From: Propionibacterium australiense
GTDB lineage: Bacteria; Actinomycetota; Actinomycetes; Propionibacteriales; Propionibacteriaceae
Assembly: GCF_003666605.1 (NCBI RefSeq)
Contig: NZ_RCIV01000005.1
Coordinates: 1-64,000 of the forward strand
Direction: 5' to 3'
DNA length: 64,000 bases
Shown here one piece after another: positions 1 through 64,000 of this stretch (the first letter of the stretch is position 1; each line of letters begins with the position of its first letter). The translations under genes and the position numbers were made by a program. Under the pieces are notes generated by a model. It worked only from the letters and a program-made list of their open reading frames with translations, searched no databases and had not been told where the DNA came from.

Positions 1-1
1 A

Positions 2-118
2 GCCATCGCAAACCTTAAAACCTGGCACACCCCCAAAACCGGTTACAGGCGCCCCATCAACACCCTCCCAGACACCATCACAGCAATACTCGGAATCATC
101 TTCACCTACACCCTATGA
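2..118 (+). mobile_element. C-terminal fragment of an IS5-type (DDE_Tnp_4-like) transposase
   Basis: An open frame enters from the left edge and stops with TGA at 116-118, giving 38 residues. They include NLKTWHTPKTGYRRP and end ITAILGIIFTYTL, a pattern I recognise from the C-termini of IS5-group transposases of actinobacteria. The rest lies outside the window, so intactness cannot be judged. The stop is only 7 bp from the convergent stop of the next small ORF, leaving little room for a terminal inverted repeat; the element may be a remnant. The local base composition is much more AT-rich than the bulk of the window. Confidence 0.55.
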
Positions 119-125
119 ATAAGCC

Positions 126-284
126 TCAATTATCCACCAAAACAAACAACTGCCCAGCATCCTCTATCTTTTCAACCTGCTGCACCGCTGCGGGAGTATC
201 TTCTGAATGAAGAAGTTTTCCTACCCACTGAACCATTTGACTTAAAACCTGTCCGCACTCCCCGTTTGTCCGATGGTCATTCAA
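126..284 (-). CDS. small hypothetical protein coupled to the DUF2185 immunity gene
   Basis: A 52-codon frame starts with TTG at 284-282, overlapping the TGA of the upstream DUF2185 gene (TTGA overlap), and ends with TGA at 128-126. A GGGAGA stretch lies about 9 nt ahead of the TTG, so translational coupling is plausible. The product reads like a real soluble acidic protein, with VQWVGKLLHSEDTP and VEKIEDAGQLFVLVDN. I do not recognise a family. It could be a second immunity protein or the tail of a truncated gene; an internal ATG would give a 36-residue product. Confidence 0.4.
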   Translation of the reverse strand: MNDHRTNGECGQVLSQMVQWVGKLLHSEDTPAAVQQVEKIEDAGQLFVLVDN

Positions 285-628
285 GCCTTCTTGTCTCCCA
301 AGATCTCATCAATAGTTACATCTTGCTCAGAAACTAAATCATAGAAGCCAACATGTACATCTTCTTCATACAGCCAGCATAGATCCGTCCCATAAGGCGC
401 ATCGACAATTTGAAACATGACAGGAGCAATTTTTTGAATACTGGTTGCGCCTAGAATGCTAAAGTTCTTAGGATCGCTAGCATAGTCATCGTCATCTTCA
501 ATGGATAAAAGCGTCCAGCCATTCAACTGTACTATAGAAGACTTTTCTCGAAAACTGTATCTGATTGGCTTACCAGCCAAAATATTATTAGACACTATAA
601 ACCCGCCAAAATCATCATTATTTACCAT
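281..628 (-). CDS. DUF2185 (Imm33-type) immunity-like protein
   Basis: The 115-residue product has the DUF2185 pattern: a near-N-terminal GGFIVSNNILAGKPIRYSFR, then GWTLLSIEDDDDYASDPKNF and a C-terminal acidic part. DUF2185 proteins are common as immunity proteins next to polymorphic toxins; a protective role here is inferred from family and context. ATG at 628 is preferred over the TTG two codons upstream because AAGGAG sits 7 nt ahead of it. The gene overlaps the 3' end of a truncated upstream frame by 11 bp and is followed by a coupled small ORF. The AT-rich sequence marks it as horizontally acquired. Confidence 0.6.
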   Translation of the reverse strand: MVNNDDFGGFIVSNNILAGKPIRYSFREKSSIVQLNGWTLLSIEDDDDYASDPKNFSILGATSIQKIAPVMFQIVDAPYGTDLCWLYEEDVHVGFYDLVSEQDVTIDEILGDKKA

Positions 629-734
629 TTTCAAACTCCTTTATGATATCTAAAACATCGTTTCGCCACTGAGATTCATTAATGCAATCAAGACAAGAGC
701 TGCCTTGATTGTTTGAAATTATAGTCAGAGCCAT
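618..734 (-). pseudogene. 3' remnant of a truncated gene (possible toxin tail) upstream of the immunity gene
   Basis: A frame reading MALTIISNNQGSSCLDCINE and ending VLDIIKEFENGK* overlaps the DUF2185 start. The AT-rich character stops abruptly at about 735, where GC-rich host-like DNA begins; upstream of the ATG there is no ribosome-binding site and the frame continues into GC-rich sequence of unrelated composition. This looks like the last ~37 codons of a gene whose 5' part was lost. The position directly before an immunity gene suggests a toxin C-terminus, but the fragment is too short to identify. Confidence 0.4.
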
Positions 735-923
735 TCTGCGGACGGCCCGTCGCACAACCCGCCCGGGCCCAGCCCCGGGGTGGCCCGCCACCCGGGATCG
801 AAGAACCGAGAGCGCGGGTCGGTTCGGGGTGCGTCCCCGCGGGTGGATACGTCCGGCCGGCCCCTGAGCCAGGACATCCTTGGACGGCACGCCTCGCGGA
901 TGAACGCGTCGGTTACCCTCACC

Positions 924-929
924 TAGTCT
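924..929 (+). promoter_or_regulatory. candidate -10 box (TAGTCT) upstream of the lipoprotein peptidase gene
   Basis: TAGTCT lies in the 735-1026 gene-free gap, about 98 bp ahead of the chosen ATG at 1027. The same hexamer occurs at 16731. No good -35 is visible, as is common in actinobacteria. Confidence 0.3.
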
Positions 930-1026
930 TGGCTGCCGTCAAACGCGCGTCCACCCGCGGGCTGACGGGTCCCACCCGGGGCGGAGATTTGTGCGGGCCG
1001 CAATTCGTTCAGCCGGGGGAACAGAT

Positions 1027-2655
1027 ATGAGGTGCGACAAACCTAGGCTTCTCTGTATGCGAATCGGTTTCAAGAACGGCAGGGCGTGGCTATTGCCCCT
1101 GACCTCCGTCCTGGTGGCCGGTGTCATGATCTCCGGCTGCGCGCAGGGCTCCATCGAGCCCGTCGCCATATCCCCCTCCGCGGCCCCCGTGCCGAAAGGA
1201 CTTGAGGACTTCTACCTGCAGAAGGTGTCCTGGCAGACCTGCGAGGACGACAAGGACTACCAGTGCGCGACGGTTCAGGCCCCTCTCGACTACGACGATC
1301 CGGCGGGCAGACGCATCGACTTGGCGCTCAAGAAGCTCCCCGCGAGTTCCGGCAAGCCCATCGGTTCCCTGCTGGTCAACCCCGGCGGCCCCGGTGGTAG
1401 CGGGGTGGAGTACATCAGTGAGAAGGAGGCTTTCACCAAGAATCTGCGAAGGTCGTACGACATCATCGGTTTTGACCCCCGGGGTGTCGGCAAGTCCACC
1501 CCGCTGACCTGCCTGAGTCCTCGGAAGATCACCGAGGTGACCGAGGCAGTGAAGAAGGGGGAGAATCCCCAGGGTGCGGAGGGATCGGCGGAGTCGGAGG
1601 AGGACTCGGCTCAGGGCGCTGCCGCCTCGGCCGGCGAGCTGGTCACGGCGTGTGAGCAGAACTCGGCGCAGGGTCTGCTCGACCACATGGGCACCGCGTC
1701 GGTGGCCAAGGACATGGACATGCTGCGCGCCCTCGCCGGGGACTCGAAACTGCACTACTTCGGCGCCTCGTATGGCACCTACCTCGGTGCGAGGTACGCG
1801 GAGATCTTCCCCGGCAACGTCGGACGCATGGTGCTCGACAGTGCCCAGGACCCCTCCCTTCAGCATGCCCAGCTGAGCATAGACCAGGCGGCTGCGCTGG
1901 AACGGGCCCTCGGTGCCTACATCGAGTCCTGTCAGGCGGGCTTCGGCTGCCCATTGACTGGAGACTTCGAGGAGGGCAGGGCCAAACTCAAGGAGTTAAT
2001 CGACAGGGCTGATGCCGAGCCGATTCCGGTTGGAGAGTCCGGGGAGGTCCTCAGTGGACAGGACATGGTCACCGGTATCGGAAATCTGCTCTACGACGAC
2101 CGGGCCTGGCCGGAACTGAATGAGGCATTGAGTAAGGCCATGACAGACAATGACGCCACGGCACTCAACGATCTGATCAACCCGAAGGACCCCGACGAGA
2201 GCCCCGAAGAGGCTGCCAGGAAGTTGGCCAACCAGGCCGCCGAGCGGGCGGTCGACTGCCAGGACTACCCGGTCAAGGGTGATCATGCCACCTGGGAGGC
2301 AGAGGCCGCCAGGATCAAGGAGATCGCACCGATCATGGGTGCTGGACTCGCCTATCAGGACGCTTTCTGCCAGGGATGGGGGCACCACAGCGGTCACGAG
2401 CCCGCAGAGCTCTCGTTGACCGGAACGGCGCCGATCCTCGTCCTCGGTGTTACCGGTGACCCGGCCACCCCGTACGAGTGGGCCCAGCGCTTGGCCTCCC
2501 AGTTGGAGTCCGGCCGCCTGGTGACCGTGACGGGCAACGGGCACGGCGCCTACCAGCGGCTGGGCGACTGCGTCAACGACACGGTGGACACCTATCTGCT
2601 GCGCGGCGAACTGCCCGGCGAGGACCTCACCTGTGAGGGCGAACTCCAGAAGTGA
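1027..2655 (+). CDS. alpha/beta-hydrolase lipoprotein, tripeptidyl-aminopeptidase (TAP-like) family
   Basis: The 542-residue product starts with a lipoprotein signal peptide (hydrophobic LLPLTSVLVAGVMISGC, lipobox Cys38), so it is probably anchored outside the membrane. An oxyanion-type NPGGPGGSG segment (about residues 118-126) is followed by the nucleophile elbow GASYG with Ser248, Asp478 in GVTGDPATPYEW and His506 in GNGHGAY, the full triad of secreted Streptomyces-type tripeptidyl aminopeptidases with a TAP-like C-terminal domain. ATG 1027 is preferred over upstream GTG 991 because GGGGGA lies 6 nt ahead of it; ATG 1057 is an alternative. The likely role is removal of N-terminal peptides from exported substrates; the actual substrate is unknown. 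Confidence 0.85.
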   Translation: MRCDKPRLLCMRIGFKNGRAWLLPLTSVLVAGVMISGCAQGSIEPVAISPSAAPVPKGLEDFYLQKVSWQTCEDDKDYQCATVQAPLDYDDPAGRRIDLALKKLPASSGKPIGSLLVNPGGPGGSGVEYISEKEAFTKNLRRSYDIIGFDPRGVGKSTPLTCLSPRKITEVTEAVKKGENPQGAEGSAESEEDSAQGAAASAGELVTACEQNSAQGLLDHMGTASVAKDMDMLRALAGDSKLHYFGASYGTYLGARYAEIFPGNVGRMVLDSAQDPSLQHAQLSIDQAAALERALGAYIESCQAGFGCPLTGDFEEGRAKLKELIDRADAEPIPVGESGEVLSGQDMVTGIGNLLYDDRAWPELNEALSKAMTDNDATALNDLINPKDPDESPEEAARKLANQAAERAVDCQDYPVKGDHATWEAEAARIKEIAPIMGAGLAYQDAFCQGWGHHSGHEPAELSLTGTAPILVLGVTGDPATPYEWAQRLASQLESGRLVTVTGNGHGAYQRLGDCVNDTVDTYLLRGELPGEDLTCEGELQK

Positions 2656-2850
2656 GTGCTCAATGACTGGTTTCCTGGAGCAGCCTGAGCGCGCCCGTGA
2701 CGCGGCTGGTCATGCATCACGACAGGACCGGCCGTGTCTCCTCCCCCTCGGGGCAGAGCCTGCTGCGAGTTCTGATGCGGCGGGCCAGTTCTGTGGCGAG
2801 CGAAACCGCGGGGAGCAGCCGGTCCGGGCGCAGGCCTTAAGGTGGTTGTC

Positions 2851-3486
2851 ATGGTCGAACATGCGCAGGAGGCTCGCTCGCGAGCGTTCACCGTGGTCGT
2901 CGGCGTCCTCGTACTGGCCGTCGTGGTCGTCGCCGCATGTGTCGCCTGGGTCGGCTGGGGTTCTGCTGCCTGGGCGAGATCGCACCAGGCGGATGCACTG
3001 GCCGGCTACCGCTCAGACTGCACGGGGCGGGAATTCGAGACGGCAGAAGACGGCGCAGTCATCGGCTCGCTGGCCATCGCGTCACTGGGCGTCGAGGCGC
3101 CCATCCGCAAGGGTACCGATGGCGTCTCGCTGCGCGGCGGGGTCGGCTGGTACCCGGCGAGCGCAGAACCCGGGCAGGTGGGCAACTTTGCCGTGGCCGG
3201 CTACCGCGTCGGCTACGGAAAGCCATTCGCCGGACTGCTCGACCTCGATGAGGGCGCCGAGATCACGGTGCAGGTCTGCAGGGACACCTACACCTACGTC
3301 GTCGACGTGGCCCCGCGCGATCTCACGGTCGACTCCAGCGACAGCTGGGTGCTTGACTCGGTGCCGGGGCGCCCCGAGCAGCTGCCGGGGGAGGTCATCA
3401 TGACACTGACCGCCAACCAGGACCTGCTGCCCACCGGCGACCGCTCGGTCGGGTTCGCCCGTCTGCGCATCGCGACAGAACGCTGA
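2851..3486 (+). CDS. sortase-fold membrane protein lacking catalytic His and Cys
   Basis: The 211-residue protein has one N-terminal membrane segment (residues 13-37) and a class E/F sortase-like domain: IGSLAIASLGVEAPI, then GNFAVAGYR and IMTLTANQD. In active sortases the second motif carries the catalytic His (usually AGHR) and the third the catalytic Cys (usually TLTTC). Here the equivalent positions are Tyr118 and Ala188/Asn189; the only cysteines are at 30, 57 and 143, outside the motif. The C-terminal FARLRIA keeps arginines. ATG 2851 is chosen because AAGGTGG ends 5 nt upstream. It may be a scaffold or ligand-binding protein rather than a transpeptidase. Confidence 0.75.
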   Translation: MVEHAQEARSRAFTVVVGVLVLAVVVVAACVAWVGWGSAAWARSHQADALAGYRSDCTGREFETAEDGAVIGSLAIASLGVEAPIRKGTDGVSLRGGVGWYPASAEPGQVGNFAVAGYRVGYGKPFAGLLDLDEGAEITVQVCRDTYTYVVDVAPRDLTVDSSDSWVLDSVPGRPEQLPGEVIMTLTANQDLLPTGDRSVGFARLRIATER

Positions 3487-3865
3487 CACGGCGAAAATGA
3501 TAGGACAGCAGTCACTGCTTTCTTCGGAGCGCTGCGCTGACAGTGCACGGATGATCCTTTGAGGGATGGCGGGACGGCTGTTGTTTTGTTCACATCGGAT
3601 CGGTGGAGAAGTGAGATCCATGATCCGCGGTGAGGTTTCGGTGTGCTGCTCGGCCATTGGGTGTTCACCATGGGGTTCATTCATGACGCCGAATGGATGT
3701 CATCGGACAAGGGGCATCGTTTCTGGTGGAGGTTCCTGTGAATAAGCTCCCAGGATGATCGCTGTCTGCAAGGATGGTTGGTTGCCTGTTTTCGATCAGT
3801 CGGGTCGTGTCACATCCTCGTCGTATGAATTGTATCTATTGGTTTTTTTCTGATTACTTATTACC
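3487..3865. other. 379-bp gene-free region upstream of the M48 protease gene
   Basis: No convincing ORF. The last ~80 bp (3785-3865) are clearly more AT-rich than the surroundings and probably carry the promoter of the M48 gene, but I cannot fix a -10/-35 pair. Confidence 0.4.
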
Positions 3866-5074
3866 ATGTCATCCATGAATTCTTCTGCTTCATTTCCTTC
3901 ACCTCCGCAAGAAGCTGAATCCCCGGGTTCCGGGCGTCCTCATGTACTTGAGGGAGCGACCGTTCACGGGGTGGGTGGCATCCGACACCTGCGGCACTGG
4001 GTTGAGCTTCCTCTGCTCTGGGCCTGTGCGGCCCTGACGGTCGTCGCGTATGGCCTGTGGATCGCTTTCCTCGCATGGCTCGCCATCGACCAGGAGCCGA
4101 CCGGGTTCGCTGCCACCTTGCGGAACTTCGTCACCGACTCATGGGGGCATTTTCTCCTACTCATTCCACTGCTCCCATTTATTGTCTGGATAGCCCGTGC
4201 CATGGCCTATGCGGACATGCGCGCGAGCGCCGTCCAGATGAGTCCCACGCAGTTCCCGGAGGGTTATCGTATGGTGGTCGAGGCTGCCGAACATTTCGGT
4301 ATGCGCAGGGTCCCTGACGCTTACGTGGTCTTCGGCGGCGGGTCGGTCAATGCTTTCGCTACCGGACACGGGTACCGTCGGTTCATTGCGGTCAATTCAG
4401 ACCTATTCGAGATCGGTGGGGCGGCCCGTGATCCCGAGGCCCTGCGCTTCGTCATCTCTCACGAGATCGGCCATCTGGCGGCTGGGCATTCTTCCTACTG
4501 GCGTCAGTTAGCAACCTTGTTGACGACCAGTGTTCCCATCCTCGGCCCTGCGTTGGTGCGAGCACAGGAGTACACGGCCGACAACCATGGCTTCGACGTC
4601 GCTCCCAACGGCAGCGCGGGTGCTATGGGTCTGCTGACCGGCGGCAAGTACTTGGGTGCCCAGGTCAACCTCCATGCCCTCGCCGACAGGGCGACCCGGG
4701 AAACCGGTCTCTGGTTGCACATCGCGGCGTGGAAGGCCTCTCACCCAGTCAACACGTGGCGGGCGCATGCACTGCGCGACCGTAGCCGGCCCGGGCGTAT
4801 CATGATCAAACCGCCCGCATCGACGGCGTGGTACCCGCCGGTCAGCCCGCTCGGATCCGAGCGCAGTGCATCATGGCCGACACCGACACAGATGCTGGCC
4901 CACCTGAACGCCTCAACCTGTAGGGTTGAGGGGATCGAGGAGCAGTTCGGTCGCTATCCGGGTGTCGACTACAAGGTCGAACGTGACGTCGTGCGTCTGG
5001 CGGACCCGACACCGGTCCCGGTTCCATCGAGTGGCAATCCGGCTGATCGCCCCGATGGCGAGAAGGGGCCGTGA
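3866..5074 (+). CDS. M48-family integral membrane zinc metallopeptidase
   Basis: The 402-residue protein has two N-terminal membrane segments (about 50-73 and 95-113) and a gluzincin core. The zinc motif HEIGH is at 199-203 within FVISHEIGHLAAGH, and the third ligand is probably Glu235 in AQEYTAD, as in HtpX/Ste24-like M48 enzymes. Two further hydrophobic stretches near 215-235 flank the active site. M48 proteins degrade or process membrane proteins; no partner is apparent here. The start at ATG 3866 has no clear ribosome-binding site; ATG 3875 is an alternative. A strong hairpin follows 40 bp after the stop. Confidence 0.8.
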   Translation: MSSMNSSASFPSPPQEAESPGSGRPHVLEGATVHGVGGIRHLRHWVELPLLWACAALTVVAYGLWIAFLAWLAIDQEPTGFAATLRNFVTDSWGHFLLLIPLLPFIVWIARAMAYADMRASAVQMSPTQFPEGYRMVVEAAEHFGMRRVPDAYVVFGGGSVNAFATGHGYRRFIAVNSDLFEIGGAARDPEALRFVISHEIGHLAAGHSSYWRQLATLLTTSVPILGPALVRAQEYTADNHGFDVAPNGSAGAMGLLTGGKYLGAQVNLHALADRATRETGLWLHIAAWKASHPVNTWRAHALRDRSRPGRIMIKPPASTAWYPPVSPLGSERSASWPTPTQMLAHLNASTCRVEGIEEQFGRYPGVDYKVERDVVRLADPTPVPVPSSGNPADRPDGEKGP

Positions 5075-5114
5075 GCGACGGGGGCAATGGCATTGCCGAT
5101 TGAGGAAGGATTGC

Positions 5115-5151
5115 TGCGGTGGGATGACGAGTCCGGCGTGATCCCACCGCA
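5115..5151 (+). terminator. factor-independent-like hairpin after the M48 gene
   Basis: Perfect 11-bp stem TGCGGTGGGAT / ATCCCACCGCA with a 15-nt loop, 40 bp after the stop codon; no T-tract, as is usual in actinobacteria. Confidence 0.6.
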
Positions 5152-5226
5152 CCGGCTGTATCCGCCGTGCCGGCTGCCGAGGACACGCGTTGTGTTTCGT
5201 GCACTGTGGTGAAGGGCGAATCAGGC

Positions 5227-7041
5227 ATGACGATGCTGGAGCAGCTGGGGGCGACCCTCAGGGGCAAGGACCTGTCGCTGTTCGGCTACCGAGACGACAT
5301 CCCCACGATCCTGCTGTACCAGGGGGTCTCGAAGGCCGTGCTGGCGGCTGCCATGATCGGCTACCGGCAGCTCGCCGGGCTGCTGCTCTGGAACCTCGGC
5401 AGGCCCGCCTTCACCAGCGGAGACCTGCCCTATCTCATGCGTTCATGGCAGGGCTGGCTGCTGATCCTCCTCGGGATCGGGGCTCTCGTCATCTACACGG
5501 TGTTCGACATCAACGCCCTGATCCTCATCAGCGAGCGGATCCTGCACCGTGAGAAACTGCAGATGTTCATCACCTTGAAGAAGGCCTTCGGCCGGCTCAG
5601 GCACTTCAAGAGTCTGCCGGGTGCGCTGGTGATCGGTTACGTGTCCCTGCTCGCGCCGCTCGTGGGAACGACATTCGGTATCTCGCTCACGGCGAATTTC
5701 GTCATCCCCGAGTTCATCACCTCGGTCATCGACGCGCACATCATCTCCAAGATCGCCTACCGCGCGTTCCTCGCGGTGCTCGTCGTGGTCGGCCTGATCC
5801 ACCTCTTCACCTTCCACTACGCGATCCTCGGGGACATGGATGTGCGTGCCGCGATGAAGAAGGCGCGGCGCACGATGCGATCGCACTGGAAGGATTTCTT
5901 CGCCCGCTATCTCACATTCCTCGGGTTCGGTCTCCTGCTGGGCGCCGGCCTGGTGGTCGTCGGCTATGCGCTCCCAGTGCTCATCCTGCGTGTCCTCCCG
6001 GTGGGCCGGTTCGCCTACCACGTCGGCATCATCTTCTTCACGGTTCTGCTCGTGGTCGTCATGGCCGTCTTCGGCCTGCTGTTCCTCACCTTCAGCATGA
6101 TGAAGCTGACTCACCTCCACGAGAGTTACGCGACAGACGAACCCCCGTCCTACGCCGCCGGGGCCGGCAGGAGAAGACACGTCGTTCTTCCCGGGGCGAT
6201 CTGTGCCGCTCTCATCGTCGTCCTCCTCGTCGGACTCGGCACAGCGGATGACTTCGACACGAACTACCCGGCCGTGGGGGATGTCGCCGTGATCGCCCAC
6301 CGCGGTGGTGGGACGCTTGCCCACGAGAACACGATCCGGTCCCTGGAGGCCGCGATCGAGAAGAACGCCACCGCCTCCGAGATCGACGCGCAGCGGACGG
6401 CGGACGGGCATTACATCATCAACCACGACGCCGACTTCAAGCGCTGCTGCGGCGTGCAGCGGGCGCCCGAGACCATGACGCTCGCAGAGGTCAGGGAGCT
6501 TCGAGTCGCCGATGCCCAGAACCCCCTGGCCGAGAAGACGGGCGTCGCCACCCTGGAGGAGATGCTCGATGCCGCCAAGGGCAGGATCAAGCTCTACATC
6601 GAGCTGAAGGGGAGGACCGCCGACCACCAGATGGTCGAGGACATCCACCGGATGATGGTGGAGCGGGACATGCTCGACGAGTGCATGCTCATCTCGCTGG
6701 ACTACGCATTGGTGGACCACATCGAGACGACCCACCCCGAGGTGGAGACGGGATACCTGTGCTACTTCTCCTTCGGCGGCATCGAGGGCCTCAACTGCGA
6801 CGTCCTCTTGCTGGAGGCGGAGACCGCCACGGCGAGCAATGTGATGAAGATCCACGCTGCGGGCAAGAAGGTCGACGTGTGGACGGTGAACACCGTGAGC
6901 GCCATGACCGAGTTCATGACCAGCGATGTGGACGGGATCATCACCGATGAAGTGGCGCAGACCGGTGTCGTGCGGCAGCTGCTCACGGAGCGAAGCGACG
7001 AGGCGAGAGTGCTGCGGCGGATTCTCCAGCTGGCGCGGTGA
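5227..7041 (+). CDS. membrane-anchored glycerophosphodiester phosphodiesterase
   Basis: The 604-residue protein has a long multi-pass N-terminal part (about residues 1-345, several hydrophobic helices, the region found in glycerophosphodiesterases of the YhdW/GlpQ membrane type) and a C-terminal GDPD TIM barrel. The barrel starts at VIAHRGGGT (about residue 355), followed by HEN, EIDAQRTADGHYIINHD with the conserved acidic residues and second His, and IKLYIELKG. Such enzymes cleave glycerophosphodiesters to glycerol-3-phosphate and an alcohol. ATG 5227 is chosen from several in-frame starts because a GAAGGG stretch lies about 11 nt upstream; ATG 5233 is possible. It runs towards the methyltransferase gene. 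Confidence 0.85.
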   Translation: MTMLEQLGATLRGKDLSLFGYRDDIPTILLYQGVSKAVLAAAMIGYRQLAGLLLWNLGRPAFTSGDLPYLMRSWQGWLLILLGIGALVIYTVFDINALILISERILHREKLQMFITLKKAFGRLRHFKSLPGALVIGYVSLLAPLVGTTFGISLTANFVIPEFITSVIDAHIISKIAYRAFLAVLVVVGLIHLFTFHYAILGDMDVRAAMKKARRTMRSHWKDFFARYLTFLGFGLLLGAGLVVVGYALPVLILRVLPVGRFAYHVGIIFFTVLLVVVMAVFGLLFLTFSMMKLTHLHESYATDEPPSYAAGAGRRRHVVLPGAICAALIVVLLVGLGTADDFDTNYPAVGDVAVIAHRGGGTLAHENTIRSLEAAIEKNATASEIDAQRTADGHYIINHDADFKRCCGVQRAPETMTLAEVRELRVADAQNPLAEKTGVATLEEMLDAAKGRIKLYIELKGRTADHQMVEDIHRMMVERDMLDECMLISLDYALVDHIETTHPEVETGYLCYFSFGGIEGLNCDVLLLEAETATASNVMKIHAAGKKVDVWTVNTVSAMTEFMTSDVDGIITDEVAQTGVVRQLLTERSDEARVLRRILQLAR

Positions 7042-7113
7042 GAGGCTCCGCGAGGATGCCCGCGGCGCCCGGTTCGGCCGCCGGCTCACCGGTCGAACGA
7101 CGACGGGTCCGGC

Positions 7114-7132
7114 GGCCCCGACGGGCGGGGCC
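7114..7132. terminator. small GC hairpin between convergent genes
   Basis: GGCCCCG / CGGGGCC with a 5-nt loop lies in the 127-bp gap between the phosphodiesterase and methyltransferase stops; it could terminate both. Confidence 0.3.
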
Positions 7133-7168
7133 GGGACGGCTCGGCGCGATGGGTGCGTCCGGGTGCCG

Positions 7169-7771
7169 TCAGCCGGACGGTTTGGTCCAGCACAGCAGAT
7201 AGCGGTAGTACAGGCCCCGCCTGATTCGTGCGCCGGGCAGGAGTTGCCCGGCCATCCGGCGGATCTCGCGCAGATCCTCGCGCGGCTCGGCGACCGGCAC
7301 GCCGATGTCGCGGGTCTCGCGGTGCGCGAGTGATCCGATTCTCGCGGCGGGCAGCGTCAGGGCGCTGAACGCCCAGTCCGCCGGGCTGTGATTCGCCGCC
7401 AGGCCGACCACCAGCAGGTCTCCGCCGGGCCTGAGCAGCCGCGCAGCGCGGGTCAGTGCCCGCCGGGGCTCCATGTGGTGCAGGCTCGCGACGAAGGTGA
7501 CGAGGTCGTATCCCTCCTCGCCCAGAGTGGCCTGCTCGAACCGCCCTGGGACGAGGCGCGCGGATGGTGTTCCGGCAAGGCGTACCCGGGCCCTCTCAAG
7601 GGCCTCGGCGTCCGGTTCGACACCGGTGACGGTCGACGCCAAGGGCGCCAGCCGCTGCAGCAGCAGCCCCTCGCCGCAGCCGACGTCGAGGACGTCGCGG
7701 TGTCCCCGCCGTTCGACGGTGCGGAGGATCCGCCGGTGGTAAGCGGTGTTGTGATTCCAGTAGTCAGCCAT
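7169..7771 (-). CDS. class I SAM-dependent methyltransferase
   Basis: The 200-residue product has a Rossmann SAM-binding fold: motif I VLDVGCGEG at residues 27-35, acidic loop GVEPD near 50, YDLVTFVASLHHM (motif IV region) and LLRPGGDLLVVGL. The N-terminus MADYWNHNTAYHRRIL resembles small-molecule methyltransferases; the substrate cannot be told. ATG 7771 is chosen because GAGGAGG lies just upstream; ATG 7783 is an alternative. It overlaps the end of the upstream membrane-protein gene by 8 bp, so the two are co-transcribed and perhaps controlled by the divergent TetR regulator. Confidence 0.8.
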   Translation of the reverse strand: MADYWNHNTAYHRRILRTVERRGHRDVLDVGCGEGLLLQRLAPLASTVTGVEPDAEALERARVRLAGTPSARLVPGRFEQATLGEEGYDLVTFVASLHHMEPRRALTRAARLLRPGGDLLVVGLAANHSPADWAFSALTLPAARIGSLAHRETRDIGVPVAEPREDLREIRRMAGQLLPGARIRRGLYYRYLLCWTKPSG

Positions 7772-8459
7772 GGTCCTCCTCATGTCGCACTGCTCCCGCC
7801 GCCATGGGCGACGGCCAGTGCCCGGTCGCTGAACCCAGCCGCTGGTCGGCGTCCTCCCCTCCGGCCTCATCGGCTCGCCCGGCGCCGGCCGTCCGACGGT
7901 GCTGTCGAGGCGTCCGCGGGGCGCGTCGCTTCCAGTAGCCCACCAGGGCAACCGTCAGCGCGACGGGCCAGATGAGCATGGGGGCGTAGGCGAGCGCCAG
8001 GACGGCGATGGCGCCGGGACTCATGCCATCGGTGGGCGTCAGCCCCTCGGCGATCCCCAACCACCTGCTGGCGAACCTGGCCGCCGTGCCACCGATGATC
8101 ACATACAGCAGCGCGTCGCCCAGCCCGCCGACGACGACGTGCAGCGGCCGGGGGATCACGCGTCCACCGAGTCCCGGCACCCACCGCGGCACCCGTTCGC
8201 CCCACGAATGGCACAGGCCCAGGCACAGTGCCGCGGCGCCGAGCTGAATCGCCTCCAGCCTCAGCACGTAGGCAGTTCCGGCACCGCCGTCGCGGTAGAA
8301 CTGCGCATACATGAACCCGGTGTCGACGCCGACGAGCATCGCCAGGCGCCATGTCGCCGAGGGCAGCACCGAGCAGAAGGCGGCCCAGCAGGCGATCTTG
8401 GCCCAGCGCTGCGGCCTGCGGCCGATGGTCGCTGCATGCGAAACAGTTTTAGAATTCAT
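7764..8459 (-). CDS. integral membrane protein of unknown function
   Basis: A 231-residue protein with about four or five hydrophobic segments: WAKIACWAAFCSVLPSATWR, the LRLEAIQLGAAALCLGL stretch, VVVGGLGDALLYVIIGGTA, and ALAYAPMLIWPVALTVALVGYW. The C-terminal ~45 residues are hydrophilic and Arg/Gly-rich. I do not recognise a named family with certainty. ATG 8459 is only 30 bp from the divergent TetR start, so the shared gap must hold both promoters and any operator. It overlaps the following methyltransferase gene by 8 bp. Confidence 0.65.
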   Translation of the reverse strand: MNSKTVSHAATIGRRPQRWAKIACWAAFCSVLPSATWRLAMLVGVDTGFMYAQFYRDGGAGTAYVLRLEAIQLGAAALCLGLCHSWGERVPRWVPGLGGRVIPRPLHVVVGGLGDALLYVIIGGTAARFASRWLGIAEGLTPTDGMSPGAIAVLALAYAPMLIWPVALTVALVGYWKRRAPRTPRQHRRTAGAGRADEAGGEDADQRLGSATGHWPSPMAAGAVRHEEDHG

Positions 8460-8489
8460 GTTCAAAATTGTCCCTGTACACTTCGGTCC

Positions 8490-9071
8490 GTGGCAAGGCC
8501 GGTGAAGTTCAGCGCCGGCGACATCCTCGATGCCGCCGCCCGAGTCGTTCTCGCACACTCAGGCAGCCCGACGGTTGCGGAGATCGCCCGCGAGGTCGGG
8601 GCGCCCGTCGGCTCGGTCTACTACCGCTTCGCCTCGCGGGACGAGCTGCTCGTCAGCCTGTGGCTGCTTTCCGTGCGCGACTTCCAGCGGGGCTTCATGG
8701 CGGCCTGCTGCCGGGAGCCCGCCGAGGACGCCGTCGTGGCGGCGGCGCGGCACATCCCGGTCTACTGCCGCGAGCATCCGGCCGAGGCGCGTGCCATGAC
8801 GCTCTACCGGCAGACAGAACTGGTCCGTACCGCTCCCGAGTCCCTGCGAGACGAGGTGGCGACCGTCAACGATCAGGTCAACGCCCTCTCGCTCGAACTG
8901 ACACGCAGGCGCTACGGAGTCGCCGATGAGCGGCGGACCACGCTGATCGCCACGGCCACCAGACAGTGCCCCTATGGGCTCGTGCGTCCTCACCTCGGCG
9001 GGCCGATCCCCGACTGGATCGATGACGCCACCGCCGCCTGCGCCCGAGCCATCACGGCACTGGGCGACTGA
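8490..9071 (+). CDS. TetR/AcrR-family transcriptional regulator
   Basis: The 193-residue product has an N-terminal TetR helix-turn-helix: ILDAAARVVLAHSGSPTVAEIAREVGAPVGSVYYRFASRDELL. The C-terminal ligand domain is generic. The start is GTG 8490 (VARPVKFSAGD); the frame upstream of it reads through the divergent gene and is not coding. It is divergent from the membrane protein/methyltransferase pair with a 30-bp gap, which suggests it regulates them and itself. AT-rich TTTTAGAATTC around 8446-8456 may be part of a promoter. Confidence 0.8.
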   Translation: MARPVKFSAGDILDAAARVVLAHSGSPTVAEIAREVGAPVGSVYYRFASRDELLVSLWLLSVRDFQRGFMAACCREPAEDAVVAAARHIPVYCREHPAEARAMTLYRQTELVRTAPESLRDEVATVNDQVNALSLELTRRRYGVADERRTTLIATATRQCPYGLVRPHLGGPIPDWIDDATAACARAITALGD

Positions 9072-9245
9072 CGCGAAGAGCATCGTGAAGGTGCATCAGG
9101 GCCCTCCGCGGTGGGTGAACGGCACGGCGGCGGCCGACGACGATTGGTGCACGCTCCAGTCACCTGGGCGGCGCGACGGCTGTTCTGAGGGCCATTTCGC
9201 CGCGGGACGCTGCTGAACAGACCGATTCGTGTCCGAGGGCTCCGT

Positions 9246-9251
9246 TAGGGT
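9246..9251 (+). promoter_or_regulatory. candidate -10 box (TAGGGT) for the SWIM cassette
   Basis: TAGGGT is followed by 7 nt and then ATG 9259, the spacing of a leaderless transcript. The same bases could instead act as an AGGGTGG ribosome-binding site. Confidence 0.4.
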
Positions 9252-9258
9252 GGCACCC

Positions 9259-10581
9259 ATGAGCACCCCCGCCATCGAACGATGGACGACCGAGCGCATC
9301 GACGCGCAGGCGCCCGACTCCCAGACGGCCAGGGCGGGTCTCAAACTGGCCGTGCCGGATCGGTGGGCCGGGCTCGGTGTCTCCGATGCCCTGCTGTGGG
9401 GCCTGTGCCAGGGATCGGGCAAGAAGCCCTACCAGGTGTGCGTCGACCTGTCGGGCCCCGCCTACAAGTGCTCCTGCCCGAGCCGAAAGTTCCCCTGCAA
9501 GCACGCCGTCGCCCTGCTCCACCTGTGGAGCCAGGGCGAGGTCGAACCGGCCGAGCCCGCCGATTTCGCCGAGGAGTGGCGGCGGCGCCGGGCCGACCGT
9601 GCCGCGAAGGCGGCCGCCAGGGCCCCCAGGAGCGAACGCTCCGCCGAGCAGAGGGCCGACGCCGAGGCGCGGGCCGCCCGCCGCGAGCAGCGCATCACCG
9701 ATGGGCTCGCCGATCTCGACCGCTGGCTCGGCGACCAGCTGCACGAGGGGCTGGCCAGGGCCGGCGGGCGTCGTGGTGATGAGCTGCGCGACATGACCGC
9801 CCGGATGGTCGACGCCCAGGCCCCGGGCATGGCGGCCCGGCTCACCGCGCTCGCCTGCATCGGCGACGCCACCCCCGGCTGGCCCGCCGCCGCCGTCGAG
9901 GGGTTCGGCATGATGCGGCTGCTGATCCGGGCCTGGCAGCGCCGCGACGAACTACCCGAGGACGTCGCGGCCACCGTCCGCTCCCACCTCGGCGTCTCGG
10001 TGCGCGTCGAGGACGTCTTCGCGGGCCCCGGCGTCGAGGACACCTGGGCCGTCCTGGGCACGCGCGAGAGCCGCGAGGGTCGGGTCGTCGCGCGCCGCGT
10101 GTGGCTGCTCGGCCGGCGGACCGGCCGCTGGGCGCTTCAGCTGTCCTTCGCGGCGAATCGCGTGGCGCTTCCGGCCGAGCTGTTCCCCGGCCAGCAGGTG
10201 GACGCCAGCGCTCACCCCTACCCGGGCCGCGGCCAGCTGCGCTGCGCCCTCGCGGCACAGCGCGAGCCCCAGCCGCTGTTCTGGCAGCCCCAGCCGGTCG
10301 GCACAGCCGCGGCGCGCACGGCGTGGCGGGACGCGGTGGCCCTCGACCCGTGGATCGAGAACCTTCCGGTGCTCGTCGCCGGGCGGCTGGCCGTCGACGA
10401 CTCGGGCGGCTACGCCCTGAGCGACGGCGACGGGGCGCTGCCGCTCGTCGGCGGCCTCGTGAGCCTGCGCGGGCTCGCCCTGGCGGCGGGCCGCGACGAA
10501 CTCGTCGCGTTCGGCGAGTTGTCCACCGAGGGGCTGCAGCCCCTGAGCGTCCTCGACGGAGAGCAGGTGAGGCCGCTGTGA
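9259..10581 (+). CDS. SWIM zinc-finger protein (first gene of MoxR-VWA cassette)
   Basis: The 440-residue protein carries a SWIM zinc finger near the N-terminus: Cys71, Cys73, Cys80 and His82 in YKCSCPSRKFPCKHAVAL. The following ~60 residues are Arg/Ala-rich and probably coiled; the C-terminal half is a mixed domain without a motif I recognise. SWIM fingers bind nucleic acid or protein. This protein opens a five-gene block in which every junction overlaps by 3-4 bp (here GTGA with the DUF5691 gene), so the products are probably made together. ATG 9259 is preferred over GTG 9229 because of the promoter/ribosome-site sequence just upstream. Confidence 0.85.
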   Translation: MSTPAIERWTTERIDAQAPDSQTARAGLKLAVPDRWAGLGVSDALLWGLCQGSGKKPYQVCVDLSGPAYKCSCPSRKFPCKHAVALLHLWSQGEVEPAEPADFAEEWRRRRADRAAKAAARAPRSERSAEQRADAEARAARREQRITDGLADLDRWLGDQLHEGLARAGGRRGDELRDMTARMVDAQAPGMAARLTALACIGDATPGWPAAAVEGFGMMRLLIRAWQRRDELPEDVAATVRSHLGVSVRVEDVFAGPGVEDTWAVLGTRESREGRVVARRVWLLGRRTGRWALQLSFAANRVALPAELFPGQQVDASAHPYPGRGQLRCALAAQREPQPLFWQPQPVGTAAARTAWRDAVALDPWIENLPVLVAGRLAVDDSGGYALSDGDGALPLVGGLVSLRGLALAAGRDELVAFGELSTEGLQPLSVLDGEQVRPL

Positions 10582-12041
10582 GCGGATTCAGCGAACTGGT
10601 GCGGTGCGCGACGGTGGGGCTGAGCACCCGTCCCTTCACCGCCGACGGCCTCGAACCCGAGGTGCGGTCGGCCCTGGCCGAGGGTTCAGCCACGGCCGCA
10701 GACCTGGCACTCGACGCCGCGGCCGCCTACGCGGTCGCGCACCGCGCCCGGATCGGCTCCCCGCAGACCCGGACGCTCCATCTCCCGCCCCGCACCCGCG
10801 AACCCGTGCCGCCGCGCTTGGAGGCGATGCTCCGCCGCATGTTCGAAGACCTGGCCCAGCGCCCGCTGTTCTACGAGGCCATGAGCCTCGTCGGCGCCCG
10901 GGGCTGGACCCTGCCGCCCGATCTGTTGCTGCGCGTACTCGACTTCATACCCGGGACCCGCCACGCCCACGAGGTCATGGACGACAGAGCCCGAGCCCTG
11001 CTCGACACCGACACCCCCGGCCGGGGCGAGGACCCGCGGCGAGGCCGTGCGCTGTGGGACGAGGGCACCTCCCACCAGCGGGCCAACTACCTCGAACAGG
11101 TGCGGCGCGACGATCCCGCGGCCGCCTGGACCCTGCTCGACGACGGCACCTGGCTGAGCGAGGAACCGAAGATGCGCTCCTGGATCGTGAGCAGGGTGGA
11201 GATCGGGCTCGGCCCCGACGACGAACCCCACCTCGAAGCCCTCCTCGACGACAAGCACGCGGCCGTCCGGGCGGCCGCGGCCCGTCTCCTGGGCTCGATC
11301 GAGGGCTCGAGGACGGTCCGGCAGGCCGAGGAACTCGTCAGGACCCACCTGGCGGTCAGGGCGGGCCCGCCCGGGCCCCCGGTGATCGACTGCACGCCGA
11401 TCGAGCCGACCGACGAGCTCATCCGCGACGGCTACGACTGGGAGCACGTCGGCACGCCGATGCCGGTCACGCGGCTGCAGCTGGCGGTGAGCCGGGTGCC
11501 GTCCCGCCGCCTGCCGGGGCTCATCGGCCTGTCCACCACCGACCTCGCGTCCGCCCGGGTGCTCCTCGAGGGTGCCGACATCAGCGAGGCGTTCCGGGAC
11601 ACGCTCAAGGGCTCGGCCCGAAAACACCATGACACGGAACTGGCCGAGGCCCTTCTCAGGGCCCGGCCAGAGCCCAGCAGACTCCTCGACGTCCTCGACG
11701 CGAGCCGGCGTGAACAGCTCATCCTGGAACTGTTCGACACGCCCACCCTGGTCGAGTTCGGCGAGCGCTTCTGGCCACGGCCACTGTCCCGGGCGATGCT
11801 GCACCGGCTCGCCGAGGCCATCGCCTGGTGCATTGCCCGCCGGGGACTGTCGATCGAGCTGTCCGAGCTGTGCACGGTCATGGCACGGGGCGCCCCGGCG
11901 GAGCTGATGCCCGAGGCGCTGTCCCTGCTCGAGGCCGTCCCAGTCACGACCAAGCAGGACGCCCGAAGCGTCGAGCAGGCGCTGAGCCATCTGCGCGGAC
12001 GCCAGGAACTCACCCGGATCATCGACGAGGAGACCCCATGA
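10578..12041 (+). CDS. DUF5691 family protein
   Basis: GTG 10578 overlaps the TGA of the SWIM gene and gives 487 residues (VSGFSELVRCATVGLSTRPF). The sequence and position match the DUF5691 proteins that regularly follow SWIM proteins in MoxR/VWA cassettes. The middle has helical, HEAT-like repeats, for example LEALLDDKHAAVRAAAARLL near residue 215-235. No catalytic motif is visible, so a scaffold or substrate-adaptor role is an inference. It overlaps the AAA+ gene by ATGA. Confidence 0.75.
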   Translation: MSGFSELVRCATVGLSTRPFTADGLEPEVRSALAEGSATAADLALDAAAAYAVAHRARIGSPQTRTLHLPPRTREPVPPRLEAMLRRMFEDLAQRPLFYEAMSLVGARGWTLPPDLLLRVLDFIPGTRHAHEVMDDRARALLDTDTPGRGEDPRRGRALWDEGTSHQRANYLEQVRRDDPAAAWTLLDDGTWLSEEPKMRSWIVSRVEIGLGPDDEPHLEALLDDKHAAVRAAAARLLGSIEGSRTVRQAEELVRTHLAVRAGPPGPPVIDCTPIEPTDELIRDGYDWEHVGTPMPVTRLQLAVSRVPSRRLPGLIGLSTTDLASARVLLEGADISEAFRDTLKGSARKHHDTELAEALLRARPEPSRLLDVLDASRREQLILELFDTPTLVEFGERFWPRPLSRAMLHRLAEAIAWCIARRGLSIELSELCTVMARGAPAELMPEALSLLEAVPVTTKQDARSVEQALSHLRGRQELTRIIDEETP

Positions 12042-13129
12042 ACGCCCAGACCACCCTGCTGCGCCCCCACGCCGAGCAGCGCTACGCCGGCGAGCTGGCC
12101 GCCCTGGCCGCCGTGGACGACCGGCCGAGACCCGCCAACTGGCGGCTCTCGCCCTGGGCCGTCGTCACCTACCTCATGGGCGGCACGCTGGGCAACGGCA
12201 CCGTCATCACACCCAAGTACGTCGGCAACCGGCGGCTCGCCGAGATCGCCGTCGCCACCCTGGCCACCGACCGCGCCCTGCTGCTCCTCGGCGTGCCCGG
12301 CACCGCCAAGTCGTGGATGAGTGAACACCTCGCCGCCGCCATCAGCGGCACGTCCACGCTGCTCGTCCAGGGCACCGCCGGCACCGCCGAGGAGGCCGTC
12401 CGCTACGGCTGGAACTACGCCCGGCTCATCGCCGAGGGCCCCTCGCAGGCCGCACTCGTGCCCTCGCCCGTCATGGAGGCCATGGGCTCGGGCCGCATCG
12501 CCCGAGTCGAGGAACTCACCCGCATGCCCTCCGACGTCCAGGACGCCCTCATCACCGTGCTCAGCGAGAAGACCCTGCCCGTGCCCGAGCTCGGCAGCGA
12601 GGTGCAGGCCCGCGGCGGCTTCAACCTCATCGCCACAGCCAACGACCGCGACCGGGGCGTCAACGACCTGTCCTCGGCCCTGCGCCGCCGCTTCAACACG
12701 GTGGTGCTCCCGCTGCCGGCCTCCGCCGAGGAGGAGGTGACGATCGTCACCCGCCGCGTCCGGGACCTCGGCTCGGCCCTCCAGCTGCCGCCCGCCGACC
12801 AGGCGGTCGACGAGATCCGCCGCGTCGTCACCGTGTTCCGCGAACTGCGCCAGGGCGCCACCGAGGACGGGGCGACGAGCCTCAAGAGCCCCTCGGGCAC
12901 GCTGTCCACCGCCGAGGCCATCTCGGTGGTGACGAACGGGCTGGCCATGAGCGCCCACTTCGGCGACGGCGTGCTGCGCCCCAGGGACGTGGCCGCCGGC
13001 ATCCTCGGCGCCGTCGTCTCCGACCCGGTGTCGGACCGGGCCGTCTGGACCGAGTACCTCGAGACCGTGGTGCGCGAGCGCCCCGACTGGGCCGACTTCT
13101 ACCGCGCCTGCCGCGAGGTGGACGAGTGA
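12038..13129 (+). CDS. MoxR-type AAA+ ATPase
   Basis: The 363-residue protein has Walker A GVPGTAKS at residues 85-92, a MoxR-like Walker B region RIARVEELTRMPSDVQDAL, and sensor 1 in LIATANDRDRGV followed by LSSALRRRFN (arginine finger region). MoxR ATPases act with VWA-domain partners to remodel or insert cofactors into target complexes. The VWA partner is two genes downstream in the same block. Start ATG 12038 overlaps the DUF5691 stop (ATGA), and its stop overlaps the GTG of the DUF5682 gene. Confidence 0.9.
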   Translation: MNAQTTLLRPHAEQRYAGELAALAAVDDRPRPANWRLSPWAVVTYLMGGTLGNGTVITPKYVGNRRLAEIAVATLATDRALLLLGVPGTAKSWMSEHLAAAISGTSTLLVQGTAGTAEEAVRYGWNYARLIAEGPSQAALVPSPVMEAMGSGRIARVEELTRMPSDVQDALITVLSEKTLPVPELGSEVQARGGFNLIATANDRDRGVNDLSSALRRRFNTVVLPLPASAEEEVTIVTRRVRDLGSALQLPPADQAVDEIRRVVTVFRELRQGATEDGATSLKSPSGTLSTAEAISVVTNGLAMSAHFGDGVLRPRDVAAGILGAVVSDPVSDRAVWTEYLETVVRERPDWADFYRACREVDE

Positions 13130-15444
13130 GCAGCGCCGGGGCCGCGGCGCCCCCGCCGGTACGGGTCTTCGGGGTGCGCCACCACGGCCCCGGGTCCGCC
13201 CGCGCCCTCGCGGCCGCGCTCGACGCCTACGCCCCGGACTGCGTGCTCATCGAGGGGCCCGCCGACGCGGACAAGCTCATCGAGTGGGTCGCCGACCCCG
13301 CCATGAGGCCGCCCGTGGCGCTGCTGGCCTGGCAGACCGACCGCCCCGCCAACGCCGCGTTCTGGCCGATGGCCGTGTTCTCGCCGGAGTGGCAGGCGCT
13401 GGGCTGGGCCGCCCGCAACGGCGCCGAGACCCACTTCATGGACCTGCCCGCCGCCATGACACTCGCCGCCACCGGCCGGCAGGACCCGGACGAACCCGGC
13501 GCCGACGACACGCAGGGCCAGGACCCGTCGGGCGGGGAGCCCCCCGAGGCCGACGCCGACCGGCACACCGGCGACCCCGAAGGACTGGCCGGGGAGGCGC
13601 CCGTGGAGGACCCACGGGCCGGCCGGCGCACCGACCCCATCGCGGAACTGGCGCGGATCGCCGGCTACGACGACCCGGAGGCCTGGTGGGAGGACGCGGT
13701 GGAACTGCGCAGCACGGGGGATCCCTTCGACGAGCTCACCGAGGCCATCGGTCTGCTGCGCGAGGCCACGCCCGAGACCGATCCGCGCACCCTGCGCCGC
13801 GAGGCCCACATGCGCAAGGTGCTCAGGGCCGCCAGGCGGCGCGGCCACGAACGGGTCGCCGTGGTCTGCGGGGCCTGGCACGCACCGGCCCTGGCCGGCC
13901 CGGCGCCCACGCTCAAGGCCGACAACGCCCTGCTCAAGGGCCTCCCCAAGGTGAAGACCGCCCTCACCTGGGTGCCCTGGACCCACGGCCGGCTCGCCGC
14001 CGTCAGCGGCTACGGGGCCGGCATCGACTCCCCCGGCTGGTACCACCACCTGTTCACCGCGCCCGACGAACCCGTCGCGCGCTGGTTCACCCTCGTCGCC
14101 CGGTCGATGCGCGAACACGACCTGCCCGTCTCCTCCGCCCACGTCATCGAGGCCGCCCGCCTCGCCGACGCCCTCGCCGCGCTGCGCGGGCGCCCCCAGC
14201 CCGGGCTCGACGAGGTGAACGAGGCCACCTGGTCGGTGCTGTGCGCAGGCAGCAGCGTCCAGGCCGATCTCGTGACCCGCGAGGTGGTCGTCGGCCAGGC
14301 GCTCGGCGAGGTGCCACCGGGCGTGCCCATGGTGCCCCTCGACGCCGACCTGCGGGCCACCGCCCGCAGCCTGCGCCTGACCATGAGCGCCACGGAGCGG
14401 ACCATCACCCTCGACCTGCGCAAGCCGAACGACCTGGCGAAGTCCCGGCTGCTGCGCCGACTCGCCATCCTCGGCATCGACTGGGGCAAGCAGGGCACCG
14501 CACGCGGCACCGGCACCTTCAAGGAGGCCTGGCAGCTGCAGTGGGACCCCGAGTTCTCCGTGGCCGTCATCGAGGCAGCCGCCTTCGGCAACACGGTGGC
14601 CGCCGCGGCGGGCAATGCGCTGCTGGCCCGGACCTCGACACTGCCCGAGGTGACCGCCGCCGTCGAACAGGGCCTGCTCGCCGACCTCGGCGAGGTGCTG
14701 CCCCAACTACTGGGAACCCTCGACAAGCGGGCCGCCGGAGAACCGGACGTCCTGCACCTGCTGCAGTCGATCCCCGCCCTGGCCAGGAGCATGCGCTACG
14801 GCGACGTGCGCGGCACCGACACGCAGGCGCTGGGCACCGTCGCGCAGAGCGTCCTGGCGCGCGCCTGCGCCGGCCTGCCCGCCGCCGCCTCCGGCACGAG
14901 CGAGGACGCCGCCGCCGCGCTGCGCCGGGCCATCGACGACGTCCAAGGCGTCGTCGCCCTGCTCGACGAGCGGTCCGGCGCGCTGTGGCAGGACACGCTG
15001 CGGTCCCTGCTGGCGTCCCGGACCCTGCCCGGCCTGTTGTCTGGACGCATCGTGCGTCTCCTGCTCGACGCCGGTGAACTCGACGCCGACGAGGCGGCCC
15101 GTCGCCTGGGCAGGGCACTGTCGCCCGGGGCCGAACCGGAGCGCCAGGCCCACTGGATCGAGGGCTTCCTCGCCGGCAGCGCCCTGCTCCTGCTCGAGGA
15201 CCGCCAGCTCCTCGCCGTCATCGACGCATGGGCCGCCGGCATCCCCGACGAGGCCTTCCGCCGCGTCCTGCCGGCACTGCGGCGGGCCTTCGGCACATGG
15301 TCCACCGCTGAACGCCGGATGCTGGCCGGTCGGGTGGCGCACCTGGGCGATCCGCAGACGCACGCCGCCGAGGCGGCAGAGGACCTGCTGCACGCGGGCC
15401 CGGTCCTGGAAACGGTCGGCGCGATCCTGGGAGGCGGACGATGA
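13126..15444 (+). CDS. DUF5682 family protein with TraB/ChaN-like motifs
   Basis: A 772-residue protein starting GTG 13126. The N-terminus VFGVRHHGPGSARAL (RHHGPGS at 18-24) followed by PDCVLIEGPADAD, and later VAVVCGAWHAPALAG, is the motif set of DUF5682; it resembles the GxxH...ELG and GAGH motifs of the TraB/EreA/ChaN fold, some members of which are metal-dependent hydrolases. A low-complexity acidic Pro/Gly/Asp insert lies around residues 120-165. The C-terminal half is helical and unassigned. It sits between the MoxR and VWA genes with 4-bp overlaps on both sides, so it is likely the effector or client of that pair. Confidence 0.8.
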   Translation: MSSAGAAAPPPVRVFGVRHHGPGSARALAAALDAYAPDCVLIEGPADADKLIEWVADPAMRPPVALLAWQTDRPANAAFWPMAVFSPEWQALGWAARNGAETHFMDLPAAMTLAATGRQDPDEPGADDTQGQDPSGGEPPEADADRHTGDPEGLAGEAPVEDPRAGRRTDPIAELARIAGYDDPEAWWEDAVELRSTGDPFDELTEAIGLLREATPETDPRTLRREAHMRKVLRAARRRGHERVAVVCGAWHAPALAGPAPTLKADNALLKGLPKVKTALTWVPWTHGRLAAVSGYGAGIDSPGWYHHLFTAPDEPVARWFTLVARSMREHDLPVSSAHVIEAARLADALAALRGRPQPGLDEVNEATWSVLCAGSSVQADLVTREVVVGQALGEVPPGVPMVPLDADLRATARSLRLTMSATERTITLDLRKPNDLAKSRLLRRLAILGIDWGKQGTARGTGTFKEAWQLQWDPEFSVAVIEAAAFGNTVAAAAGNALLARTSTLPEVTAAVEQGLLADLGEVLPQLLGTLDKRAAGEPDVLHLLQSIPALARSMRYGDVRGTDTQALGTVAQSVLARACAGLPAAASGTSEDAAAALRRAIDDVQGVVALLDERSGALWQDTLRSLLASRTLPGLLSGRIVRLLLDAGELDADEAARRLGRALSPGAEPERQAHWIEGFLAGSALLLLEDRQLLAVIDAWAAGIPDEAFRRVLPALRRAFGTWSTAERRMLAGRVAHLGDPQTHAAEAAEDLLHAGPVLETVGAILGGGR

Positions 15445-16661
15445 GCACGGCACCTGCGGCGGGAGACCAGCAGATCGGTCCCGGAACGATCAGCGCCGAG
15501 CAGCGTTGGCGGCTCATGCTCGGCACGGACAGCACCGGCGGGGCCAGGAGGCACGAGGTGCTGACCGTAGAGCAGCGCGCCATGGACCGCGCGCTGGCAC
15601 GGCTCTACGACGTCGGGGACGAGGATGGGCAGGCCGGCCGGAGAAGAGCCGGGCGCGGCGGGCTGGAGTCCGCCATGCCGTCCGTGGCGGCCTGGCTGGG
15701 TGACATCCGGCGCTACTTCCCCAACCGGGTGGTGCAGGTCATGCAGAACGACGCCATCGAGCGATTCGGCCTGGCGGCGATGCTGGCCCAGCCCGAGATC
15801 CTCGAGAACCTCGAACCCGACGTCCACCTGGTGGCCACCCTCGCCCGGTTGTCGTCGGTGATCCCCGAGGAGTCGAAGCAGACGGCCCGCCAGGTGGTGA
15901 GCACGGTGGCCGAGCAGGTGGCAGAACGCATCGCCAACCGGATGCGCCAGTCGGTGCGCGGCGCACTCGACCGGGCCAGCCGCACCGCGCGGCCGCGCCC
16001 GAGCGACATCGACTGGGGCCGTACCATTGCCGCGAACCTCAAGAACTACCTGCCAGAGCAGCGCACCATCGTGCCGGAACGGCTCGTCGGCTACGGGCGC
16101 AGGCACCGCGGCGTCCAGCGCGAGTTCGTCATCTGCCTCGACCAGTCCGGGTCGATGGCCACCTCGGTGGTCTACGCCTCGATCATGGCGGGCGTCATGG
16201 CCTCGATCAGCGCGCTGCGCACGCACCTGGTGGCCTACAGCACTGACATCGCCGACCTCACCTCACAGCTCAGCGACCCCGTCGACGTGATCTTCGGCGC
16301 CCAGCTCGGCGGCGGTACCGACACCGCCCCGGCCCTCGAGTACTGCCGGCGCTCCATTACCAGGGGTTCCGACGCCGTCGTCATCCTCATCAGCGATCTG
16401 TACGATGCCCGGCCCGAACGCATGATCGACCAGGCGCAGCGGATCCGGGCCGACGGCGCCACGATGATCGCGCTGCTGGCGCTGAGCGACGACGGCGTCC
16501 CCTCCTACAACCGGTCGGTGGCCGCCGAGCTGGCGGGGCTCGGCGTACCCGCCTTCGGCTGCACGCCCGACGCCTTCCCAGAGCTCATCGCGGCAGCCAT
16601 CGAGGGCGAGGACCTCGGCCACTGGGCCGAGCAGCGATCCGCCGACGAGGCCGGGGCATGA
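15441..16661 (+). CDS. VWA-domain protein (MoxR partner)
   Basis: The 406-residue product has a helical N-terminal half and a C-terminal von Willebrand A domain with an intact MIDAS: DQSGS (Asp234, Ser236, Ser238), Thr in GGGTDTAPAL and Asp in VILISDLYD. It therefore can bind a divalent metal and a protein ligand, as VWA partners of MoxR ATPases do. ATG 15441 overlaps the DUF5682 stop. It is the last gene of the cassette; a new promoter-like TAGTCT follows 70 bp downstream. Confidence 0.9.
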   Translation: MSTAPAAGDQQIGPGTISAEQRWRLMLGTDSTGGARRHEVLTVEQRAMDRALARLYDVGDEDGQAGRRRAGRGGLESAMPSVAAWLGDIRRYFPNRVVQVMQNDAIERFGLAAMLAQPEILENLEPDVHLVATLARLSSVIPEESKQTARQVVSTVAEQVAERIANRMRQSVRGALDRASRTARPRPSDIDWGRTIAANLKNYLPEQRTIVPERLVGYGRRHRGVQREFVICLDQSGSMATSVVYASIMAGVMASISALRTHLVAYSTDIADLTSQLSDPVDVIFGAQLGGGTDTAPALEYCRRSITRGSDAVVILISDLYDARPERMIDQAQRIRADGATMIALLALSDDGVPSYNRSVAAELAGLGVPAFGCTPDAFPELIAAAIEGEDLGHWAEQRSADEAGA

Positions 16662-16730
16662 GCAGCCCGGGCGTGCGCGTCATGTGGCCCCGATGCGCGT
16701 GCCGCGTCGCCGGGCCGGGACTCATGGTCG

Positions 16731-16736
16731 TAGTCT
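16731..16736 (+). promoter_or_regulatory. candidate -10 box (TAGTCT) before a hypothetical gene
   Basis: Lies 30 bp ahead of ATG 16767; supports a separate transcript for the small gene after the VWA cassette. Confidence 0.35.
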
Positions 16737-16766
16737 TGTCCGGCGGGTTCATGACGGGAGTTGCGC

Positions 16767-17231
16767 ATGTGTGCTGAGAGCGTCGGCGGGGAGCAGCCGA
16801 CACCAGATGACGCGGGTTGTGCCAGTGAGGGCGGGCCGCAGGACCACGAGGCGCGGGCGATCAGGTCTCAGCCTGCGAGAGCGGCTGCATCCAGCCCGGG
16901 GGATGCGCCCCTGAGCGAGAAACGCGGGCTCCATGCCTGGGGCTTGGGGGCGACACGCTCTGCGGCGCGCAGTCTCGACGAGCCCGCAGCCCGGCAGATC
17001 TACTCCCCGCGCAGGGTCATGCCCGCTCCCCGTCGGGTCCGGACCGGAACGGTTCCGGAGTGGTTGTGGGCCAGTCACCCCCGGCGCGCACTGTGCGAGG
17101 TGCGTGCCTACTACCGCCCCCGCCGGTTGAGCCCCGACGCGCCCGCCGATCTGTCCCTACTGGGGCCCTCCTCCCTGCGGCTGTGGTTCATTCCCATCCC
17201 CGGGCTGCCCCGCCGCTGGTCCAGGGGATGA
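16767..17231 (+). CDS. hypothetical protein, 154 residues
   Basis: ATG 16767 has GGGAG 6 nt upstream and a TAGTCT box further up. The N-terminal ~85 residues are low-complexity and polar. The C-terminal ~65 residues look folded and include VPEWLWASHPRRALCEVRAY, then LSLLGPSSLRLWFIPIPGLP. I do not recognise the family. It follows the VWA gene by 105 bp on the same strand but has its own signals, so membership of the cassette is uncertain. Confidence 0.5.
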   Translation: MCAESVGGEQPTPDDAGCASEGGPQDHEARAIRSQPARAAASSPGDAPLSEKRGLHAWGLGATRSAARSLDEPAARQIYSPRRVMPAPRRVRTGTVPEWLWASHPRRALCEVRAYYRPRRLSPDAPADLSLLGPSSLRLWFIPIPGLPRRWSRG

Positions 17232-17314
17232 AGGTTGGTGATGGTCAGCCGGGTGTCGTGGTGGTGACGAGTGCTGCCCTGCCGCGTGCTGCGGCACGGG
17301 CGTCCTGACGTTCC

Positions 17315-17701
17315 TCATTCGAGGGTCGAGGTGTCCGTGGCACAGACCCGCAGACGGTGCCCATCCGGGTCTGCCGCGACGAAGGTGTAACCGAAAACGA
17401 GATCGGTTGGTTCCAGCAGCATGGGCACACCGCGGGCGGCCCACTCGGCGTGAAGGCAGTCGACATCGGCTCGGTCCACGTCGCTGAGGGACAGTTCGCT
17501 GCCTCCGACATGGGCTTCGGCTGCCGGATCTATCTGGTCGGCGGCCTGCAGGCAGAGGGTCATGGACCCGGCCAGGGCGAAGACGGCGAACCCCTCGAAG
17601 GTCTCCTGCGGCCCCGCTCCCAGGAGTTCGCTGTAGAAAGCAGCGCTGCGTTCGATGTCCGCAACGTAGAGAACAATGCTGTTCGGGACAAAGACGGTCA
17701 C
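17315..17701 (-). CDS. VOC (glyoxalase/bleomycin-resistance) family protein
   Basis: A 128-residue single-domain VOC protein: SIVLYVADIERSAAFYSELLG at the N-terminus and FGYTFVAADPDGHRLRV at the C-terminus, the paired beta-alpha-beta-beta-beta modules of the family. Substrate unknown; many such proteins bind small electrophiles or antibiotics. GTG 17701 is the start because AAAGGA lies 7 nt upstream; the long frame beyond it is a shadow of the divergent regulator. The 91-bp gap to the WYL regulator suggests the two are functionally linked. Confidence 0.75.
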   Translation of the reverse strand: MTVFVPNSIVLYVADIERSAAFYSELLGAGPQETFEGFAVFALAGSMTLCLQAADQIDPAAEAHVGGSELSLSDVDRADVDCLHAEWAARGVPMLLEPTDLVFGYTFVAADPDGHRLRVCATDTSTLE

Positions 17702-17792
17702 GACAGGTCCTTTCTCGACTCGGTCTGCTGATGGAGCTGAGGCTAGGGGTGATTGATGACATCTGCTGTCAGCTATCTGCGAGGATGTTGCT

Positions 17793-18821
17793 GTGCGCGC
17801 CGATCGTCTGCTGTCCATGCTCTGGCTGCTCCGGGCACACGGCGGACTCTCAACCGCCGAACTCGCTCGTCGCCTGGAGGTCTCCCGGCGCACCGTGCTG
17901 CGCGATGTCGAGGCGTTGTCGGCGGCGGGTGTCCCGGTCTGGTGCGAGCGCGGCCCGCACGGTGGAGTGAGGTTGACCCCTGGGCACCGGTTGGACGTCA
18001 CTGCCCTGAACAGTGAGGAGAGCCGCGCCCTCTTCGCCAGTGCCACCATGTGGGGTGCATCATCGCTCGGCCTGGGCGATGCACTGGCCTCTGCCCTGAG
18101 AAAATTGCTTGCGGCCGTTCCCGACGAGCATCGGGCCGGGTCCGCAGAGATCTCTTCCCGTGTGCTTATCGACCCGCAGGGCTGGCTGCCCCAGCCTGAC
18201 AGCGAACACACTGGAGCCGTCTTTCGGACAATCCAAGAAGCCGTTCTTGCACGCCATCGGCTGAGGATCGTCCGTCGTCGCCGAACGGGAACGATGACAG
18301 GAGACACCGTCGACCCGCACGGCCTGGTTGCAGCGGGCCACAGTTGGTATCTGTGCTCCTCGTTGGATGGCGAACTGCTGTTCACCCGGATCTCACGGAT
18401 AGCCGAGGCCGAGATCACGGACGAGGCGTGTCCCGACGATGACGGGTTCGATCTTGCCGATGCCTGGCGGCAACGTCGCGAGGATTTCCTGGCGCGTTTC
18501 GACGCTCTGACTGCAACGGCATGGGTCCGCGATACGCGCGTACGCGACGTGCACGAGTGGGCGCTGCACGCCTCGGAAGCTGAGTCCCATGGCGCCCCTC
18601 CCGATGACAGGAGCTGGAGCTTCCTGGAGCTGGGTTTCATGGATCGCCTGCACGCCGTGACGGTTCTTCTTCGTCTGGGGTCGGACGTCTGCGTCCTCGG
18701 CCCGGATGAGCTGCGCCGCGAGCTCATCGACCGCCTCGACCGCACACGTGCCCTGTACCCGGCCGGCTCGGGCACGGATTCGGACCGTGGTGGGATGTGT
18801 TCGCCCCCGGCTGATGGCTAG
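17793..18821 (+). CDS. YafY-type helix-turn-helix regulator with WYL domain
   Basis: The 342-residue product starts with a DeoR-like winged helix (RADRLLSMLWLLRAHGGLSTAELARRLEVSRRTVLRDVEALS) and continues with WYL-domain features, including the HGLVAAGHSWYLCSS segment near residue 175-190. WYL regulators sense ligands, often nucleic-acid or damage signals. GTG 17793 is the start. It is divergent from the VOC gene, its probable target. Its stop codon overlaps a TAGAGT box that may serve as the -10 of ino1. Confidence 0.8.
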   Translation: MRADRLLSMLWLLRAHGGLSTAELARRLEVSRRTVLRDVEALSAAGVPVWCERGPHGGVRLTPGHRLDVTALNSEESRALFASATMWGASSLGLGDALASALRKLLAAVPDEHRAGSAEISSRVLIDPQGWLPQPDSEHTGAVFRTIQEAVLARHRLRIVRRRRTGTMTGDTVDPHGLVAAGHSWYLCSSLDGELLFTRISRIAEAEITDEACPDDDGFDLADAWRQRREDFLARFDALTATAWVRDTRVRDVHEWALHASEAESHGAPPDDRSWSFLELGFMDRLHAVTVLLRLGSDVCVLGPDELRRELIDRLDRTRALYPAGSGTDSDRGGMCSPPADG

Positions 18822-18872
18822 AGTCGCGCACGCCACCCCAGACCATCATTGCCGATCAGTGAGGGAGAACAG

Positions 18873-19952
18873 ATGAACAAGGTCCGTGTCGCCATCGTTG
18901 GCGTGGGCAACTGCGCGTCGTCGTTGGTACAGGGGGTCACCCACTACGCCGACGCCAAGCCCACCGACACCGTGGGCGGCCTCATGCACGTCCAGTTCGG
19001 CGACTACCACGTCTCGGACATCGAGTTCGTGGCCGCCTTCGACGTCGACGCCGCCAAGGTGGGGCTCGACCTGGCCGATGCCATCGGCGCGTCGGAGAAC
19101 AACACCATCACGATCGCCGAGGTCGCCCCGACCGGCGTCACGGTGCAGCGCGGCGTCACCCTGGACGGCTTCGGGAAGTATTACCGCGAGACCGTCACCG
19201 AGTCCGCCGAGCCGCCGGTCGACGTGGTCCAGGCACTCAAGGACGCCCGGGCCGAGGTCGTCGTCTCGTACCTTCCGGTGGGCTCGGAGGAGGCCGACAA
19301 GTTCTACGCCCAGTGCGCGATCGACGCCGGCTGCGCCTTCGTCAACTGCCTTCCGGTGTTCATCGCCTCCGACCCGGACTGGGCCCAGAAGTTCACCGAC
19401 GCGGGCCTGCCCATCATCGGCGACGACATCAAGTCGCAGATCGGCGCCACCATCACCCACCGGGTGCTGGCCAGGCTGTTCGAGGAGCGCGGCATCACGC
19501 TCGACCGCACCTACCAGCTGAACGTCGGCGGCAACATGGACTTCAAGAACATGTTGGAGCGCGAACGGCTGGCCTCGAAGAGGATCTCCAAGACCCAGGC
19601 CGTCACCTCGAACGTCTCCACGACGTTCGACGAGAAGGACATCCACATCGGCCCCTCCGACTACGTCGGCTGGCTGGACGACCGCAAGTTCGCCTTCGTG
19701 CGTCTGGAGGGCCGCAACTTCGGCGGCGCCCCGGTCAGCCTGGAGTACAAGCTGGAGGTCTGGGACTCCCCGAACTCCGCCGGTGTCGTCATCGACGCCG
19801 TCCGCGCCGCGAAGATCGGCCTGGACCGCGGCATCGGCGGCCCGCTGCTGTCCCCGTCCTCCTTCTTCATGAAGTCGCCGCCGCAGCAGCGCCCCGACGA
19901 GGAGGCCATGGACTCCACCGAGGACTTCATCGCCGGCCGCGTGGAGCGCTGA
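18873..19952 (+). CDS. ino1: inositol-3-phosphate synthase
   Basis: The 359-residue product begins [20 protein letters not shown] with the NAD-binding VGVGNCASS loop and contains the actinobacterial Ino1 signatures [29 protein letters not shown] and SKTQAV. It converts glucose-6-phosphate to inositol-1-phosphate, the entry to phosphatidylinositol and mycothiol in actinobacteria. GAGGGAGAACAG before ATG 18873 fixes the start. A TAGAGT box at 18819-18824 is a possible -10, and a hairpin follows the stop, so the gene is probably monocistronic. Confidence 0.95.
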
Positions 19953-19968
19953 CCGGAGGGTCGGGCAC

Positions 19969-19999
19969 GCACCATGGCGGGGCGCTCTCGCCATGGTGC
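19969..19999 (+). terminator. hairpin terminator after ino1
   Basis: Perfect 11-bp stem GCACCATGGCG / CGCCATGGTGC with a 9-nt loop, 16 bp after the ino1 stop. Confidence 0.65.
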
Positions 20000-20112
20000 G
20001 GAACCGCCGCTGATTCCGCCCCAGCCCCCGGCCTCGGGCGCCGGGACACGAGGTCGGGGCAGGGACCGCGGCGCCGAGCCGGTAGCCTGGCCGCACCGGC
20101 CGATGACTGGGG

Positions 20113-20847
20113 ATGATGCAGATGGCGGATGGCAGGGCAGATGCCGGCGGTGCGCAGGGCAGACGGGACTCCTACCATGCCGGACTCACCACCCAGGCGG
20201 TGGTCGACGCGGCCGTCGAGCTCTCCGGGCAGAGGGGGCTGACGGTCTGGTCGCTGCGCGATCTCGCCCAGGAACTGGGGGTCGCCCCCTCGGTCATCTA
20301 TCACCACGCGGGTGGCCGCGAGACGCTGAACCGCCTCGTCGCCGAGCGGGTCCTCGGCATGGTGGGGCTGCCGACGCGGATCATGCCCTGGCGGCAGTGG
20401 TTCCGTGAGGCGCTCTTCCCGATCCGGCCCGTCCTGAGGTCCTACCCGGGAACGGCCCGGTGGGTTCTCCTGCACGGGCCCGTGCTGCCCGATCTCGTCC
20501 CGGTCATCGACGCGGGGATCGCCTCGCTGCGGCACGACGGTTTCGGTCAGGACGCGGCGATCGCCTACGCCTCGCTCGTCAATACGGCGCTCATGATGGT
20601 CGCCGCCGCGGACGACCGCGTTCTGTACGAGGGCGACGCCCCCCGAGACCATGCGAGCCTCATTCGCGGCATCGAGGAGCTCTCCGCCGACAGCACCGGC
20701 ATCTCACTGATGACGCGCGATCTGCTGACCCAGTTCACCGGCTCGCCGGAGAGGATCGCCGCAGCCCAGGACCGCTACTACCGTTTCGTCCTGGAGCGGA
20801 TCATGGACGGCCTCGAGCTCAGGCTGGAGGCCGGCGGATCGCTCTGA
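20113..20847 (+). CDS. TetR/AcrR-family regulator (TetR-C-like)
   Basis: The 244-residue protein has an N-terminal helix-turn-helix (QAVVDAAVELSGQRGLTVWSL, then LAQELGVAPSVIYHHAGGRE) and a long C-terminal ligand domain containing TARWVLLHGPVLPDLVPVIDAG. Three close ATGs (20113, 20116, 20122) compete; none has a strong ribosome-binding site. It lies 457 bp upstream of a co-directional MFS exporter whose upstream region has two perfect inverted repeats, so control of that exporter is likely. Confidence 0.8.
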   Translation: MMQMADGRADAGGAQGRRDSYHAGLTTQAVVDAAVELSGQRGLTVWSLRDLAQELGVAPSVIYHHAGGRETLNRLVAERVLGMVGLPTRIMPWRQWFREALFPIRPVLRSYPGTARWVLLHGPVLPDLVPVIDAGIASLRHDGFGQDAAIAYASLVNTALMMVAAADDRVLYEGDAPRDHASLIRGIEELSADSTGISLMTRDLLTQFTGSPERIAAAQDRYYRFVLERIMDGLELRLEAGGSL

Positions 20848-21304
20848 GGCGGTCAGGCGCCCGATGGTGCGGAGCTGGCCACCGGCTCATCCGCTCTGCC
20901 GCGCCCTCGGCCCAGCCGCCCCGGCGACGAGCCGTCTGGGTGCGAAAGCCGAAGCCGGCGGCCTGTTCCCCGTGCAGCCCGACGGCTGGGGCTCGCTTCC
21001 CGGGGCCGTACCGAGATCCCGCCGCGAACACCGCCCGGGTGCTTTCGCGCGGGCAGTCGTGCGTGAGGCGCTGTCCTGCATCGTGGAGGCGGAGTCGTGG
21101 CTCTCGTTCTCGCCGACTTCACAAACGGGCGCCGTCCTGCATCGCGGGGCGGAGGGCATGGACGGGTTACGCCCAGGGATTGCAATTAGAACAGTGTTCA
21201 CTTAGGCTGTGCTAAGTATCTGGTCCGGTTCGCTGCCCGGCCCGCCGCGGCACTGATTCGGCCGGATCGCATTCGCTGTCCGATGGTCAGAGGGGAGATG
21301 GGTC
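20848..21304. other. 457-bp intergenic region between TetR regulator and MFS exporter
   Basis: No ORF here has convincing protein character. The only clear signals are the inverted repeats at 21189-21217, in a locally AT-richer stretch that looks like a promoter. Confidence 0.4.
21189..21217. promoter_or_regulatory. paired inverted repeats, candidate TetR operator of the MFS gene
   Basis: GAACAGTGTTC (21189-21199) is a perfect palindrome around one central base, followed directly by ACTTAG-6 nt-CTAAGT (21200-21217). They lie 88-115 bp ahead of the MFS start. Confidence 0.45.
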
Positions 21305-22552
21305 ATGCCCGCCTCGCGCGAGATCCAGTCGGGGAAGAGTTCTCCGCAGATCAGGATCGTCCTGTCGGCGGTCTTCCTCGCCTATCTGGGGCAGACGACG
21401 CTCAACCCGGTCATCGCGCCGCTGTCGCGCGAGGTCGGCCTGGCCGAGTGGCAGATCGGCCTGACGATCAGTGTCGCGGCGGTCATGGTCGTGCTCACGA
21501 GTCAGCCCTGGGGGCGCCGCTCCCAATCATGGGGACGCAAGCCGGTGCTCGCCGCCGCACTGGGCGGCTGCACGGCGGCCATGGTGCTCTTCGCCGTCAT
21601 CGCCGCCCTCGGGATGCGCGGCGCTCTGGGCGGCACGCCCCCGTTCTGCCTGTTCGTCCTGGCCCGGGGGCTCATCTTCGGCACGGCACTCGCCGCGATC
21701 CTGCCGACCGCCCAGGCCTATGTCGCCGACATCACGACGGACGAGGAGGAGCGGGTGCGCGGCATGGCGGGCATCGGTGCTGCCCAGGGCACGGCCTCGA
21801 TCGCCGGGGCCCTCGTCGGGGGTCTGCTGTCCGGCATCTCGCTCATGGTCTCGGTCGACATGGTGCCCGTCTTCCTGCTCCTGGGGCTGCTCGTCGTCAC
21901 GTTGGGGATGCGCCGGGAGACTCGCACCGAACTGGTCGCCGAGCCGGCGCGGGTTCGGCCCCTCGACTCGCGGGTCTGGCCGTTCCTCGTCGCGGGCTTC
22001 GGCATGTTCACCGCGATGGGTCTCATCCAGGTCGTCACCGGTTTCCTCGTGCAGGACCGCCTTCGCCTCGACGCGAATACGACAGGGCTCGTCTCCGGCG
22101 GTGCGCTCCTGGCCGCAGGTGTCGGCATGGTGTTCGCGCAGAGTGTCATCGTGCCGCGCTCGAAGTGGTCGCCGCCCACTCTGCTGCGGGTGGGCACCGG
22201 CACGGGCGCCGTGGGCTTCGCCCTGCTCGCGGTCGACGGCGGGGCGGCGCTTCTCATCGTCGCCGTGACGGTGATCGGAGCGGGCATCGGCATCGGCATG
22301 CCGGGTTACACGGCCGGTCCCACCCTGCGCATGAGCCGTGAGGAGCAGGGCGGGCTGGCCGGCCTGGTCGGTGCGACCAATGGGCTGACCTATGTCGTCT
22401 CACCGACGGCCGGTACTGCCATGTACGGGCGCTCGCCCGTGCTGCCGATCGTCGTCGGCGGCGCGATCCTCGCCCTCGTGTTCGTCTTCGCCCTCGTGCA
22501 CCGCAGTTTCCGCCGCGCCCCAGCGGCTGCCCCTGCGGTTACTGCGAAATGA
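21305..22552 (+). CDS. MFS transporter (drug-efflux type)
   Basis: A 415-residue protein with twelve predicted membrane segments, the loop 2-3 motif as GRRSQSWGRKPVL and a TetA/QacA-like motif C region around GIGAAQGTASIAGALVGG. The start ATG 21305 is preceded by GAGGGGAGATGGGTC. Substrate is unknown; a TetR regulator upstream and candidate operators suggest inducible export. The last codons and the stop lie within a hairpin repeat (22532-22569), so the C-terminus APAVTAK is repeat-derived. Confidence 0.85.
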   Translation: MPASREIQSGKSSPQIRIVLSAVFLAYLGQTTLNPVIAPLSREVGLAEWQIGLTISVAAVMVVLTSQPWGRRSQSWGRKPVLAAALGGCTAAMVLFAVIAALGMRGALGGTPPFCLFVLARGLIFGTALAAILPTAQAYVADITTDEEERVRGMAGIGAAQGTASIAGALVGGLLSGISLMVSVDMVPVFLLLGLLVVTLGMRRETRTELVAEPARVRPLDSRVWPFLVAGFGMFTAMGLIQVVTGFLVQDRLRLDANTTGLVSGGALLAAGVGMVFAQSVIVPRSKWSPPTLLRVGTGTGAVGFALLAVDGGAALLIVAVTVIGAGIGIGMPGYTAGPTLRMSREEQGGLAGLVGATNGLTYVVSPTAGTAMYGRSPVLPIVVGGAILALVFVFALVHRSFRRAPAAAPAVTAK

Positions 22553-22569
22553 CGCACGAAAACCGCAGG
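22532..22569. repeat. dispersed hairpin repeat (REP-like), copy 1
   Basis: 38-bp element beginning CCTGCGGTTACTGCG and ending CACGAAAACCGCAGG, arms nearly complementary, loop AAATGACG. It supplies the MFS stop codon and lies between the convergent MFS and PIN genes, where it could act as a terminator. Confidence 0.7.
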
Positions 22570-22589
22570 CCGACCAGAGACTCCGAGTG

Positions 22590-22985
22590 TCATACGGGTG
22601 CCACCACCGTCAATGCCCGCTGTTGCGCCGCGTTCTGCATCTCCTGGTCATACGTGAGAAGAAGATCGGATCGAACGTCCAGGGCCACCGCGAGATGGAT
22701 CGCATCTGCCGCGCGCAGCCCCGTCGTGTCTCGTGCCGCAGCGAGCAGGTGCTCGCGTGAGATGTCGATGAGTTCGATCCCCGCCAGCAAAGAAGCCACC
22801 GCCTGCTCATCGAGTCGGTGACGACGCCGCGCGGCACAGTGCAATTCGACATGGAGGAGGAATGAAGAGCACAGGGTCATGCCATCCGTGACTTCCCCGG
22901 TGAGCCAGCTGCCCAGGGATTCGGACTCGGCCTCCTCGATGAGGAGCTTGAGTGCCGCAGAGGTGTCCAGATAGCAAATGGTCAT
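22590..22985 (-). CDS. PIN-domain toxin (VapC-like ribonuclease)
   Basis: The 131-residue product has the PIN acidic quartet in order: Asp in CYLDTSAALKLL, Glu in LLHVELHCA, Asp in RAADAIHLAVAL and Asp in LLTYDQEM. PIN toxins cleave RNA. Its ATG 22985 overlaps the antitoxin stop (ATGA), the classic antitoxin-first arrangement. It converges on the MFS gene with a hairpin repeat between the stops. Confidence 0.9.
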   Translation of the reverse strand: MTICYLDTSAALKLLIEEAESESLGSWLTGEVTDGMTLCSSFLLHVELHCAARRRHRLDEQAVASLLAGIELIDISREHLLAAARDTTGLRAADAIHLAVALDVRSDLLLTYDQEMQNAAQQRALTVVAPV

Positions 22986-23245
22986 GACTCACCGCGCAGA
23001 TCGGCCAGTACGTCCTTGGACCTGAGGCCCCTGATGCGTCTGAGGGCGCTGAAGTCCACAGGGGTTGCCGGGCGCGTTGCGCCCTGCTGGCGCAGCAGCG
23101 CCAGGCGATCACGGGTGATGGGTATGAGCTCGGCAACGGCCCGGCCGTTGTTCGTCACGATGAAGCTCTCGCCGGCCTCGACGCGGCGAAGGATCGCTGC
23201 GCTGTCATTGCGCAGCTCGCGGTGCGGGATCGTCGTCACTGTCAT
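22982..23245 (-). CDS. Phd/YefM-type antitoxin
   Basis: An 87-residue antitoxin: MTVTTIPHRELRNDSAAILR followed by VEAGESFIVTNNGRAVAELIP, the DNA-binding Phd/YefM fold, with a C-terminal tail (about 55-87) that should neutralise the PIN toxin. ATG 23245 is chosen over the longer frame because the conserved N-terminus starts there. A palindrome 19 bp upstream is a likely site for autoregulation. Confidence 0.9.
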   Translation of the reverse strand: MTVTTIPHRELRNDSAAILRRVEAGESFIVTNNGRAVAELIPITRDRLALLRQQGATRPATPVDFSALRRIRGLRSKDVLADLRGES

Positions 23246-23263
23246 CACCTCGTAGCAAACGTA

Positions 23264-23276
23264 GCACGTATCGTGC
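23264..23276. promoter_or_regulatory. candidate operator of the Phd/PIN operon
   Basis: GCACG-TAT-CGTGC is a perfect inverted repeat just upstream of the antitoxin start; next to it, reading towards the gene, TGCTACG occurs twice with a 2-bp gap (23251-23266). Confidence 0.45.
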
Positions 23277-23323
23277 GGTTGACTGGATGAGCAGGAGCAG
23301 CTCGCCGTGGCGGACAAGACCCG

Positions 23324-23361
23324 CCTGCGGTCCTTGCGAACTGACGCACGAAAACCGCAGG
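23324..23361. repeat. dispersed hairpin repeat, copy 2
   Basis: 38 bp, CCTGCGGTCCTTGCG ... CACGAAAACCGCAGG with loop AACTGACG; upstream of the antitoxin promoter. Confidence 0.7.
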
Positions 23362-23385
23362 CCAATCAGAGGCGGACGAGGAGCG

Positions 23386-23423
23386 CCTGCGGTCCTTGTG
23401 AACTGACGCACAAGAACCGCGGG
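23386..23423. repeat. dispersed hairpin repeat, copy 3
   Basis: 38 bp, same form as copy 2, starting 62 bp after it; the loop-proximal change CACG to CACA is matched by GCG to GTG on the other arm, keeping the stem. Confidence 0.7.
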
Positions 23424-23449
23424 ACTATGCCCGTACTGCTGCACGGGGT

Positions 23450-24183
23450 TCAGTGCGCAATCCGGTGCCGCGCGGCCCGTCGCAGCGCCACGGCGGTGAT
23501 CGCGCCGCACACGAGAACCGACCCCGCCACCCAGACGGGCGTCAGGGCGCCCCCGGCGGCCAGTTCCCGGTACGCCTGCGCCGGCCACCAGCTCGGGACC
23601 GGGGCGAGCAGCCACTGGCCGATGCCCGAGCCGGGCACCACGGCGGGCAGTACGAGAACGACGAATGACAGCTTGACCGCGGCGAAACCCCGAAGGGTGT
23701 CGGCGGCCCAGGCGGCGAGCGCCATGGCAGTCGCCCCGGCCAGCGGTGCCGCGGCCAGGGCGACGCAGCAGACCTGGGCGATCCCCATGGTGCCGAGACC
23801 CCCGAGCCACAGGCACACCGTGCACGCGCAGCCCGCACCCAGCGTCGCACCCACCGCCCGCCAGGCCAGGTAACCGCGCAGGGACACCGGCGTCACCGCC
23901 AGGGCATCCCACACCCGGTCCTCCTTCTCGCCCAGCAGCATGAAGCCGACGACCGTCCCGACGAGCACCGGGACGACGATCCCGAAGGCCGCCACGTCGA
24001 GACGGGCGGACCACTCCCGTGCGAGCTCCGCGCGAAGGCCGAGGGCCTGAAAGACAGGTGTCGCGCCGAGCCGTGTCGCCAGGGCCATGACGAGGGGCAC
24101 GGCGGCAGCCACACGAGCAGCTCGTCCCGGGCCAGGCGAGCCAGGTCGGCCGGCAACAGCGCCAGTACGGTGCGGGGCCTCAT
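23450..24183 (-). pseudogene. ABC-2 exporter permease 2, frameshifted
   Basis: The N-terminus (MRPRTVLALLPADLARLARD, then ELLVWLP) starts at ATG 24183 in one frame, and the rest, from VPLVMALATRLG to RRAARHRIAH*, is in another. Adding one base in the GCCGCCG stretch near 24103-24107 would join them as LPPVPLVMAL. The joined product would be about 244 residues with six membrane segments, like the permease halves of the Rv2686c-Rv2688c-type fluoroquinolone exporter. As written the full protein cannot be made without ribosomal slippage; a sequencing error is the main alternative. Confidence 0.65.
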
Positions 24184-24915
24184 GCGCTCACCCCCCACCA
24201 GTACGACGGCACGGCGAAGCCGGCGCCTGGCGAGCGCAACCAGCCCCGCGCACCAGGCGGCCCCGAGCGCCACGCAGGGAACCGAGGCCGACGGCGGCTC
24301 GGCCCCGAATGCCACCTGGATCAGGACGATGGCGGGCTGGAGCGGGTGCAGCCAGAGCCACCACCCGCCCGGCGCGCCGAGCAGTGGCAGCAGGGGCAGA
24401 CCGAGCACAAGCGTCCACACCCCGGAGGGCAGGAGGAAGGCGCCGATCGACTCGTAGCCGGCGACGGCGACGACGCCGTAGAGGACGTAGATGCAGGAGA
24501 CGAGGACGACCCCGGCGGCCAGCGCCGCCCAGGCCAGGGCCGGGCCGTGGACGACAAGGACCAGCACGCCCACCTCGGCCAGGGCGAGCAGGGTCAGGGA
24601 GGCCACGAGGGCCGCAAGGTACTCCCCGGCCCCCAACGGGCTCACCGCCCGGGCGCAGAGGGTCCCCTCGTTGCGTTCCCGCAGGACCTGGACCGCGGCG
24701 AAGTAGAAGGAGGTGATGGTCAGTTCCCCGAGGACGATCATCGGCCACCACCGGTGCAGGTCCGTGGCGAGGGCGCCGAGGAGGGCGGCGACGATCAGCC
24801 CGGCGAGCAGGGCGACGAGCCAGAAGCCCTCCTGGGCCTGCCGGCGCAGGTCGAGGAGGAGGGTGGCGGCGCCGCGTCTCATGGCGGCCCGCACCCCTGC
24901 GTGCCTCCGCTCCAT
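24180..24915 (-). CDS. ABC-2 exporter permease 1 (reads into permease 2)
   Basis: About 240 residues with roughly seven hydrophobic segments (for example EGFWLVALLAGLIVAALLGA and WWPMIVLGELTITSFYFAA). The start may be ATG 24915 or 24882. The frame does not stop where expected: it runs without a stop into the start of permease 2. If the six-G run at 24191-24196 had five, the gene would end in TGA overlapping the ATG of permease 2, the normal ATGA arrangement. It follows the ATPase gene and belongs to the TetR-ABC operon. Confidence 0.65.
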
Positions 24916-24920
24916 GGTCG

Positions 24921-24974
24921 TCACAGTTTCCGTCCCGTGCCGGGCGCGAGGATCTCGGCGAGGTCGGCCTTGTG
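24921..24974 (-). repeat. degenerate duplicate of the ATPase gene 3' end
   Basis: Starting at the stop codon, 24921-24974 repeats 25005-25058 with about seven differences in the first 50 bp. It still encodes an in-frame copy of the tail, ADLAEILAPGTGRKL*, against ADLAEVFAAVTGREL* in the gene, 84 bp (28 codons) apart. Confidence 0.6.
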
Positions 24975-25004
24975 CGGTTCCGGGGTGTTTTCGGTGCATG
25001 GGGT

Positions 25005-25853
25005 TCACAGTTCTCGTCCCGTGACGGCCGCGAAGACCTCGGCGAGATCGGCCTCGCGGGAGTGCAGCGCGCGCACATCCCGGGTGCGCAGCACCTCGTG
25101 GAAGCCGGCATTCTCGGCGAGACCGTCCAACGGGAACAGGGCCTCGCCTCCGTCCCAGGCCACGTGGACCTCTCGCGTGCCGTGCCGGCGGCACAGCGTG
25201 TCGGGTTCGCCGAGTTCGACGAGCCGGCCCTCGACGATGAAGCCGACTCGGTCGCAGGCGCGATGCGCGAGATCCATGTCATGGGTGGTGATGACGAGGG
25301 TGTGCCCGCGGACGCGTTCTGCGGCGATGAGTCGTGCCATGCGCTGGGCCCGCACCGGGTCGAGGCCCGCTGTCGGCTCATCGAGGAAGATCAGCTCGGG
25401 CTCGTGCAGGAGTGCACGCGCCACGTTGAACCGCACCCCCATGCCCTTGCTCATGTGTGCGGCCCGCATGTCGGCGTCCTCGGCGAGATCGACGGCGTCG
25501 AGCAGTTCCTCCGGCTCGCGGGTCGAGCCGACGTACAGGCGGGCGGTGTAGGCGAGGTTCTCACGCAGGGTGAGCCGCCCGAAGGCGATCGGTGTCTCGA
25601 AGGCCACGCCGATGCGCTCGTACACCTCGCGTCCCCAGCGCGAGATCTCCCTGCCGAGCACGCGCGCCGAACCGCGATAGCCGGTGAGCAGGCCGGTCAG
25701 TACGCGCTGCAGGGTGGATTTTCCGGCCCCGCTCGGTCCGAGAAGGCCGACGACCTCGCCCGTGGCCACCATCAGGTCGACGTCGGCGAGGGCGGGCCGT
25801 GAGGCGCCGTGGTAGGTGAACCCCAGTCCGTGGGCGCAGATCGCCTCGGTCAT
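25005..25853 (-). CDS. ABC exporter ATP-binding protein
   Basis: The 282-residue ATPase has Walker A LLGPSGAGKST, Q-loop region FETPIAFGRLTL, a divergent signature MSKGMGVR in place of LSGGQ, Walker B LIFLDEPTAGLDP and the switch His in ITTHDMDLA. The subfamily resembles drug-export ATPases such as Rv2688c. ATG 25853 overlaps the stop of the TetR gene (ATGA). With the two permease genes downstream it forms a repressor-controlled exporter operon. Confidence 0.9.
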   Translation of the reverse strand: MTEAICAHGLGFTYHGASRPALADVDLMVATGEVVGLLGPSGAGKSTLQRVLTGLLTGYRGSARVLGREISRWGREVYERIGVAFETPIAFGRLTLRENLAYTARLYVGSTREPEELLDAVDLAEDADMRAAHMSKGMGVRFNVARALLHEPELIFLDEPTAGLDPVRAQRMARLIAAERVRGHTLVITTHDMDLAHRACDRVGFIVEGRLVELGEPDTLCRRHGTREVHVAWDGGEALFPLDGLAENAGFHEVLRTRDVRALHSREADLAEVFAAVTGREL

Positions 25854-26512
25854 CGTCCGCCGCCTCCGCGTGGCATCGCGGTGAGCGCCGCAGTGAGCAG
25901 GGCGACGACGTCGTGGGCCACCGAGGCGATCTCGGGACTGTCGAAGGCGCTGCCATCGGTGGCCGCGCCTTCCGGAGAGACGCCGAAGCGGGCCACGACG
26001 TACTGGGGGACGCCGAGAAGAACCCTCTCGATCATCCAGGCGGCCGTGCCGGGATCGACGTCGTCGCGCAGCTCACCAGTGCTCTGTCCGGTGGCGATGG
26101 CGGTGACGGCCCAGCGGCGGACTCCCTCGGAGAGGGCCTCGTCCGAGCCGAGGACTGCGGGGGCGTCATCGGACAGGGCACGAGCCAGCACCGCCCATCC
26201 CTGGGGATCGCTCCGGTGGAAGTCATGGCTGCCCAGGACGAGGGCGGTGAGCACCTCCTCGAAGGGCTCTTCTGGGCTGGGCGAGCCCGCCACGCCGAGC
26301 CGTGCGCTCATGAGTTCGCGGACGAGGTGGGTGTAGGCGTCCTGCTTGTCGTCGAAGTACTGGTAGAAGCTCCCCTTCGAGACACCGGCCGCGGCGGTGA
26401 TGCGGTCGACGGAGGCCTGGCTGTAGGTCCTCGTGGCGAACTCGTCCTTGAGGGCTGCCAGGACGCGGGATCGTTTGTCCTCGGGAAGATTGAAGAAGGT
26501 GGGGCGCGGCAT
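25850..26512 (-). CDS. TetR-family repressor of the ABC exporter operon
   Basis: The 220-residue product starts MPRPTFFNLPEDKRSRVLAA and has a clear helix-turn-helix, SQASVDRITAAAGVSKGSFY. ATG 26512 is preferred because AGGAGG lies 5 nt upstream; an in-frame ATG at 26539 lies inside the operator palindrome. The gene is the first of the operon (repressor, ATPase, permeases), and the 30-bp palindrome just upstream is its obvious binding site, so it should be autoregulated and ligand-induced. Confidence 0.9.
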   Translation of the reverse strand: MPRPTFFNLPEDKRSRVLAALKDEFATRTYSQASVDRITAAAGVSKGSFYQYFDDKQDAYTHLVRELMSARLGVAGSPSPEEPFEEVLTALVLGSHDFHRSDPQGWAVLARALSDDAPAVLGSDEALSEGVRRWAVTAIATGQSTGELRDDVDPGTAAWMIERVLLGVPQYVVARFGVSPEGAATDGSAFDSPEIASVAHDVVALLTAALTAMPRGGGGR

Positions 26513-26524
26513 GCAGTCCTCCTG

Positions 26525-26554
26525 TGACTCATCAGTCATATGACTGATGAGTCA
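26525..26554. promoter_or_regulatory. 30-bp perfect palindromic operator
   Basis: TGACTCATCAGTCAT followed by its exact reverse complement ATGACTGATGAGTCA. Each half is itself an inverted repeat (TGACT..AGTCA), so two dimers could bind. It ends 13 bp before the TetR start codon. Confidence 0.8.
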
Positions 26555-26706
26555 TCATCGTAGGCGGCGGTCGTCGCCCCGTCAATGGGACCGGTCTCCG
26601 TTGGGCGGCGGGCTGTGCGCAACGCCTCGGCTGCCCGTGAACGCCCTCGTCGGGGCCATGTTCGGGGCCGTCCTGAGTCCGGCGCGTGGCAGGGCGGGGA
26701 GGGGGC

Positions 26707-26806
26707 TCAGCCGGTGAAGGACACGAGCCCCGTGGCGAGTGTCAGGGCGAACATCCCGAGGCGGTTGACCCACGGCTCGCGGCCGGTGAAGCGCGCCCGA
26801 ACGGTG
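26707..26806 (-). pseudogene. possible C-terminal gene remnant
   Basis: A frame ending ARFTGREPWVNRLG then MFALTLATGLVSFTG* has protein-like composition but no start; upstream it is cut by a hairpin repeat. The family is not identified. Confidence 0.25.
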
Positions 26807-26812
26807 GCCTGC

Positions 26813-26850
26813 CCTGCGGTTCTCGTGAAAAGACGCACAAGAACCGCAGG
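26813..26850. repeat. dispersed hairpin repeat, copy 4
   Basis: 38 bp, CCTGCGGTTCTCGTG ... CACAAGAACCGCAGG with loop AAAAGACG, followed by a partial second right arm (GGAACCGCAGGGTGAG). Confidence 0.7.
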
Positions 26851-26925
26851 GTGAGCAGGAACCGCAGGGTGAGTGCGTGGGCGCGGGGCGCCAGGGCGAG
26901 CCGTGCGAGAATCCGCCTGCGGTCC

Positions 26926-28599
26926 TCACCGGGCCAGGTCGCGGCGCCGGTACGCCGCCAGCCCGACGAGCATGCCGGCGAGCCCGACCACCGCCTGCAC
27001 GGCCAGCGGACCCCAGTCCGGGTCGCCGACGACATCGAGGTGATGGCCGAGGACGCTGAGCTCCTGCGCCCAGTCGGGCAGCTCGACGAGCGCGCCGAAG
27101 AACTGGGCGAAGACGCTCCAGCCCACGACCGCCCAGACGAGCGCGGACAGCCGCGGGACCAGGCCGACCAGCGCCAGCGCGACACCGATCGCCGCCAGCA
27201 CGCCGGGCAGCTGGCTCACCGTGAACACGAAGGCGCGGCCCACGGCGTGGTCGTCGGTGAGCTGGGTGCCCGTCACGGCCGCGAGCACCCCGCCCGAGAG
27301 CGCCAGCAGGACGACCGACTCCACGACGGCCACGCCGGCCTGCGTCATGAACATCCGGGTTCTGGAGGTGCCGACGGACACCTCGAACTCCACGAACCCG
27401 GCCCGCTCGTCCGCGGCCAGGGCGGTCACCCGCTGCACACCCGCCACCGCGACGAGCAGCACCGTCATGATGGTGAGCAGCCCCATGAACTGCTCGACCG
27501 GGCTGCCGCTCGCCATCTTCCCGACGTACGCGCTGGTCGCCGAGTCCGGCCCGAACAGGCCGGTGATGCTGCCGGCCATCGCGCCGAACAGGACGGACGT
27601 CGCCGCCACGGTCACCGACCACGCCACGGCGCTGCGCAGCGCCAGGCGCGCCTGAAGATCGGCGTACCCGCCCAGCCGCCACCGCCGCCTCGACGAGCTG
27701 CGGTCGGGCAGATAGCCGCCCAGGTACTCCCGGCGCACGAACAGCCCGCCCGCCACGGCCGCGAGCAGCACCGCCGCGGCGGCGCACACGACGAGCGGCC
27801 AGACGCGGTCGTCGCTGTAGGGGCGCGCGAGATCGCGCCAGGCCAGGGGAGTGAACCAGCGCAGCCAGCCGGCCCCGGACTCGTCCGCCAGCACCCGCAG
27901 CGCGAAACAGCAGCCCAGCGCGGCCAGGGCGAGCCCGCGGGCCGAACCCGCCTGCCGGCACAGCTGGCAGGACAGCGCCGCCAGCGCGGCGAAGGCCCAG
28001 CCCGTCACCGCGATCGCCCCGGCGAGCGCCCAGGCCCCCGAGACCGTCAGCTCCGCCACGACCCTCGTCAGGACGGTGAGGACGAGCCCGGCCCCGCCTG
28101 CGAGCAGGGCGACCGTGCCCCAGACCATGAGGACGGGCGCCACGAAGGGCACCAGATGGCCGACGCCGCTGCCGCGCTGCACCTCGACCAGGCCGTCGTC
28201 CTCGTCGGCGCGCATCGCCCGGCAGGTGAGCAGGATCGCCATGAGTGCCCCGCAGATCAGCAGATAGGTGCCCGTCTCCCACTGGACGAGCTGGCCGATC
28301 CGCCCGGGCAGCGGCAGGACGCCGTAGAGCAGCCGGGTGCCCGCCGTGTCGCGCATGCTCTCCACGAGAAGTTCCCGCTCCTGCAGCGAGGGGTAGACGT
28401 CCTCGTAGGCCGGGGGTGTTGCGGCGAGCAGCAGCCACAGCGGCAGGGTCCAGGCGAGCACCTGCACCCGCAGACGCCGCACCAGCAGACGCAGGGACGG
28501 CCCCAGCCCCAGCAGGGGGCCGGCTCCTCCCGGCCCCGTCGCGGGTCGCGTCGGCTCGGCGCCGCGGGCGGCCCGGGCCGGGCTCATCGTGGCGCTCAT
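26926..28599 (-). CDS. ABC exporter permease, polyketide-antibiotic export type
   Basis: A 557-residue membrane protein with about twelve hydrophobic segments and two repeated halves, as in the actinobacterial exporter of polyketide antibiotics permeases. ALMAILLTCRAMRADEDDGL and VTALAADERAGFVEFEVSVG are the corresponding cytoplasmic RADE(D/R)G motifs in each half. ATG 28599 overlaps the stop of the ATPase gene. A MerR regulator heads the operon. Substrate unknown; drug or antibiotic efflux is the usual role. Confidence 0.85.
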   Translation of the reverse strand: MSATMSPARAARGAEPTRPATGPGGAGPLLGLGPSLRLLVRRLRVQVLAWTLPLWLLLAATPPAYEDVYPSLQERELLVESMRDTAGTRLLYGVLPLPGRIGQLVQWETGTYLLICGALMAILLTCRAMRADEDDGLVEVQRGSGVGHLVPFVAPVLMVWGTVALLAGGAGLVLTVLTRVVAELTVSGAWALAGAIAVTGWAFAALAALSCQLCRQAGSARGLALAALGCCFALRVLADESGAGWLRWFTPLAWRDLARPYSDDRVWPLVVCAAAAVLLAAVAGGLFVRREYLGGYLPDRSSSRRRWRLGGYADLQARLALRSAVAWSVTVAATSVLFGAMAGSITGLFGPDSATSAYVGKMASGSPVEQFMGLLTIMTVLLVAVAGVQRVTALAADERAGFVEFEVSVGTSRTRMFMTQAGVAVVESVVLLALSGGVLAAVTGTQLTDDHAVGRAFVFTVSQLPGVLAAIGVALALVGLVPRLSALVWAVVGWSVFAQFFGALVELPDWAQELSVLGHHLDVVGDPDWGPLAVQAVVGLAGMLVGLAAYRRRDLAR

Positions 28600-29528
28600 C
28601 GGGCCTCCTCGTAGTGACGCAGGAACAGGTCCTCGAGGCTGGCCGGCCCGCAGCTCACGTCCGTCACCCGGCAGGCCGCGACGACCTCCATGACCCGGGG
28701 CACCAGCGCGGACTCCACCTGGACGGACAGCAGCTCGTCGGTCCGATCCGCCGGGACGTCCCGCTCGTCAAGCCCGGCGGCCACGCGCCCCAGGGTCTGG
28801 CCGTCGGCCCGGATCTCGATCTGGGTGCGGGCCAGCCTGCGCAGCGTCTCCAGGTCGCCCTGCTCGACGACACGGCCCTGTTTGATGATCGTCACCGCGG
28901 AGCACAGGTGCTGCACCTCGGCGAGGATGTGGCTGGACAGCAGCACGGTGCGCCCCTGCTCCGCGGCGCGGGCGATCTCCTCGGTGAAGGCCCGCTCCAT
29001 GAGCGGATCGAGGCCGCTGGTCGGCTCGTCGAGGACGAGCAGCCGGGTCGGTGCGGCCAGCGCCGCGACGAGCGCGACCTTCTGCCGGTTGCCCTTGGAG
29101 TAGGTGCGCACCTTCTTGCCCGGGTCGAGATCGAAACGCTCGATCAGCTCCTCCTCGCGGGCTCGGTCGCGGCGCCCGCGCAGCCCCGCCAGGGCGTCGA
29201 GCGCCTGCCCGCCGGTCAGGTTCGGCCACAGCGCCACGTCGCCGGGCACGTAGGAGATCTCCCGGTTGATGGCCGCGGCCTCACGGGACGGGTCGCGGCC
29301 GAGTACGCGCACGCTCCCGCCGTCGGGGCGGTACAGGCCCAGCAGCACCCGGATCGTCGTCGACTTTCCGGCGCCGTTCGGGCCGAGGAAGCCGTGCACC
29401 TGCCCGGCGGCGACCTCCAGGTCGAGGCCGTCCAGGGCCGTGAAACGCCCGAAGCGCTTGACGAGGGATCGCACCCGCACGGGGGAGTCGTCGGTCATCG
29501 TCGGTGCCGTGTCGGTATGTGTCGTCAC
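28596..29528 (-). CDS. ABC exporter ATP-binding protein (antibiotic export type)
   Basis: The 310-residue ATPase has Walker A FLGPNGAGKSTT, Q-loop region SYVPGDVALWP, signature YSKGNRQKV, Walker B LLVLDEPTSGLDP and switch His in LLSSHILAEV. A C-terminal regulatory domain (about 225-310) ends LEDLFLRHYEEAR. The start is taken as GTG 29528, which overlaps the MerR stop (GTGA); ATG 29498 is a weaker alternative without a ribosome-binding site. It pairs with the 12-segment permease downstream. Confidence 0.88.
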   Translation of the reverse strand: MTTHTDTAPTMTDDSPVRVRSLVKRFGRFTALDGLDLEVAAGQVHGFLGPNGAGKSTTIRVLLGLYRPDGGSVRVLGRDPSREAAAINREISYVPGDVALWPNLTGGQALDALAGLRGRRDRAREEELIERFDLDPGKKVRTYSKGNRQKVALVAALAAPTRLLVLDEPTSGLDPLMERAFTEEIARAAEQGRTVLLSSHILAEVQHLCSAVTIIKQGRVVEQGDLETLRRLARTQIEIRADGQTLGRVAAGLDERDVPADRTDELLSVQVESALVPRVMEVVAACRVTDVSCGPASLEDLFLRHYEEAR

Positions 29529-30382
29529 AGTACGGGGTGCTCCTCTCCCGCCGAGCGGCGGATCGTCGCGGCCAAGTCCGGGTCCGCCAGCATGAGCTCG
29601 AAAAGCCTGGCGGTGAAGATGCGCTGGGCGTTCTGCGAGTAGCTGATGCCCGCCAGCACCTCGGCGAGCCTCCACAGGGCGCGCCCGAAGGGGCCGCCGG
29701 GCAGATCGTCCATGACGGCCAGGGCCTGTTCCTTGTGGCGCAGCGTCAGCTCCCAGGTGTCCTGGGCCAGTGCCAGGGCGCCGGCCTCATCCGTCTCGTC
29801 CAAGCGGGCGAACGCGATGACCTGGCGGACACACTCGTCACGTTCGGCGTCGTCGAGCTCTTCGACGAACGGACCGGCACTGTCCGGGACCATGCCGCGC
29901 GAGGCGAGGATCATCATGAGCCGCCGCTCGGTGCGCAGCACCTGCAGGCCGCCGTCCGAGCCCGCCCGCTCACTCGCGCGGATCCGGTCCTCGAGGTCGT
30001 CGTAGAAACGGGCGAGCACGGTGGGCAGCGGCGAGAGCGTCCCGCCGTCGGCGACCTGGGCGATGAGCCCGTCGATGCGCTCGGCCTGCTCGCGCAGCGC
30101 CCGCTGCTGCTCGTCGATGCTCCGGCGGGCTGCACGCAGATCGTGCAGCACGGAGTCGCGGTCGGTGCCGGACTCGTCGGCGGCGAGCATGTCGGCCACC
30201 CGGGGCAGGGGCAGCCCGCCACCGGCCAGCCAGCGGATGCGCAGCAGCCTGGCCAGGTGCTCGACGCCGTACTCGCGCCGGCCCCGCACCGTGGGCGGCA
30301 CGTCGAGCAGACCCAGCTGGTGGTAGTGGCGCACGGCCCGCGGGGTCGTGCCGGCCAGGTCGGCCATCTCCTTGATGCGCAT
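29525..30382 (-). CDS. MerR-family transcriptional regulator
   Basis: The 285-residue product has an N-terminal MerR winged helix (MRIKEMADLAGTTPRAVRHY followed by HQLGLLDVPP), a coiled linker around 75-110, and a helical C-terminal ligand domain. It is the first gene of a MerR-ATPase-permease operon with overlapping junctions. The palindrome next to a TTGACA box upstream of its start is a typical MerR-type promoter, suggesting drug-induced autoactivation. Confidence 0.88.
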   Translation of the reverse strand: MRIKEMADLAGTTPRAVRHYHQLGLLDVPPTVRGRREYGVEHLARLLRIRWLAGGGLPLPRVADMLAADESGTDRDSVLHDLRAARRSIDEQQRALREQAERIDGLIAQVADGGTLSPLPTVLARFYDDLEDRIRASERAGSDGGLQVLRTERRLMMILASRGMVPDSAGPFVEELDDAERDECVRQVIAFARLDETDEAGALALAQDTWELTLRHKEQALAVMDDLPGGPFGRALWRLAEVLAGISYSQNAQRIFTARLFELMLADPDLAATIRRSAGEEHPVL

Positions 30383-30398
30383 GGCACCACCCCAGCAG

Positions 30399-30419
30399 GT
30401 GACGCAACGTCACTGTCAA
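30399..30419 (-). promoter_or_regulatory. MerR-type promoter/operator
   Basis: On the minus strand TTGACA (30419-30414) runs directly into GTGACG-TTG-CGTCAC (30413-30399), a perfect 6-bp inverted repeat in the spacer position that MerR regulators bind. The -10 is not obvious. Confidence 0.6.
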
Positions 30420-30710
30420 GCGTCGCCGGTGAGGGGCTCCCGGTCATGCGCATCCGGCGGCCACCAGCCGTCCCGTCGAGCCATGCCGCGGGGCGCGGCC
30501 TCGTCCGGCCGCCGTGCGGGGTCTCCGGGAACCGCGGGCCGCCGGGGCCGGGCCTGGTGGACCGGGTCGTGCTTCGCCGTCCGGGCCCACGGGGAGACCT
30601 GCCTGCTCCTGCCCGTGTGTCTGGCCGAGGTCGATCGCCGTCTGGGCCCACGGGGAGGCCTGGCCGAGACCCCGGTCCTCGCCGGGCGGTGTTCCGTCGC
30701 CCGGGCCGGA

Positions 30711-30716
30711 TAGGCT
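30711..30716 (+). promoter_or_regulatory. candidate leaderless -10 box (TAGGCT) of pyrE
   Basis: TAGGCT is 7 nt from ATG 30724, fitting a transcript that starts at the start codon. Confidence 0.5.
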
Positions 30717-30723
30717 CTGTGTC

Positions 30724-31266
30724 ATGACCGACCGTGAAGAACTCCTGCGTCACATCGTTGACGAGGCCGTCGTGAGCGGCCACGTCGTGCTGTCCAGCGG
30801 CAAGGAGGCGGACTACTACATCGACATGCGCCGCATCACGCTGTCGGGCGTGGCGGCCCCGCTCGTCGGCCGTGTCATGCTCGACCTCGTGAAGGGCTGG
30901 GACTTCGACGTCGTCGGCGGCCTGACGATGGGCGCCGATCCGGTCGCCGCCGCGATCCTGCACGCCGCCGCGGCGGCCGGCAGGCCGGTGGACGCCTGCG
31001 TCGTCCGCAAGGAGTCCAAGACCCACGGCCTGCACAAGCGCATCGAGGGGCCGGGCGTCGAGGGCCGCCGGGTGCTCGTCGTCGAGGACACCTCGACCAC
31101 CGGGAACTCCGCGCTCACCGCGGCCCGGGCGCTGCGCGAGGCCGGCGCCACCGTCGTTGGCGTCGCGGACATCGTCGACCGCTCCGGCCGGGTCGTCTCG
31201 CAGGCCATGGCCAAGGCCGGTCTGGAGTACCGTTTCGCCTATTCAGCAAAGGATTTGGGGCTCTGA
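30724..31266 (+). CDS. pyrE: orotate phosphoribosyltransferase
   Basis: The 180-residue enzyme has the PRPP-binding motif VLVVEDTSTTGNSA and the OPRT signatures VVLSSGKEADYYIDMRRITL and VVRKESKTHG. It makes orotidine-5'-phosphate from orotate and PRPP in pyrimidine synthesis. ATG 30724 has no ribosome-binding site but a TAGGCT box 7 nt upstream. The lemA gene follows after 1 bp. Confidence 0.95.
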   Translation: MTDREELLRHIVDEAVVSGHVVLSSGKEADYYIDMRRITLSGVAAPLVGRVMLDLVKGWDFDVVGGLTMGADPVAAAILHAAAAAGRPVDACVVRKESKTHGLHKRIEGPGVEGRRVLVVEDTSTTGNSALTAARALREAGATVVGVADIVDRSGRVVSQAMAKAGLEYRFAYSAKDLGL

Positions 31267-31267
31267 C

Positions 31268-32020
31268 ATGCTCATTGGAATCATCATCGTCCTGGTCGTG
31301 CTGCTGGCACTGGCCGGCGGCCTGTTCGTCGGGCCGTACAACCGGCTTGTCGCCCTGCGCAACAAGCTGCAGGAGGCCTGGCGCCAGGTCGACGTCGAGC
31401 TCAACCGCCGCTACGACCTCATCCCGTCGCTGGTGGAGACCGTCAAGGGCTATGCCACGCACGAGCACAACACGCTGTCCGACATCATCGCGCTGCGCAA
31501 CCAGGCCCGCAGCCTCGACACCACTGCCGCGCCGAGCGCCGAGCGCGTCGCCGTCGAGTCCCGGCTGAGCGGGGCCGTGGGCGGTCTCATCGCCACCGCC
31601 GAGGCCTACCCCGAGCTCAAGGCCGACGCCGGGTTCCGCCAGCTGGTGAGCGAGCTCTCCCAGACCGAGGACCGGATCGCCAACTCGCGCCGCTACTACA
31701 ACGCGGTCGTCGGCGACTACAACACCAAGGTGGAGTCGTTCCCGTCCAACATCGTGGCGAACATGTTCCACTTCACCCAGGCCGCCTACTTCCAGCTGGA
31801 CGACCCGACGATGCGGGCCAATCCCGGCGTCGACTTCAGCCAGCTCGGCTACGGCTCCGGCGTTCAGGGCTCCCAGCCCCAGACGCCGGGACAGATCACC
31901 CCGGGCCAGCAGCCCCAGGCCCCGGGCTTCCAGGCCCCGGGCCAGCAGTTCCCGGCCCCTCAGCCGCAGGCCGACCCGCGGTTCCAGCAGCCCGGGCAGC
32001 GGCCGCCCGCCCAGCAGTAG
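31268..32020 (+). CDS. lemA: LemA family protein
   Basis: The 250-residue protein has one N-terminal membrane segment (residues 2-22), then the LemA helical domain with LQEAWRQVDVELNRRYDLIP and the NSRRYYNAVVGDYNTKVESF segment. A Gln/Pro-rich, repetitive tail fills the last ~60 residues, longer than in most LemA proteins and probably disordered. Function is unclear in general. It is one base downstream of pyrE and probably co-transcribed. Confidence 0.9.
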   Translation: MLIGIIIVLVVLLALAGGLFVGPYNRLVALRNKLQEAWRQVDVELNRRYDLIPSLVETVKGYATHEHNTLSDIIALRNQARSLDTTAAPSAERVAVESRLSGAVGGLIATAEAYPELKADAGFRQLVSELSQTEDRIANSRRYYNAVVGDYNTKVESFPSNIVANMFHFTQAAYFQLDDPTMRANPGVDFSQLGYGSGVQGSQPQTPGQITPGQQPQAPGFQAPGQQFPAPQPQADPRFQQPGQRPPAQQ

Positions 32021-32031
32021 GCGGCGGTCAC

Positions 32032-32067
32032 GGCCGGCACCGTGGTCAGTGCACCGCGGCGCCGGCC
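32032..32067. terminator. possible bidirectional terminator
   Basis: GGCCGGC ... GCCGGCC, 7-bp arms separated by 22 nt, spans the 3' end of the convergent dedA gene just after lemA. Confidence 0.35.
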
Positions 32068-32750
32068 TGTTTCGCGGCCTTGCGCTTGCCGTTCCACCAT
32101 TCGACGACCATGGGGACGACCGAGACGAGGACGATGAGGACGAGGATCAGGTCGATGTGGTCGCCGATGAACTTCACATTGCCCAGCAGATAGCCGACCA
32201 GGGTGATGCCCCAGACCCAGATGACGCCGCCGATGGCCGTCCACGAGATGAAGTGACGGAAGCTCATCCCCGCCGCGCCGGCGACCATCGTCACGAAGGT
32301 GCGGACGAAGGGCACGAAGCGGCCGAGGACGAGGGCCTTCGATCCGTACTTCTCGAAGAAGGCATGGGTGTCGGCCAGGTGCTTGGGGCTGAAGATCCTG
32401 CCCATGAAGCCCTCGCGGGGCTTGAACAGCCAGGGGGCGATCGTCTTGCCGATGAAATAGCCGGCAATGTTGCCGCCGATGGCGAAGACGGTCATGATCG
32501 CGCACGCCACGACATAGACGAGCGGCTTGGACATCGATCCGAAGGTGATGGACGGCGGGTTCATGGCGATGAACGTTCCCACCGTGAAGAGCAGGGAATC
32601 GCCGGGCAGGACCGGGAAGATGGCGCATTCGATGAACAGGATGAGACAGACGCCCCACAGCGCCCCGTTCCCGAGGGCGTGGATGATGGCAGCCGGGTCC
32701 AACCAGGACGGCATCATGGGCACGAGCGTGAGCAGGGTCATGAGATTCAC
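32046..32750 (-). CDS. DedA-family (SNARE-associated) membrane protein
   Basis: The 234-residue protein has the DedA/VTT pattern: FIECAIFPVLPGDSLLF near the N-terminus, the FFEKYGSKALVLGRFVPFVRT and VAGAAGMSFRHF signatures, and several membrane segments. DedA proteins take part in lipid scrambling and envelope stress. GTG 32750 is chosen because TACCCT lies 7 nt upstream (leaderless); ATG 32741 and GTG 32756 are alternatives. The divergent methyltransferase starts 25 bp away. Confidence 0.88.
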   Translation of the reverse strand: MNLMTLLTLVPMMPSWLDPAAIIHALGNGALWGVCLILFIECAIFPVLPGDSLLFTVGTFIAMNPPSITFGSMSKPLVYVVACAIMTVFAIGGNIAGYFIGKTIAPWLFKPREGFMGRIFSPKHLADTHAFFEKYGSKALVLGRFVPFVRTFVTMVAGAAGMSFRHFISWTAIGGVIWVWGITLVGYLLGNVKFIGDHIDLILVLIVLVSVVPMVVEWWNGKRKAAKQAGAAVH

Positions 32751-32757
32751 GCCCACA

Positions 32758-32767
32758 AGGGTAGCCT
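32758..32767. promoter_or_regulatory. overlapping divergent -10 boxes
   Basis: TACCCT on the minus strand (32763-32758) and TAGCCT on the plus strand (32762-32767) share their TA step and lie 7 and 8 nt from the two divergent GTG starts (32750 and 32776). Confidence 0.4.
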
Positions 32768-32775
32768 GAAGGGCC

Positions 32776-33504
32776 GTGGAGACCCCTGGACGCGGCACCG
32801 AGCCCCCTTGCGAGGCGGGGCACCCCTACGAGGCCGTGGCGCGCAGGGCCGCCGAACCCGACGACCCGACGGCGCCGAGGGTCGGCGTCGGGCCCGCCCC
32901 GAGGCCCTGGCCCGGCGACGAACGCTACGACCCCCAGCTGCTGGCCGAGGGCGACCACCGCAACGTGCTCGACCGCTACCGCTACTGGACCACCGAGGCG
33001 ATCGTCGCCGACCTGGATACCCGGCGGCACCCGCTGCACATCGCCATCCAGAACTGGGCCCACGACTTCAACATCGGCTCGATCGTGCGCACCGGCAACG
33101 CCTTCAACGTCGCCGGCGTGCACATCCTCGGCCGCCGCAAGTGGAACCGCCGCGGGGCCATGGTCACCGACCGCTATCTGCACGTGCACCACCACCCCGA
33201 CGTCGCCTCACTCGCCGCCCACTGCCGCGAGCACGACCTGACGATGGTTGGTGTCGACAACCTGCCCGGCGCGGTGCCGCTCGAGACCACACGGCTGCCC
33301 GGACGCTGCTGCCTGGTCTTCGGCTCGGAGGGCGGCGGCCTGACCGACGAGCTCGTGGCCGCCTGCTCGATGCTCGTCTCGATCACCCAGTACGGCTCCA
33401 CCCGCTCCCTCAACGCCGGCGCGGCCTCGGCCATCGCGATGTACCACTGGGCGCTTCAGCACGCCGGCGCGGCAGGGCCGGGCGTGTCCGACCCCGCCGG
33501 ATGA
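32776..33504 (+). CDS. TrmH/SpoU-family RNA 2'-O-methyltransferase
   Basis: The 242-residue enzyme has the SPOUT motifs: 1, HDFNIGSIVRTGNAFN; 2, CCLVFGSEGGGL; 3, TRSLNAGAASAIAMY. It should 2'-O-methylate a tRNA or rRNA nucleoside; the exact site cannot be read from sequence. GTG 32776 is the start, with GAAGGG just upstream and a TAGCCT box 8 nt away. It is divergent from dedA. Confidence 0.9.
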   Translation: METPGRGTEPPCEAGHPYEAVARRAAEPDDPTAPRVGVGPAPRPWPGDERYDPQLLAEGDHRNVLDRYRYWTTEAIVADLDTRRHPLHIAIQNWAHDFNIGSIVRTGNAFNVAGVHILGRRKWNRRGAMVTDRYLHVHHHPDVASLAAHCREHDLTMVGVDNLPGAVPLETTRLPGRCCLVFGSEGGGLTDELVAACSMLVSITQYGSTRSLNAGAASAIAMYHWALQHAGAAGPGVSDPAG

Positions 33505-33713
33505 GGCTTGTGACGTCTCGGCGAGCACTCTGAACATCATCGGGGCGCGGGGCGGGGCCGAGCCACCGCGTTGACCCCGGCCCAGAGACCGGACATCGTC
33601 CGGGCGTGCGCCGAGAGCGCCCCCATCGCCGTGATCGCAAGGCTCTGCGCATACGCATCACCCGAGGCCGGGGAGGTCCCTCCGGTCCCAGGACCTGCGG
33701 TGCCGCGGCCGGT

Positions 33714-33719
33714 TAGACT
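33714..33719 (+). promoter_or_regulatory. candidate leaderless -10 box (TAGACT)
   Basis: Six nt ahead of GTG 33726; no ribosome-binding site is present. Confidence 0.45.
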
Positions 33720-33725
33720 TGCCGC

Positions 33726-34358
33726 GTGAGCCAGATCGACGTGACCACCGACCCGGGTGTCATCGCCCAGCCGGTGCACACCGCCTTCACGGTGTCGGTC
33801 ACGCCGGAGCTTTACGCCAAGCGGGCGGCCTTCGTGAAGAAGGGCCTGGCCACCTTGATCTTCTCGCTGGTCATCAGTATCGCCATCAGCTGGACCCTGC
33901 TGCGCTCCTACGGCCAGTCCTTCGGTCTGTTCCCGCTCATCCCGCTCACTCCCCTGAAACTGCTCGTCGTCGTGCTCATGTGCTGGCCCGCGCTCCACAT
34001 GCTCGGGCGGCTCGTCATCCGCATCGTCAGGCACCGCAACCTTCGCCGCGCCCTCAGGGTGCTCGTACCCGGCCAGGTGATGCGCATCGAACGCCTCGGC
34101 CTGGTGCTGCGCCACAGCGACCACGTGGAGTACCTGCCCTGGGACCAGGTGGCCGCCGTGCGCGGGGTACGCCGCTGGGACACCCCCGGTCCCGAGCTGC
34201 GCGTGGAGCGCACCGACGGCACCCACTGGACGGTGCCCTTCGCCATCCTCGACGTCCTGCCCGGCGGCATCGACGGGGGCCTGTACGCCTACTCGGGCGG
34301 CCGTCTCAACCTCGACATGGTCGTCTGCGATGACATTTGGTCGGCCCAGGGCCGCTGA
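33726..34358 (+). CDS. hypothetical membrane protein with PH-like C-terminus
   Basis: A 210-residue protein with two membrane segments (about 40-60 and 72-98) and a C-terminal soluble domain containing GLVLRHSDHVEYLPWDQVAA and LRVERTDGTHWTVPF. This resembles YcxB/PH-like domains that follow two helices, but the match is by eye only. GTG 33726 is the start, supported by TAGACT 6 nt upstream. It stands alone between trmH-like and fba. Confidence 0.65.
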   Translation: MSQIDVTTDPGVIAQPVHTAFTVSVTPELYAKRAAFVKKGLATLIFSLVISIAISWTLLRSYGQSFGLFPLIPLTPLKLLVVVLMCWPALHMLGRLVIRIVRHRNLRRALRVLVPGQVMRIERLGLVLRHSDHVEYLPWDQVAAVRGVRRWDTPGPELRVERTDGTHWTVPFAILDVLPGGIDGGLYAYSGGRLNLDMVVCDDIWSAQGR

Positions 34359-34540
34359 GCCCTGGCCGGGTTGGCTGTGAAGAATCGCCTCGCGGGCTGG
34401 TCCCGGGTTCACATGCGCGCCCGTATTTGAAAGAATCAGAACCAGCACGGCCACTAGGCCATGCCCGCCTGGCTGAACCGTTCGGCCGGCGGGCCCGGAC
34501 ACCGCGTGCGTTCGGGTGACACCGAGAGAAGGAAGCTTTC

Positions 34541-35563
<1,023 letters not shown>

Positions 35564-35590
35564 TCGCGGCGATCCGACGCACGCGTCACT

Positions 35591-35624
35591 GAACGGGGCC
35601 GGTCCTTCGGGGCCGGCCCCGTTC
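35591..35624 (+). terminator. strong terminator after fba
   Basis: Perfect 12-bp stem GAACGGGGCCGG / CCGGCCCCGTTC with a 10-nt loop, 27 bp after the stop. Confidence 0.75.
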
Positions 35625-35741
35625 GCCTGCCTGGCGACAGTTTCCGGGGCTCTCGCTCGACGCTCGCGGTGCGGGCCGTTGATGTGGACGAGCTCGACGC
35701 CCCACTTGACGCTCGTGAAGCCCTGACTCTAATCTGATGAT

Positions 35742-35780
35742 GTTTCATACAACAAACTAGATTAGTTCTTTGAATGAAAC
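35742..35780. promoter_or_regulatory. paired operator-like sites, probable IclR targets (site A)
   Basis: Two 16-bp imperfect palindromes, GTTTCATACAACAAAC (35742-35757) and GTTCTTTGAATGAAAC (35765-35780), centres 23 bp apart. The outer ends ATGATGTTTCAT and ATGAAACATCAT also form a perfect inverted repeat. They lie upstream of the dehydrogenase operon in AT-rich sequence; the rest of 35564-35930 shows no gene. Confidence 0.6.
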
Positions 35781-35930
35781 ATCATGAGGGTCGGGTCATG
35801 CCGGGACGCGAAGAAGCGGTCCAAGGGCTTGCGCTGATCGACCCCACGCGAGATCCCGGCGAGAGCCCGTGCTCGCCGGTCTCACGAGGTCTCTCCGGCC
35901 GGATGAGGAGCCCCGAGGGGAAGGAGCGGG

Positions 35931-36953
35931 ATGAGGGCAGTCGAGTACCAGGGAAACAGGACCTTCACGGTGGTGGACCGCGCGGCAGTCGATCCGGGGC
36001 CGCACGACGTCCGGATCGCCGTGTCCTATGTGGGGCTGTGTGGAACGGACCTGCACGTCTACCTCGGCGACGCGGACGCGCGGGTCGGCGTCCCCGCCGT
36101 CATCGGCCACGAGATGAGCGGCTACGTCGAGAGGACGGGGGCCGAGGTGATCGGCCTCGAGCCGGGTCGGCTCGTCACGGTCATGCCCACGCGCTACTGC
36201 GGCCAGTGCGCCGCCTGCGTGCGGGGCCACTCCAATGTCTGCTACGCCATGGACTTCATCGGCATGGACTCCCCCGGTGCCCTCCAGGAGCTGTGGACGG
36301 TGCCCGAACATCTCGTCGTCCCGGTGCAGTCCTCGGTGGGCGCGCGGCGCGCGGCACTCCTGGAGCCCCTGACCGTCGCCGTCCATGACGTCCGCCGCGC
36401 ACGCCTGGCGGCGGGGGAGCGCGCCCTGGTCGTCGGCGGCGGGCCGATCGGGCTGCTCATCGCCATGGTCGCCGCCCGGGCTGGCGCCGAGGTGCTGCTG
36501 AGCGAGCCCTCGAAGCAGCGCCGCGCCGCAGCCGATCTGCTCGGCATCGCGACGATCGACGCGAGCACCCCGGACGCCGCCACCCGGATCGAGGACTTCA
36601 CGCAGGGCGCCGGGGCCGACGTGGCCTTCGAGGCCTCGGGTTCTGCCGCAGGAGTGGGATCCGCCGTCGCCGCCATGGCCGCACACGGCCGGCTCGTCCA
36701 GGTCGCCATACATGCGCAAGCTCGTGAGATCGACCTGCACAGGTTCTTCTGGCGCGAGATCGAGATGTACGGCGCACGGCTCTACACCCGCGAGGACATG
36801 GACCGTGCCGCCGAACTCCTCGCCGCGGGCCAGATCCCCGTCGAGTCGCTGATCACGGACGTCGTCGCAATGGCGGAGACGCAGAACGCCTTCGCCCGGC
36901 TGGCTCAGGGCGGCGCGATGAAGCTGCTCGTCGACATCAACGCGGAAGGATGA
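35931..36953 (+). CDS. zinc-dependent medium-chain dehydrogenase (sugar/polyol type)
   Basis: The 340-residue enzyme has the catalytic zinc site (VGLCGTDLHVY with Cys, IGHEMSG with His-Glu), the structural zinc cysteines in YCGQCAACVRGHSNVC and the NAD loop VVGGGPIGLL. Idonate, sorbitol and threonine dehydrogenases look like this. In this cluster it may oxidise L-fucose or a pathway intermediate; substrate is inferred. GAAGGAGCGGG precedes ATG 35931. It overlaps the following SDR gene by ATGA and is preceded by site A. Confidence 0.85.
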   Translation: MRAVEYQGNRTFTVVDRAAVDPGPHDVRIAVSYVGLCGTDLHVYLGDADARVGVPAVIGHEMSGYVERTGAEVIGLEPGRLVTVMPTRYCGQCAACVRGHSNVCYAMDFIGMDSPGALQELWTVPEHLVVPVQSSVGARRAALLEPLTVAVHDVRRARLAAGERALVVGGGPIGLLIAMVAARAGAEVLLSEPSKQRRAAADLLGIATIDASTPDAATRIEDFTQGAGADVAFEASGSAAGVGSAVAAMAAHGRLVQVAIHAQAREIDLHRFFWREIEMYGARLYTREDMDRAAELLAAGQIPVESLITDVVAMAETQNAFARLAQGGAMKLLVDINAEG

Positions 36954-37720
36954 ACCACATGAGTGCTCTATTCGATCTCACCGGACTCACCGCCGTCGTC
37001 ACCGGGGCGCGCCGCGGGATCGGTCTCGGTTATGCGACGGCCCTGGCCGAGGCGGGCGCCGACATCATCGCGGTCTCGGCGCGACAGGAGGCCAGCGGCT
37101 CGGCGGTGGAGAGGGCCGTCACCGGATTCGGGCGCCGCTGCACCTGCCTGCAGGCCGACTTCGCCGACCCGGCGGCGGTCAATGCCGTCGTGGAACGGAT
37201 CCTGGACACCGCTCAGGTGGACATCCTGTTCAACAACGCGGGCGTCATCTCGCGCTTCCCGGCGGTCGAGTACTCCGACGCGGAGTTCGCCCGCCTCCTC
37301 CAGGTCAACCTCGGCTCCGCGTTCACGCTGGCCCGTGAGCTCGGCAGGGGCATGCTCGACCGCGGATGGGGCAAGATCGTGTTCACCGCCTCGCTCCTGA
37401 GTTACCAGGGCGGCGTGTTCGTCCCCGCCTACACCGCCTCGAAGCACGGCGTGGCGGGGCTGACCCAGGCCCTCGCCAACGAGTGGGCCGGCCGCGGCGT
37501 CAATGTCAATGCGATCGTGCCCGGGTACATCGCCACCGACAACACCCGGGCCCTGCGCGACGACCCGGAACGCTCGGCCTCGATCCTCGAGCGCATCCCG
37601 GCCGGCAGATGGGGAAGGCCCTCTGATCTGGGCGGCGCCGCCGTTTTCCTGGCCTCGCACGCCTCGGACTACGTCAACGGCATCGCCCTGCCCGTCGACG
37701 GCGGCTGGCTCGGACGGTGA
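36950..37720 (+). CDS. SDR-family dehydrogenase, probable 2-keto-3-deoxy-L-fuconate dehydrogenase
   Basis: The 256-residue enzyme has TGARRGIG for NAD binding, NNAGV, the catalytic Tyr-Lys pair in PAYTASKHGVAG and a PGYIATDNTRAL loop. Such SDRs include KduD and the dehydrogenases that oxidise 2-keto-3-deoxy sugar acids. With an L-fuconate dehydratase in the same regulon, oxidation of 2-keto-3-deoxy-L-fuconate is the best guess. ATG 36950 overlaps the stop of the zinc dehydrogenase; ATG 36959 is an alternative. Confidence 0.8.
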   Translation: MNHMSALFDLTGLTAVVTGARRGIGLGYATALAEAGADIIAVSARQEASGSAVERAVTGFGRRCTCLQADFADPAAVNAVVERILDTAQVDILFNNAGVISRFPAVEYSDAEFARLLQVNLGSAFTLARELGRGMLDRGWGKIVFTASLLSYQGGVFVPAYTASKHGVAGLTQALANEWAGRGVNVNAIVPGYIATDNTRALRDDPERSASILERIPAGRWGRPSDLGGAAVFLASHASDYVNGIALPVDGGWLGR

Positions 37721-37810
37721 ACTCGCCCATCGCGGAGCCATGATGCGCTGCGGGAACGGCCGGCCACGATCACGTGTTCCGGCCTCACGGTGAACGACGC
37801 CCCTCATCCA

Positions 37811-37848
37811 GTTCATCTGACAATACAAATTATTTCTTTAACCAAAAC
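37811..37848. promoter_or_regulatory. paired operator-like sites, probable IclR targets (site B)
   Basis: GTTCATCTGACAATAC (37811-37826) and TTTCTTTAACCAAAAC (37833-37848), centres 22 bp apart, weaker than sites A and C but sharing TTCTTT and AAAACATCA with site A. They lie 73 bp ahead of the MFS gene. Confidence 0.45.
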
Positions 37849-37921
37849 ATCAGCGGCACGATGGGGTGCCGCCACCGCGAGGCCGTTCGCGGGCCGATCA
37901 CGGAAGAAATGAGGGACTGCC

Positions 37922-39256
37922 ATGGCAGAGGACTCCGCTCGCCCGGTTCAGACGGTGAGTACGCGGTCATGGAAGATCACTGCGCACCCGGTGTCATGGA
38001 TGCTGCTGGGGTGCACGACACTCGCCATCTTGATGACGTCGATCGACGCCACGATCCTGGCCTCGGTGCTTCCCTTCGTGAAGGTGCACTTCGGGCTGGA
38101 CGACGCCGGCGCCGGCCTCATCAACTCCCTGTTCTTCATCGGGACGGTCGCCGGGGCGTTCTTCTTCGGCTGGTTGTCCGACGTCGTCGGCAACGGCTAC
38201 CGGCGATCCTGGGTGTGGATCATCGCCATGAGCCTGTCCGTGATCGGCGGCGTCGGGACCTTCGCCTTCGCCTCGAGCTGGGTCGCGTTCCAGATCATGC
38301 GGGTCGTCATGGGCGTCAGCCGGGGCGGCAGCGAACCGACGAATGTCGCGATTGTCGGCGAGTGGTGGCAGAAGGAGAACCGCGGATTCGCCGTGGGAAC
38401 GCACCACATCGGATTCCCCCTCGGTCAATTCGTGGGACCCGCCATCATCGCGTTCTTCGCGACGCAGGAGGACTGGGGCAAGGCGTTCCTCGTCATCCCG
38501 CTGATCGGCGTGCCCATCATGATCGGCCAGGCGATCCTGGGCACCAGGAGGAACCAGATCCGTGTCACCGACTGGATCGTGGCGCACGGCATGACCCCGC
38601 CCCTGGATGTCAACGACGACGGGAAGATGCACCGCAAGGCCTTCGTGATCCTCCGCGACGCGATCAAGGTGCCGAACATCGTCCGCGCCATCTTCGTCAA
38701 CTTCGGTTTCCTGTGGTGCGAGCTGGGACTCACCACCTTTCTCGTCATCTTCCTCACCGAGCGTACGGACATGTCGTCCGCGCAGGCGATCGTCGCCTCG
38801 GGCGCCTCGGGGCTGACCGGATGGTTCGGCCAGATGCTGTGGGGCACCGTCTCCGATCACATCGGCCGCAAGAAGGTACTGGTCATCCTGGGTCTTGGCT
38901 GGATCGCCTGCGTGATCCCGCTGTTCCTCGTGACGACCGCCTGGCAGACCTGGACGGCCCTGCTCATCTGGGGGTTGTTCCGCAACGCGCCCTTCCCCGT
39001 CCTCTACTCGGTCGTCCTCGACTCCGCCCCCGGGCAGGCGGGCTCTGCCATGGGTCTCATCATCGGCCTCACCACTGGGCTGGGCGGGGCCGTCACCTCT
39101 GCCGTCACCGGAATCGTTCTGCAGAACTTCGGCTGGGGCTGGACCTTCGCCAGCCTGCTCGCCGGCGTCGTCGTGGCGATCATCGCCATCTGCACCCTCC
39201 AGGAGACCGTCGTGACCAGGAGTGACCCGTCCGGCCAGGCGACGGCGCCGGTCTGA
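37922..39256 (+). CDS. MFS transporter (sugar-acid/aromatic-acid type)
   Basis: A 444-residue protein with twelve membrane segments. The N-terminal motif region has SIDATILASVLPFVK and loop 2-3 GWLSDVVGNGYRRS; a long central cytoplasmic loop (about 195-240) contains DVNDDGKMHRKAF. Its place in the cluster and operator site B suggest uptake of the sugar or sugar acid. GAGGGACTGCC precedes ATG 37922. It is followed after 20 bp by the lactonase gene. Confidence 0.85.
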   Translation: MAEDSARPVQTVSTRSWKITAHPVSWMLLGCTTLAILMTSIDATILASVLPFVKVHFGLDDAGAGLINSLFFIGTVAGAFFFGWLSDVVGNGYRRSWVWIIAMSLSVIGGVGTFAFASSWVAFQIMRVVMGVSRGGSEPTNVAIVGEWWQKENRGFAVGTHHIGFPLGQFVGPAIIAFFATQEDWGKAFLVIPLIGVPIMIGQAILGTRRNQIRVTDWIVAHGMTPPLDVNDDGKMHRKAFVILRDAIKVPNIVRAIFVNFGFLWCELGLTTFLVIFLTERTDMSSAQAIVASGASGLTGWFGQMLWGTVSDHIGRKKVLVILGLGWIACVIPLFLVTTAWQTWTALLIWGLFRNAPFPVLYSVVLDSAPGQAGSAMGLIIGLTTGLGGAVTSAVTGIVLQNFGWGWTFASLLAGVVVAIIAICTLQETVVTRSDPSGQATAPV

Positions 39257-39276
39257 GCGAGAGGAGGAAGACGGCG

Positions 39277-40188
39277 ATGAACACAACGGATGGATGGGGC
39301 CGGGCGCGCCGGCACGAGCCCGACTACGAGTTCCTTGACGTGCCCAGGGGGACGCTGACCGAGGGGCCGGTGTGGATGCCCGAGATCGGGGAGCTGATGT
39401 GGGTGGACATCGTGGAGAAAGCGGTGCACCGGGCCCGGCTGGACGGCGCCGGCCTGCGGACCTGGCGGATGCCCGGCGAGGTCGGGTTCGCCGTGCCCTC
39501 CGACGATGGCAATGCGATCGTCGGACAGCCCGACGGCATTCACTACCTGGAACTGGCCACGGGACGATCCCGGCTCCTGGCCGGGCTACCCGAGGTCGAT
39601 CCGCGGATCCGCGTCAACGACGGGAAATGCGACAGCTCGGGAAGGGTCTGGTTCGGGACCATGCACCGGCAGGAGACCGAACCGCTCGGCGCGGTGTTCA
39701 AGCTGACGCCCGATGGTGTGCACCCCGTGCTCCGGGGGATCTGCACGGGCAACGGAATGGGGTGGAGCCCCGACGGCTCTCGCCTCTACTACACCGACTC
39801 CGGCGTCCCCCGATGCCTCTACGCGGCCGACTTCGACATCGAGACCGGGGCGGTCTCCAATGGTGAGCCGTTCCTGCCGGGCGAGTACCCGGGCAATCCC
39901 GATGGCATGTGCGTCGATGCCGAGGGCTCCCTCTGGTGTGCGCGCTGGCAGGGTTCGGCCGTCATCAGGATCAGCCCCCGGGCGGTGGTGACCGACGTCT
40001 ACCACACCCCCATGTTCAGGCCGACGAGCTGCTGCTTCGCCGGTCCCGGGCTGGACGAGCTCATCATCACGTCAGCAGACTGGGGAGAGGACTCGGGGCA
40101 CCAGGCGGGACGGCTCATGCGGTTCCGGCCCGGGGTCTGTGGCCGCCCCGAGGCGCCTGCCCGCATGGCCCTGGTACCGGCGCTCTGA
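39277..40188 (+). CDS. SMP-30/gluconolactonase-family lactonase, probable L-fuconolactonase
   Basis: The 303-residue beta-propeller has the metal-site signatures of the family: TEGPVWMPE (Glu), RVNDGKCDSSGRVWFGTM (Asn/Asp), GNGMGWSPDGSRLYYTD and NPDGMCVDAEGSLWCA (Asp). It hydrolyses sugar lactones; in this regulon L-fuconolactone is the likely substrate. AGAGGAGGAAGACGGCG precedes ATG 39277. It is in an operon with the MFS gene and converges on the IclR gene. Confidence 0.85.
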   Translation: MNTTDGWGRARRHEPDYEFLDVPRGTLTEGPVWMPEIGELMWVDIVEKAVHRARLDGAGLRTWRMPGEVGFAVPSDDGNAIVGQPDGIHYLELATGRSRLLAGLPEVDPRIRVNDGKCDSSGRVWFGTMHRQETEPLGAVFKLTPDGVHPVLRGICTGNGMGWSPDGSRLYYTDSGVPRCLYAADFDIETGAVSNGEPFLPGEYPGNPDGMCVDAEGSLWCARWQGSAVIRISPRAVVTDVYHTPMFRPTSCCFAGPGLDELIITSADWGEDSGHQAGRLMRFRPGVCGRPEAPARMALVPAL

Positions 40189-40272
40189 GCGGTGCCGGGC
40201 AGGGCTCCCGGTTGGGTCGAGCCAGTCGTGGTGTCGCGACGGGGATCGAAGGGCGTCTCGTCGGATGCCCAG

Positions 40273-40366
40273 GGGCTCTCCCCACCCGGGCGGGCCGTGT
40301 TACATCGTGGGGCGCATCGCCGCGGTGACCGCCGGGCTCTCCCCGCCCGCCCGGGCGGGCCGTGTT
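40273..40366. repeat. two direct repeats in the lactonase/IclR convergent gap
   Basis: GGGCTCTCCCC followed by a CCC..GGGCGGGCCGTGTT block occurs at 40273-40301 and 40334-40366. The second copy contains the self-complementary CCCGCCCGGGCGGG and may act as a terminator for the convergent genes. Confidence 0.4.
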
Positions 40367-40404
40367 CTGATGACCCGGCAGGATCCGCCCGGCCGGGTCC
40401 GGTG

Positions 40405-41196
40405 TCAGGTCGTGGCCCGGTCGCCCGCGCCGTGGCGCGGCGCCATGAGGGAGAGTCCCTCGGGCAGGAGCGGCGCGGCGATTGCGCGTGCCGTCCGGGC
40501 GAGCTCGTGGGCTCGCTCGGGCGTCATGTTCTCGGCGAGGGTCGTGATGGAGATCGCCCCGACCACGGTCTTGGACCGCAGGAGGGCCAGCCCGACGCAC
40601 GCGACACCGGGCTGACGCTCGCCCCACTCGGTGGCGTAGCCCAGCTCTCTCGCAGCGTGCACGGCCTCGGTGAGCCGGTCGAGCCCCGCGTCCTTCTCGG
40701 GCAGCTGGCCGATGTAGGCGCTGAGATGCTCGTCAATGGTGTTCTGGGCGGCGAGGACCGCTCGGCCCAGGGAACTGGTGGCCATCGGGATGAGCTGGCC
40801 GACCGCAGACCACACCCGGATCGTGTGTTCCTGCTCGACCTTGTCGATGTAGAGCATCCCGCCGTCCATGGGGACGCCCAGATGAACCAGCTCGTCCACC
40901 TCGTGCGAGATGGCCACGAGGATCGGATGCAGGGCCCTGGCCAGGTTGTCGGGGCCCATAGCCTTCTCGGCCAGGAGAAAGGCGGCAGGGCCGAGCGCAT
41001 AGTTCCCGCTGGCCAGGTCCTGGGTGGCGAACCCTCTGCCGCGCAGGGTCGAGAGGGCCCGGTAGGCGGTCGACTTGTTGACCCCGGAGCTCTCGGCCAG
41101 TTTCGTCAGCGTCGTGCCGGAGGGGCCGGCCTCGCCGAGTGCCATGAGGACGGCCAAGGCGCGGTCCACTGCTTCCACCCTGGGTGTGTCGCTCAC
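40405..41196 (-). CDS. IclR-family regulator of the sugar-acid cluster
   Basis: The 263-residue product has an IclR winged helix (VEAVDRALAVLMALGEAG, then LTKLAESSGVNKSTAYRAL) and the C-terminal effector domain (VPMDGGMLYIDKVEQEHTIR, LGRAVLA, GVACVGLALL). Family members bind paired palindromes as dimers of dimers. GTG 41196 with AAGGGAG 5 nt upstream is the start; the ATG at 41226 is an alternative. It is divergent from the dehydratase gene, whose promoter has paired sites (site C), and the same pattern occurs at two other cluster promoters. Confidence 0.88.
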   Translation of the reverse strand: MSDTPRVEAVDRALAVLMALGEAGPSGTTLTKLAESSGVNKSTAYRALSTLRGRGFATQDLASGNYALGPAAFLLAEKAMGPDNLARALHPILVAISHEVDELVHLGVPMDGGMLYIDKVEQEHTIRVWSAVGQLIPMATSSLGRAVLAAQNTIDEHLSAYIGQLPEKDAGLDRLTEAVHAARELGYATEWGERQPGVACVGLALLRSKTVVGAISITTLAENMTPERAHELARTARAIAAPLLPEGLSLMAPRHGAGDRATT

Positions 41197-41319
41197 CTGT
41201 GCTCCCTTGCTCCTCGGTGCAGTCACTCGGATACTACTCGGCCTGGTTCAGCGGGCCTGGCCGGCTGTCGTTCCCGGCGCTGATCCGCGGGGGCGAGGGG
41301 CTTGCCTTCACAGTGACAA

Positions 41320-41358
41320 GTTTTATACAGTAAAACATACTGGTTCACTTAATGAAAC
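41320..41358. promoter_or_regulatory. paired operator-like sites, probable IclR targets (site C)
   Basis: GTTTTA-TACAG-TAAAAC (41320-41336, perfect arms) and GTTCACTTAATGAAAC (41343-41358), centres about 22.5 bp apart, in an AT-rich patch between the divergent IclR and dehydratase genes. Confidence 0.6.
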
Positions 41359-41475
41359 ATTGACGATGATGTTGCCTGCCCGGTCGAACCAGGCCCGCTC
41401 CGCATCGATGGGAGCGCATGTCTGCTCCGCGCGGAACGGAAACGCCGCGGCGACGAGTCCGAGGAGGACGGTCAC

Positions 41476-42849
41476 ATGACGAAGATCACCGACTACGACG
41501 TGTACGACCTCAGGTTCCCGACGTCGGTCAATGCGGACGGCTCGGACGCGATGAACAAGGACGGCGACCACTCCGCCGCCTACCTGAGGCTCCGAACCGA
41601 TGCCCCGGGCTTAGAGGGGCACGGCTTCACGTTCACGATCGGTCGCGGCACGGACGTGTGCGTGCAGGCCATCCGGGACCGGGTGCAGCCCCTGCTGGGC
41701 ATGGGGCTGGACGAGGTCATCGGCGACCTCGGCGCAACGTACCGGCTGCTGGCATCGGACACCCAGCTGCGCTGGATCGGCCCCGACAAGGGCGTCATCC
41801 ACCTGGCGCAGGCAGCAGTGATGAACGCGGTGTGGGACCTGGCGGCGAAGGCGGCGGGCAAGCCGGTGTGGCGGTTCGTGACGGACATGAGCAGTGAGGA
41901 GATCGTCCGCGCCGCCGACATGTCGTACCTGGCCGATGAGATCACCCCCGAGGAGGCGACCGTCTTCCTCAAGGCGCAGGAGCCGCAACGGGCCGAACGG
42001 ATCGCACATCTGGAGGAGCACGGCTACCCCTGCTACTCAACCGCGGCCGGATGGCTCGGCTACTCGGACGAGAAGATGCGCCGTCTGATCCGCAAGGAAC
42101 TCGACGATGGGAACCGCAACATCAAACTCAAGGTCGGCGAGCGGCTCGAGGACGACGTTCGCCGCTGCGGCATCGCCCGCAAGATGATCGGTCCTGAGGG
42201 CAGGCTCATGCTCGATGCCAATCAGGTGTGGGACGTGCCCACGGCCATCGAGTGGATGGGAGAGCTGGCTCGATTCGATCCCTACTGGATCGAGGAGCCC
42301 ACCCATCCCGACGACGTTCTCGGCCACGCCCGCATCCGCAAGCAGATCGCCCCGGTCAAGGTGGCCACCGGTGAGCACGGCATGAACCGCATCCTGCACA
42401 AACAGCTCATGCAGGCCGAGTCCTACGACTTCTGTCAGATCGACGCCTGCCGGTTGGCCAGCGTCAACGAGGTGCTGGCCGTCCTCATCATGGCGGCCCA
42501 CCGCGGCATCCCGGTGTGCCCGCACGCCGGCGGTGTGGGGCTGTGCGAACTGATCCAGCACCTGATCGTCATCGACTACGTGGCGATCTCGGGCCAGCTC
42601 GACGATCACTTCGCCGAGTACGTCGACCACCTGCACGAGCACTTCCTGGAGCCCTGCGAGGTCAGGGGCGGGGCCTATCGGCTGCCGACACTGCCCGGCT
42701 ACTCGTCAGCGATGAAGGAGCAGAGCATCAGCGACTACAGCTTCCCGAACGGCCACTACTGGGTGGACGAGCACCCGAAGGTGATCGCCGGGCTGGCCGG
42801 GGCCGGTCCCGAAGCCGCCGCACCGGCGTCCCGGGGAAGGGGCGAGTGA
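41476..42849 (+). CDS. fucD: L-fuconate dehydratase (enolase superfamily)
   Basis: The 457-residue enzyme follows the FucD/ENOSF1 pattern along its length: DVYDLRFPTSVNADGSDAM, LRWIGPDKGVIHLA, YSTAAGWLGYSDEK, EYVDHLHEHF. Active-site elements are present: KxK at 217/219, Asp247-Asn249 in MLDANQVWD, Glu273 in WIEEPTHPDD, Glu300 in ATGEHG and the general base His350 in VCPHAGGVGLCEL. It dehydrates L-fuconate to 2-keto-3-deoxy-L-fuconate. It is followed after 1 bp by an MFS gene and controlled through site C. Confidence 0.9.
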   Translation: MTKITDYDVYDLRFPTSVNADGSDAMNKDGDHSAAYLRLRTDAPGLEGHGFTFTIGRGTDVCVQAIRDRVQPLLGMGLDEVIGDLGATYRLLASDTQLRWIGPDKGVIHLAQAAVMNAVWDLAAKAAGKPVWRFVTDMSSEEIVRAADMSYLADEITPEEATVFLKAQEPQRAERIAHLEEHGYPCYSTAAGWLGYSDEKMRRLIRKELDDGNRNIKLKVGERLEDDVRRCGIARKMIGPEGRLMLDANQVWDVPTAIEWMGELARFDPYWIEEPTHPDDVLGHARIRKQIAPVKVATGEHGMNRILHKQLMQAESYDFCQIDACRLASVNEVLAVLIMAAHRGIPVCPHAGGVGLCELIQHLIVIDYVAISGQLDDHFAEYVDHLHEHFLEPCEVRGGAYRLPTLPGYSSAMKEQSISDYSFPNGHYWVDEHPKVIAGLAGAGPEAAAPASRGRGE

Positions 42850-42850
42850 G

Positions 42851-44212
42851 ATGACCGAGACGAGATCGCCGGCTCCCGGCAGCGACGCCGTCCTCGAGCG
42901 CGCCGCCGCCAAGGGCGCGAGGAAGATCGTCCCCTTCCTCTGCCTGATGTTCGTCATCGCATTCCTCGACCGCACGAACATCGGTTTCGCCCGCAACGAG
43001 TTGCAGGCCGACACCGGGCTGAGCGACGCCGCGTACGCATTCGGTGCGGGTATCTTCTTCTTCGGTTACGCGCTGTGCGAGGTGCCGAGCAACATGGTGC
43101 TCTACAGGGTCGGGGCGCGCCGCTGGCTCGCCCGGATCATGGTCACCTGGGGCCTCGTGGCGGCGGCCATGATGTTCGCCCACACGGAGGGCATCTTCTA
43201 CCTCATCCGGTTCCTCCTCGGTGCGGCCGAGGCCGGGTTCTACCCCGGTGCGATCCTGTACATGACCTTCTGGTTCCCGACCCGGATGAGGGCGCGCATG
43301 AACGCGCTCTTCCAGTTCGGTGCGCCCCTGGCGTTCGTCATCGGGGGCCCGATCTCCGGCTGGCTGCTGAGCGTCTCGGAGGGCTGGTTCTGGTCCGGCT
43401 CGCGGGGCTGGCAGAACATGTTCCTCATCGAGGGCCTGGTGGCCTGCCTGGTCGGCGTCATCGCCTGGTTCTACCTTCCCGACGGGCCCCGGGACGCCAC
43501 GTGGCTGAGTGAGGAGGAGAAGCAGGCCCTGACCGTTGCGATCGACGCCGAGGACTCCGAGAAGCAGGAGCACGCCCAGCGCGGCATGTTCAGGGCGCTC
43601 GTGGACTGGCGCGTCATCTACTTCTGCTTCGTGTGCTTCACGATCCAGGTGCTCGGCTATGGCTACAACTTCTACATCCCCTCCCAGGTCGCGGCGCTGC
43701 TCGGCCGCAGTGTCGGGCTCGCCGTCGGTCTCGTCACGGCGGTGCCCGCGGTGTTCGCGGTCATCGGGCTCGCGGTGGTCCCGCGGTACGCCGAGCGCAT
43801 CGGCAAGCGCCGTCAGGTCGCCGTCACGATCTACGCGATGGGCGCGGTCGGTATCGCGCTCTCGGGAATCCTGAGCGGGAATCCGCTGCTGACCATCGCC
43901 GCGCTCTGCCTCGCGTACACCGGGCACATCGTCGTGCAGCCGCTCTTCTGGACGAACGTCTCGACCTATCTGACGTCCGGGGCGGCCGCATCGGGCATCG
44001 CCCTCATCGGTGCGCTCGGCAACCTCGGCGGTTTCGTGGGGCCGAACATCAGGGTGTGGGCTGAGACCACCTTCGGCTCGGGCAATGCGGGCCTGTACAT
44101 CCTGGCCGTCTTCGCCGGTGTCGGCACCATTCTCCTCGCGGCCACCCGCCTGTTCGGCATGGATCGCGACAAGGAGGTCATCCAGGCGCAGGAGGAGGCC
44201 AGCAGGGCCTGA
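42851..44212 (+). CDS. MFS transporter, anion:cation symporter (ACS) type
   Basis: The 453-residue protein has the ACS-family marks: FLCLMFVIAFLDRTNIGFA at segment 1, FFFGYALCEVPSNMVLYRVG, and RFLLGAAEAGFYPGAILYMT. ACS members import sugar acids such as galactonate or tartrate with protons. Starting one base after the dehydratase stop, it most likely imports L-fuconate or a related acid. A second, different MFS gene in the same regulon (37922) suggests two substrates or forms. Confidence 0.88.
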   Translation: MTETRSPAPGSDAVLERAAAKGARKIVPFLCLMFVIAFLDRTNIGFARNELQADTGLSDAAYAFGAGIFFFGYALCEVPSNMVLYRVGARRWLARIMVTWGLVAAAMMFAHTEGIFYLIRFLLGAAEAGFYPGAILYMTFWFPTRMRARMNALFQFGAPLAFVIGGPISGWLLSVSEGWFWSGSRGWQNMFLIEGLVACLVGVIAWFYLPDGPRDATWLSEEEKQALTVAIDAEDSEKQEHAQRGMFRALVDWRVIYFCFVCFTIQVLGYGYNFYIPSQVAALLGRSVGLAVGLVTAVPAVFAVIGLAVVPRYAERIGKRRQVAVTIYAMGAVGIALSGILSGNPLLTIAALCLAYTGHIVVQPLFWTNVSTYLTSGAAASGIALIGALGNLGGFVGPNIRVWAETTFGSGNAGLYILAVFAGVGTILLAATRLFGMDRDKEVIQAQEEASRA

Positions 44213-44528
44213 TCCCGTTTCCTGCAGGCACGAGCCGGGCAGCGGGTGAATTCGTGAACGTCGCCCGCAGCCCGAGCCGTGCGCAGGGCTGCCGTTTTTG
44301 CAGGGGCACCGGTGCTGGAGGAGACATCGGGGCAGTTGAAGTCCGAGGGCTGCCGCTTTGGACACCGGCCGCGGTCGTCGTGTATCCCGGCACGGCCTGA
44401 TGAAGCTGCCACATCGCGGGAACGGCTGGGCTCGTGCTGCGAGCGGCTTCGACGGTGCGCCGAGGGCTCGCAGCATTCCGGGGGCCGGCGGTGCGCCGTC
44501 GACGCCAGGACGAGCGGCGTCGACTTGA
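44213..44528. other. 316-bp gap between convergent MFS and LysR genes
   Basis: No ORF with protein character and no recognised RNA gene. Short complementary stretches (CTGCCGTTTTTGCAGG, 44290-44305) are too weak to call a terminator firmly. Confidence 0.35.
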
Positions 44529-45395
44529 TCAGCGTGCTGGGACGTCGAGTTCTCGCGCAGCCTCGAGGACCAGTTCGGTGAGTCGTTCCAGGCGGGGTGT
44601 GTGCAGGGCCCAGCACTGCCAGTGCAGGGTGACGTCGACGTGTCCCGGGTGCAGGCGCAGGATGCGTCCGGAGCGCAACGGCTCGTCCGTCATGAGCGTC
44701 GGCACCATGCCCCAGCCCAGGCCCGCCTCGACCGCCGACAGATAGGCCTGCGGCGAGGGCACGAAGTGCCGTCGCGCGGGGCATGGGTTGCCGAGACCGG
44801 CCAGGAAGTCGTCGGTGATGCGGTCCTTCTCGTCGAAGCAGACCGCCGGCAGCGCGGCCAGCTGCTCGGCGGACGGCGGGTCACCGTGCCACAGCGATGG
44901 GGAGGCCACCGGCAGATAGCGGATCGAGCCGAGCCTGGTGCTGCGGCAGCCCGGCGACGTCCTGGTGGCCGTGGTGACGGCGGCGATCACCTCGCCGCTG
45001 GTCAGCAGGCGATGGGTCAGCTGCTCGTCCTCGACCCGCAGCCGCAGTTCGGTGTCCGGCCAGCGTGCGGCGCCGGCGAGCACGGGCGTGAACCAGGTGG
45101 CCAGCGAATCGGCGTTGACCGCGACGCGCAGCGGGGCGGTGCTGATCCGGTCGAGCGCGAGAGCCACGTCCGACTCGATCTCGGCGAAGCGCCGGGCCGC
45201 CGACAACAGCACCTGCCCGGCCTCGGTCGCCCGGCATGGTCTGGTGCGCTGCACGAGCACCTGGCCGGTCTGGCGTTCGAGTGCCTTGATGCGCTGGCTG
45301 ACTGCCGAGGGGGTGATGTGCAGCGTGGCGGCCGCCGCATCGAAGGTGCCGGTGTCGACGACGGCGCACAGCGCGCGCAGCTGATCCCCATCCAT
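44529..45395 (-). CDS. ArgP/LysG-type LysR regulator
   Basis: The 288-residue product begins MDGDQLRALCAVVDTGTFDA and continues with LHITPSAVSQRIKALERQTGQ, the ArgP/IciA/LysG helix-turn-helix. The effector domain contains AVNADSLATWF, typical for this subgroup. It is divergent from an amino-acid exporter with a 70-bp gap, the lysG-lysE arrangement of corynebacteria, so it should activate the exporter when basic amino acids accumulate. Confidence 0.9.
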   Translation of the reverse strand: MDGDQLRALCAVVDTGTFDAAAATLHITPSAVSQRIKALERQTGQVLVQRTRPCRATEAGQVLLSAARRFAEIESDVALALDRISTAPLRVAVNADSLATWFTPVLAGAARWPDTELRLRVEDEQLTHRLLTSGEVIAAVTTATRTSPGCRSTRLGSIRYLPVASPSLWHGDPPSAEQLAALPAVCFDEKDRITDDFLAGLGNPCPARRHFVPSPQAYLSAVEAGLGWGMVPTLMTDEPLRSGRILRLHPGHVDVTLHWQCWALHTPRLERLTELVLEAARELDVPAR

Positions 45396-45406
45396 GAAGT
45401 GAGTCT

Positions 45407-45426
45407 AATGATGATGAAGAATCATT
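45407..45426. promoter_or_regulatory. candidate LysG-type operator
   Basis: AATGAT-8 nt-ATCATT is a perfect 6-bp inverted repeat 12 bp from the regulator start and 40 bp from the exporter start. Confidence 0.45.
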
Positions 45427-45465
45427 CGCTGGTCTTCAGAATTGTGTGGTTCTAGCGTCGGTGAG

Positions 45466-46074
45466 GTGGATGTCTTCGTCACCGGTTTCGCCGCAGGGCT
45501 CGGGCTCATCGTCGCCATCGGCGCCCAGAACGCCTGGGTCCTGAGGCAGGCTCTGCGCCGGGCTCACATGGGCTGGGTCGTCGGCATCTGCATCGCCGCA
45601 GACCTCATCCTGATGGCCGCCGGCACCCTCGGTATCGGTGCCGTCGTCGACCGGGCGGCCTGGACGCTCACCATCCTGACCTGGGCCGGCGTGGCCTATC
45701 TGGGTTGGTTCGCCTTCACCAGTTTCCGCTCCGCTCTGAGTCCCGATGGCGAGGGACTCAGAGCCGGGGGAGCCGCCGACTCGGATCTCGGCGCGGTGAT
45801 CGGCACGACGTTGGCGGTGACCTGGCTCAACCCGCACGTCTACCTCGACACGATGGTCTTCCTCGGCTCCCTCGCCAATCAGTACGGCGGGCTGCGCTGG
45901 GCGTTCACGGCTGGGTCCATGACCGGTTCGGTCTGCTGGTTCAGCGTTCTCGGATTCGGTGCCCGAGCCCTGTCCGGTCCGATGTCCAGCCCGAAGGTCT
46001 GGCGTGGCCTCGACCTGGGCATCGGCGTTGTCATGCTCGCCCTCGCCGTGAAGCTGGCCCTCGGCGCACTGTGA
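45466..46074 (+). CDS. lysE: LysE/ArgO-type basic amino-acid exporter
   Basis: The 202-residue membrane protein has six hydrophobic segments and the LysE signature GFAAGLGLIVAIGAQNAWVLRQ near the N-terminus and TTLAVTWLNPHVYLDT in the centre. It exports lysine and/or arginine. GTG 45466 is chosen because TAGCGT lies exactly 7 nt upstream (leaderless); upstream in-frame codons lie in the promoter region. It converges on the HepT gene across a block of 90-bp repeats. Confidence 0.88.
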   Translation: MDVFVTGFAAGLGLIVAIGAQNAWVLRQALRRAHMGWVVGICIAADLILMAAGTLGIGAVVDRAAWTLTILTWAGVAYLGWFAFTSFRSALSPDGEGLRAGGAADSDLGAVIGTTLAVTWLNPHVYLDTMVFLGSLANQYGGLRWAFTAGSMTGSVCWFSVLGFGARALSGPMSSPKVWRGLDLGIGVVMLALAVKLALGAL

Positions 46075-46101
46075 CAGCTTCGCCGCCCTGCGGTTGGGGA
46101 C

Positions 46102-46371
46102 GGTTCGTCCTGCGGTTGTTGTGGGAAGACGCGCTATAAGCGCAGGGTGGGCGGGAAGCGCAGGGCGAGTGGGCTGCCGGTTGGCTTCTGTGGCTCGTCC
46201 TGTGGTTGTTGTGGGAAGACGCGCTATAAACGCAGGGTGGGCGAGAAGCGCAGGGCGAGTGGGCTGCCGGTTGGCTTCTGCGGTTCGTCCTGTGGTTGTT
46301 GTGGGAAGACGCGCTACAAGCGCGGGGTGGGCGGAGAACGCAGGGCGAGTGGGCTGCTCGGATTCGGTTGG
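46102..46371. repeat. three tandem ~90-bp repeats carrying hairpin copies 5-7
   Basis: Units begin near 46102, 46192 and 46282 (exact 90-bp period); the last one diverges at its end. Each contains the hairpin element CCTGYGGTTGTTGTGG-GAAGACGC ... AAGCGCAGGG followed by GGGCGAGTGGGCTGC. Frames through it give repetitive peptides, but the position between convergent genes argues against coding. The rest of 46075-46381 holds nothing else. Confidence 0.75.
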
Positions 46372-46381
46372 TGGGGTTCTG

Positions 46382-46726
46382 TCAGTCTGATTCTGGATCG
46401 TAGAGGCTTAGGACGCCCTCTTTCAGCTCGGTCAGCTCATTGTTGAGAATGTCAGTGACAGTAGCTGCGTCAATGCGGAAATATTCGTGGACCACGATGT
46501 TGCGCAGGCCGATGATCGATTTCCATGGGATGTTCGGTAGCGCTTCTGTCGTATCGCCGCTGAGTGCTCGCGCTGCTTCTCCGAGCACACCCAATTGTCG
46601 CAGGATTGCGTCGAGCGCCATCTGTGTGAGCTGCGCCGGCCCATCGGTCAGATACGACTGATAGCTTTCGATGGAAGTGATGCTTGCGAGGATGTCGGCA
46701 AGCCGTTGCTCGTCGGCGCGGCTCAT
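46382..46726 (-). CDS. hepT: HepT-like toxin ribonuclease (DUF86)
   Basis: The 114-residue all-helical HEPN protein has the catalytic R-x4-H-x-Y form: GLRNIVVHEYFRID. HepT toxins cleave RNA and are inactivated by AMPylation from their MntA partner. ATG 46726 overlaps the stop of the mntA gene by ATGA, the expected antitoxin-toxin order. Third-position GC is lower than in the neighbours, which suggests transfer. Confidence 0.88.
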   Translation of the reverse strand: MSRADEQRLADILASITSIESYQSYLTDGPAQLTQMALDAILRQLGVLGEAARALSGDTTEALPNIPWKSIIGLRNIVVHEYFRIDAATVTDILNNELTELKEGVLSLYDPESD

Positions 46727-47037
46727 AGTGGCGTACGCTCGCGGCGGGACTCGGCTGAGACGGGTCTGCGCATGAGGCTGTCGCTGATCACGTCGACGCT
46801 CACGCCAAGCAGCTCGGTGAGTTCCTCGGACAGGCCGGCCAGCCGCAGCAGAGGGTTTCCCTTGGTTTCCACGAGGTCCACGACAAGATCAACATCGCTG
46901 TCAGAGACCGCGTCCCCCCTGGCGACCGATCCGAACAGGCAAGGATTCTTCGCTCCGTAACGCAACAGCACGTCATTGATCTGGTCACGGTGTGTCGCGA
47001 TGAGGCTCCGCAATCTCACTGAGTCAGGTGTCACCAT
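46723..47037 (-). CDS. mntA: MntA-like nucleotidyltransferase antitoxin
   Basis: The 104-residue minimal nucleotidyltransferase has the motif GSVARGDAVSDSDVDLVVD (GS-x10-DxD). It should transfer AMP to the HepT tyrosine and so neutralise it. ATG 47037 has no ribosome-binding site but TATCAT lies 6 nt upstream, suggesting a leaderless transcript. Hairpin repeats lie on both sides of the hepT-mntA pair. Confidence 0.88.
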   Translation of the reverse strand: MVTPDSVRLRSLIATHRDQINDVLLRYGAKNPCLFGSVARGDAVSDSDVDLVVDLVETKGNPLLRLAGLSEELTELLGVSVDVISDSLMRRPVSAESRRERTPL

Positions 47038-47075
47038 GCCCCGATGATAGGTCGGACGTTCGCTGCGGGGTAGCT

Positions 47076-47111
47076 CTGCGTTTGTCGTGAGAAGACTCAC
47101 GACAAACGCAG
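47076..47111. repeat. dispersed hairpin repeat, copy 8 (perfect 16-bp stem)
   Basis: CTGCGTTTGTCGTGAG and its exact reverse complement around the loop AAGA. It lies 38 bp upstream of the mntA start. Confidence 0.75.
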
Positions 47112-47203
47112 TCCCAGAGTGGGTCGGTTGTTTCTCGGGGAAGCCAAGTCGGTGTGGGGGCTGTCTGCCGGGGTCATGGCGGGGCCGTACTGCGTACAGT
47201 GGT

Positions 47204-47242
47204 CCTGCGCTCCTTGTTGAGAAGACACACGTCAACCGCAGG
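47204..47242. repeat. dispersed hairpin repeat, copy 9
   Basis: CCTGCGCTCCTTGTTG-AGAAGACA-CACGTCAACCGCAGG; arms imperfect, loop core AGAAGAC retained. Confidence 0.55.
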
Positions 47243-47315
47243 ATGAGGCTCTGGCGTCGGAGGACGTTCTCAGGAATAGCCGGATGTGCTCGGAAGCGCT
47301 GGTTGGTCTTCTGCG

Positions 47316-47365
47316 GTTCGTCCTGCGGTTTCAGTGAGAAGACGCGCTAAAAGCGCAGGACGAAC
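47316..47365. repeat. dispersed hairpin repeat, copy 10
   Basis: Perfect outer 12-bp stem GTTCGTCCTGCG / CGCAGGACGAAC enclosing GTGAGAAGACGCGCT; the outer arm extends beyond the usual element. Confidence 0.7.
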
Positions 47366-47396
47366 CAGGGTGTGCGCTCGGCCTGAGGGCCTTAGT

Positions 47397-47433
47397 CTGC
47401 GGTTGTTGTGCTCAGACGCGCTAAACGCGCAGG
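47397..47433. repeat. dispersed hairpin repeat, copy 11
   Basis: CTGCGGTTGTTGTG-CTCAGACGCGC ... GCGCAGGG; merges on the right into an 18-bp tandem repeat. Confidence 0.6.
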
Positions 47434-47506
47434 GCGAGCGGGAAGCGCAGGGCGAGCGGGAAGCGCAGGGCGAGCGGGAAGCGCAGGGCGAGCGGGAAGC
47501 GCAGGG
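47427..47506. repeat. 18-bp tandem repeat next to the ilvD stop
   Basis: Four exact units of GCGCAGGGCGAGCGGGAA (47427-47498) and a partial fifth end right at the ilvD stop codon. The unit equals the right arm of the hairpin element plus a linker. Region 47038-47506 holds repeats only, no gene. Confidence 0.8.
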
Positions 47507-49351
47507 TCAGTCGAGTTTGCGGCGGGCCGCGCCCTTGTCGGCGCTCTGGGCCAGCAGCGCGAAGACCTTCAGCGCATTCGAGACTACGCGGTCGCGGTGC
47601 CGCGGCTTCCAGCCGGCCTCGTCCTGCTCGGTGCGGCGCGCGGCGAGCTCCTCGTCGCTGACCCGCACGTTGATCGTGCGGGCTGGGATGTCGATGTCGA
47701 TGATGTCGCCGTCGCGTACCAGGCCGATCGCGCCGCCGGCGGCGGCCTCGGGGCTGATGTGCCCCAGCGACAGGCCCGAGCTGCCGCCCGAGAACCGGCC
47801 GTCGGTGATGAGGGCGCACTTCGGGCCCAGACCGACGCCCTTGAGATAGCTGGTGGGGTAGAGCATTTCCTGCATGCCGGGGCCGCCCTTGGGGCCCTCG
47901 TAGCGCACGACGACCACGTCGCCGGCCTTCACCCTGCCGCCGAGGATGTGCTCGACGGCCTCCTCCTGCGACTCGGTGACGTGGGCCGGGCCGCTGAACA
48001 CGAACTGGTCCTCGGGCACACCGGCCGACTTCACGACGCAGCCGTCGACGGCGATGTTGCCGTGCAGCACCGCAAGGCCGCCGTCGGCGGTGTAGGCGTG
48101 CGCGATGTCGCGGATGCAGCCCTCGGCCGGGTCGGTGTCGAGCTCGGCCGAGCGGTTCGTCGAGCTGAACATCTCGGTGGTGCGCACGCCACCGGGGGCG
48201 GCATGGAAAAGCTCCACCGCCTCGGGCAGGGCCGTGCCGCCGCGCACGTCCCAGTCGTCCAGGAAGGACGCCATGGAGTCGTGGTGCACCGAGTGGACGT
48301 CCATGTTGAGCAGGCCGCCGCGGCGCAGCTCCCCCAGGATCGCCGGGATGCCGCCGGCGCGGTGGACGTCCTCGAGGAAGAAGACACTGCTGTTCGGGGC
48401 GACCTTGCACAGGCAGGGCACGTGGAGCGAGAGCTCGTCGATGTCGTCCTGGTCGAAGTCGACACCGGCCTCCTGGGCTGCGGCCAGCAGGTGCAGGATC
48501 GTATTCGTCGAGCCCCCCATGGCGATGTCCATCGTCATCGCGTTGGCGAAGGCCTCGCGGGTGGCGATGGAGCGCGGCAGCACCGAGTCGTCGTCCTCGT
48601 CGTAGTAGCGCCGGGCGTTGGCGACGACGAGCCGGCCGGCCTCGGTGAAGAGGGACTTGCGGGCGCTGAAGGTGGCGAGCGTGGTGCCGTTGCCGGGCAG
48701 CGCCAGGCCGAGGGCCTCGGTGAGGCAGTTCATCGAGTTGGCGGTGAACATGCCCGAGCAGGAGCCGCAGGTGGGGCAGGCATTCGCCTCCATGCGGGCC
48801 AGCTCGGCGTCGGAGACGTCCGGGTCGGCCGAGGCCGTCATCGGGTGGATGAGGTCGAGGCGGGTGCTCGTCGTGCCGTCGTCGTTGGTGATGGGACGAC
48901 CCGACTCCATGCCGCCGCCCGAGACGAACACCGTCGGGATGTTCAGGCGGAAGGCGGCCAGCATCATGCCGGGGGTGATCTTGTCGCAGTTGGAGATGCA
49001 CACGAGCGCGTCGGCCTGGTGGGCGTTGCACATGTACTCGACCGAGTCGGCGATGATCTCGCGGCTGGGCAGCGAGTAGAGCATGCCCCCGTGGCCCATG
49101 GCGATGCCGTCGTCGACGGCGATCGTGTTGAACTCCTTGGCGACGCCGCCGGCTGCCTGCACCGCGTCGGCGACGATCGTGCCTACATTGCGCAGGCCGA
49201 CGTGCCCGGGGACGAACTCGGTGAAGGAGTTGGCAATGGCGACGATGGGCTTCCCGAAGTCGTCATCGCCCATGCCGGTGGCGCGCCACAGGGCGCGGGC
49301 GCCGGCCATCGGGCGTCCCTCGTAGGTGACACGTGAACGCAGTTTCGGCAT
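47507..49351 (-). CDS. ilvD: dihydroxy-acid dehydratase
   Basis: The 614-residue enzyme has the Fe-S cluster cysteines and signatures [16 protein letters not shown] and [29 protein letters not shown], and the C-terminal [19 protein letters not shown]. It makes 2-ketoisovalerate and 2-keto-3-methylvalerate for valine/isoleucine synthesis. ATG 49351 ([13 protein letters not shown]) is the start, with AGGAAAGGATC upstream. The 3' end runs directly into a tandem-repeat block. Confidence 0.95.
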
Positions 49352-49682
49352 TGCCTGATCCTTTCCTCGCCCCAAGAGTAGAACCCCTGCGGGATTACGG
49401 ACCATTCGCCGACCACAACGTGGTGCCACCGTCAGCGCACGGTGAACGGCTGCGTGTCTTCTTGATCGCGGGGACGAGGGGTTTTGCTGTGGGGAGAGAG
49501 GGGCGGGTGGGCTGGGTGCCGGGTCCCGCAGCAGGCGCGCCCTCGCCGATCCTCTTTCCTTTGCGCTTCGGCGCATTCGGAGTCCTTGCCATCGCCCAAA
49601 TGGGTATCAGCGCGGGTGCTGCTGGCTCCCCGGCGATCGGGCCGACAGTGCTGAGGGACTGGCCCTGGTTCGCGGCAGTGAC
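49352..49682. other. 331-bp region upstream of ilvD without a clear gene
   Basis: ORFs here lack family features. It should contain the ilvD promoter; no attenuator-like leader peptide with Val/Leu/Ile runs was seen. Confidence 0.35.
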
Positions 49683-49817
49683 GTGAGCGGCGCGGCGGTG
49701 GATGAGCTCCTGGGTGAGCTGAACGAGTCGTCCTGGGTATCCTTGAGCGTCGGGGACCTTTCCGGTGACGCCTCGGTGGACGTCGACGGGCCGGCCGGTC
49801 TCATTCGAGGGCGTTGA
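49683..49817 (+). CDS. possible small protein before the GNAT gene
   Basis: GTG 49683 opens a 44-codon frame with acidic, protein-like composition (SGAAVDELLGELNESSW, then GDLSGDASVDVDGP). Its TGA at 49815-49817 is one base from the GTG of the acetyltransferase gene, suggesting coupling. There is no ribosome-binding site and no known family, so it could be a remnant. Confidence 0.3.
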   Translation: MSGAAVDELLGELNESSWVSLSVGDLSGDASVDVDGPAGLIRGR

Positions 49818-49818
49818 G

Positions 49819-50304
49819 GTGAGGGCAGTGCAGACTGACGCGGACTCAGGGGTGATCAGGGAAGCCCATGCTGAGGAATTGGCTGACGTCCTTGATCTTC
49901 AGAAGAGGGCGTTCACGGCTGTGGCCGAGCGCGTTGGCACGATGGAGATCGCACCCCTGACCCAGACGATGCCCGACATCGTCCGTGAGTTCGAGAGCGG
50001 GATCATGCTCGTCTGTGAGCATGATGGCCGCATCGTCGGCTCGGTGCGGGCTCACGTTCATGAATCGGTGGCCCACGTTGGTCGGTCGATCGTCGATCCG
50101 AGCTGGCAATGCCGCGGGATCGGGACACGTCTCATGAAAGCGCTCGAGAACCGTGTCGAGGGTTGCACCTCGTACGAACTGTTCACCGGAGAGGAGTTCC
50201 CGGAGGTGGTCCGTCTCTACGAGGCCTTGGGATATCGCGTGACGGGCACCGTGACCATGGATTCGGCGCCCATGGTCATGATGTCCAAGCCTTCCGCCGG
50301 GTAG
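49819..50304 (+). CDS. GNAT-family N-acetyltransferase
   Basis: The 161-residue protein has GNAT motif A with the acetyl-CoA loop, SWQCRGIGTRLMKALE, preceded by DGRIVGSVRAHVHES and followed by VRLYEALGYRVTGTV. Substrate unknown. GTG 49819 is chosen because GAGGG lies 7 nt upstream; GTG 49828 is an alternative. The 3' end abuts an IS256-type transposase fragment. Confidence 0.8.
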   Translation: MRAVQTDADSGVIREAHAEELADVLDLQKRAFTAVAERVGTMEIAPLTQTMPDIVREFESGIMLVCEHDGRIVGSVRAHVHESVAHVGRSIVDPSWQCRGIGTRLMKALENRVEGCTSYELFTGEEFPEVVRLYEALGYRVTGTVTMDSAPMVMMSKPSAG

Positions 50305-50339
50305 CGACAGGAAACGGGCCCGGAAAGCCGTTGAGGCCT

Positions 50340-50633
50340 CTGCACGGGGCCGATCTCGGTGAGCACGGTCTTCGGCCTCCTGCCGTTGCCCATGTTCACC
50401 GCGATCGGGGTCTCGCCGTGCTCATGGCCCAAGTGCTCGGTCAGCTCCGCCTCGAGCGCTGTCTCCAGCATGTTCTTGGTGAGCTGGTTCAACAGCCCGC
50501 CCGGGCCGACCAGGCTCACGCCCTGCTCCCTGGCCCGGGCGAGCAACCGTTCGGCGAGTTGTTTCTGATCGACGATCTCTCCGGTCACCGGATCGACCAG
50601 CCCTTCCGTTGCCTCGGTCGTGGACTCTGACAC
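50340..50633 (-). mobile_element. N-terminal fragment of an IS256-family transposase
   Basis: The frame from GTG 50633 gives about 98 residues that match the start of Mutator/IS256 transposases: LLNQLTKNMLETALEAELTE, HLGHEHG and TVLTEIGPVQ. Similarity stops at about 50340, just before the convergent GNAT stop. The DDE catalytic domain is absent, so it is an inactive remnant. Confidence 0.75.
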
Positions 50634-50730
50634 GGCCGTCTCCTCTCCGATCAGGCAGGACCCCCACACACCGTTTCCCTTACAGCCCCCGTCACAACCC
50701 GAGCGGAGCTTGTGAGGCGAGGAAGTCCCT

Positions 50731-52179
50731 TCAGCCCATCGTCAGGGCATACGCGAGGAAGGCCCGTCCGGCCTTTGTCGGAGCCCATTGGAAGTCGCCA
50801 TGGCATCGGGCCAGAACCCCGCAGCGGCGAAGGACCTCCAAGGTCAGCACAGCGTGCTGGAGGATGTCGTCGATGCTGTCCTGCGGGGGAGCGGGCGCCC
50901 ACCATCCGAAAGGACCGGCGGCATGCGCGGCACCGAGCCTGGCGTAGGCGGCGGCATGGGCGCCGAGATCGGGCATAGTGGCTTCGTCGTCCCCGGCGAT
51001 TGGCCGGCCGGCGAGGTCGAGCATGACGAGCATCCCGGCGACGGACTCGAGTCTCCTGCGGTTACTGCTACTGCCCGTGCCCACGGGAAGCCGGGAGGCG
51101 AGCAGCTCGACGATGCCCTCCGGGATGTCGGCGTTCACCAGCGCCGACTTGACCGGCACCAGCCGGTTCGACCGGACTCGGACCAGCCGCATCACCGTCA
51201 GCGCCTCGCGGAAGTACAGGATCGGCGCCGTCTGGTTCTCCCTGTTGAGGGTGCCGATCCACTCCTCGCCGATTCGTAGCCGTTCGCTGAGCGCGGCGAC
51301 ATCCCTGGGACGCAGATATCCCGCAGAGGTCAGAGGGACGCCCTCGCCGATGACGTCGAGGAACTGGCGCACGGGCTCGGACAGGGACACGCAGGCCTCG
51401 TGGTCGAGGGCAGGGGCGTCGTCCAGCCTCGCATCGAGAATCATCTGGGCCAGGGCGGAGCGCCCCGAATGAACCGACTCGGCGACCAGATTGAGAAGGT
51501 CCGGACGGACCCGTAGCACGGCAGGGTCGAGCACTGGTTCGGAAGCGGTGGGCGACCGGCGGGATGCCGGGCCGGTGTCACCGCTCATCGGTACCTGGTC
51601 GAGCATCTTCTGTGCGGCTTCGGCGTTGAAGACGAGTAGTTCATCCCGCGCCTTCCCCAGATCGCTGCCCAGCACGTGGGTGAGGAATTCTTCCGCGTCC
51701 TCCGGCACGTTGTGCCCACCGAGTTTGCCCTGCAGGATCGCGAGGAGCATGGACCGGCCTCCGACACCGCCGCAGTCCTCCGGCGTCACGCCGCCCTCGC
51801 CGCGTAGAAGTTCGGCACGATCGATCCTCCCGGGGCGTTCGTCGACGATGCTCAGGCGGTGCTCCCAGTCATCCCCGAAGTCGTACAGGTATGTCGCAAC
51901 GGACCGGTGGGAGGGCAGGATGTCGATGAGCGATGCCGAGGCCTCGTCGAGTTCGCGGCCGGGCTCCTCGACGAACGGCACCCACGTCGGTGCTGCGCCC
52001 CAGAAACCGGAGCCCCGGGCGAAGCCGTGAAGATGAGCATCCTCCCAACCCATCACCGACTGGATGACGTCGTGCAGGAGGGGCAACGGCAGGTCTACGG
52101 GCAGCAGGACCTCGCGCCAGACCTTCGGTTCCGCGTCGACGAGTTCAATCCGAACGGCGACGGTGCGATCAGCGTCCAT
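50731..52179 (-). CDS. plasmid pRiA4b ORF-3-like protein
   Basis: The 482-residue protein has an N-terminal pRiA4b ORF-3 domain: IELVDAEPKVWREVLLPVDL, IQSVMGWEDAHLHGF, TYLYDFGDDWEHRL and PEDCGGVGG (about residues 10-145). The C-terminal ~300 residues are helical and unassigned. The function of the family is unknown; it is often found on mobile DNA. The start ATG 52179 lacks a clear ribosome-binding site, so a slightly different start is possible. Confidence 0.8.
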   Translation of the reverse strand: MDADRTVAVRIELVDAEPKVWREVLLPVDLPLPLLHDVIQSVMGWEDAHLHGFARGSGFWGAAPTWVPFVEEPGRELDEASASLIDILPSHRSVATYLYDFGDDWEHRLSIVDERPGRIDRAELLRGEGGVTPEDCGGVGGRSMLLAILQGKLGGHNVPEDAEEFLTHVLGSDLGKARDELLVFNAEAAQKMLDQVPMSGDTGPASRRSPTASEPVLDPAVLRVRPDLLNLVAESVHSGRSALAQMILDARLDDAPALDHEACVSLSEPVRQFLDVIGEGVPLTSAGYLRPRDVAALSERLRIGEEWIGTLNRENQTAPILYFREALTVMRLVRVRSNRLVPVKSALVNADIPEGIVELLASRLPVGTGSSSNRRRLESVAGMLVMLDLAGRPIAGDDEATMPDLGAHAAAYARLGAAHAAGPFGWWAPAPPQDSIDDILQHAVLTLEVLRRCGVLARCHGDFQWAPTKAGRAFLAYALTMG

Positions 52180-52245
52180 TGGACCAATGTGCCCGGGTTC
52201 GCCGTTCCGGGCAAGAGCCAATTCCCCGCGACCCGCCCGGGGAGG

Positions 52246-52288
52246 CCCCGGAGGGGAGTCCGTGCGATGTGACGGTTCCCCTCCGGGG
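52246..52288 (-). terminator. terminator after the zinc dehydrogenase gene
   Basis: Perfect 12-bp stem CCCCGGAGGGGA / TCCCCTCCGGGG with a 19-nt loop, 14 bp beyond the dehydrogenase stop on the minus strand. Confidence 0.7.
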
Positions 52289-52302
52289 TCTCGTGTCCCG
52301 GC

Positions 52303-53334
52303 TCAGACCTCCAACAGCACCTTGATGGCGCGGCGCTCGTCCATCGCCTGGTAGCCCTCGGCGGCCTGCTCGAGTGGCAGGCGCAGCGTGAAGACCTTGC
52401 CGGGGTTGATCTCCTTCTTCAGGATCCGGTCGATCAGGTCGGGCAGGAAGCGGCGCACGGGTGCGGGGCCGCCGTGCAGGTGCACCTCGGAGAAGAACAG
52501 GGTGCCGCCGTCGATCTGCTGGTCGTGGCTGACGCCGACGAAGCCGACGTGCCCGCCGGGGCGGCAGGACGCGATGGCCTGGTCCATCGAGACCTGGTTG
52601 CCGACCGCCTCGACGACGCCGTGCGCGCCCAGCCCGCCGGTCAGCTCCTTGACCTTGGCCGCGCCCTCCTCGCCGCGTTCGGCGATGACGACGTCGGCGC
52701 CGAACTCGCGCGCCAGCGCGGCGCGGTCCTCGTGACGGGAGAAGGCGATGACCTGCTCGCTGCCGAGCGCCTTCGCGGCGAGCACCGCGGACAGGCCCAC
52801 CGCGCCGTCACCGACGACGGCGACCGTCTTGCCGGGGCCGGCCTCGGCGGCGACCGCGCCGAACCAGCCCGTGCCGAGCACGTCGGAGGCCGCCAGCAGG
52901 GAGGCGAGGATCTCCGGGTCCTCGGGCCTGCCGCCCGGGACGACGACGAGTGTGCCGTCGGCCTGGGGCACGCGGGTGTACTGGGCCTGCGTGTCCCCCA
53001 TGAAGCCGCCGTTGACGCAGCGGGACGGGTAGCCGGAGGCGCAGATCTCGCAGGTGTTATCGGACAGGCAGAAGGAGCCGACGACGAAGTCGCCGACCTT
53101 GACGTTCTTCACGTCGGAGCCGATCTCGACGACGGTGCCGATGTACTCGTGGCCCATGGGGGACTCCTCGACGGGCTGGAGCCCGCGGTAGGGCCACAGG
53201 TCTGAGCCGCAGATGCAGGCGATCTCGACCTTGAGGATGGCGTCGGTCGGGTCGATGACGTGCGGGACCGGCCGGTCCTCGACCGTCACGTCGCCCGGGG
53301 CATGCAGGATGACGCCGCGCATGGTCTCGTCCAT
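52303..53334 (-). CDS. zinc-dependent alcohol dehydrogenase (quinone-reductase-like MDR)
   Basis: The 343-residue enzyme has the catalytic zinc site (IACICGSDLWPY, MGHEYIG), structural-zinc cysteines in CLSDNTCEICASGYPSRC and the cofactor loop VVGDGAVGLSAVLAA. Substrate unknown. ATG 53334 is chosen because AGAGGAG lies 8 nt upstream. It is monocistronic, followed by a strong hairpin. Confidence 0.85.
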   Translation of the reverse strand: MDETMRGVILHAPGDVTVEDRPVPHVIDPTDAILKVEIACICGSDLWPYRGLQPVEESPMGHEYIGTVVEIGSDVKNVKVGDFVVGSFCLSDNTCEICASGYPSRCVNGGFMGDTQAQYTRVPQADGTLVVVPGGRPEDPEILASLLAASDVLGTGWFGAVAAEAGPGKTVAVVGDGAVGLSAVLAAKALGSEQVIAFSRHEDRAALAREFGADVVIAERGEEGAAKVKELTGGLGAHGVVEAVGNQVSMDQAIASCRPGGHVGFVGVSHDQQIDGGTLFFSEVHLHGGPAPVRRFLPDLIDRILKKEINPGKVFTLRLPLEQAAEGYQAMDERRAIKVLLEV

Positions 53335-53470
53335 GTGGTGATCTCCTCTGCTCATGGATACGGGGCATGTCACCCCGGACAAGGGGTGACAGTGTCCAGA
53401 TTAGGTCTCGTGCGCAAGGAATCCGGCATCCGCCGGGCGCGGGGGCGCCGGGCGTGTGGCGTGTGCTCGT

Positions 53471-55892
53471 TCACTCCTGCACGCGCAGCGCCTCGCCCAG
53501 CGGGATCCGGCGCACGTGGAGCAGGTGCAGTCCGGCCACCAGCAGGTAGATGCCGAAGGCGATGGCGATCTCCTCGGCCACCATGGCTGCGGGCACGGTG
53601 AGCACGAAGTTCGCGTCGTAGCCGATGAAGACGCGGGCGGCGCCCCACTTCAGGGCGCTGAGGGTGAGCGCCGGGCTCAGCAGCAGGGAGGCCGCGACGG
53701 TCAGTGTCACCGTGCGCACGTAGACGGCCGAGATCTCGCCGTCGTGGTGGCCGAGCACCTTGAGCAGCGAGATCGTGCGCGCGCCCCGGTCGATGACCGT
53801 CTTCGTCAGCAGGTGGACGACGATGAGGAAGACGAGGATCGCCAGGAAGGTCGCCATGCGCAGGACCGCTGAGAGGGACGTGGAGATCTGGTCCGCGGCG
53901 GTGCGCACGTCCTGCTCCGTCGTGGTGCTGGCCACGGAGCCCCCCGGCAGTTCGAGTGCGGTGTCGGACAGATAGCCGTTGAAGGAGCCGGCGTCGAGCC
54001 CGAGCATCCCGTTGAGGGTCTCGCGGGACAGGTAGACGCGCACGTCCGTGCTGTTGCCCCAGGTGCCCGCGATGGTGAGCCGGTGCTCCTGCCGGGTGTA
54101 CTCGTCGGTGAGGGTGAGCACCTCGCCCACCTCGACATCGGTCTTGTCCTGCAGGCCGGCGCCGACGACGACGCGCCCGCCGGACACGTCGAGCCCGTCG
54201 AGGTGGCTCGAGTCCTCGTCGACGCCGAGGAGCTGCACGTCCATCGGGCCGGCGTCCCAGCGGCGCTCGACCTGCAGGACGGTCGTTGTGAGGCGCTCGG
54301 CCTGCGCGGCCGCCGGATCGGTGCTCGTCGGCTCGACCGGGGCGGTCAGCGTGTAGGCGTAGGCGGCGGGCAGATTGGCGATGGTGTCCTCGGTGTAGTT
54401 GTCGACGACCGGCAGGAAGGCCAGGCCGGCCGTGAGCAGGAAGCTGGACAGGACGATGCCGACGAAGAGCGTGGCGAAGGCGGCCCTGGCCTGCAGCAGC
54501 AGGCGCAGACGGAATCTGATGCGGAAGGGCAGGCGCGCGGGCAGGTGCACCGCGCGATGCCCGCGGCGGTTGTGCTCGTGGCGCAGGAATTGCAGCGGGG
54601 TGCGGCGCAGCGCTCTGGTCAGTCCCAGGGCGGTGATGCCGATGAGCAGACCCAGCGGCAGCACCGTCGTGAGCAGGAGGGCCCGCACCGAGAAGCTCGC
54701 CGTATAGGGCGGCAGGCTGTACATGTCGTAGTAGATGTGCCGCATAGGGGCGACCAGCGCCGTGTGGCCGAGGGCGTTGCCGGCGAGGCAGGCGGTGGCG
54801 CCGACGAGCGCGGGCAGCGCCAGATAGTGGCGCAGCAGCTCGCCGCTGCGCCAGCCGGAGGCCAGCAGCGTGCCGATCACCGAGCTCTCTGCCTCGATCG
54901 CCGCCGAGGTGATGACGACGACGATGAAGGCGACCACGACGATGAGGACGACGATCAGCCAGGTGATGAAGAACGAGTCGTGGCTGACGTCGTCGGTGCC
55001 GTAGTTGATGGCCAGGTTGTCGCCGGAGTCGATGAGCGAGCCGACCCGCGCCCCGGCGGCGATGAGCCGGCCGGCCGCGTCGGTCTCGACGTCGCGGCGC
55101 TCGCCGGCGGTCAGGGTGCCGTCCCCGTCGGTGAGCGCCGAGCCGTCCAGGCCGGTGCGTGCGGTGGTATCGGCGGCCAGGGCCGGGTCGAGGAAGAAGG
55201 AATAGGTGAAGGCGGTCGAGACGCCGGGCCCGGCGTCGGGGCTGGTCAGGCGCGCCCAGCCCTCGGCTGTCAGGGTGCCCACGCCGAAGGTGAGCGTGTT
55301 CATGACGATCCCGGAGTTCGTCTGGAAGAGGGCCATGTAGTCGGGCAGGGTGACGATGCCGCAGATCCGGTAGCCCAGGCCCGCGACCGTGACGGTGTCG
55401 CCGACGCCGAGGCGGTGCGCCCGGGCGAAGGTCGCGTCGAGGGCGAGCTCGTCACCGGCGGCGGGCATCGCCCCCTCGTGGAGCGCCACCAGGTCGAAGC
55501 CCTCGCGCGGCATGTGCAGGCGCAGGGTGACCTGAGCGTCCGGGTCCTGGCCGTCGGCGAGGTGGGCCTCGTCCACGGCCAACGGCGCGTCGTGGGAGAA
55601 GTTCTCGTGCACCTGGAAGCCGGCGTCGGCGAGCGCCCCGGCCTGCTCGCCGGTGAGGGCCGCGGCCGTGGTGACGCGCCCGTCCTCGACGGCGTAGTCC
55701 TCGTCGACCGTGTCCGTGATCGCCTCGATGGAGGCCGTCGCGGACAGATAGCCGGTACCGAGGGCGCAGACGGTGAACAGGAGGAGAAAGATCGCCGCGT
55801 AGCGGCCGGCGTTCGCGCGCAGCTGCCGGGGCAGGCGGTGCCGCAGCGGTTGGCGGGGGCGGCGGACGGTGGGCTCTGCCCATGGCGCTCAC
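53471..55892 (-). CDS. FtsX-like ABC permease with an N-terminal frameshift
   Basis: The protein (~805 residues when joined) has the MacB/FtsX layout: one N-terminal membrane segment (RYAAIFLLLFTVCALGTGYL), a large extracytoplasmic domain, then membrane groups near the middle and C-terminus. From the N-terminal segment downwards the frame is open, but it contains no start codon until GTG 55612, which would delete the first helix. GTG 55892 overlapping the ATPase stop (GTGA) starts in another frame ([12 protein letters not shown]). Removing one base from the CCCCC run at 55855-55859 joins them. Partner of the ATPase just upstream. Confidence 0.8.
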
Positions 55893-56623
55893 CACTCGAG
55901 CTCGGCCGCGGGAACCGGGCGCTCGTTCACCACGTCCTGCACCAGGCGGCCGTCGCGCAGCCGCAGGATGCGGTGGGCCATGCGGCCGATCGCGTCGTTG
56001 TGGGTGACGATGACGGTGGTGCAGCCGTGCTCGCGGTTGACCCGCTCGAGGACGCCGAGCACCTCCTTGCTCGTCTCGTAGTCGAGGGCGCCGGTGGGTT
56101 CGTCGCACAGCAACAGGCCGGGTTTCTTGACCAGGGCCCGGCCGATGGCGCAGCGCTGCTGCTGGCCGCCGGAGACCTGCCGGGGCAGCTTGTCGCGGTG
56201 CCCCCACAGGCCCAGGCCGCGCAGCAGCTCGTCGACGTCGAGCGGATCGGGTACCAGGCAGGCGCAGGCCTCGATGTTCTCGCGCACCGTGAGATCGGGG
56301 ATCAGATTGTAGAACTGGAAGACGAAGCCGAGCTCGCGGCGCCGGTAGGCCACCAGGCGGCGCCCGGCCAGCGCGGTGACCTCCTCGCCGTTCACCTCGA
56401 TCGTCCCGGCCTCGGCCGGTTCCAGGCCGCCCACGAGGTTGAGGAAGGTGGACTTGCCCGAACCGGAGGGGCCCAGTAGCACGCAGATCTCGCCGCGGTA
56501 CAGGCTCAGGGTGACCTCGCTGAGCACCGTGACGCGGGACTCGTCCTGCCCGAAGCACTTCGTCAGCTGCTCGACGCGGATGAAGGGTGTGGGAGAGGAG
56601 GCGGGATGGGGCGTGCCGGGCAT
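55889..56623 (-). CDS. ABC transporter ATP-binding protein (MacB/LolD type)
   Basis: The 244-residue ATPase has Walker [15 protein letters not shown], the Q-loop region [14 protein letters not shown], signature QVSGGQQQR, Walker [13 protein letters not shown] and switch His in IVTHNDAIG. It belongs to the MacB/LolD group that drives FtsX-like permeases without substrate translocation through the membrane core. AAGGAGGG precedes ATG 56623. The pair may export peptides or lipoproteins, or sense an antibiotic. Confidence 0.92.
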
Positions 56624-56924
56624 GAAACCCTCCTTGACTCAGGGTTTTCCGAGCCTATTCCCCGAGCCCGTGTCGAGGACAGCCCCCTTGTGCGGCTTTT
56701 TCCTGCCGCTCCGGCCCCTCCCGCTCGTCGACGTCCTCCCCCTTCTGCGGACGCCGTGCCTGTCCCGGTACCGCGCGCACCGCGTGGTGCACGTAGCTGG
56801 GGCATTGGGCAGTGCAAACCTGTTCGCTCATCACCGCACGCGCGTGTGGTGCACACATCCGCGGCGTTCGAGGGGAGGGGGAGACGGCGACGAGCGGGGA
56901 CAACGGGGTGAGGACGTCCCGGTC
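56624..56924. other. 301-bp gap between the ABC exporter and PTS operon end
   Basis: No gene recognised. It should hold the ABC exporter promoter; no operator or terminator stands out. Confidence 0.35.
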
Positions 56925-57197
56925 TCATTCGTCGAGGGGCCCGGTGCCGAGTGCGAGCCTGCCGGCGATGGCCTCGAGGGCCTCGGTCTCGTCGAGGCCG
57001 TCGGCGAGCACCAGCACCTCGTCGCCCCGGCGGGCGCCGAGGGCCAGGACCTTGAGCTGGCTGGTGAGCGAGGCCCGTTTACCGCGGCAGCTCAGCCACA
57101 GCGACGACTCGAACTGCTCGGCGGCGCGGGCCAGGAGGGCCGCCATCCGGGCGTGAAGGCCCAAGGGGTCGCTGATGGTGACGGTCCGGCTGATCAC
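56925..57197 (-). CDS. HPr-like phosphocarrier protein
   Basis: The 90-residue product has the HPr active-site loop DPLGLHARMAALLARAA with the phosphorylatable His; the usual Pro after HAR is Met. The rest, SLTSQLKVLALGARRGDEVLVLADG, fits HPr. It is the last gene of the glucitol PTS operon, 4 bp after the IIA gene and probably translationally coupled (GTG start, no ribosome-binding site). It may be a dedicated phosphate carrier for this system. Confidence 0.85.
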   Translation of the reverse strand: MISRTVTISDPLGLHARMAALLARAAEQFESSLWLSCRGKRASLTSQLKVLALGARRGDEVLVLADGLDETEALEAIAGRLALGTGPLDE

Positions 57198-57201
57198 GGT
57201 C

Positions 57202-57561
57202 TCAGTTCTCGATCGAGATCGTCGAGCCGATGCTCAGCGCGGGGGACCGGCCCTGCACGTGCAGGGTGCCCTCCAGCTGGGCCTGGGCTGCGCCGTCGAA
57301 GGCGACCGTGATGTGGCCCAGACCGTCCAGGTTCTTGCGGACGAGGTTGCCGACCGCGGTGACCGGGAAGGCGACGCCGTCGATGACGAGCCGGGCGCCG
57401 GGCTTGATGTCGTCGCTCGACTGGTTCATGTCGATGGTGAAGCAGAACTCGGCGAGCGAGGCGGGGGCGCCGTCGCCGAACAGCACGTACAAGCCCTGGT
57501 CGGCGAAGGAGGCGGCCTCTGGACCGATGCCCCTGACGGTGGTTTTGTAGATCTGAGCCAT
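57202..57561 (-). CDS. srlB: glucitol/sorbitol PTS IIA-like protein without the active-site His
   Basis: The 119-residue protein matches SrlB along its length: IYKTTVRGIG, FGDGAPASLAEFCF, FPVTAVGNLVRKNLDGLGHI, GTLHVQG. In E. coli SrlB the phosphorylated His43 lies in EEYCFIHCHGELK; here the same place reads AEFCFTIDMNQSS, with no histidine. The only histidines are the two in LGHI and LHVQ, which are also in E. coli SrlB and not the phospho-site. AGGAGACCGAC precedes ATG 57561. It is separated from srlE by 236 bp with a strong hairpin. Confidence 0.8.
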   Translation of the reverse strand: MAQIYKTTVRGIGPEAASFADQGLYVLFGDGAPASLAEFCFTIDMNQSSDDIKPGARLVIDGVAFPVTAVGNLVRKNLDGLGHITVAFDGAAQAQLEGTLHVQGRSPALSIGSTISIEN

Positions 57562-57740
57562 GTCGGTCTCCTGATGGATGTGGTTGTGTTCGTCGTGGGG
57601 GTGCGTGAGGCGGGCGGATCGGACGAGCCGTCCCCGGTGCAGCGCAGAGGTGCCCGCACAAGGACCGGTGGTGCTGCCAGAGCGGTCGTCTTCCCGGCCG
57701 CAGGAGCGGCGCGCGGCTGCGGCGACCCCGCCCGGTTGCC

Positions 57741-57777
57741 GCATTCCCCGGCGCATGGGCGAGTGGCGCCGGGGAAT
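57741..57777 (-). terminator. intercistronic hairpin between srlE and srlB
   Basis: Perfect 13-bp stem CATTCCCCGGCGC / GCGCCGGGGAATG with an 11-nt loop, 20 bp after the srlE stop. It may attenuate or stabilise the segments of the operon mRNA. Confidence 0.6.
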
Positions 57778-57797
57778 GGCGGATGCGGCAGCGGGGA

Positions 57798-58871
57798 TCA
57801 GGTGGTGCTGTACAGGCCGATGGATGCCAGCCAGGCCACGGCGACGCGCGGGACGCCGTTGACGAACCGGGAGTAGAGCACCGCGGGGACACCGACCTCG
57901 ACCGTCTCCGCCTCGGCCTCGGCCAGACCCAGGGCGACCGGGATGAAGTCGCAGCCGTTCTGCGTGTTGATGGCGAACAGGGCCGGCAGCGCCAGGCTCG
58001 GGCTGACCGCGCCCTTGCCGATCTCGACGCCGATGAGCGTGCCGATGACCTGGCCGATGACGGCGCCGGGGCCGAGCAGCGGCGACAGGAACGGCAGCGA
58101 GCAGATGAAGCCGAGGATGAGCAGGCCGGGGCCCGAACCGACCAGCGGCGAGAGGGTCTGGGAGATCCAGTTGCCCAGGCCGGAGGCCTGGATGATGCCG
58201 ATGAGCATGGCGACGAAACCCATGAACGGCAGGATCGTCGTGATCATCGTCTGGATGGCGTCACGGCCGGCCTGGTAGAAGATGGCGATGATCTTGCCCG
58301 CGCCCAGGCCGATCTTCTCCAGCAGGTTCTTGTTCTTCTTCTTGGCCAGTGTCTCGGAGACCTTCATGTCGGACGAGTAGTGCACGGTGTCGTCGGCCTC
58401 TGCCTCGGCCGCCGTGCTCTCGGCGTCCCGGGCGCCCGACTCTGCCGTACCGGCCGCGGCGGCCGCCCCTGCGGCGACACCGGCCGGCACCGCGTCCGGC
58501 TCGGCGAGACTGACCTGGTCGGGACCGACGGCCGAGACGTAGATGGCCTCGTTGATGAACTGGGCCAGCGGGCCGGCCTTGCCGGTCGGCATGACGTTGA
58601 CGGTGGGGATGCCCTTCTTCGGGTAGAGGCCGCAGCGCAGCGTGCCGCCGCAGTCGATGACGGCGACCGCGATCTCCTCGTCCGGGACCGTGGTGTTGAA
58701 GCCGTTGACCGACTCCATTCCCGACAGCTCCTCCATCTTCTCGACGACCACGGGCTTGGAGCCGCCGCCGACGATGTAGACGATCTTGTTTCTCGTGCCC
58801 TCGGCCTTGATGGTGAGGGGGCCGCCGTAACCGGAGCTGCCGCGCGTGACGGTGAGTGCGTGGTACGTCAT
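57798..58871 (-). CDS. srlE: glucitol/sorbitol PTS component IIBC
   Basis: The 357-residue protein has the SrlE IIB domain with the phosphorylatable Cys74 in [19 protein letters not shown], an Ala/Pro-rich linker (about 115-160) and a C-terminal membrane domain ([40 protein letters not shown]). It takes the phosphate from IIA and transports the hexitol with SrlA. GAGGAGGATTTCC precedes ATG 58871, 15 bp after srlA. Confidence 0.92.
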
Positions 58872-58886
58872 GGAAATCCTCCTCGT

Positions 58887-59435
58887 TCAGGCGGTCTTCA
58901 GTTCGCGGCTGAGTCGGACGCCCTGCTGCTTCTCGACCCAGCGGGTGATGAAATCGGTGCTCCAGCCGCCGACGAAGTTCATGACGAGGCCGACGAGCAG
59001 ATAGCGGATGGCCAGCGGCGTGGTGGGCAGCCCCAGCTCGGTGATGCCATTGGCGATGCCGAGCCAGATGAACAGCTCACCGGGGTTGATGTGCGGGAAC
59101 ACGCCGTTGCTCGTGTGGCAGAACTGCATGCCGGCCGCCGCGTACGACGGCTTGTAGAACTCGGGCAGGAAACGGCCGAGCGACAGGGCCATCGGGTTGG
59201 CCAGCATGAAGGCGCCCAGGAACGGCAGGAGCATGTAGCGGCTGACGGGGTTGCCCGAGGCGTGGCGGGCCAGGGAGTTGATGCGGTCCTGGCCGATCAT
59301 GCCGATGAGGGAGTTCATGAAGATGAGCAGGACGAGGACGAGGGGAACGGTCGTGCTCATCCAGCCGATGAAGGTCTCGGCGCCTTGCTGGAACAGGCCG
59401 ATGAACCATTCGGCCGCCCTGACGATGATGTTCAT
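58887..59435 (-). CDS. srlA: glucitol/sorbitol PTS component IIC
   Basis: The 182-residue membrane protein matches SrlA: FIGLFQQGAETFIGWMS at the N-terminus, the GQDRINSLARHASGNPVSRY and LPFLGAFMLANPMALSLGRF stretches, and HTSNGVFPHINPGELFIW. It forms the transport channel with the IIBC protein. ATG 59435 overlaps the gutM stop (ATGA). Confidence 0.93.
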   Translation of the reverse strand: MNIIVRAAEWFIGLFQQGAETFIGWMSTTVPLVLVLLIFMNSLIGMIGQDRINSLARHASGNPVSRYMLLPFLGAFMLANPMALSLGRFLPEFYKPSYAAAGMQFCHTSNGVFPHINPGELFIWLGIANGITELGLPTTPLAIRYLLVGLVMNFVGGWSTDFITRWVEKQQGVRLSRELKTA

Positions 59436-60025
59436 GAAGTCACTCCTTCCAGTTGAGTGAGTCGGGTTGACCTCACGGCCGTCCTGGTGGCCGTGACGAC
59501 GTGGGTTGCGGCAGGCCGTGCCGGGACGGCGGTGACCTGCTTCTTCTTCGCGGGCCCGCCGCCGGGGGCGCGCCGTGGGGCCGGGCGCGCCGTGGGGCCG
59601 GGCAGTCTGGCAAGGAGACGTCCGAGCGGGCTCAGCGGTTCGGCGGGAACGCCGCCGTTCTGGACGGTGACCCAGTTGCTCTGGGCGTTCTCGACGGCGA
59701 GTCGCAGGCCCTTCGGGCAGCGTCGCAGCGAGCCCGGGTCGAGGTCGGCGATGTGCTGCCCGGTGATCTGGGCCAGCGGCTTGAACCGGGCCAGTACGGT
59801 CAGGCCGGACATCACCCGGGCGTCGACGATGGTGCCGTCCTCGTCGAGCAGCAGCATGGCGATGGCGCCGGCGCTCAGCGCGTTCCTGCGTTTGCCGATC
59901 GCCACCTTGCCGCGCCTGCGCAGCGCGGCGTAGGACGTCGAGAAGTCCTTCATCTGCACCGTTGAGAAGTACATCTGGCCCAGGTAGGCCACGCCGAGTG
60001 CGGTGAGGAGGAACCAGAAGTTCAT
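59432..60025 (-). CDS. gutM: GutM-family glucitol operon activator
   Basis: The 197-residue protein has an N-terminal membrane-like segment (NFWFLLTALGVAYLGQMYF) and the GutM domain with GKVAIGKRRNALSAGAIAML, VLARFKPLAQITGQHI and VENAQSNWV. The last ~60 residues are a Pro/Arg/Ala-rich extension not seen in E. coli GutM (119 residues). GutM activates glucitol operons. AAGGAGAGCTGAC precedes ATG 60025; the regulator stop is 1 bp away. Confidence 0.85.
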   Translation of the reverse strand: MNFWFLLTALGVAYLGQMYFSTVQMKDFSTSYAALRRRGKVAIGKRRNALSAGAIAMLLLDEDGTIVDARVMSGLTVLARFKPLAQITGQHIADLDPGSLRRCPKGLRLAVENAQSNWVTVQNGGVPAEPLSPLGRLLARLPGPTARPAPRRAPGGGPAKKKQVTAVPARPAATHVVTATRTAVRSTRLTQLEGVTS

Positions 60026-60026
60026 G

Positions 60027-61937
60027 TCAGCTCTCCTTGAGGTGGGCCGGGTTGTTGGTCATGTAGAAGAAGAACTGCTCGTACGAGGTGAAGCGGCCGA
60101 TCCGGTCCAGGCCGGCCCGGTCGGTCGCCAGCCGGATCACCTCGTCGTAGATGTCGACGAGCAGCGTGTCGTCGTATTCGTTCTTGTCGGGCACACCGAG
60201 CAGGACGACCAGACGCAGGCCGTCCTCGCCCGTCGCGCGGGGGACGACGCCGATCGCTAGGACGATCCGGTCCGCATCGCCGGGCAGGGTCGCGTGGGGG
60301 AAGGCCACCTCGGGACTGATGAGCATGGTGGCCCGCTCCTGGCGTTCGCGGATGCGTGCGCCGAACTCGGCTGTCAGCCGGCCGGAGGCGACGAGCCGGT
60401 CGAGCATCACCTCGAGCAGTTCCTCGTAGCCCAGGGTGGGGTCGAGCACCATGAACCGCTCGCTGGTGAGCAGGCCGGCCAGCAGCGAGCGGGTGCCGGC
60501 TCCGAGCATCACCTGGACGCCCCGGTCGAAGCGCAGCCGGTTGATGTGGCGCAGCAGCTCGTCGCGGTCGAAGACCTCGGCCAGCCGGATCATCGGCGTC
60601 GAGGTGCGCAGCGGCCGGGTGGTCGTGGTGATGACGAGGTCGAAACCGTCCAGCACGTCCTCGGCCGCCTCGTCCAGGCTGAGCAGCGTGTACTGGGTGG
60701 AGCCGGCCATCACCTTCGCCAGTTCCAGCTGCACCAGCCGGGCCGAGACCCCGCCGCCGTGGGTCACCACGCCGACCCGGTAGGCCGGTGTGGTGAGGGT
60801 GCGATGCTCCTCGATGAAGACCTGGAAGTAGCCGGTGAGGAGCTGTTTCTCGTCGTCAGCGACGCGTAGGCGGAGTTCGCGGTCGATGACCTGCGCGGCG
60901 ATGGTGGCCATCTGGTAGGCCACCGGGTAGGCGCTGCGCAGCTCGGTGAGCGGCCCGGAGGGAATGCGGATGCCGAAGCGCAGCCGGTTGATCATGAAAC
61001 TCAGGTGGTGGGCGAAGTTCGTCAGCATCGCCGAGGCCGGGATCTCGATGCCCATCTGGGCGGCGATCTCGGACAGGATCTCCTCCAGCAGCGGACGGAT
61101 CTCGGCGGAGGCGGGGAAGCGCTTCAGTCGTCGCCGGTCGTGCGGCGTGTGCATGCCGATGACGGGCAGCGTCATGAAGATGGCCTCGTTGTCGTCGACC
61201 GGCAGCTGCAGCGCCTCGCTCACCGCTGCGGCGAGCTGGGTGCCGAAGGCGTAGGCGCTGTCCTGGCGGACGGCCTCGTAGTCGTCGGGCAGGGCGCCGA
61301 GCGGGTGGCCGGTGAGCATGCGGTCGAGCATCACCGTGTACCAGCGGGTGATCTCCTGGGCGGCCAGGATCGAGACCTGGTACTCGGCGGCGATACGGTC
61401 GACGAGGTCGAGCAGGGGCTCGTCGACCGGATAGCCGGAGTACACAGCCGGGTAGTGGTGGTCGAGGATGTACAGCCGGCGGCTCAGCTCGTCGCCGTGC
61501 CATGTCAGGCCCCGGCTGGGGCGCCCGACGATGGTGATGCCGTAAGCGGCGCTGCGTTCGCGCAGGGTACCCAGGTCGTTGAGGACGGTGGAGCGGCTCA
61601 CCGACATCTCGCGTGCGAGGTCGTCGACGAGGACGGGGCCGGTGGCGCGGGCGAGGCGGGCGATGATGTGGCCGCCGCGGGTGCTGGGGTCGTTGAACGA
61701 GGCGGAGTCGTCGACGAGTTCGGCGCGCAGCTGCGCATAGCGGTCATGGTCGATCACCCACAGGCGGTAGCGTCCCTGGTCGAGCCGCACCTGGGCGACC
61801 TTTCCGAGGACGGCGTTCAGCTCGTGGACGTCGTTCGTGATCGTCTTCGCGCCGACCCCGAGACGGTCCTGGAGCGCCTCGGAGTCGGCCGAGAGATGCC
61901 GTTCCAGCTGGAGGAGGATCTCTGCTCGTCTGTTCAC
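60027..61937 (-). CDS. BglG/MtlR-type PRD transcriptional regulator
   Basis: The 636-residue protein has N-terminal helix-turn-helix regions (LQDRLGVGAKTITNDVHEL and LAREMSVSRSTVLNDLGTL), two PRD domains, a IIB-like segment (YTLLSLDEAAEDV...DLVITTTTR) and a C-terminal IIA-like domain with His in EVAFPHATLPGD. It should activate the operon depending on phosphorylation by HPr and the transporter. GTG 61937 is the start, with AGGTG about 5 nt upstream. It lies between srlD and gutM. Confidence 0.88.
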   Translation of the reverse strand: MNRRAEILLQLERHLSADSEALQDRLGVGAKTITNDVHELNAVLGKVAQVRLDQGRYRLWVIDHDRYAQLRAELVDDSASFNDPSTRGGHIIARLARATGPVLVDDLAREMSVSRSTVLNDLGTLRERSAAYGITIVGRPSRGLTWHGDELSRRLYILDHHYPAVYSGYPVDEPLLDLVDRIAAEYQVSILAAQEITRWYTVMLDRMLTGHPLGALPDDYEAVRQDSAYAFGTQLAAAVSEALQLPVDDNEAIFMTLPVIGMHTPHDRRRLKRFPASAEIRPLLEEILSEIAAQMGIEIPASAMLTNFAHHLSFMINRLRFGIRIPSGPLTELRSAYPVAYQMATIAAQVIDRELRLRVADDEKQLLTGYFQVFIEEHRTLTTPAYRVGVVTHGGGVSARLVQLELAKVMAGSTQYTLLSLDEAAEDVLDGFDLVITTTTRPLRTSTPMIRLAEVFDRDELLRHINRLRFDRGVQVMLGAGTRSLLAGLLTSERFMVLDPTLGYEELLEVMLDRLVASGRLTAEFGARIRERQERATMLISPEVAFPHATLPGDADRIVLAIGVVPRATGEDGLRLVVLLGVPDKNEYDDTLLVDIYDEVIRLATDRAGLDRIGRFTSYEQFFFYMTNNPAHLKES

Positions 61938-62027
61938 TGTGCACCTGCCCGGTGAGGATGATGCGGCATTGCAGTGTCGGGGTCCGTGCCGGCCGGCGGT
62001 GCCCGGCACGGGCCAGTGGTTGTCCTG

Positions 62028-62831
62028 TCAGCCGTGCGATTTTCCGCCGGTGATGGTGACGGTCGTGCCCGTGATGTAGGAGGACCGGTCGGAAGCGAGG
62101 AAGCACACGACGTCGGCGATCTCGTCGAGCGTTCCGGGGCGGCCCAGCGGGATGGACTTGCTGTAGTCGGGCGACAGCTGGTCGACGGTCGTGTTGCGCG
62201 TGTAGGCGAGTGCCTCATTGTAGGCGGGGCTGCGCAGACCGGTCGGTTCGAGGATGCCGGGTGCAGCGCCGACGACGCGGATGCCCAGCGGGCCGAGTTC
62301 CTTGGCCCACGACAGCGTGAAACCGTTGAGGGCGCCCTTGGTCGCCGAGTACACCGACTGGCCCTTCGAGCCCTCGGACCCGGCCTCGGACGTGATGTTG
62401 ATGACGATGCCCCTGCCCGCCTTGATGAGGCGGCGGGCCACGGCCTGGGTCATGAGGAACGCGCCCTTGACGTTCACGTTGACCATGAAGTCGAATGCCT
62501 TCTCGTCCAGCTCGTACTGCGGGGCCTCGCCCCTGGCGTCGACGAGCAGCCGCGGCTGGTTGACGCCGGCGTTGTTGACCAGGACGTCGATCTGGCCGAA
62601 GTGCTCCTCGACCGCGGCGACCGCGGCCTCGACCGCTGCCGCGTCGGTGACGTCGACGCTCACGTTGAACACGCCGCTGTCCTCGTCGACCCCGTCGGTG
62701 ACGGTCAGGTCGAGGCAGGCGACCCGGGCGCCGGTGGCGCGCAGGCCGTCGACGATGTGCTTGCCGATGCCGGAGTTCCCTCCGGTGACGATGACGACTC
62801 GGTCATCGAGTTCCAGCCACGTGTTCGTCAT
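62028..62831 (-). CDS. srlD: sorbitol-6-phosphate 2-dehydrogenase
   Basis: The 267-residue SDR has VIVTGGNSGIGKHIV, VLVNNAGVNQPRLLVD, the catalytic YSATKGALNGF and the GILEPTGLRSPAYNEALAYT loop, which fits the sorbitol-6-phosphate dehydrogenases of lactobacilli. It oxidises glucitol-6-phosphate to fructose-6-phosphate. ATG 62831 has GGAG 7 nt upstream. It is the first gene of the seven-gene PTS operon. Confidence 0.88.
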   Translation of the reverse strand: MTNTWLELDDRVVIVTGGNSGIGKHIVDGLRATGARVACLDLTVTDGVDEDSGVFNVSVDVTDAAAVEAAVAAVEEHFGQIDVLVNNAGVNQPRLLVDARGEAPQYELDEKAFDFMVNVNVKGAFLMTQAVARRLIKAGRGIVINITSEAGSEGSKGQSVYSATKGALNGFTLSWAKELGPLGIRVVGAAPGILEPTGLRSPAYNEALAYTRNTTVDQLSPDYSKSIPLGRPGTLDEIADVVCFLASDRSSYITGTTVTITGGKSHG

Positions 62832-62922
62832 GGATGGCTCCGTTCCAACTGCTGCTCGGGTGGTGACGGATTCGACGGTATGGTCTGTGTCAGGCGTTGT
62901 GAACGGCTTGTTCTGCCGTCGC

Positions 62923-62941
62923 TTTTCCGGTTCTCGGAAAA
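62923..62941. promoter_or_regulatory. inverted repeat upstream of srlD
   Basis: TTTTCCG-GTTCT-CGGAAAA, perfect 7-bp arms, 92 bp ahead of the srlD start; a candidate operator for the PRD regulator. Confidence 0.45.
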
Positions 62942-63091
62942 AGACCGGACCAATAGCCACCCCGGTGCCGGCTGGCGCATCATTTCATTGTGCAACCCCA
63001 TGTCAGAGGGCTGTTGGAGACTTCATGGGGGTGGGGGATGCGCGTCGCCGGACGACACGACGGGGCCCGCGGCGGGTGATAGGACTGAATC

Positions 63092-63112
63092 GTTCTCGGA
63101 TATTGAACCGAG
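63092..63112. promoter_or_regulatory. inverted repeat upstream of the aldolase-like gene
   Basis: GTTCTCGGA followed by ATTGAACCGAG (CTCGG/CCGAG arms), 42 bp ahead of the gene; shares GTTCTCGGA with the srlD-side repeat. Confidence 0.4.
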
Positions 63113-63153
63113 CCTCACGACAGCACGTTCCCGCCGCAACGAAGGATTCCGCC

Positions 63154-63822
63154 ATGACCACGCCTGTGCCGCTCGGGTTCTACATCGACTCCGCCGATAC
63201 GGCGGTCCACGAGAAGTGGCTGCCCACCGGGGTCTTCCGCGGCGTCACGACGAACCCGACCCTGCTGAGGGACGCCGCCGTGCGCCTGGCCGACGTGCCG
63301 ACGTTGTACGCCAGGTCGCGTGAGCTCGGTGCCTCCGAGTTCTTCGTCCAGACCTGGGGCGCCGGCGCCGAGGAGCTGTACGCCCACGCCCAGCGAATTC
63401 GCGCCATGGCACCCGAGGCGATCATCAAGGTGCCCACCACCGCCCCCGGCGCGCAGGCGGCGTTCCGGCTGCGGGCGGCCGGGGTCCCGGTGCTCATGAC
63501 GGCGGTCTACTCGGCCGGGCAGGCGCTCGTCGCTGCCGCGCTGGGCGCCGAGTACGTCGCCCCCTACTTCAACCGGATGTTCCTGGCCGGCCGCGACGCC
63601 GCAGCCGAGATCTCCCACATGACCAGCGCCATCGCCCAGGACGGCTCGGGCCCGCTCGTCGTCGCCGCCTCCATCAAGTCGGCCCAGCACGTCGTCGCCC
63701 TCGCCGGCCTGGGGGTGCGCCGCTTCACCATCTCGCCCGAGGTCATCGCCGAGCTGTTCACCGACGAACTCGCGGCCGCCGCCGTCGAGGCCTTCGAGAC
63801 CCACATGACCGACGTGCTCTGA
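63154..63822 (+). CDS. transaldolase/fructose-6-phosphate aldolase-like protein
   Basis: The 222-residue protein has the FSA/TalC fold: FYIDSADTAV (Asp12), GVTTNPTLLR (Asn34), Schiff-base Lys92 in EAIIKVPTT and PYFNRMF. FSA-type enzymes split fructose-6-phosphate to dihydroxyacetone and glyceraldehyde-3-phosphate. Fructose-6-phosphate is the product of the divergent glucitol operon, so it may extend that pathway. GAAGGATTC precedes ATG 63154. Confidence 0.85.
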   Translation: MTTPVPLGFYIDSADTAVHEKWLPTGVFRGVTTNPTLLRDAAVRLADVPTLYARSRELGASEFFVQTWGAGAEELYAHAQRIRAMAPEAIIKVPTTAPGAQAAFRLRAAGVPVLMTAVYSAGQALVAAALGAEYVAPYFNRMFLAGRDAAAEISHMTSAIAQDGSGPLVVAASIKSAQHVVALAGLGVRRFTISPEVIAELFTDELAAAAVEAFETHMTDVL

Positions 63823-63827
63823 TACCG

Positions 63828-63978
63828 GGCTACCCGTGTGCGCGTCGGGGTGAGCATCCCAAGCAGTTCGGTGAACGTCACCCCCCGGAGGCTGCCCGTG
63901 TGCGCATCGGGGTGAGCTCAGACGGCCCCGGCGTGATTGTGACCAGGGGAGGCTGCCCGTGTGTACATCGGGGTGAGC
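63828..63978 (+). CRISPR. edge of a probable type I-E-like CRISPR array (3 repeats, 2 spacers in window)
   Basis: Three 28-bp repeats at 63828-63855, 63890-63917 and 63951-63978 (for example GGCTGCCCGTGTGCGCAT then CGGGGTGAGC) differ at two to four positions. The spacers of 34 and 33 bp are unrelated to each other. Length, 61-62 bp period, CCCG...CGGG dyad and the GGGGTGAGC end resemble actinobacterial I-E repeats. The first repeat begins 5 bp after the aldolase-like stop; no leader or cas gene is visible, and the array is cut by the window edge. Confidence 0.6.
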
Positions 63979-64000
63979 CCGGCCGGGTCGGGAAGCGGAA

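Follow-up and report, generated by a model that had tools for sequence, protein, structure and literature searches.

An isolated three-repeat CRISPR-like mini-array with type I-E geometry but a non-I-E repeat in Propionibacterium australiense

A three-repeat CRISPR-like cluster in the genome of Propionibacterium australiense is real and isolated. It has type I-E geometry but a non-I-E repeat, and it is a closed element of three repeats and two spacers, not the end of a longer array. Its surroundings were read in the first 64,000 nucleotides of contig NZ_RCIV01000005.1 (the window) and onward; the contig is 155 kb long and extends 91 kb past the window. The explanation that we favor, with modest confidence, is an inert orphan CRISPR-like mini-array whose two spacers came from I-E-type spacer integration, either at an ectopic site or in a foreign array.

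RESULTS

Repeats and spacers

Sequence comparison within the window gave the following units, all on the forward strand.

Repeat 1, 63828..63855, +: 28 bp, GGCTACCCGTGTGCGCGTCGGGGTGAGC
Spacer 1, 63856..63889, +: 34 nt (33 nt if the repeat is counted as 29 nt), without match
Repeat 2, 63890..63917, +: 28 bp, GGCTGCCCGTGTGCGCATCGGGGTGAGC
Spacer 2, 63918..63950, +: 33 nt, without match
Repeat 3, 63951..63978, +: 28 bp, GGCTGCCCGTGTGTACATCGGGGTGAGC, the final copy, with nothing repeat-like after it

The three direct repeats are spaced 62 and 61 bp apart. Their pairwise identities are 26/28, 26/28, and 24/28, and 24 of the 28 columns are invariant. The core 21-mer of the repeat occurs 3 times in the window with ≤3 mismatches versus 0.05 expected, and the best triple in 20 Markov shuffles scored ≤36/56 versus 52/56 observed. 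The preliminary description, three 28-bp CRISPR-like repeats that begin 5 bp past a metabolic gene, is confirmed. The two spacers are mutually unrelated (their alignment is no better than that of shuffled sequences; P = 0.14), and conserved 28-nt units separated by unrelated spacers are not the pattern expected of a decayed tandem duplication. The cluster shows the features of the general CRISPR criterion, direct repeats of 23 to 50 bp and unique spacers of regular length.

Two other interspersed triples of similar quality were found in 0.94 Mb (the window plus the GTDB loci), ∼2 per Mb. Their periods, 45 and 66, are both divisible by three, pointing to coding repeats; for the mini-array, a coding repeat was ruled out by its periods of 62 and 61, which are not multiples of three.

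Genomic neighborhood

The mini-array lies between a metabolic gene and a toxin-antitoxin pair.

Transaldolase/fructose-6-phosphate aldolase-like gene, 63154..63822, +: 222 aa (Pfam TAL_FSA, E value 1.3e-29)
CopG/RHH-type antitoxin gene, contig 64056-64334: to the right of the mini-array
ParE-type toxin gene, contig 64331-64600: after the antitoxin gene

The stop codon of the transaldolase-like gene (63820-63822) ends 5 bp before repeat 1, and the coding sequence therefore excludes a leader on the left, as originally noted. On the right, the mini-array is ∼80 bp upstream of the CopG/ParE-type pair, beyond which asnB is found on the opposite strand. An inverted GTATACAT/ATGTATAC motif directly precedes the start codon of the pair (contig 64056-64600) and is a likely operator.

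From the window alone, the cluster had been suspected to be the old end of an array that runs out of it, with further repeats, a leader, and cas3/cascade genes to be looked for to the right. Reading the contig onward revealed no fourth repeat, and the toxin-antitoxin pair and asnB occupy the sequence instead. The other proposal, an orphan array, was borne out, as there is no leader-like region and there are no cas genes near the mini-array.

The cas genes of type I-E are carried by another contig (C7), which has a complete cas3-cas8e-cas11-cas7-cas5-cas6e-cas1-cas2 set and an array of at least 52 repeats (GAATTCCCCGCGCCACGCGGGGGTGAGCC; 29 nt, 62-bp spacing); they go with this different repeat. 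The flanks of the mini-array share no similarity with the 579 bp on the cas side of the C7 array. Within that array (L009 1001-1589), three repeat-spacer units form a 186-bp block that is present in 3.2 copies at 100% identity; these are spacers duplicated by recombination or an assembly error. Contigs C1 (about 174 to 193 kb) and C6 (about 48 to 61.5 kb) each contain a Cas1g-type cas1 and 36-nt repeats with a period of ∼72 bp, and the C1 locus also encodes Cas5-6g, Cas3g, and Cas8g. The 3-Mb genome thus has three CRISPR-Cas loci, one I-E and two Cas1g. The mini-array repeat does not match the repeats of any of the three.

Comparison with type I-E repeats

Array consensus repeats were collected from 22 regions of this genome and related ones, 20 of these regions being cas8e neighborhoods in relatives, and an I-E profile (HMM) was built from 16 family repeats, that of C7 included. 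Family I-E arrays have a predominant period of 61 and a 28-nt repeat, and the mini-array, with 28-bp repeats spaced 62/61 bp, has the same geometry. All three copies end in GGGGTGAGC, with which many family I-E repeats also terminate at their 3′ side, in the corresponding position and strand. The likeness was noticed post hoc, and the figures for its rarity and similarity are accordingly indicative: the 9-mer has only 2 further occurrences in 166,000 strand positions, between 0.4% and 6% of fragments drawn at random from the window reach the modest whole-unit similarity to I-E repeats, and 0.4% equal the unit's alignment with the best family repeat.

The sequence of the repeat is another matter. 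The profile does not recognize the mini-array copies (E value of about 76, the best match covering the last 9 nt only), and they lack the CCCCGC...GCGGGG stem of the Cas6e-recognized I-E hairpin and fold differently. The period of 61 to 62 and the 3′ end are I-E-like; by its sequence, the repeat is not recognizably I-E.

Between any two copies, 2 to 4 of 28 sites differ (3 to 5 in a right-anchored frame that takes in the base following GTGAGC), whereas the distance to each of the family I-E repeats is ≥11 sites. This bears on the idea that the cluster is the decayed, leader-distal end of the resident type I-E array, for which the period, the 3′ GGGGTGAGC shared with the resident array, and the slight degeneracy of the copies could be cited. 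Decay after duplication would make the copies diverge independently; here, the differences from I-E repeats are common to all copies (2 to 4 between copies versus 11 to 14 to the nearest repeat), so the divergence predates the duplications. In addition, the resident array is on C7 and nothing continues rightward here. Judged from these sequence differences, the decayed-end reading appears largely refuted by the shared divergence, and we consider it very unlikely.

Distribution of the repeat, locus, and spacer matches

No further copy of the repeat core that matches well was found elsewhere in the genome. The family's 197 other genomes do not contain the repeat, and none of 84,980 species genomes contains its exact consensus. 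With a looser gapped pattern, the matches listed were single chance matches only. Of 57 family genomes, 16 have the transaldolase-like gene; the two congeners searched do not. In two congeners, asnB adjoins ilvD, and the transaldolase gene, the array, and the toxin-antitoxin pair are missing from the junction; the contig of a third congener breaks off about 700 bp beyond asnB. Because these congeners (one genome per species) are without the whole locus, they offer no empty site for comparison. In one congener, a stretch of about 65 bp (CTGGCCACCAGCTGAGCCCGTCTGCTCGAG...; L080 4256-4360) is duplicated in tandem almost perfectly.

According to the preliminary description, an ordinary intergenic repeat would show no further copies beyond the window and the same spacers in different species. 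Only the first was observed: conservation of the spacers across species is contradicted by the lack of the repeat in the 197 family genomes and of the locus in two congeners.

These data are relevant to a non-CRISPR explanation, in which a dyad-symmetric element, such as a binding site or an RNA hairpin, would occur three times in the intergenic stretch that separates the transaldolase gene from the toxin-antitoxin operon. The unit is indeed near-completely dyad symmetric and folds with paired ends, unlike the I-E hairpin; the profile does not see it as I-E; there are only three copies, with neither protospacers nor a leader; chance or functional interspersed triples arise at the ∼2 per Mb given above; and about 27% of CRISPR predictions were deemed suspicious in one survey (PMC5294841). 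Conversely, a period of 61 to 62 with unrelated 33- to 34-nt spacers is exactly I-E-like, a period that is not a multiple of three leaves no coding repeat, the genome holds no other copies, unlike what is seen with REP or STAR-like elements, and the mini-array matched no structured RNA family of Rfam. We regard such an element as possible but unlikely.

The spacer search proposed at the outset yielded nothing: neither spacer had a meaningful match in phage and plasmid records or an exact 20-mer match in IMG/VR viral contigs. With an anti-cas role in mind, the spacers were also compared with cas regions, both here and in some relatives, and no meaningful match emerged.

Degenerate mini-CRISPRs next to toxin genes are known, namely, CreTA and CrePA (PMC10097628; PMC12737573), and the mini-array could be a regulatory guide locus of this kind, whose crRNA-like RNA would direct Cascade to repress the neighboring toxin-antitoxin or transaldolase gene. 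Its position upstream of the CopG/ParE-type pair in a genome with an intact Cascade fits, as do its degenerate repeats, which are typical of creA (PMC10097628). In addition, a seed-like match of 9 nt (6th base excepted) to spacer 2, in one register of the spacer, lies next to an ATG at 63003, ahead of the transaldolase gene; it is equalled by 0.2% of random spacer sets, with the region and the PAM set chosen post hoc. However, that register is two bases off the one expected when the repeat is aligned to that of C7, the related Cutibacterium acnes I-E system is reported to have 5′-AA as its PAM (PMC8595920) and not ATG, the intergenic region between array and antitoxin contains no PAM-flanked seed match, no comparable match with a PAM was found at the toxin-antitoxin promoter, and the repeats are without the native Cas6e hairpin. 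We consider regulation by a guide RNA very unlikely.

DISCUSSION

Origin of the mini-array

Integration by a type I-E machinery, the origin that we favor, would account for the geometry as follows. An I-E-type Cas1-Cas2 integrase would insert ∼33-nt spacers and duplicate a 28- to 29-bp target each time, which gives the period of 61 to 62 bp. The target would have been something other than the resident I-E repeat: either a chromosomal sequence that ended in GGGGTGAGC by chance (ectopic founding of a "neo-CRISPR") or the repeat of a foreign array that has since been lost. Growth would then have stopped, with neither a leader nor cognate cas genes at the site, and the copies would have drifted by 2 to 4 substitutions; the mini-array presumably has no immune role now. 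In favor of the mini-array reading are the period, as in the resident I-E array, the conserved units with unrelated spacers, the shared 3′ end, the divergence that precedes duplication, the restriction of repeat and locus to this genome among those compared, and the complete I-E set in the genome; against it are the small number of copies (three), spacers without a protospacer match, the missing leader and stem, the nonrecognition by the I-E profile, the modest whole-unit similarity to I-E repeats, and the lack of an empty site.

Between the two targets, we slightly prefer ectopic founding over a foreign-array fragment; the absence of the consensus from 84,980 species genomes and of any array of it from other family genomes mildly favors the former. 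In its specific form, a natural neo-CRISPR founded by two integration events of the resident I-E Cas1-Cas2 at a chromosomal position whose only resemblance to the true repeat is the 3′ motif GGGGTGAGC, this proposal is tentative and, on its own, rather doubtful. If true, it would provide an example from a wild genome of how new CRISPR loci arise and would show which part of the repeat, the 3′ end, is read by the integrase. Otherwise, the mini-array is another small orphan CRISPR-like element, and a warning against calling three-repeat arrays I-E by period alone.

Comparison with known systems

With the type I-E arrays of the family, including that on C7, the mini-array has in common a 28- to 29-nt unit, a 61- to 62-bp period, and the 3′ end GGGGTGAGC; it differs in its three copies without leader or cas genes, in the absent CCCCGC...GCGGGG stem, and in the ≥11 differences in the repeat. 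CreTA and CrePA mini-CRISPRs are similar in that a degenerate mini-array lies by a toxin gene in a genome with an intact Cascade. Unlike them, the mini-array has no credible target in the toxin promoter and is unlinked to the cas locus, and its neighbor is an ordinary two-protein toxin-antitoxin pair.

Noncanonical integration by I-E Cas1-Cas2 has been shown experimentally (Nivala et al. 2018, as related in PMC9456107 and PMC11788318). As far as those accounts go, the resulting neo-CRISPR loci were described under Cas1-Cas2 overexpression, whereas the mini-array is natural, has two spacers and mutated copies, and comes with no empty site seen. The likeness is that repeat-spacer units stand alone, away from CRISPR sites, in a genome that carries I-E adaptation genes, and we count as a further likeness that their repeat sequence is set by the target site.
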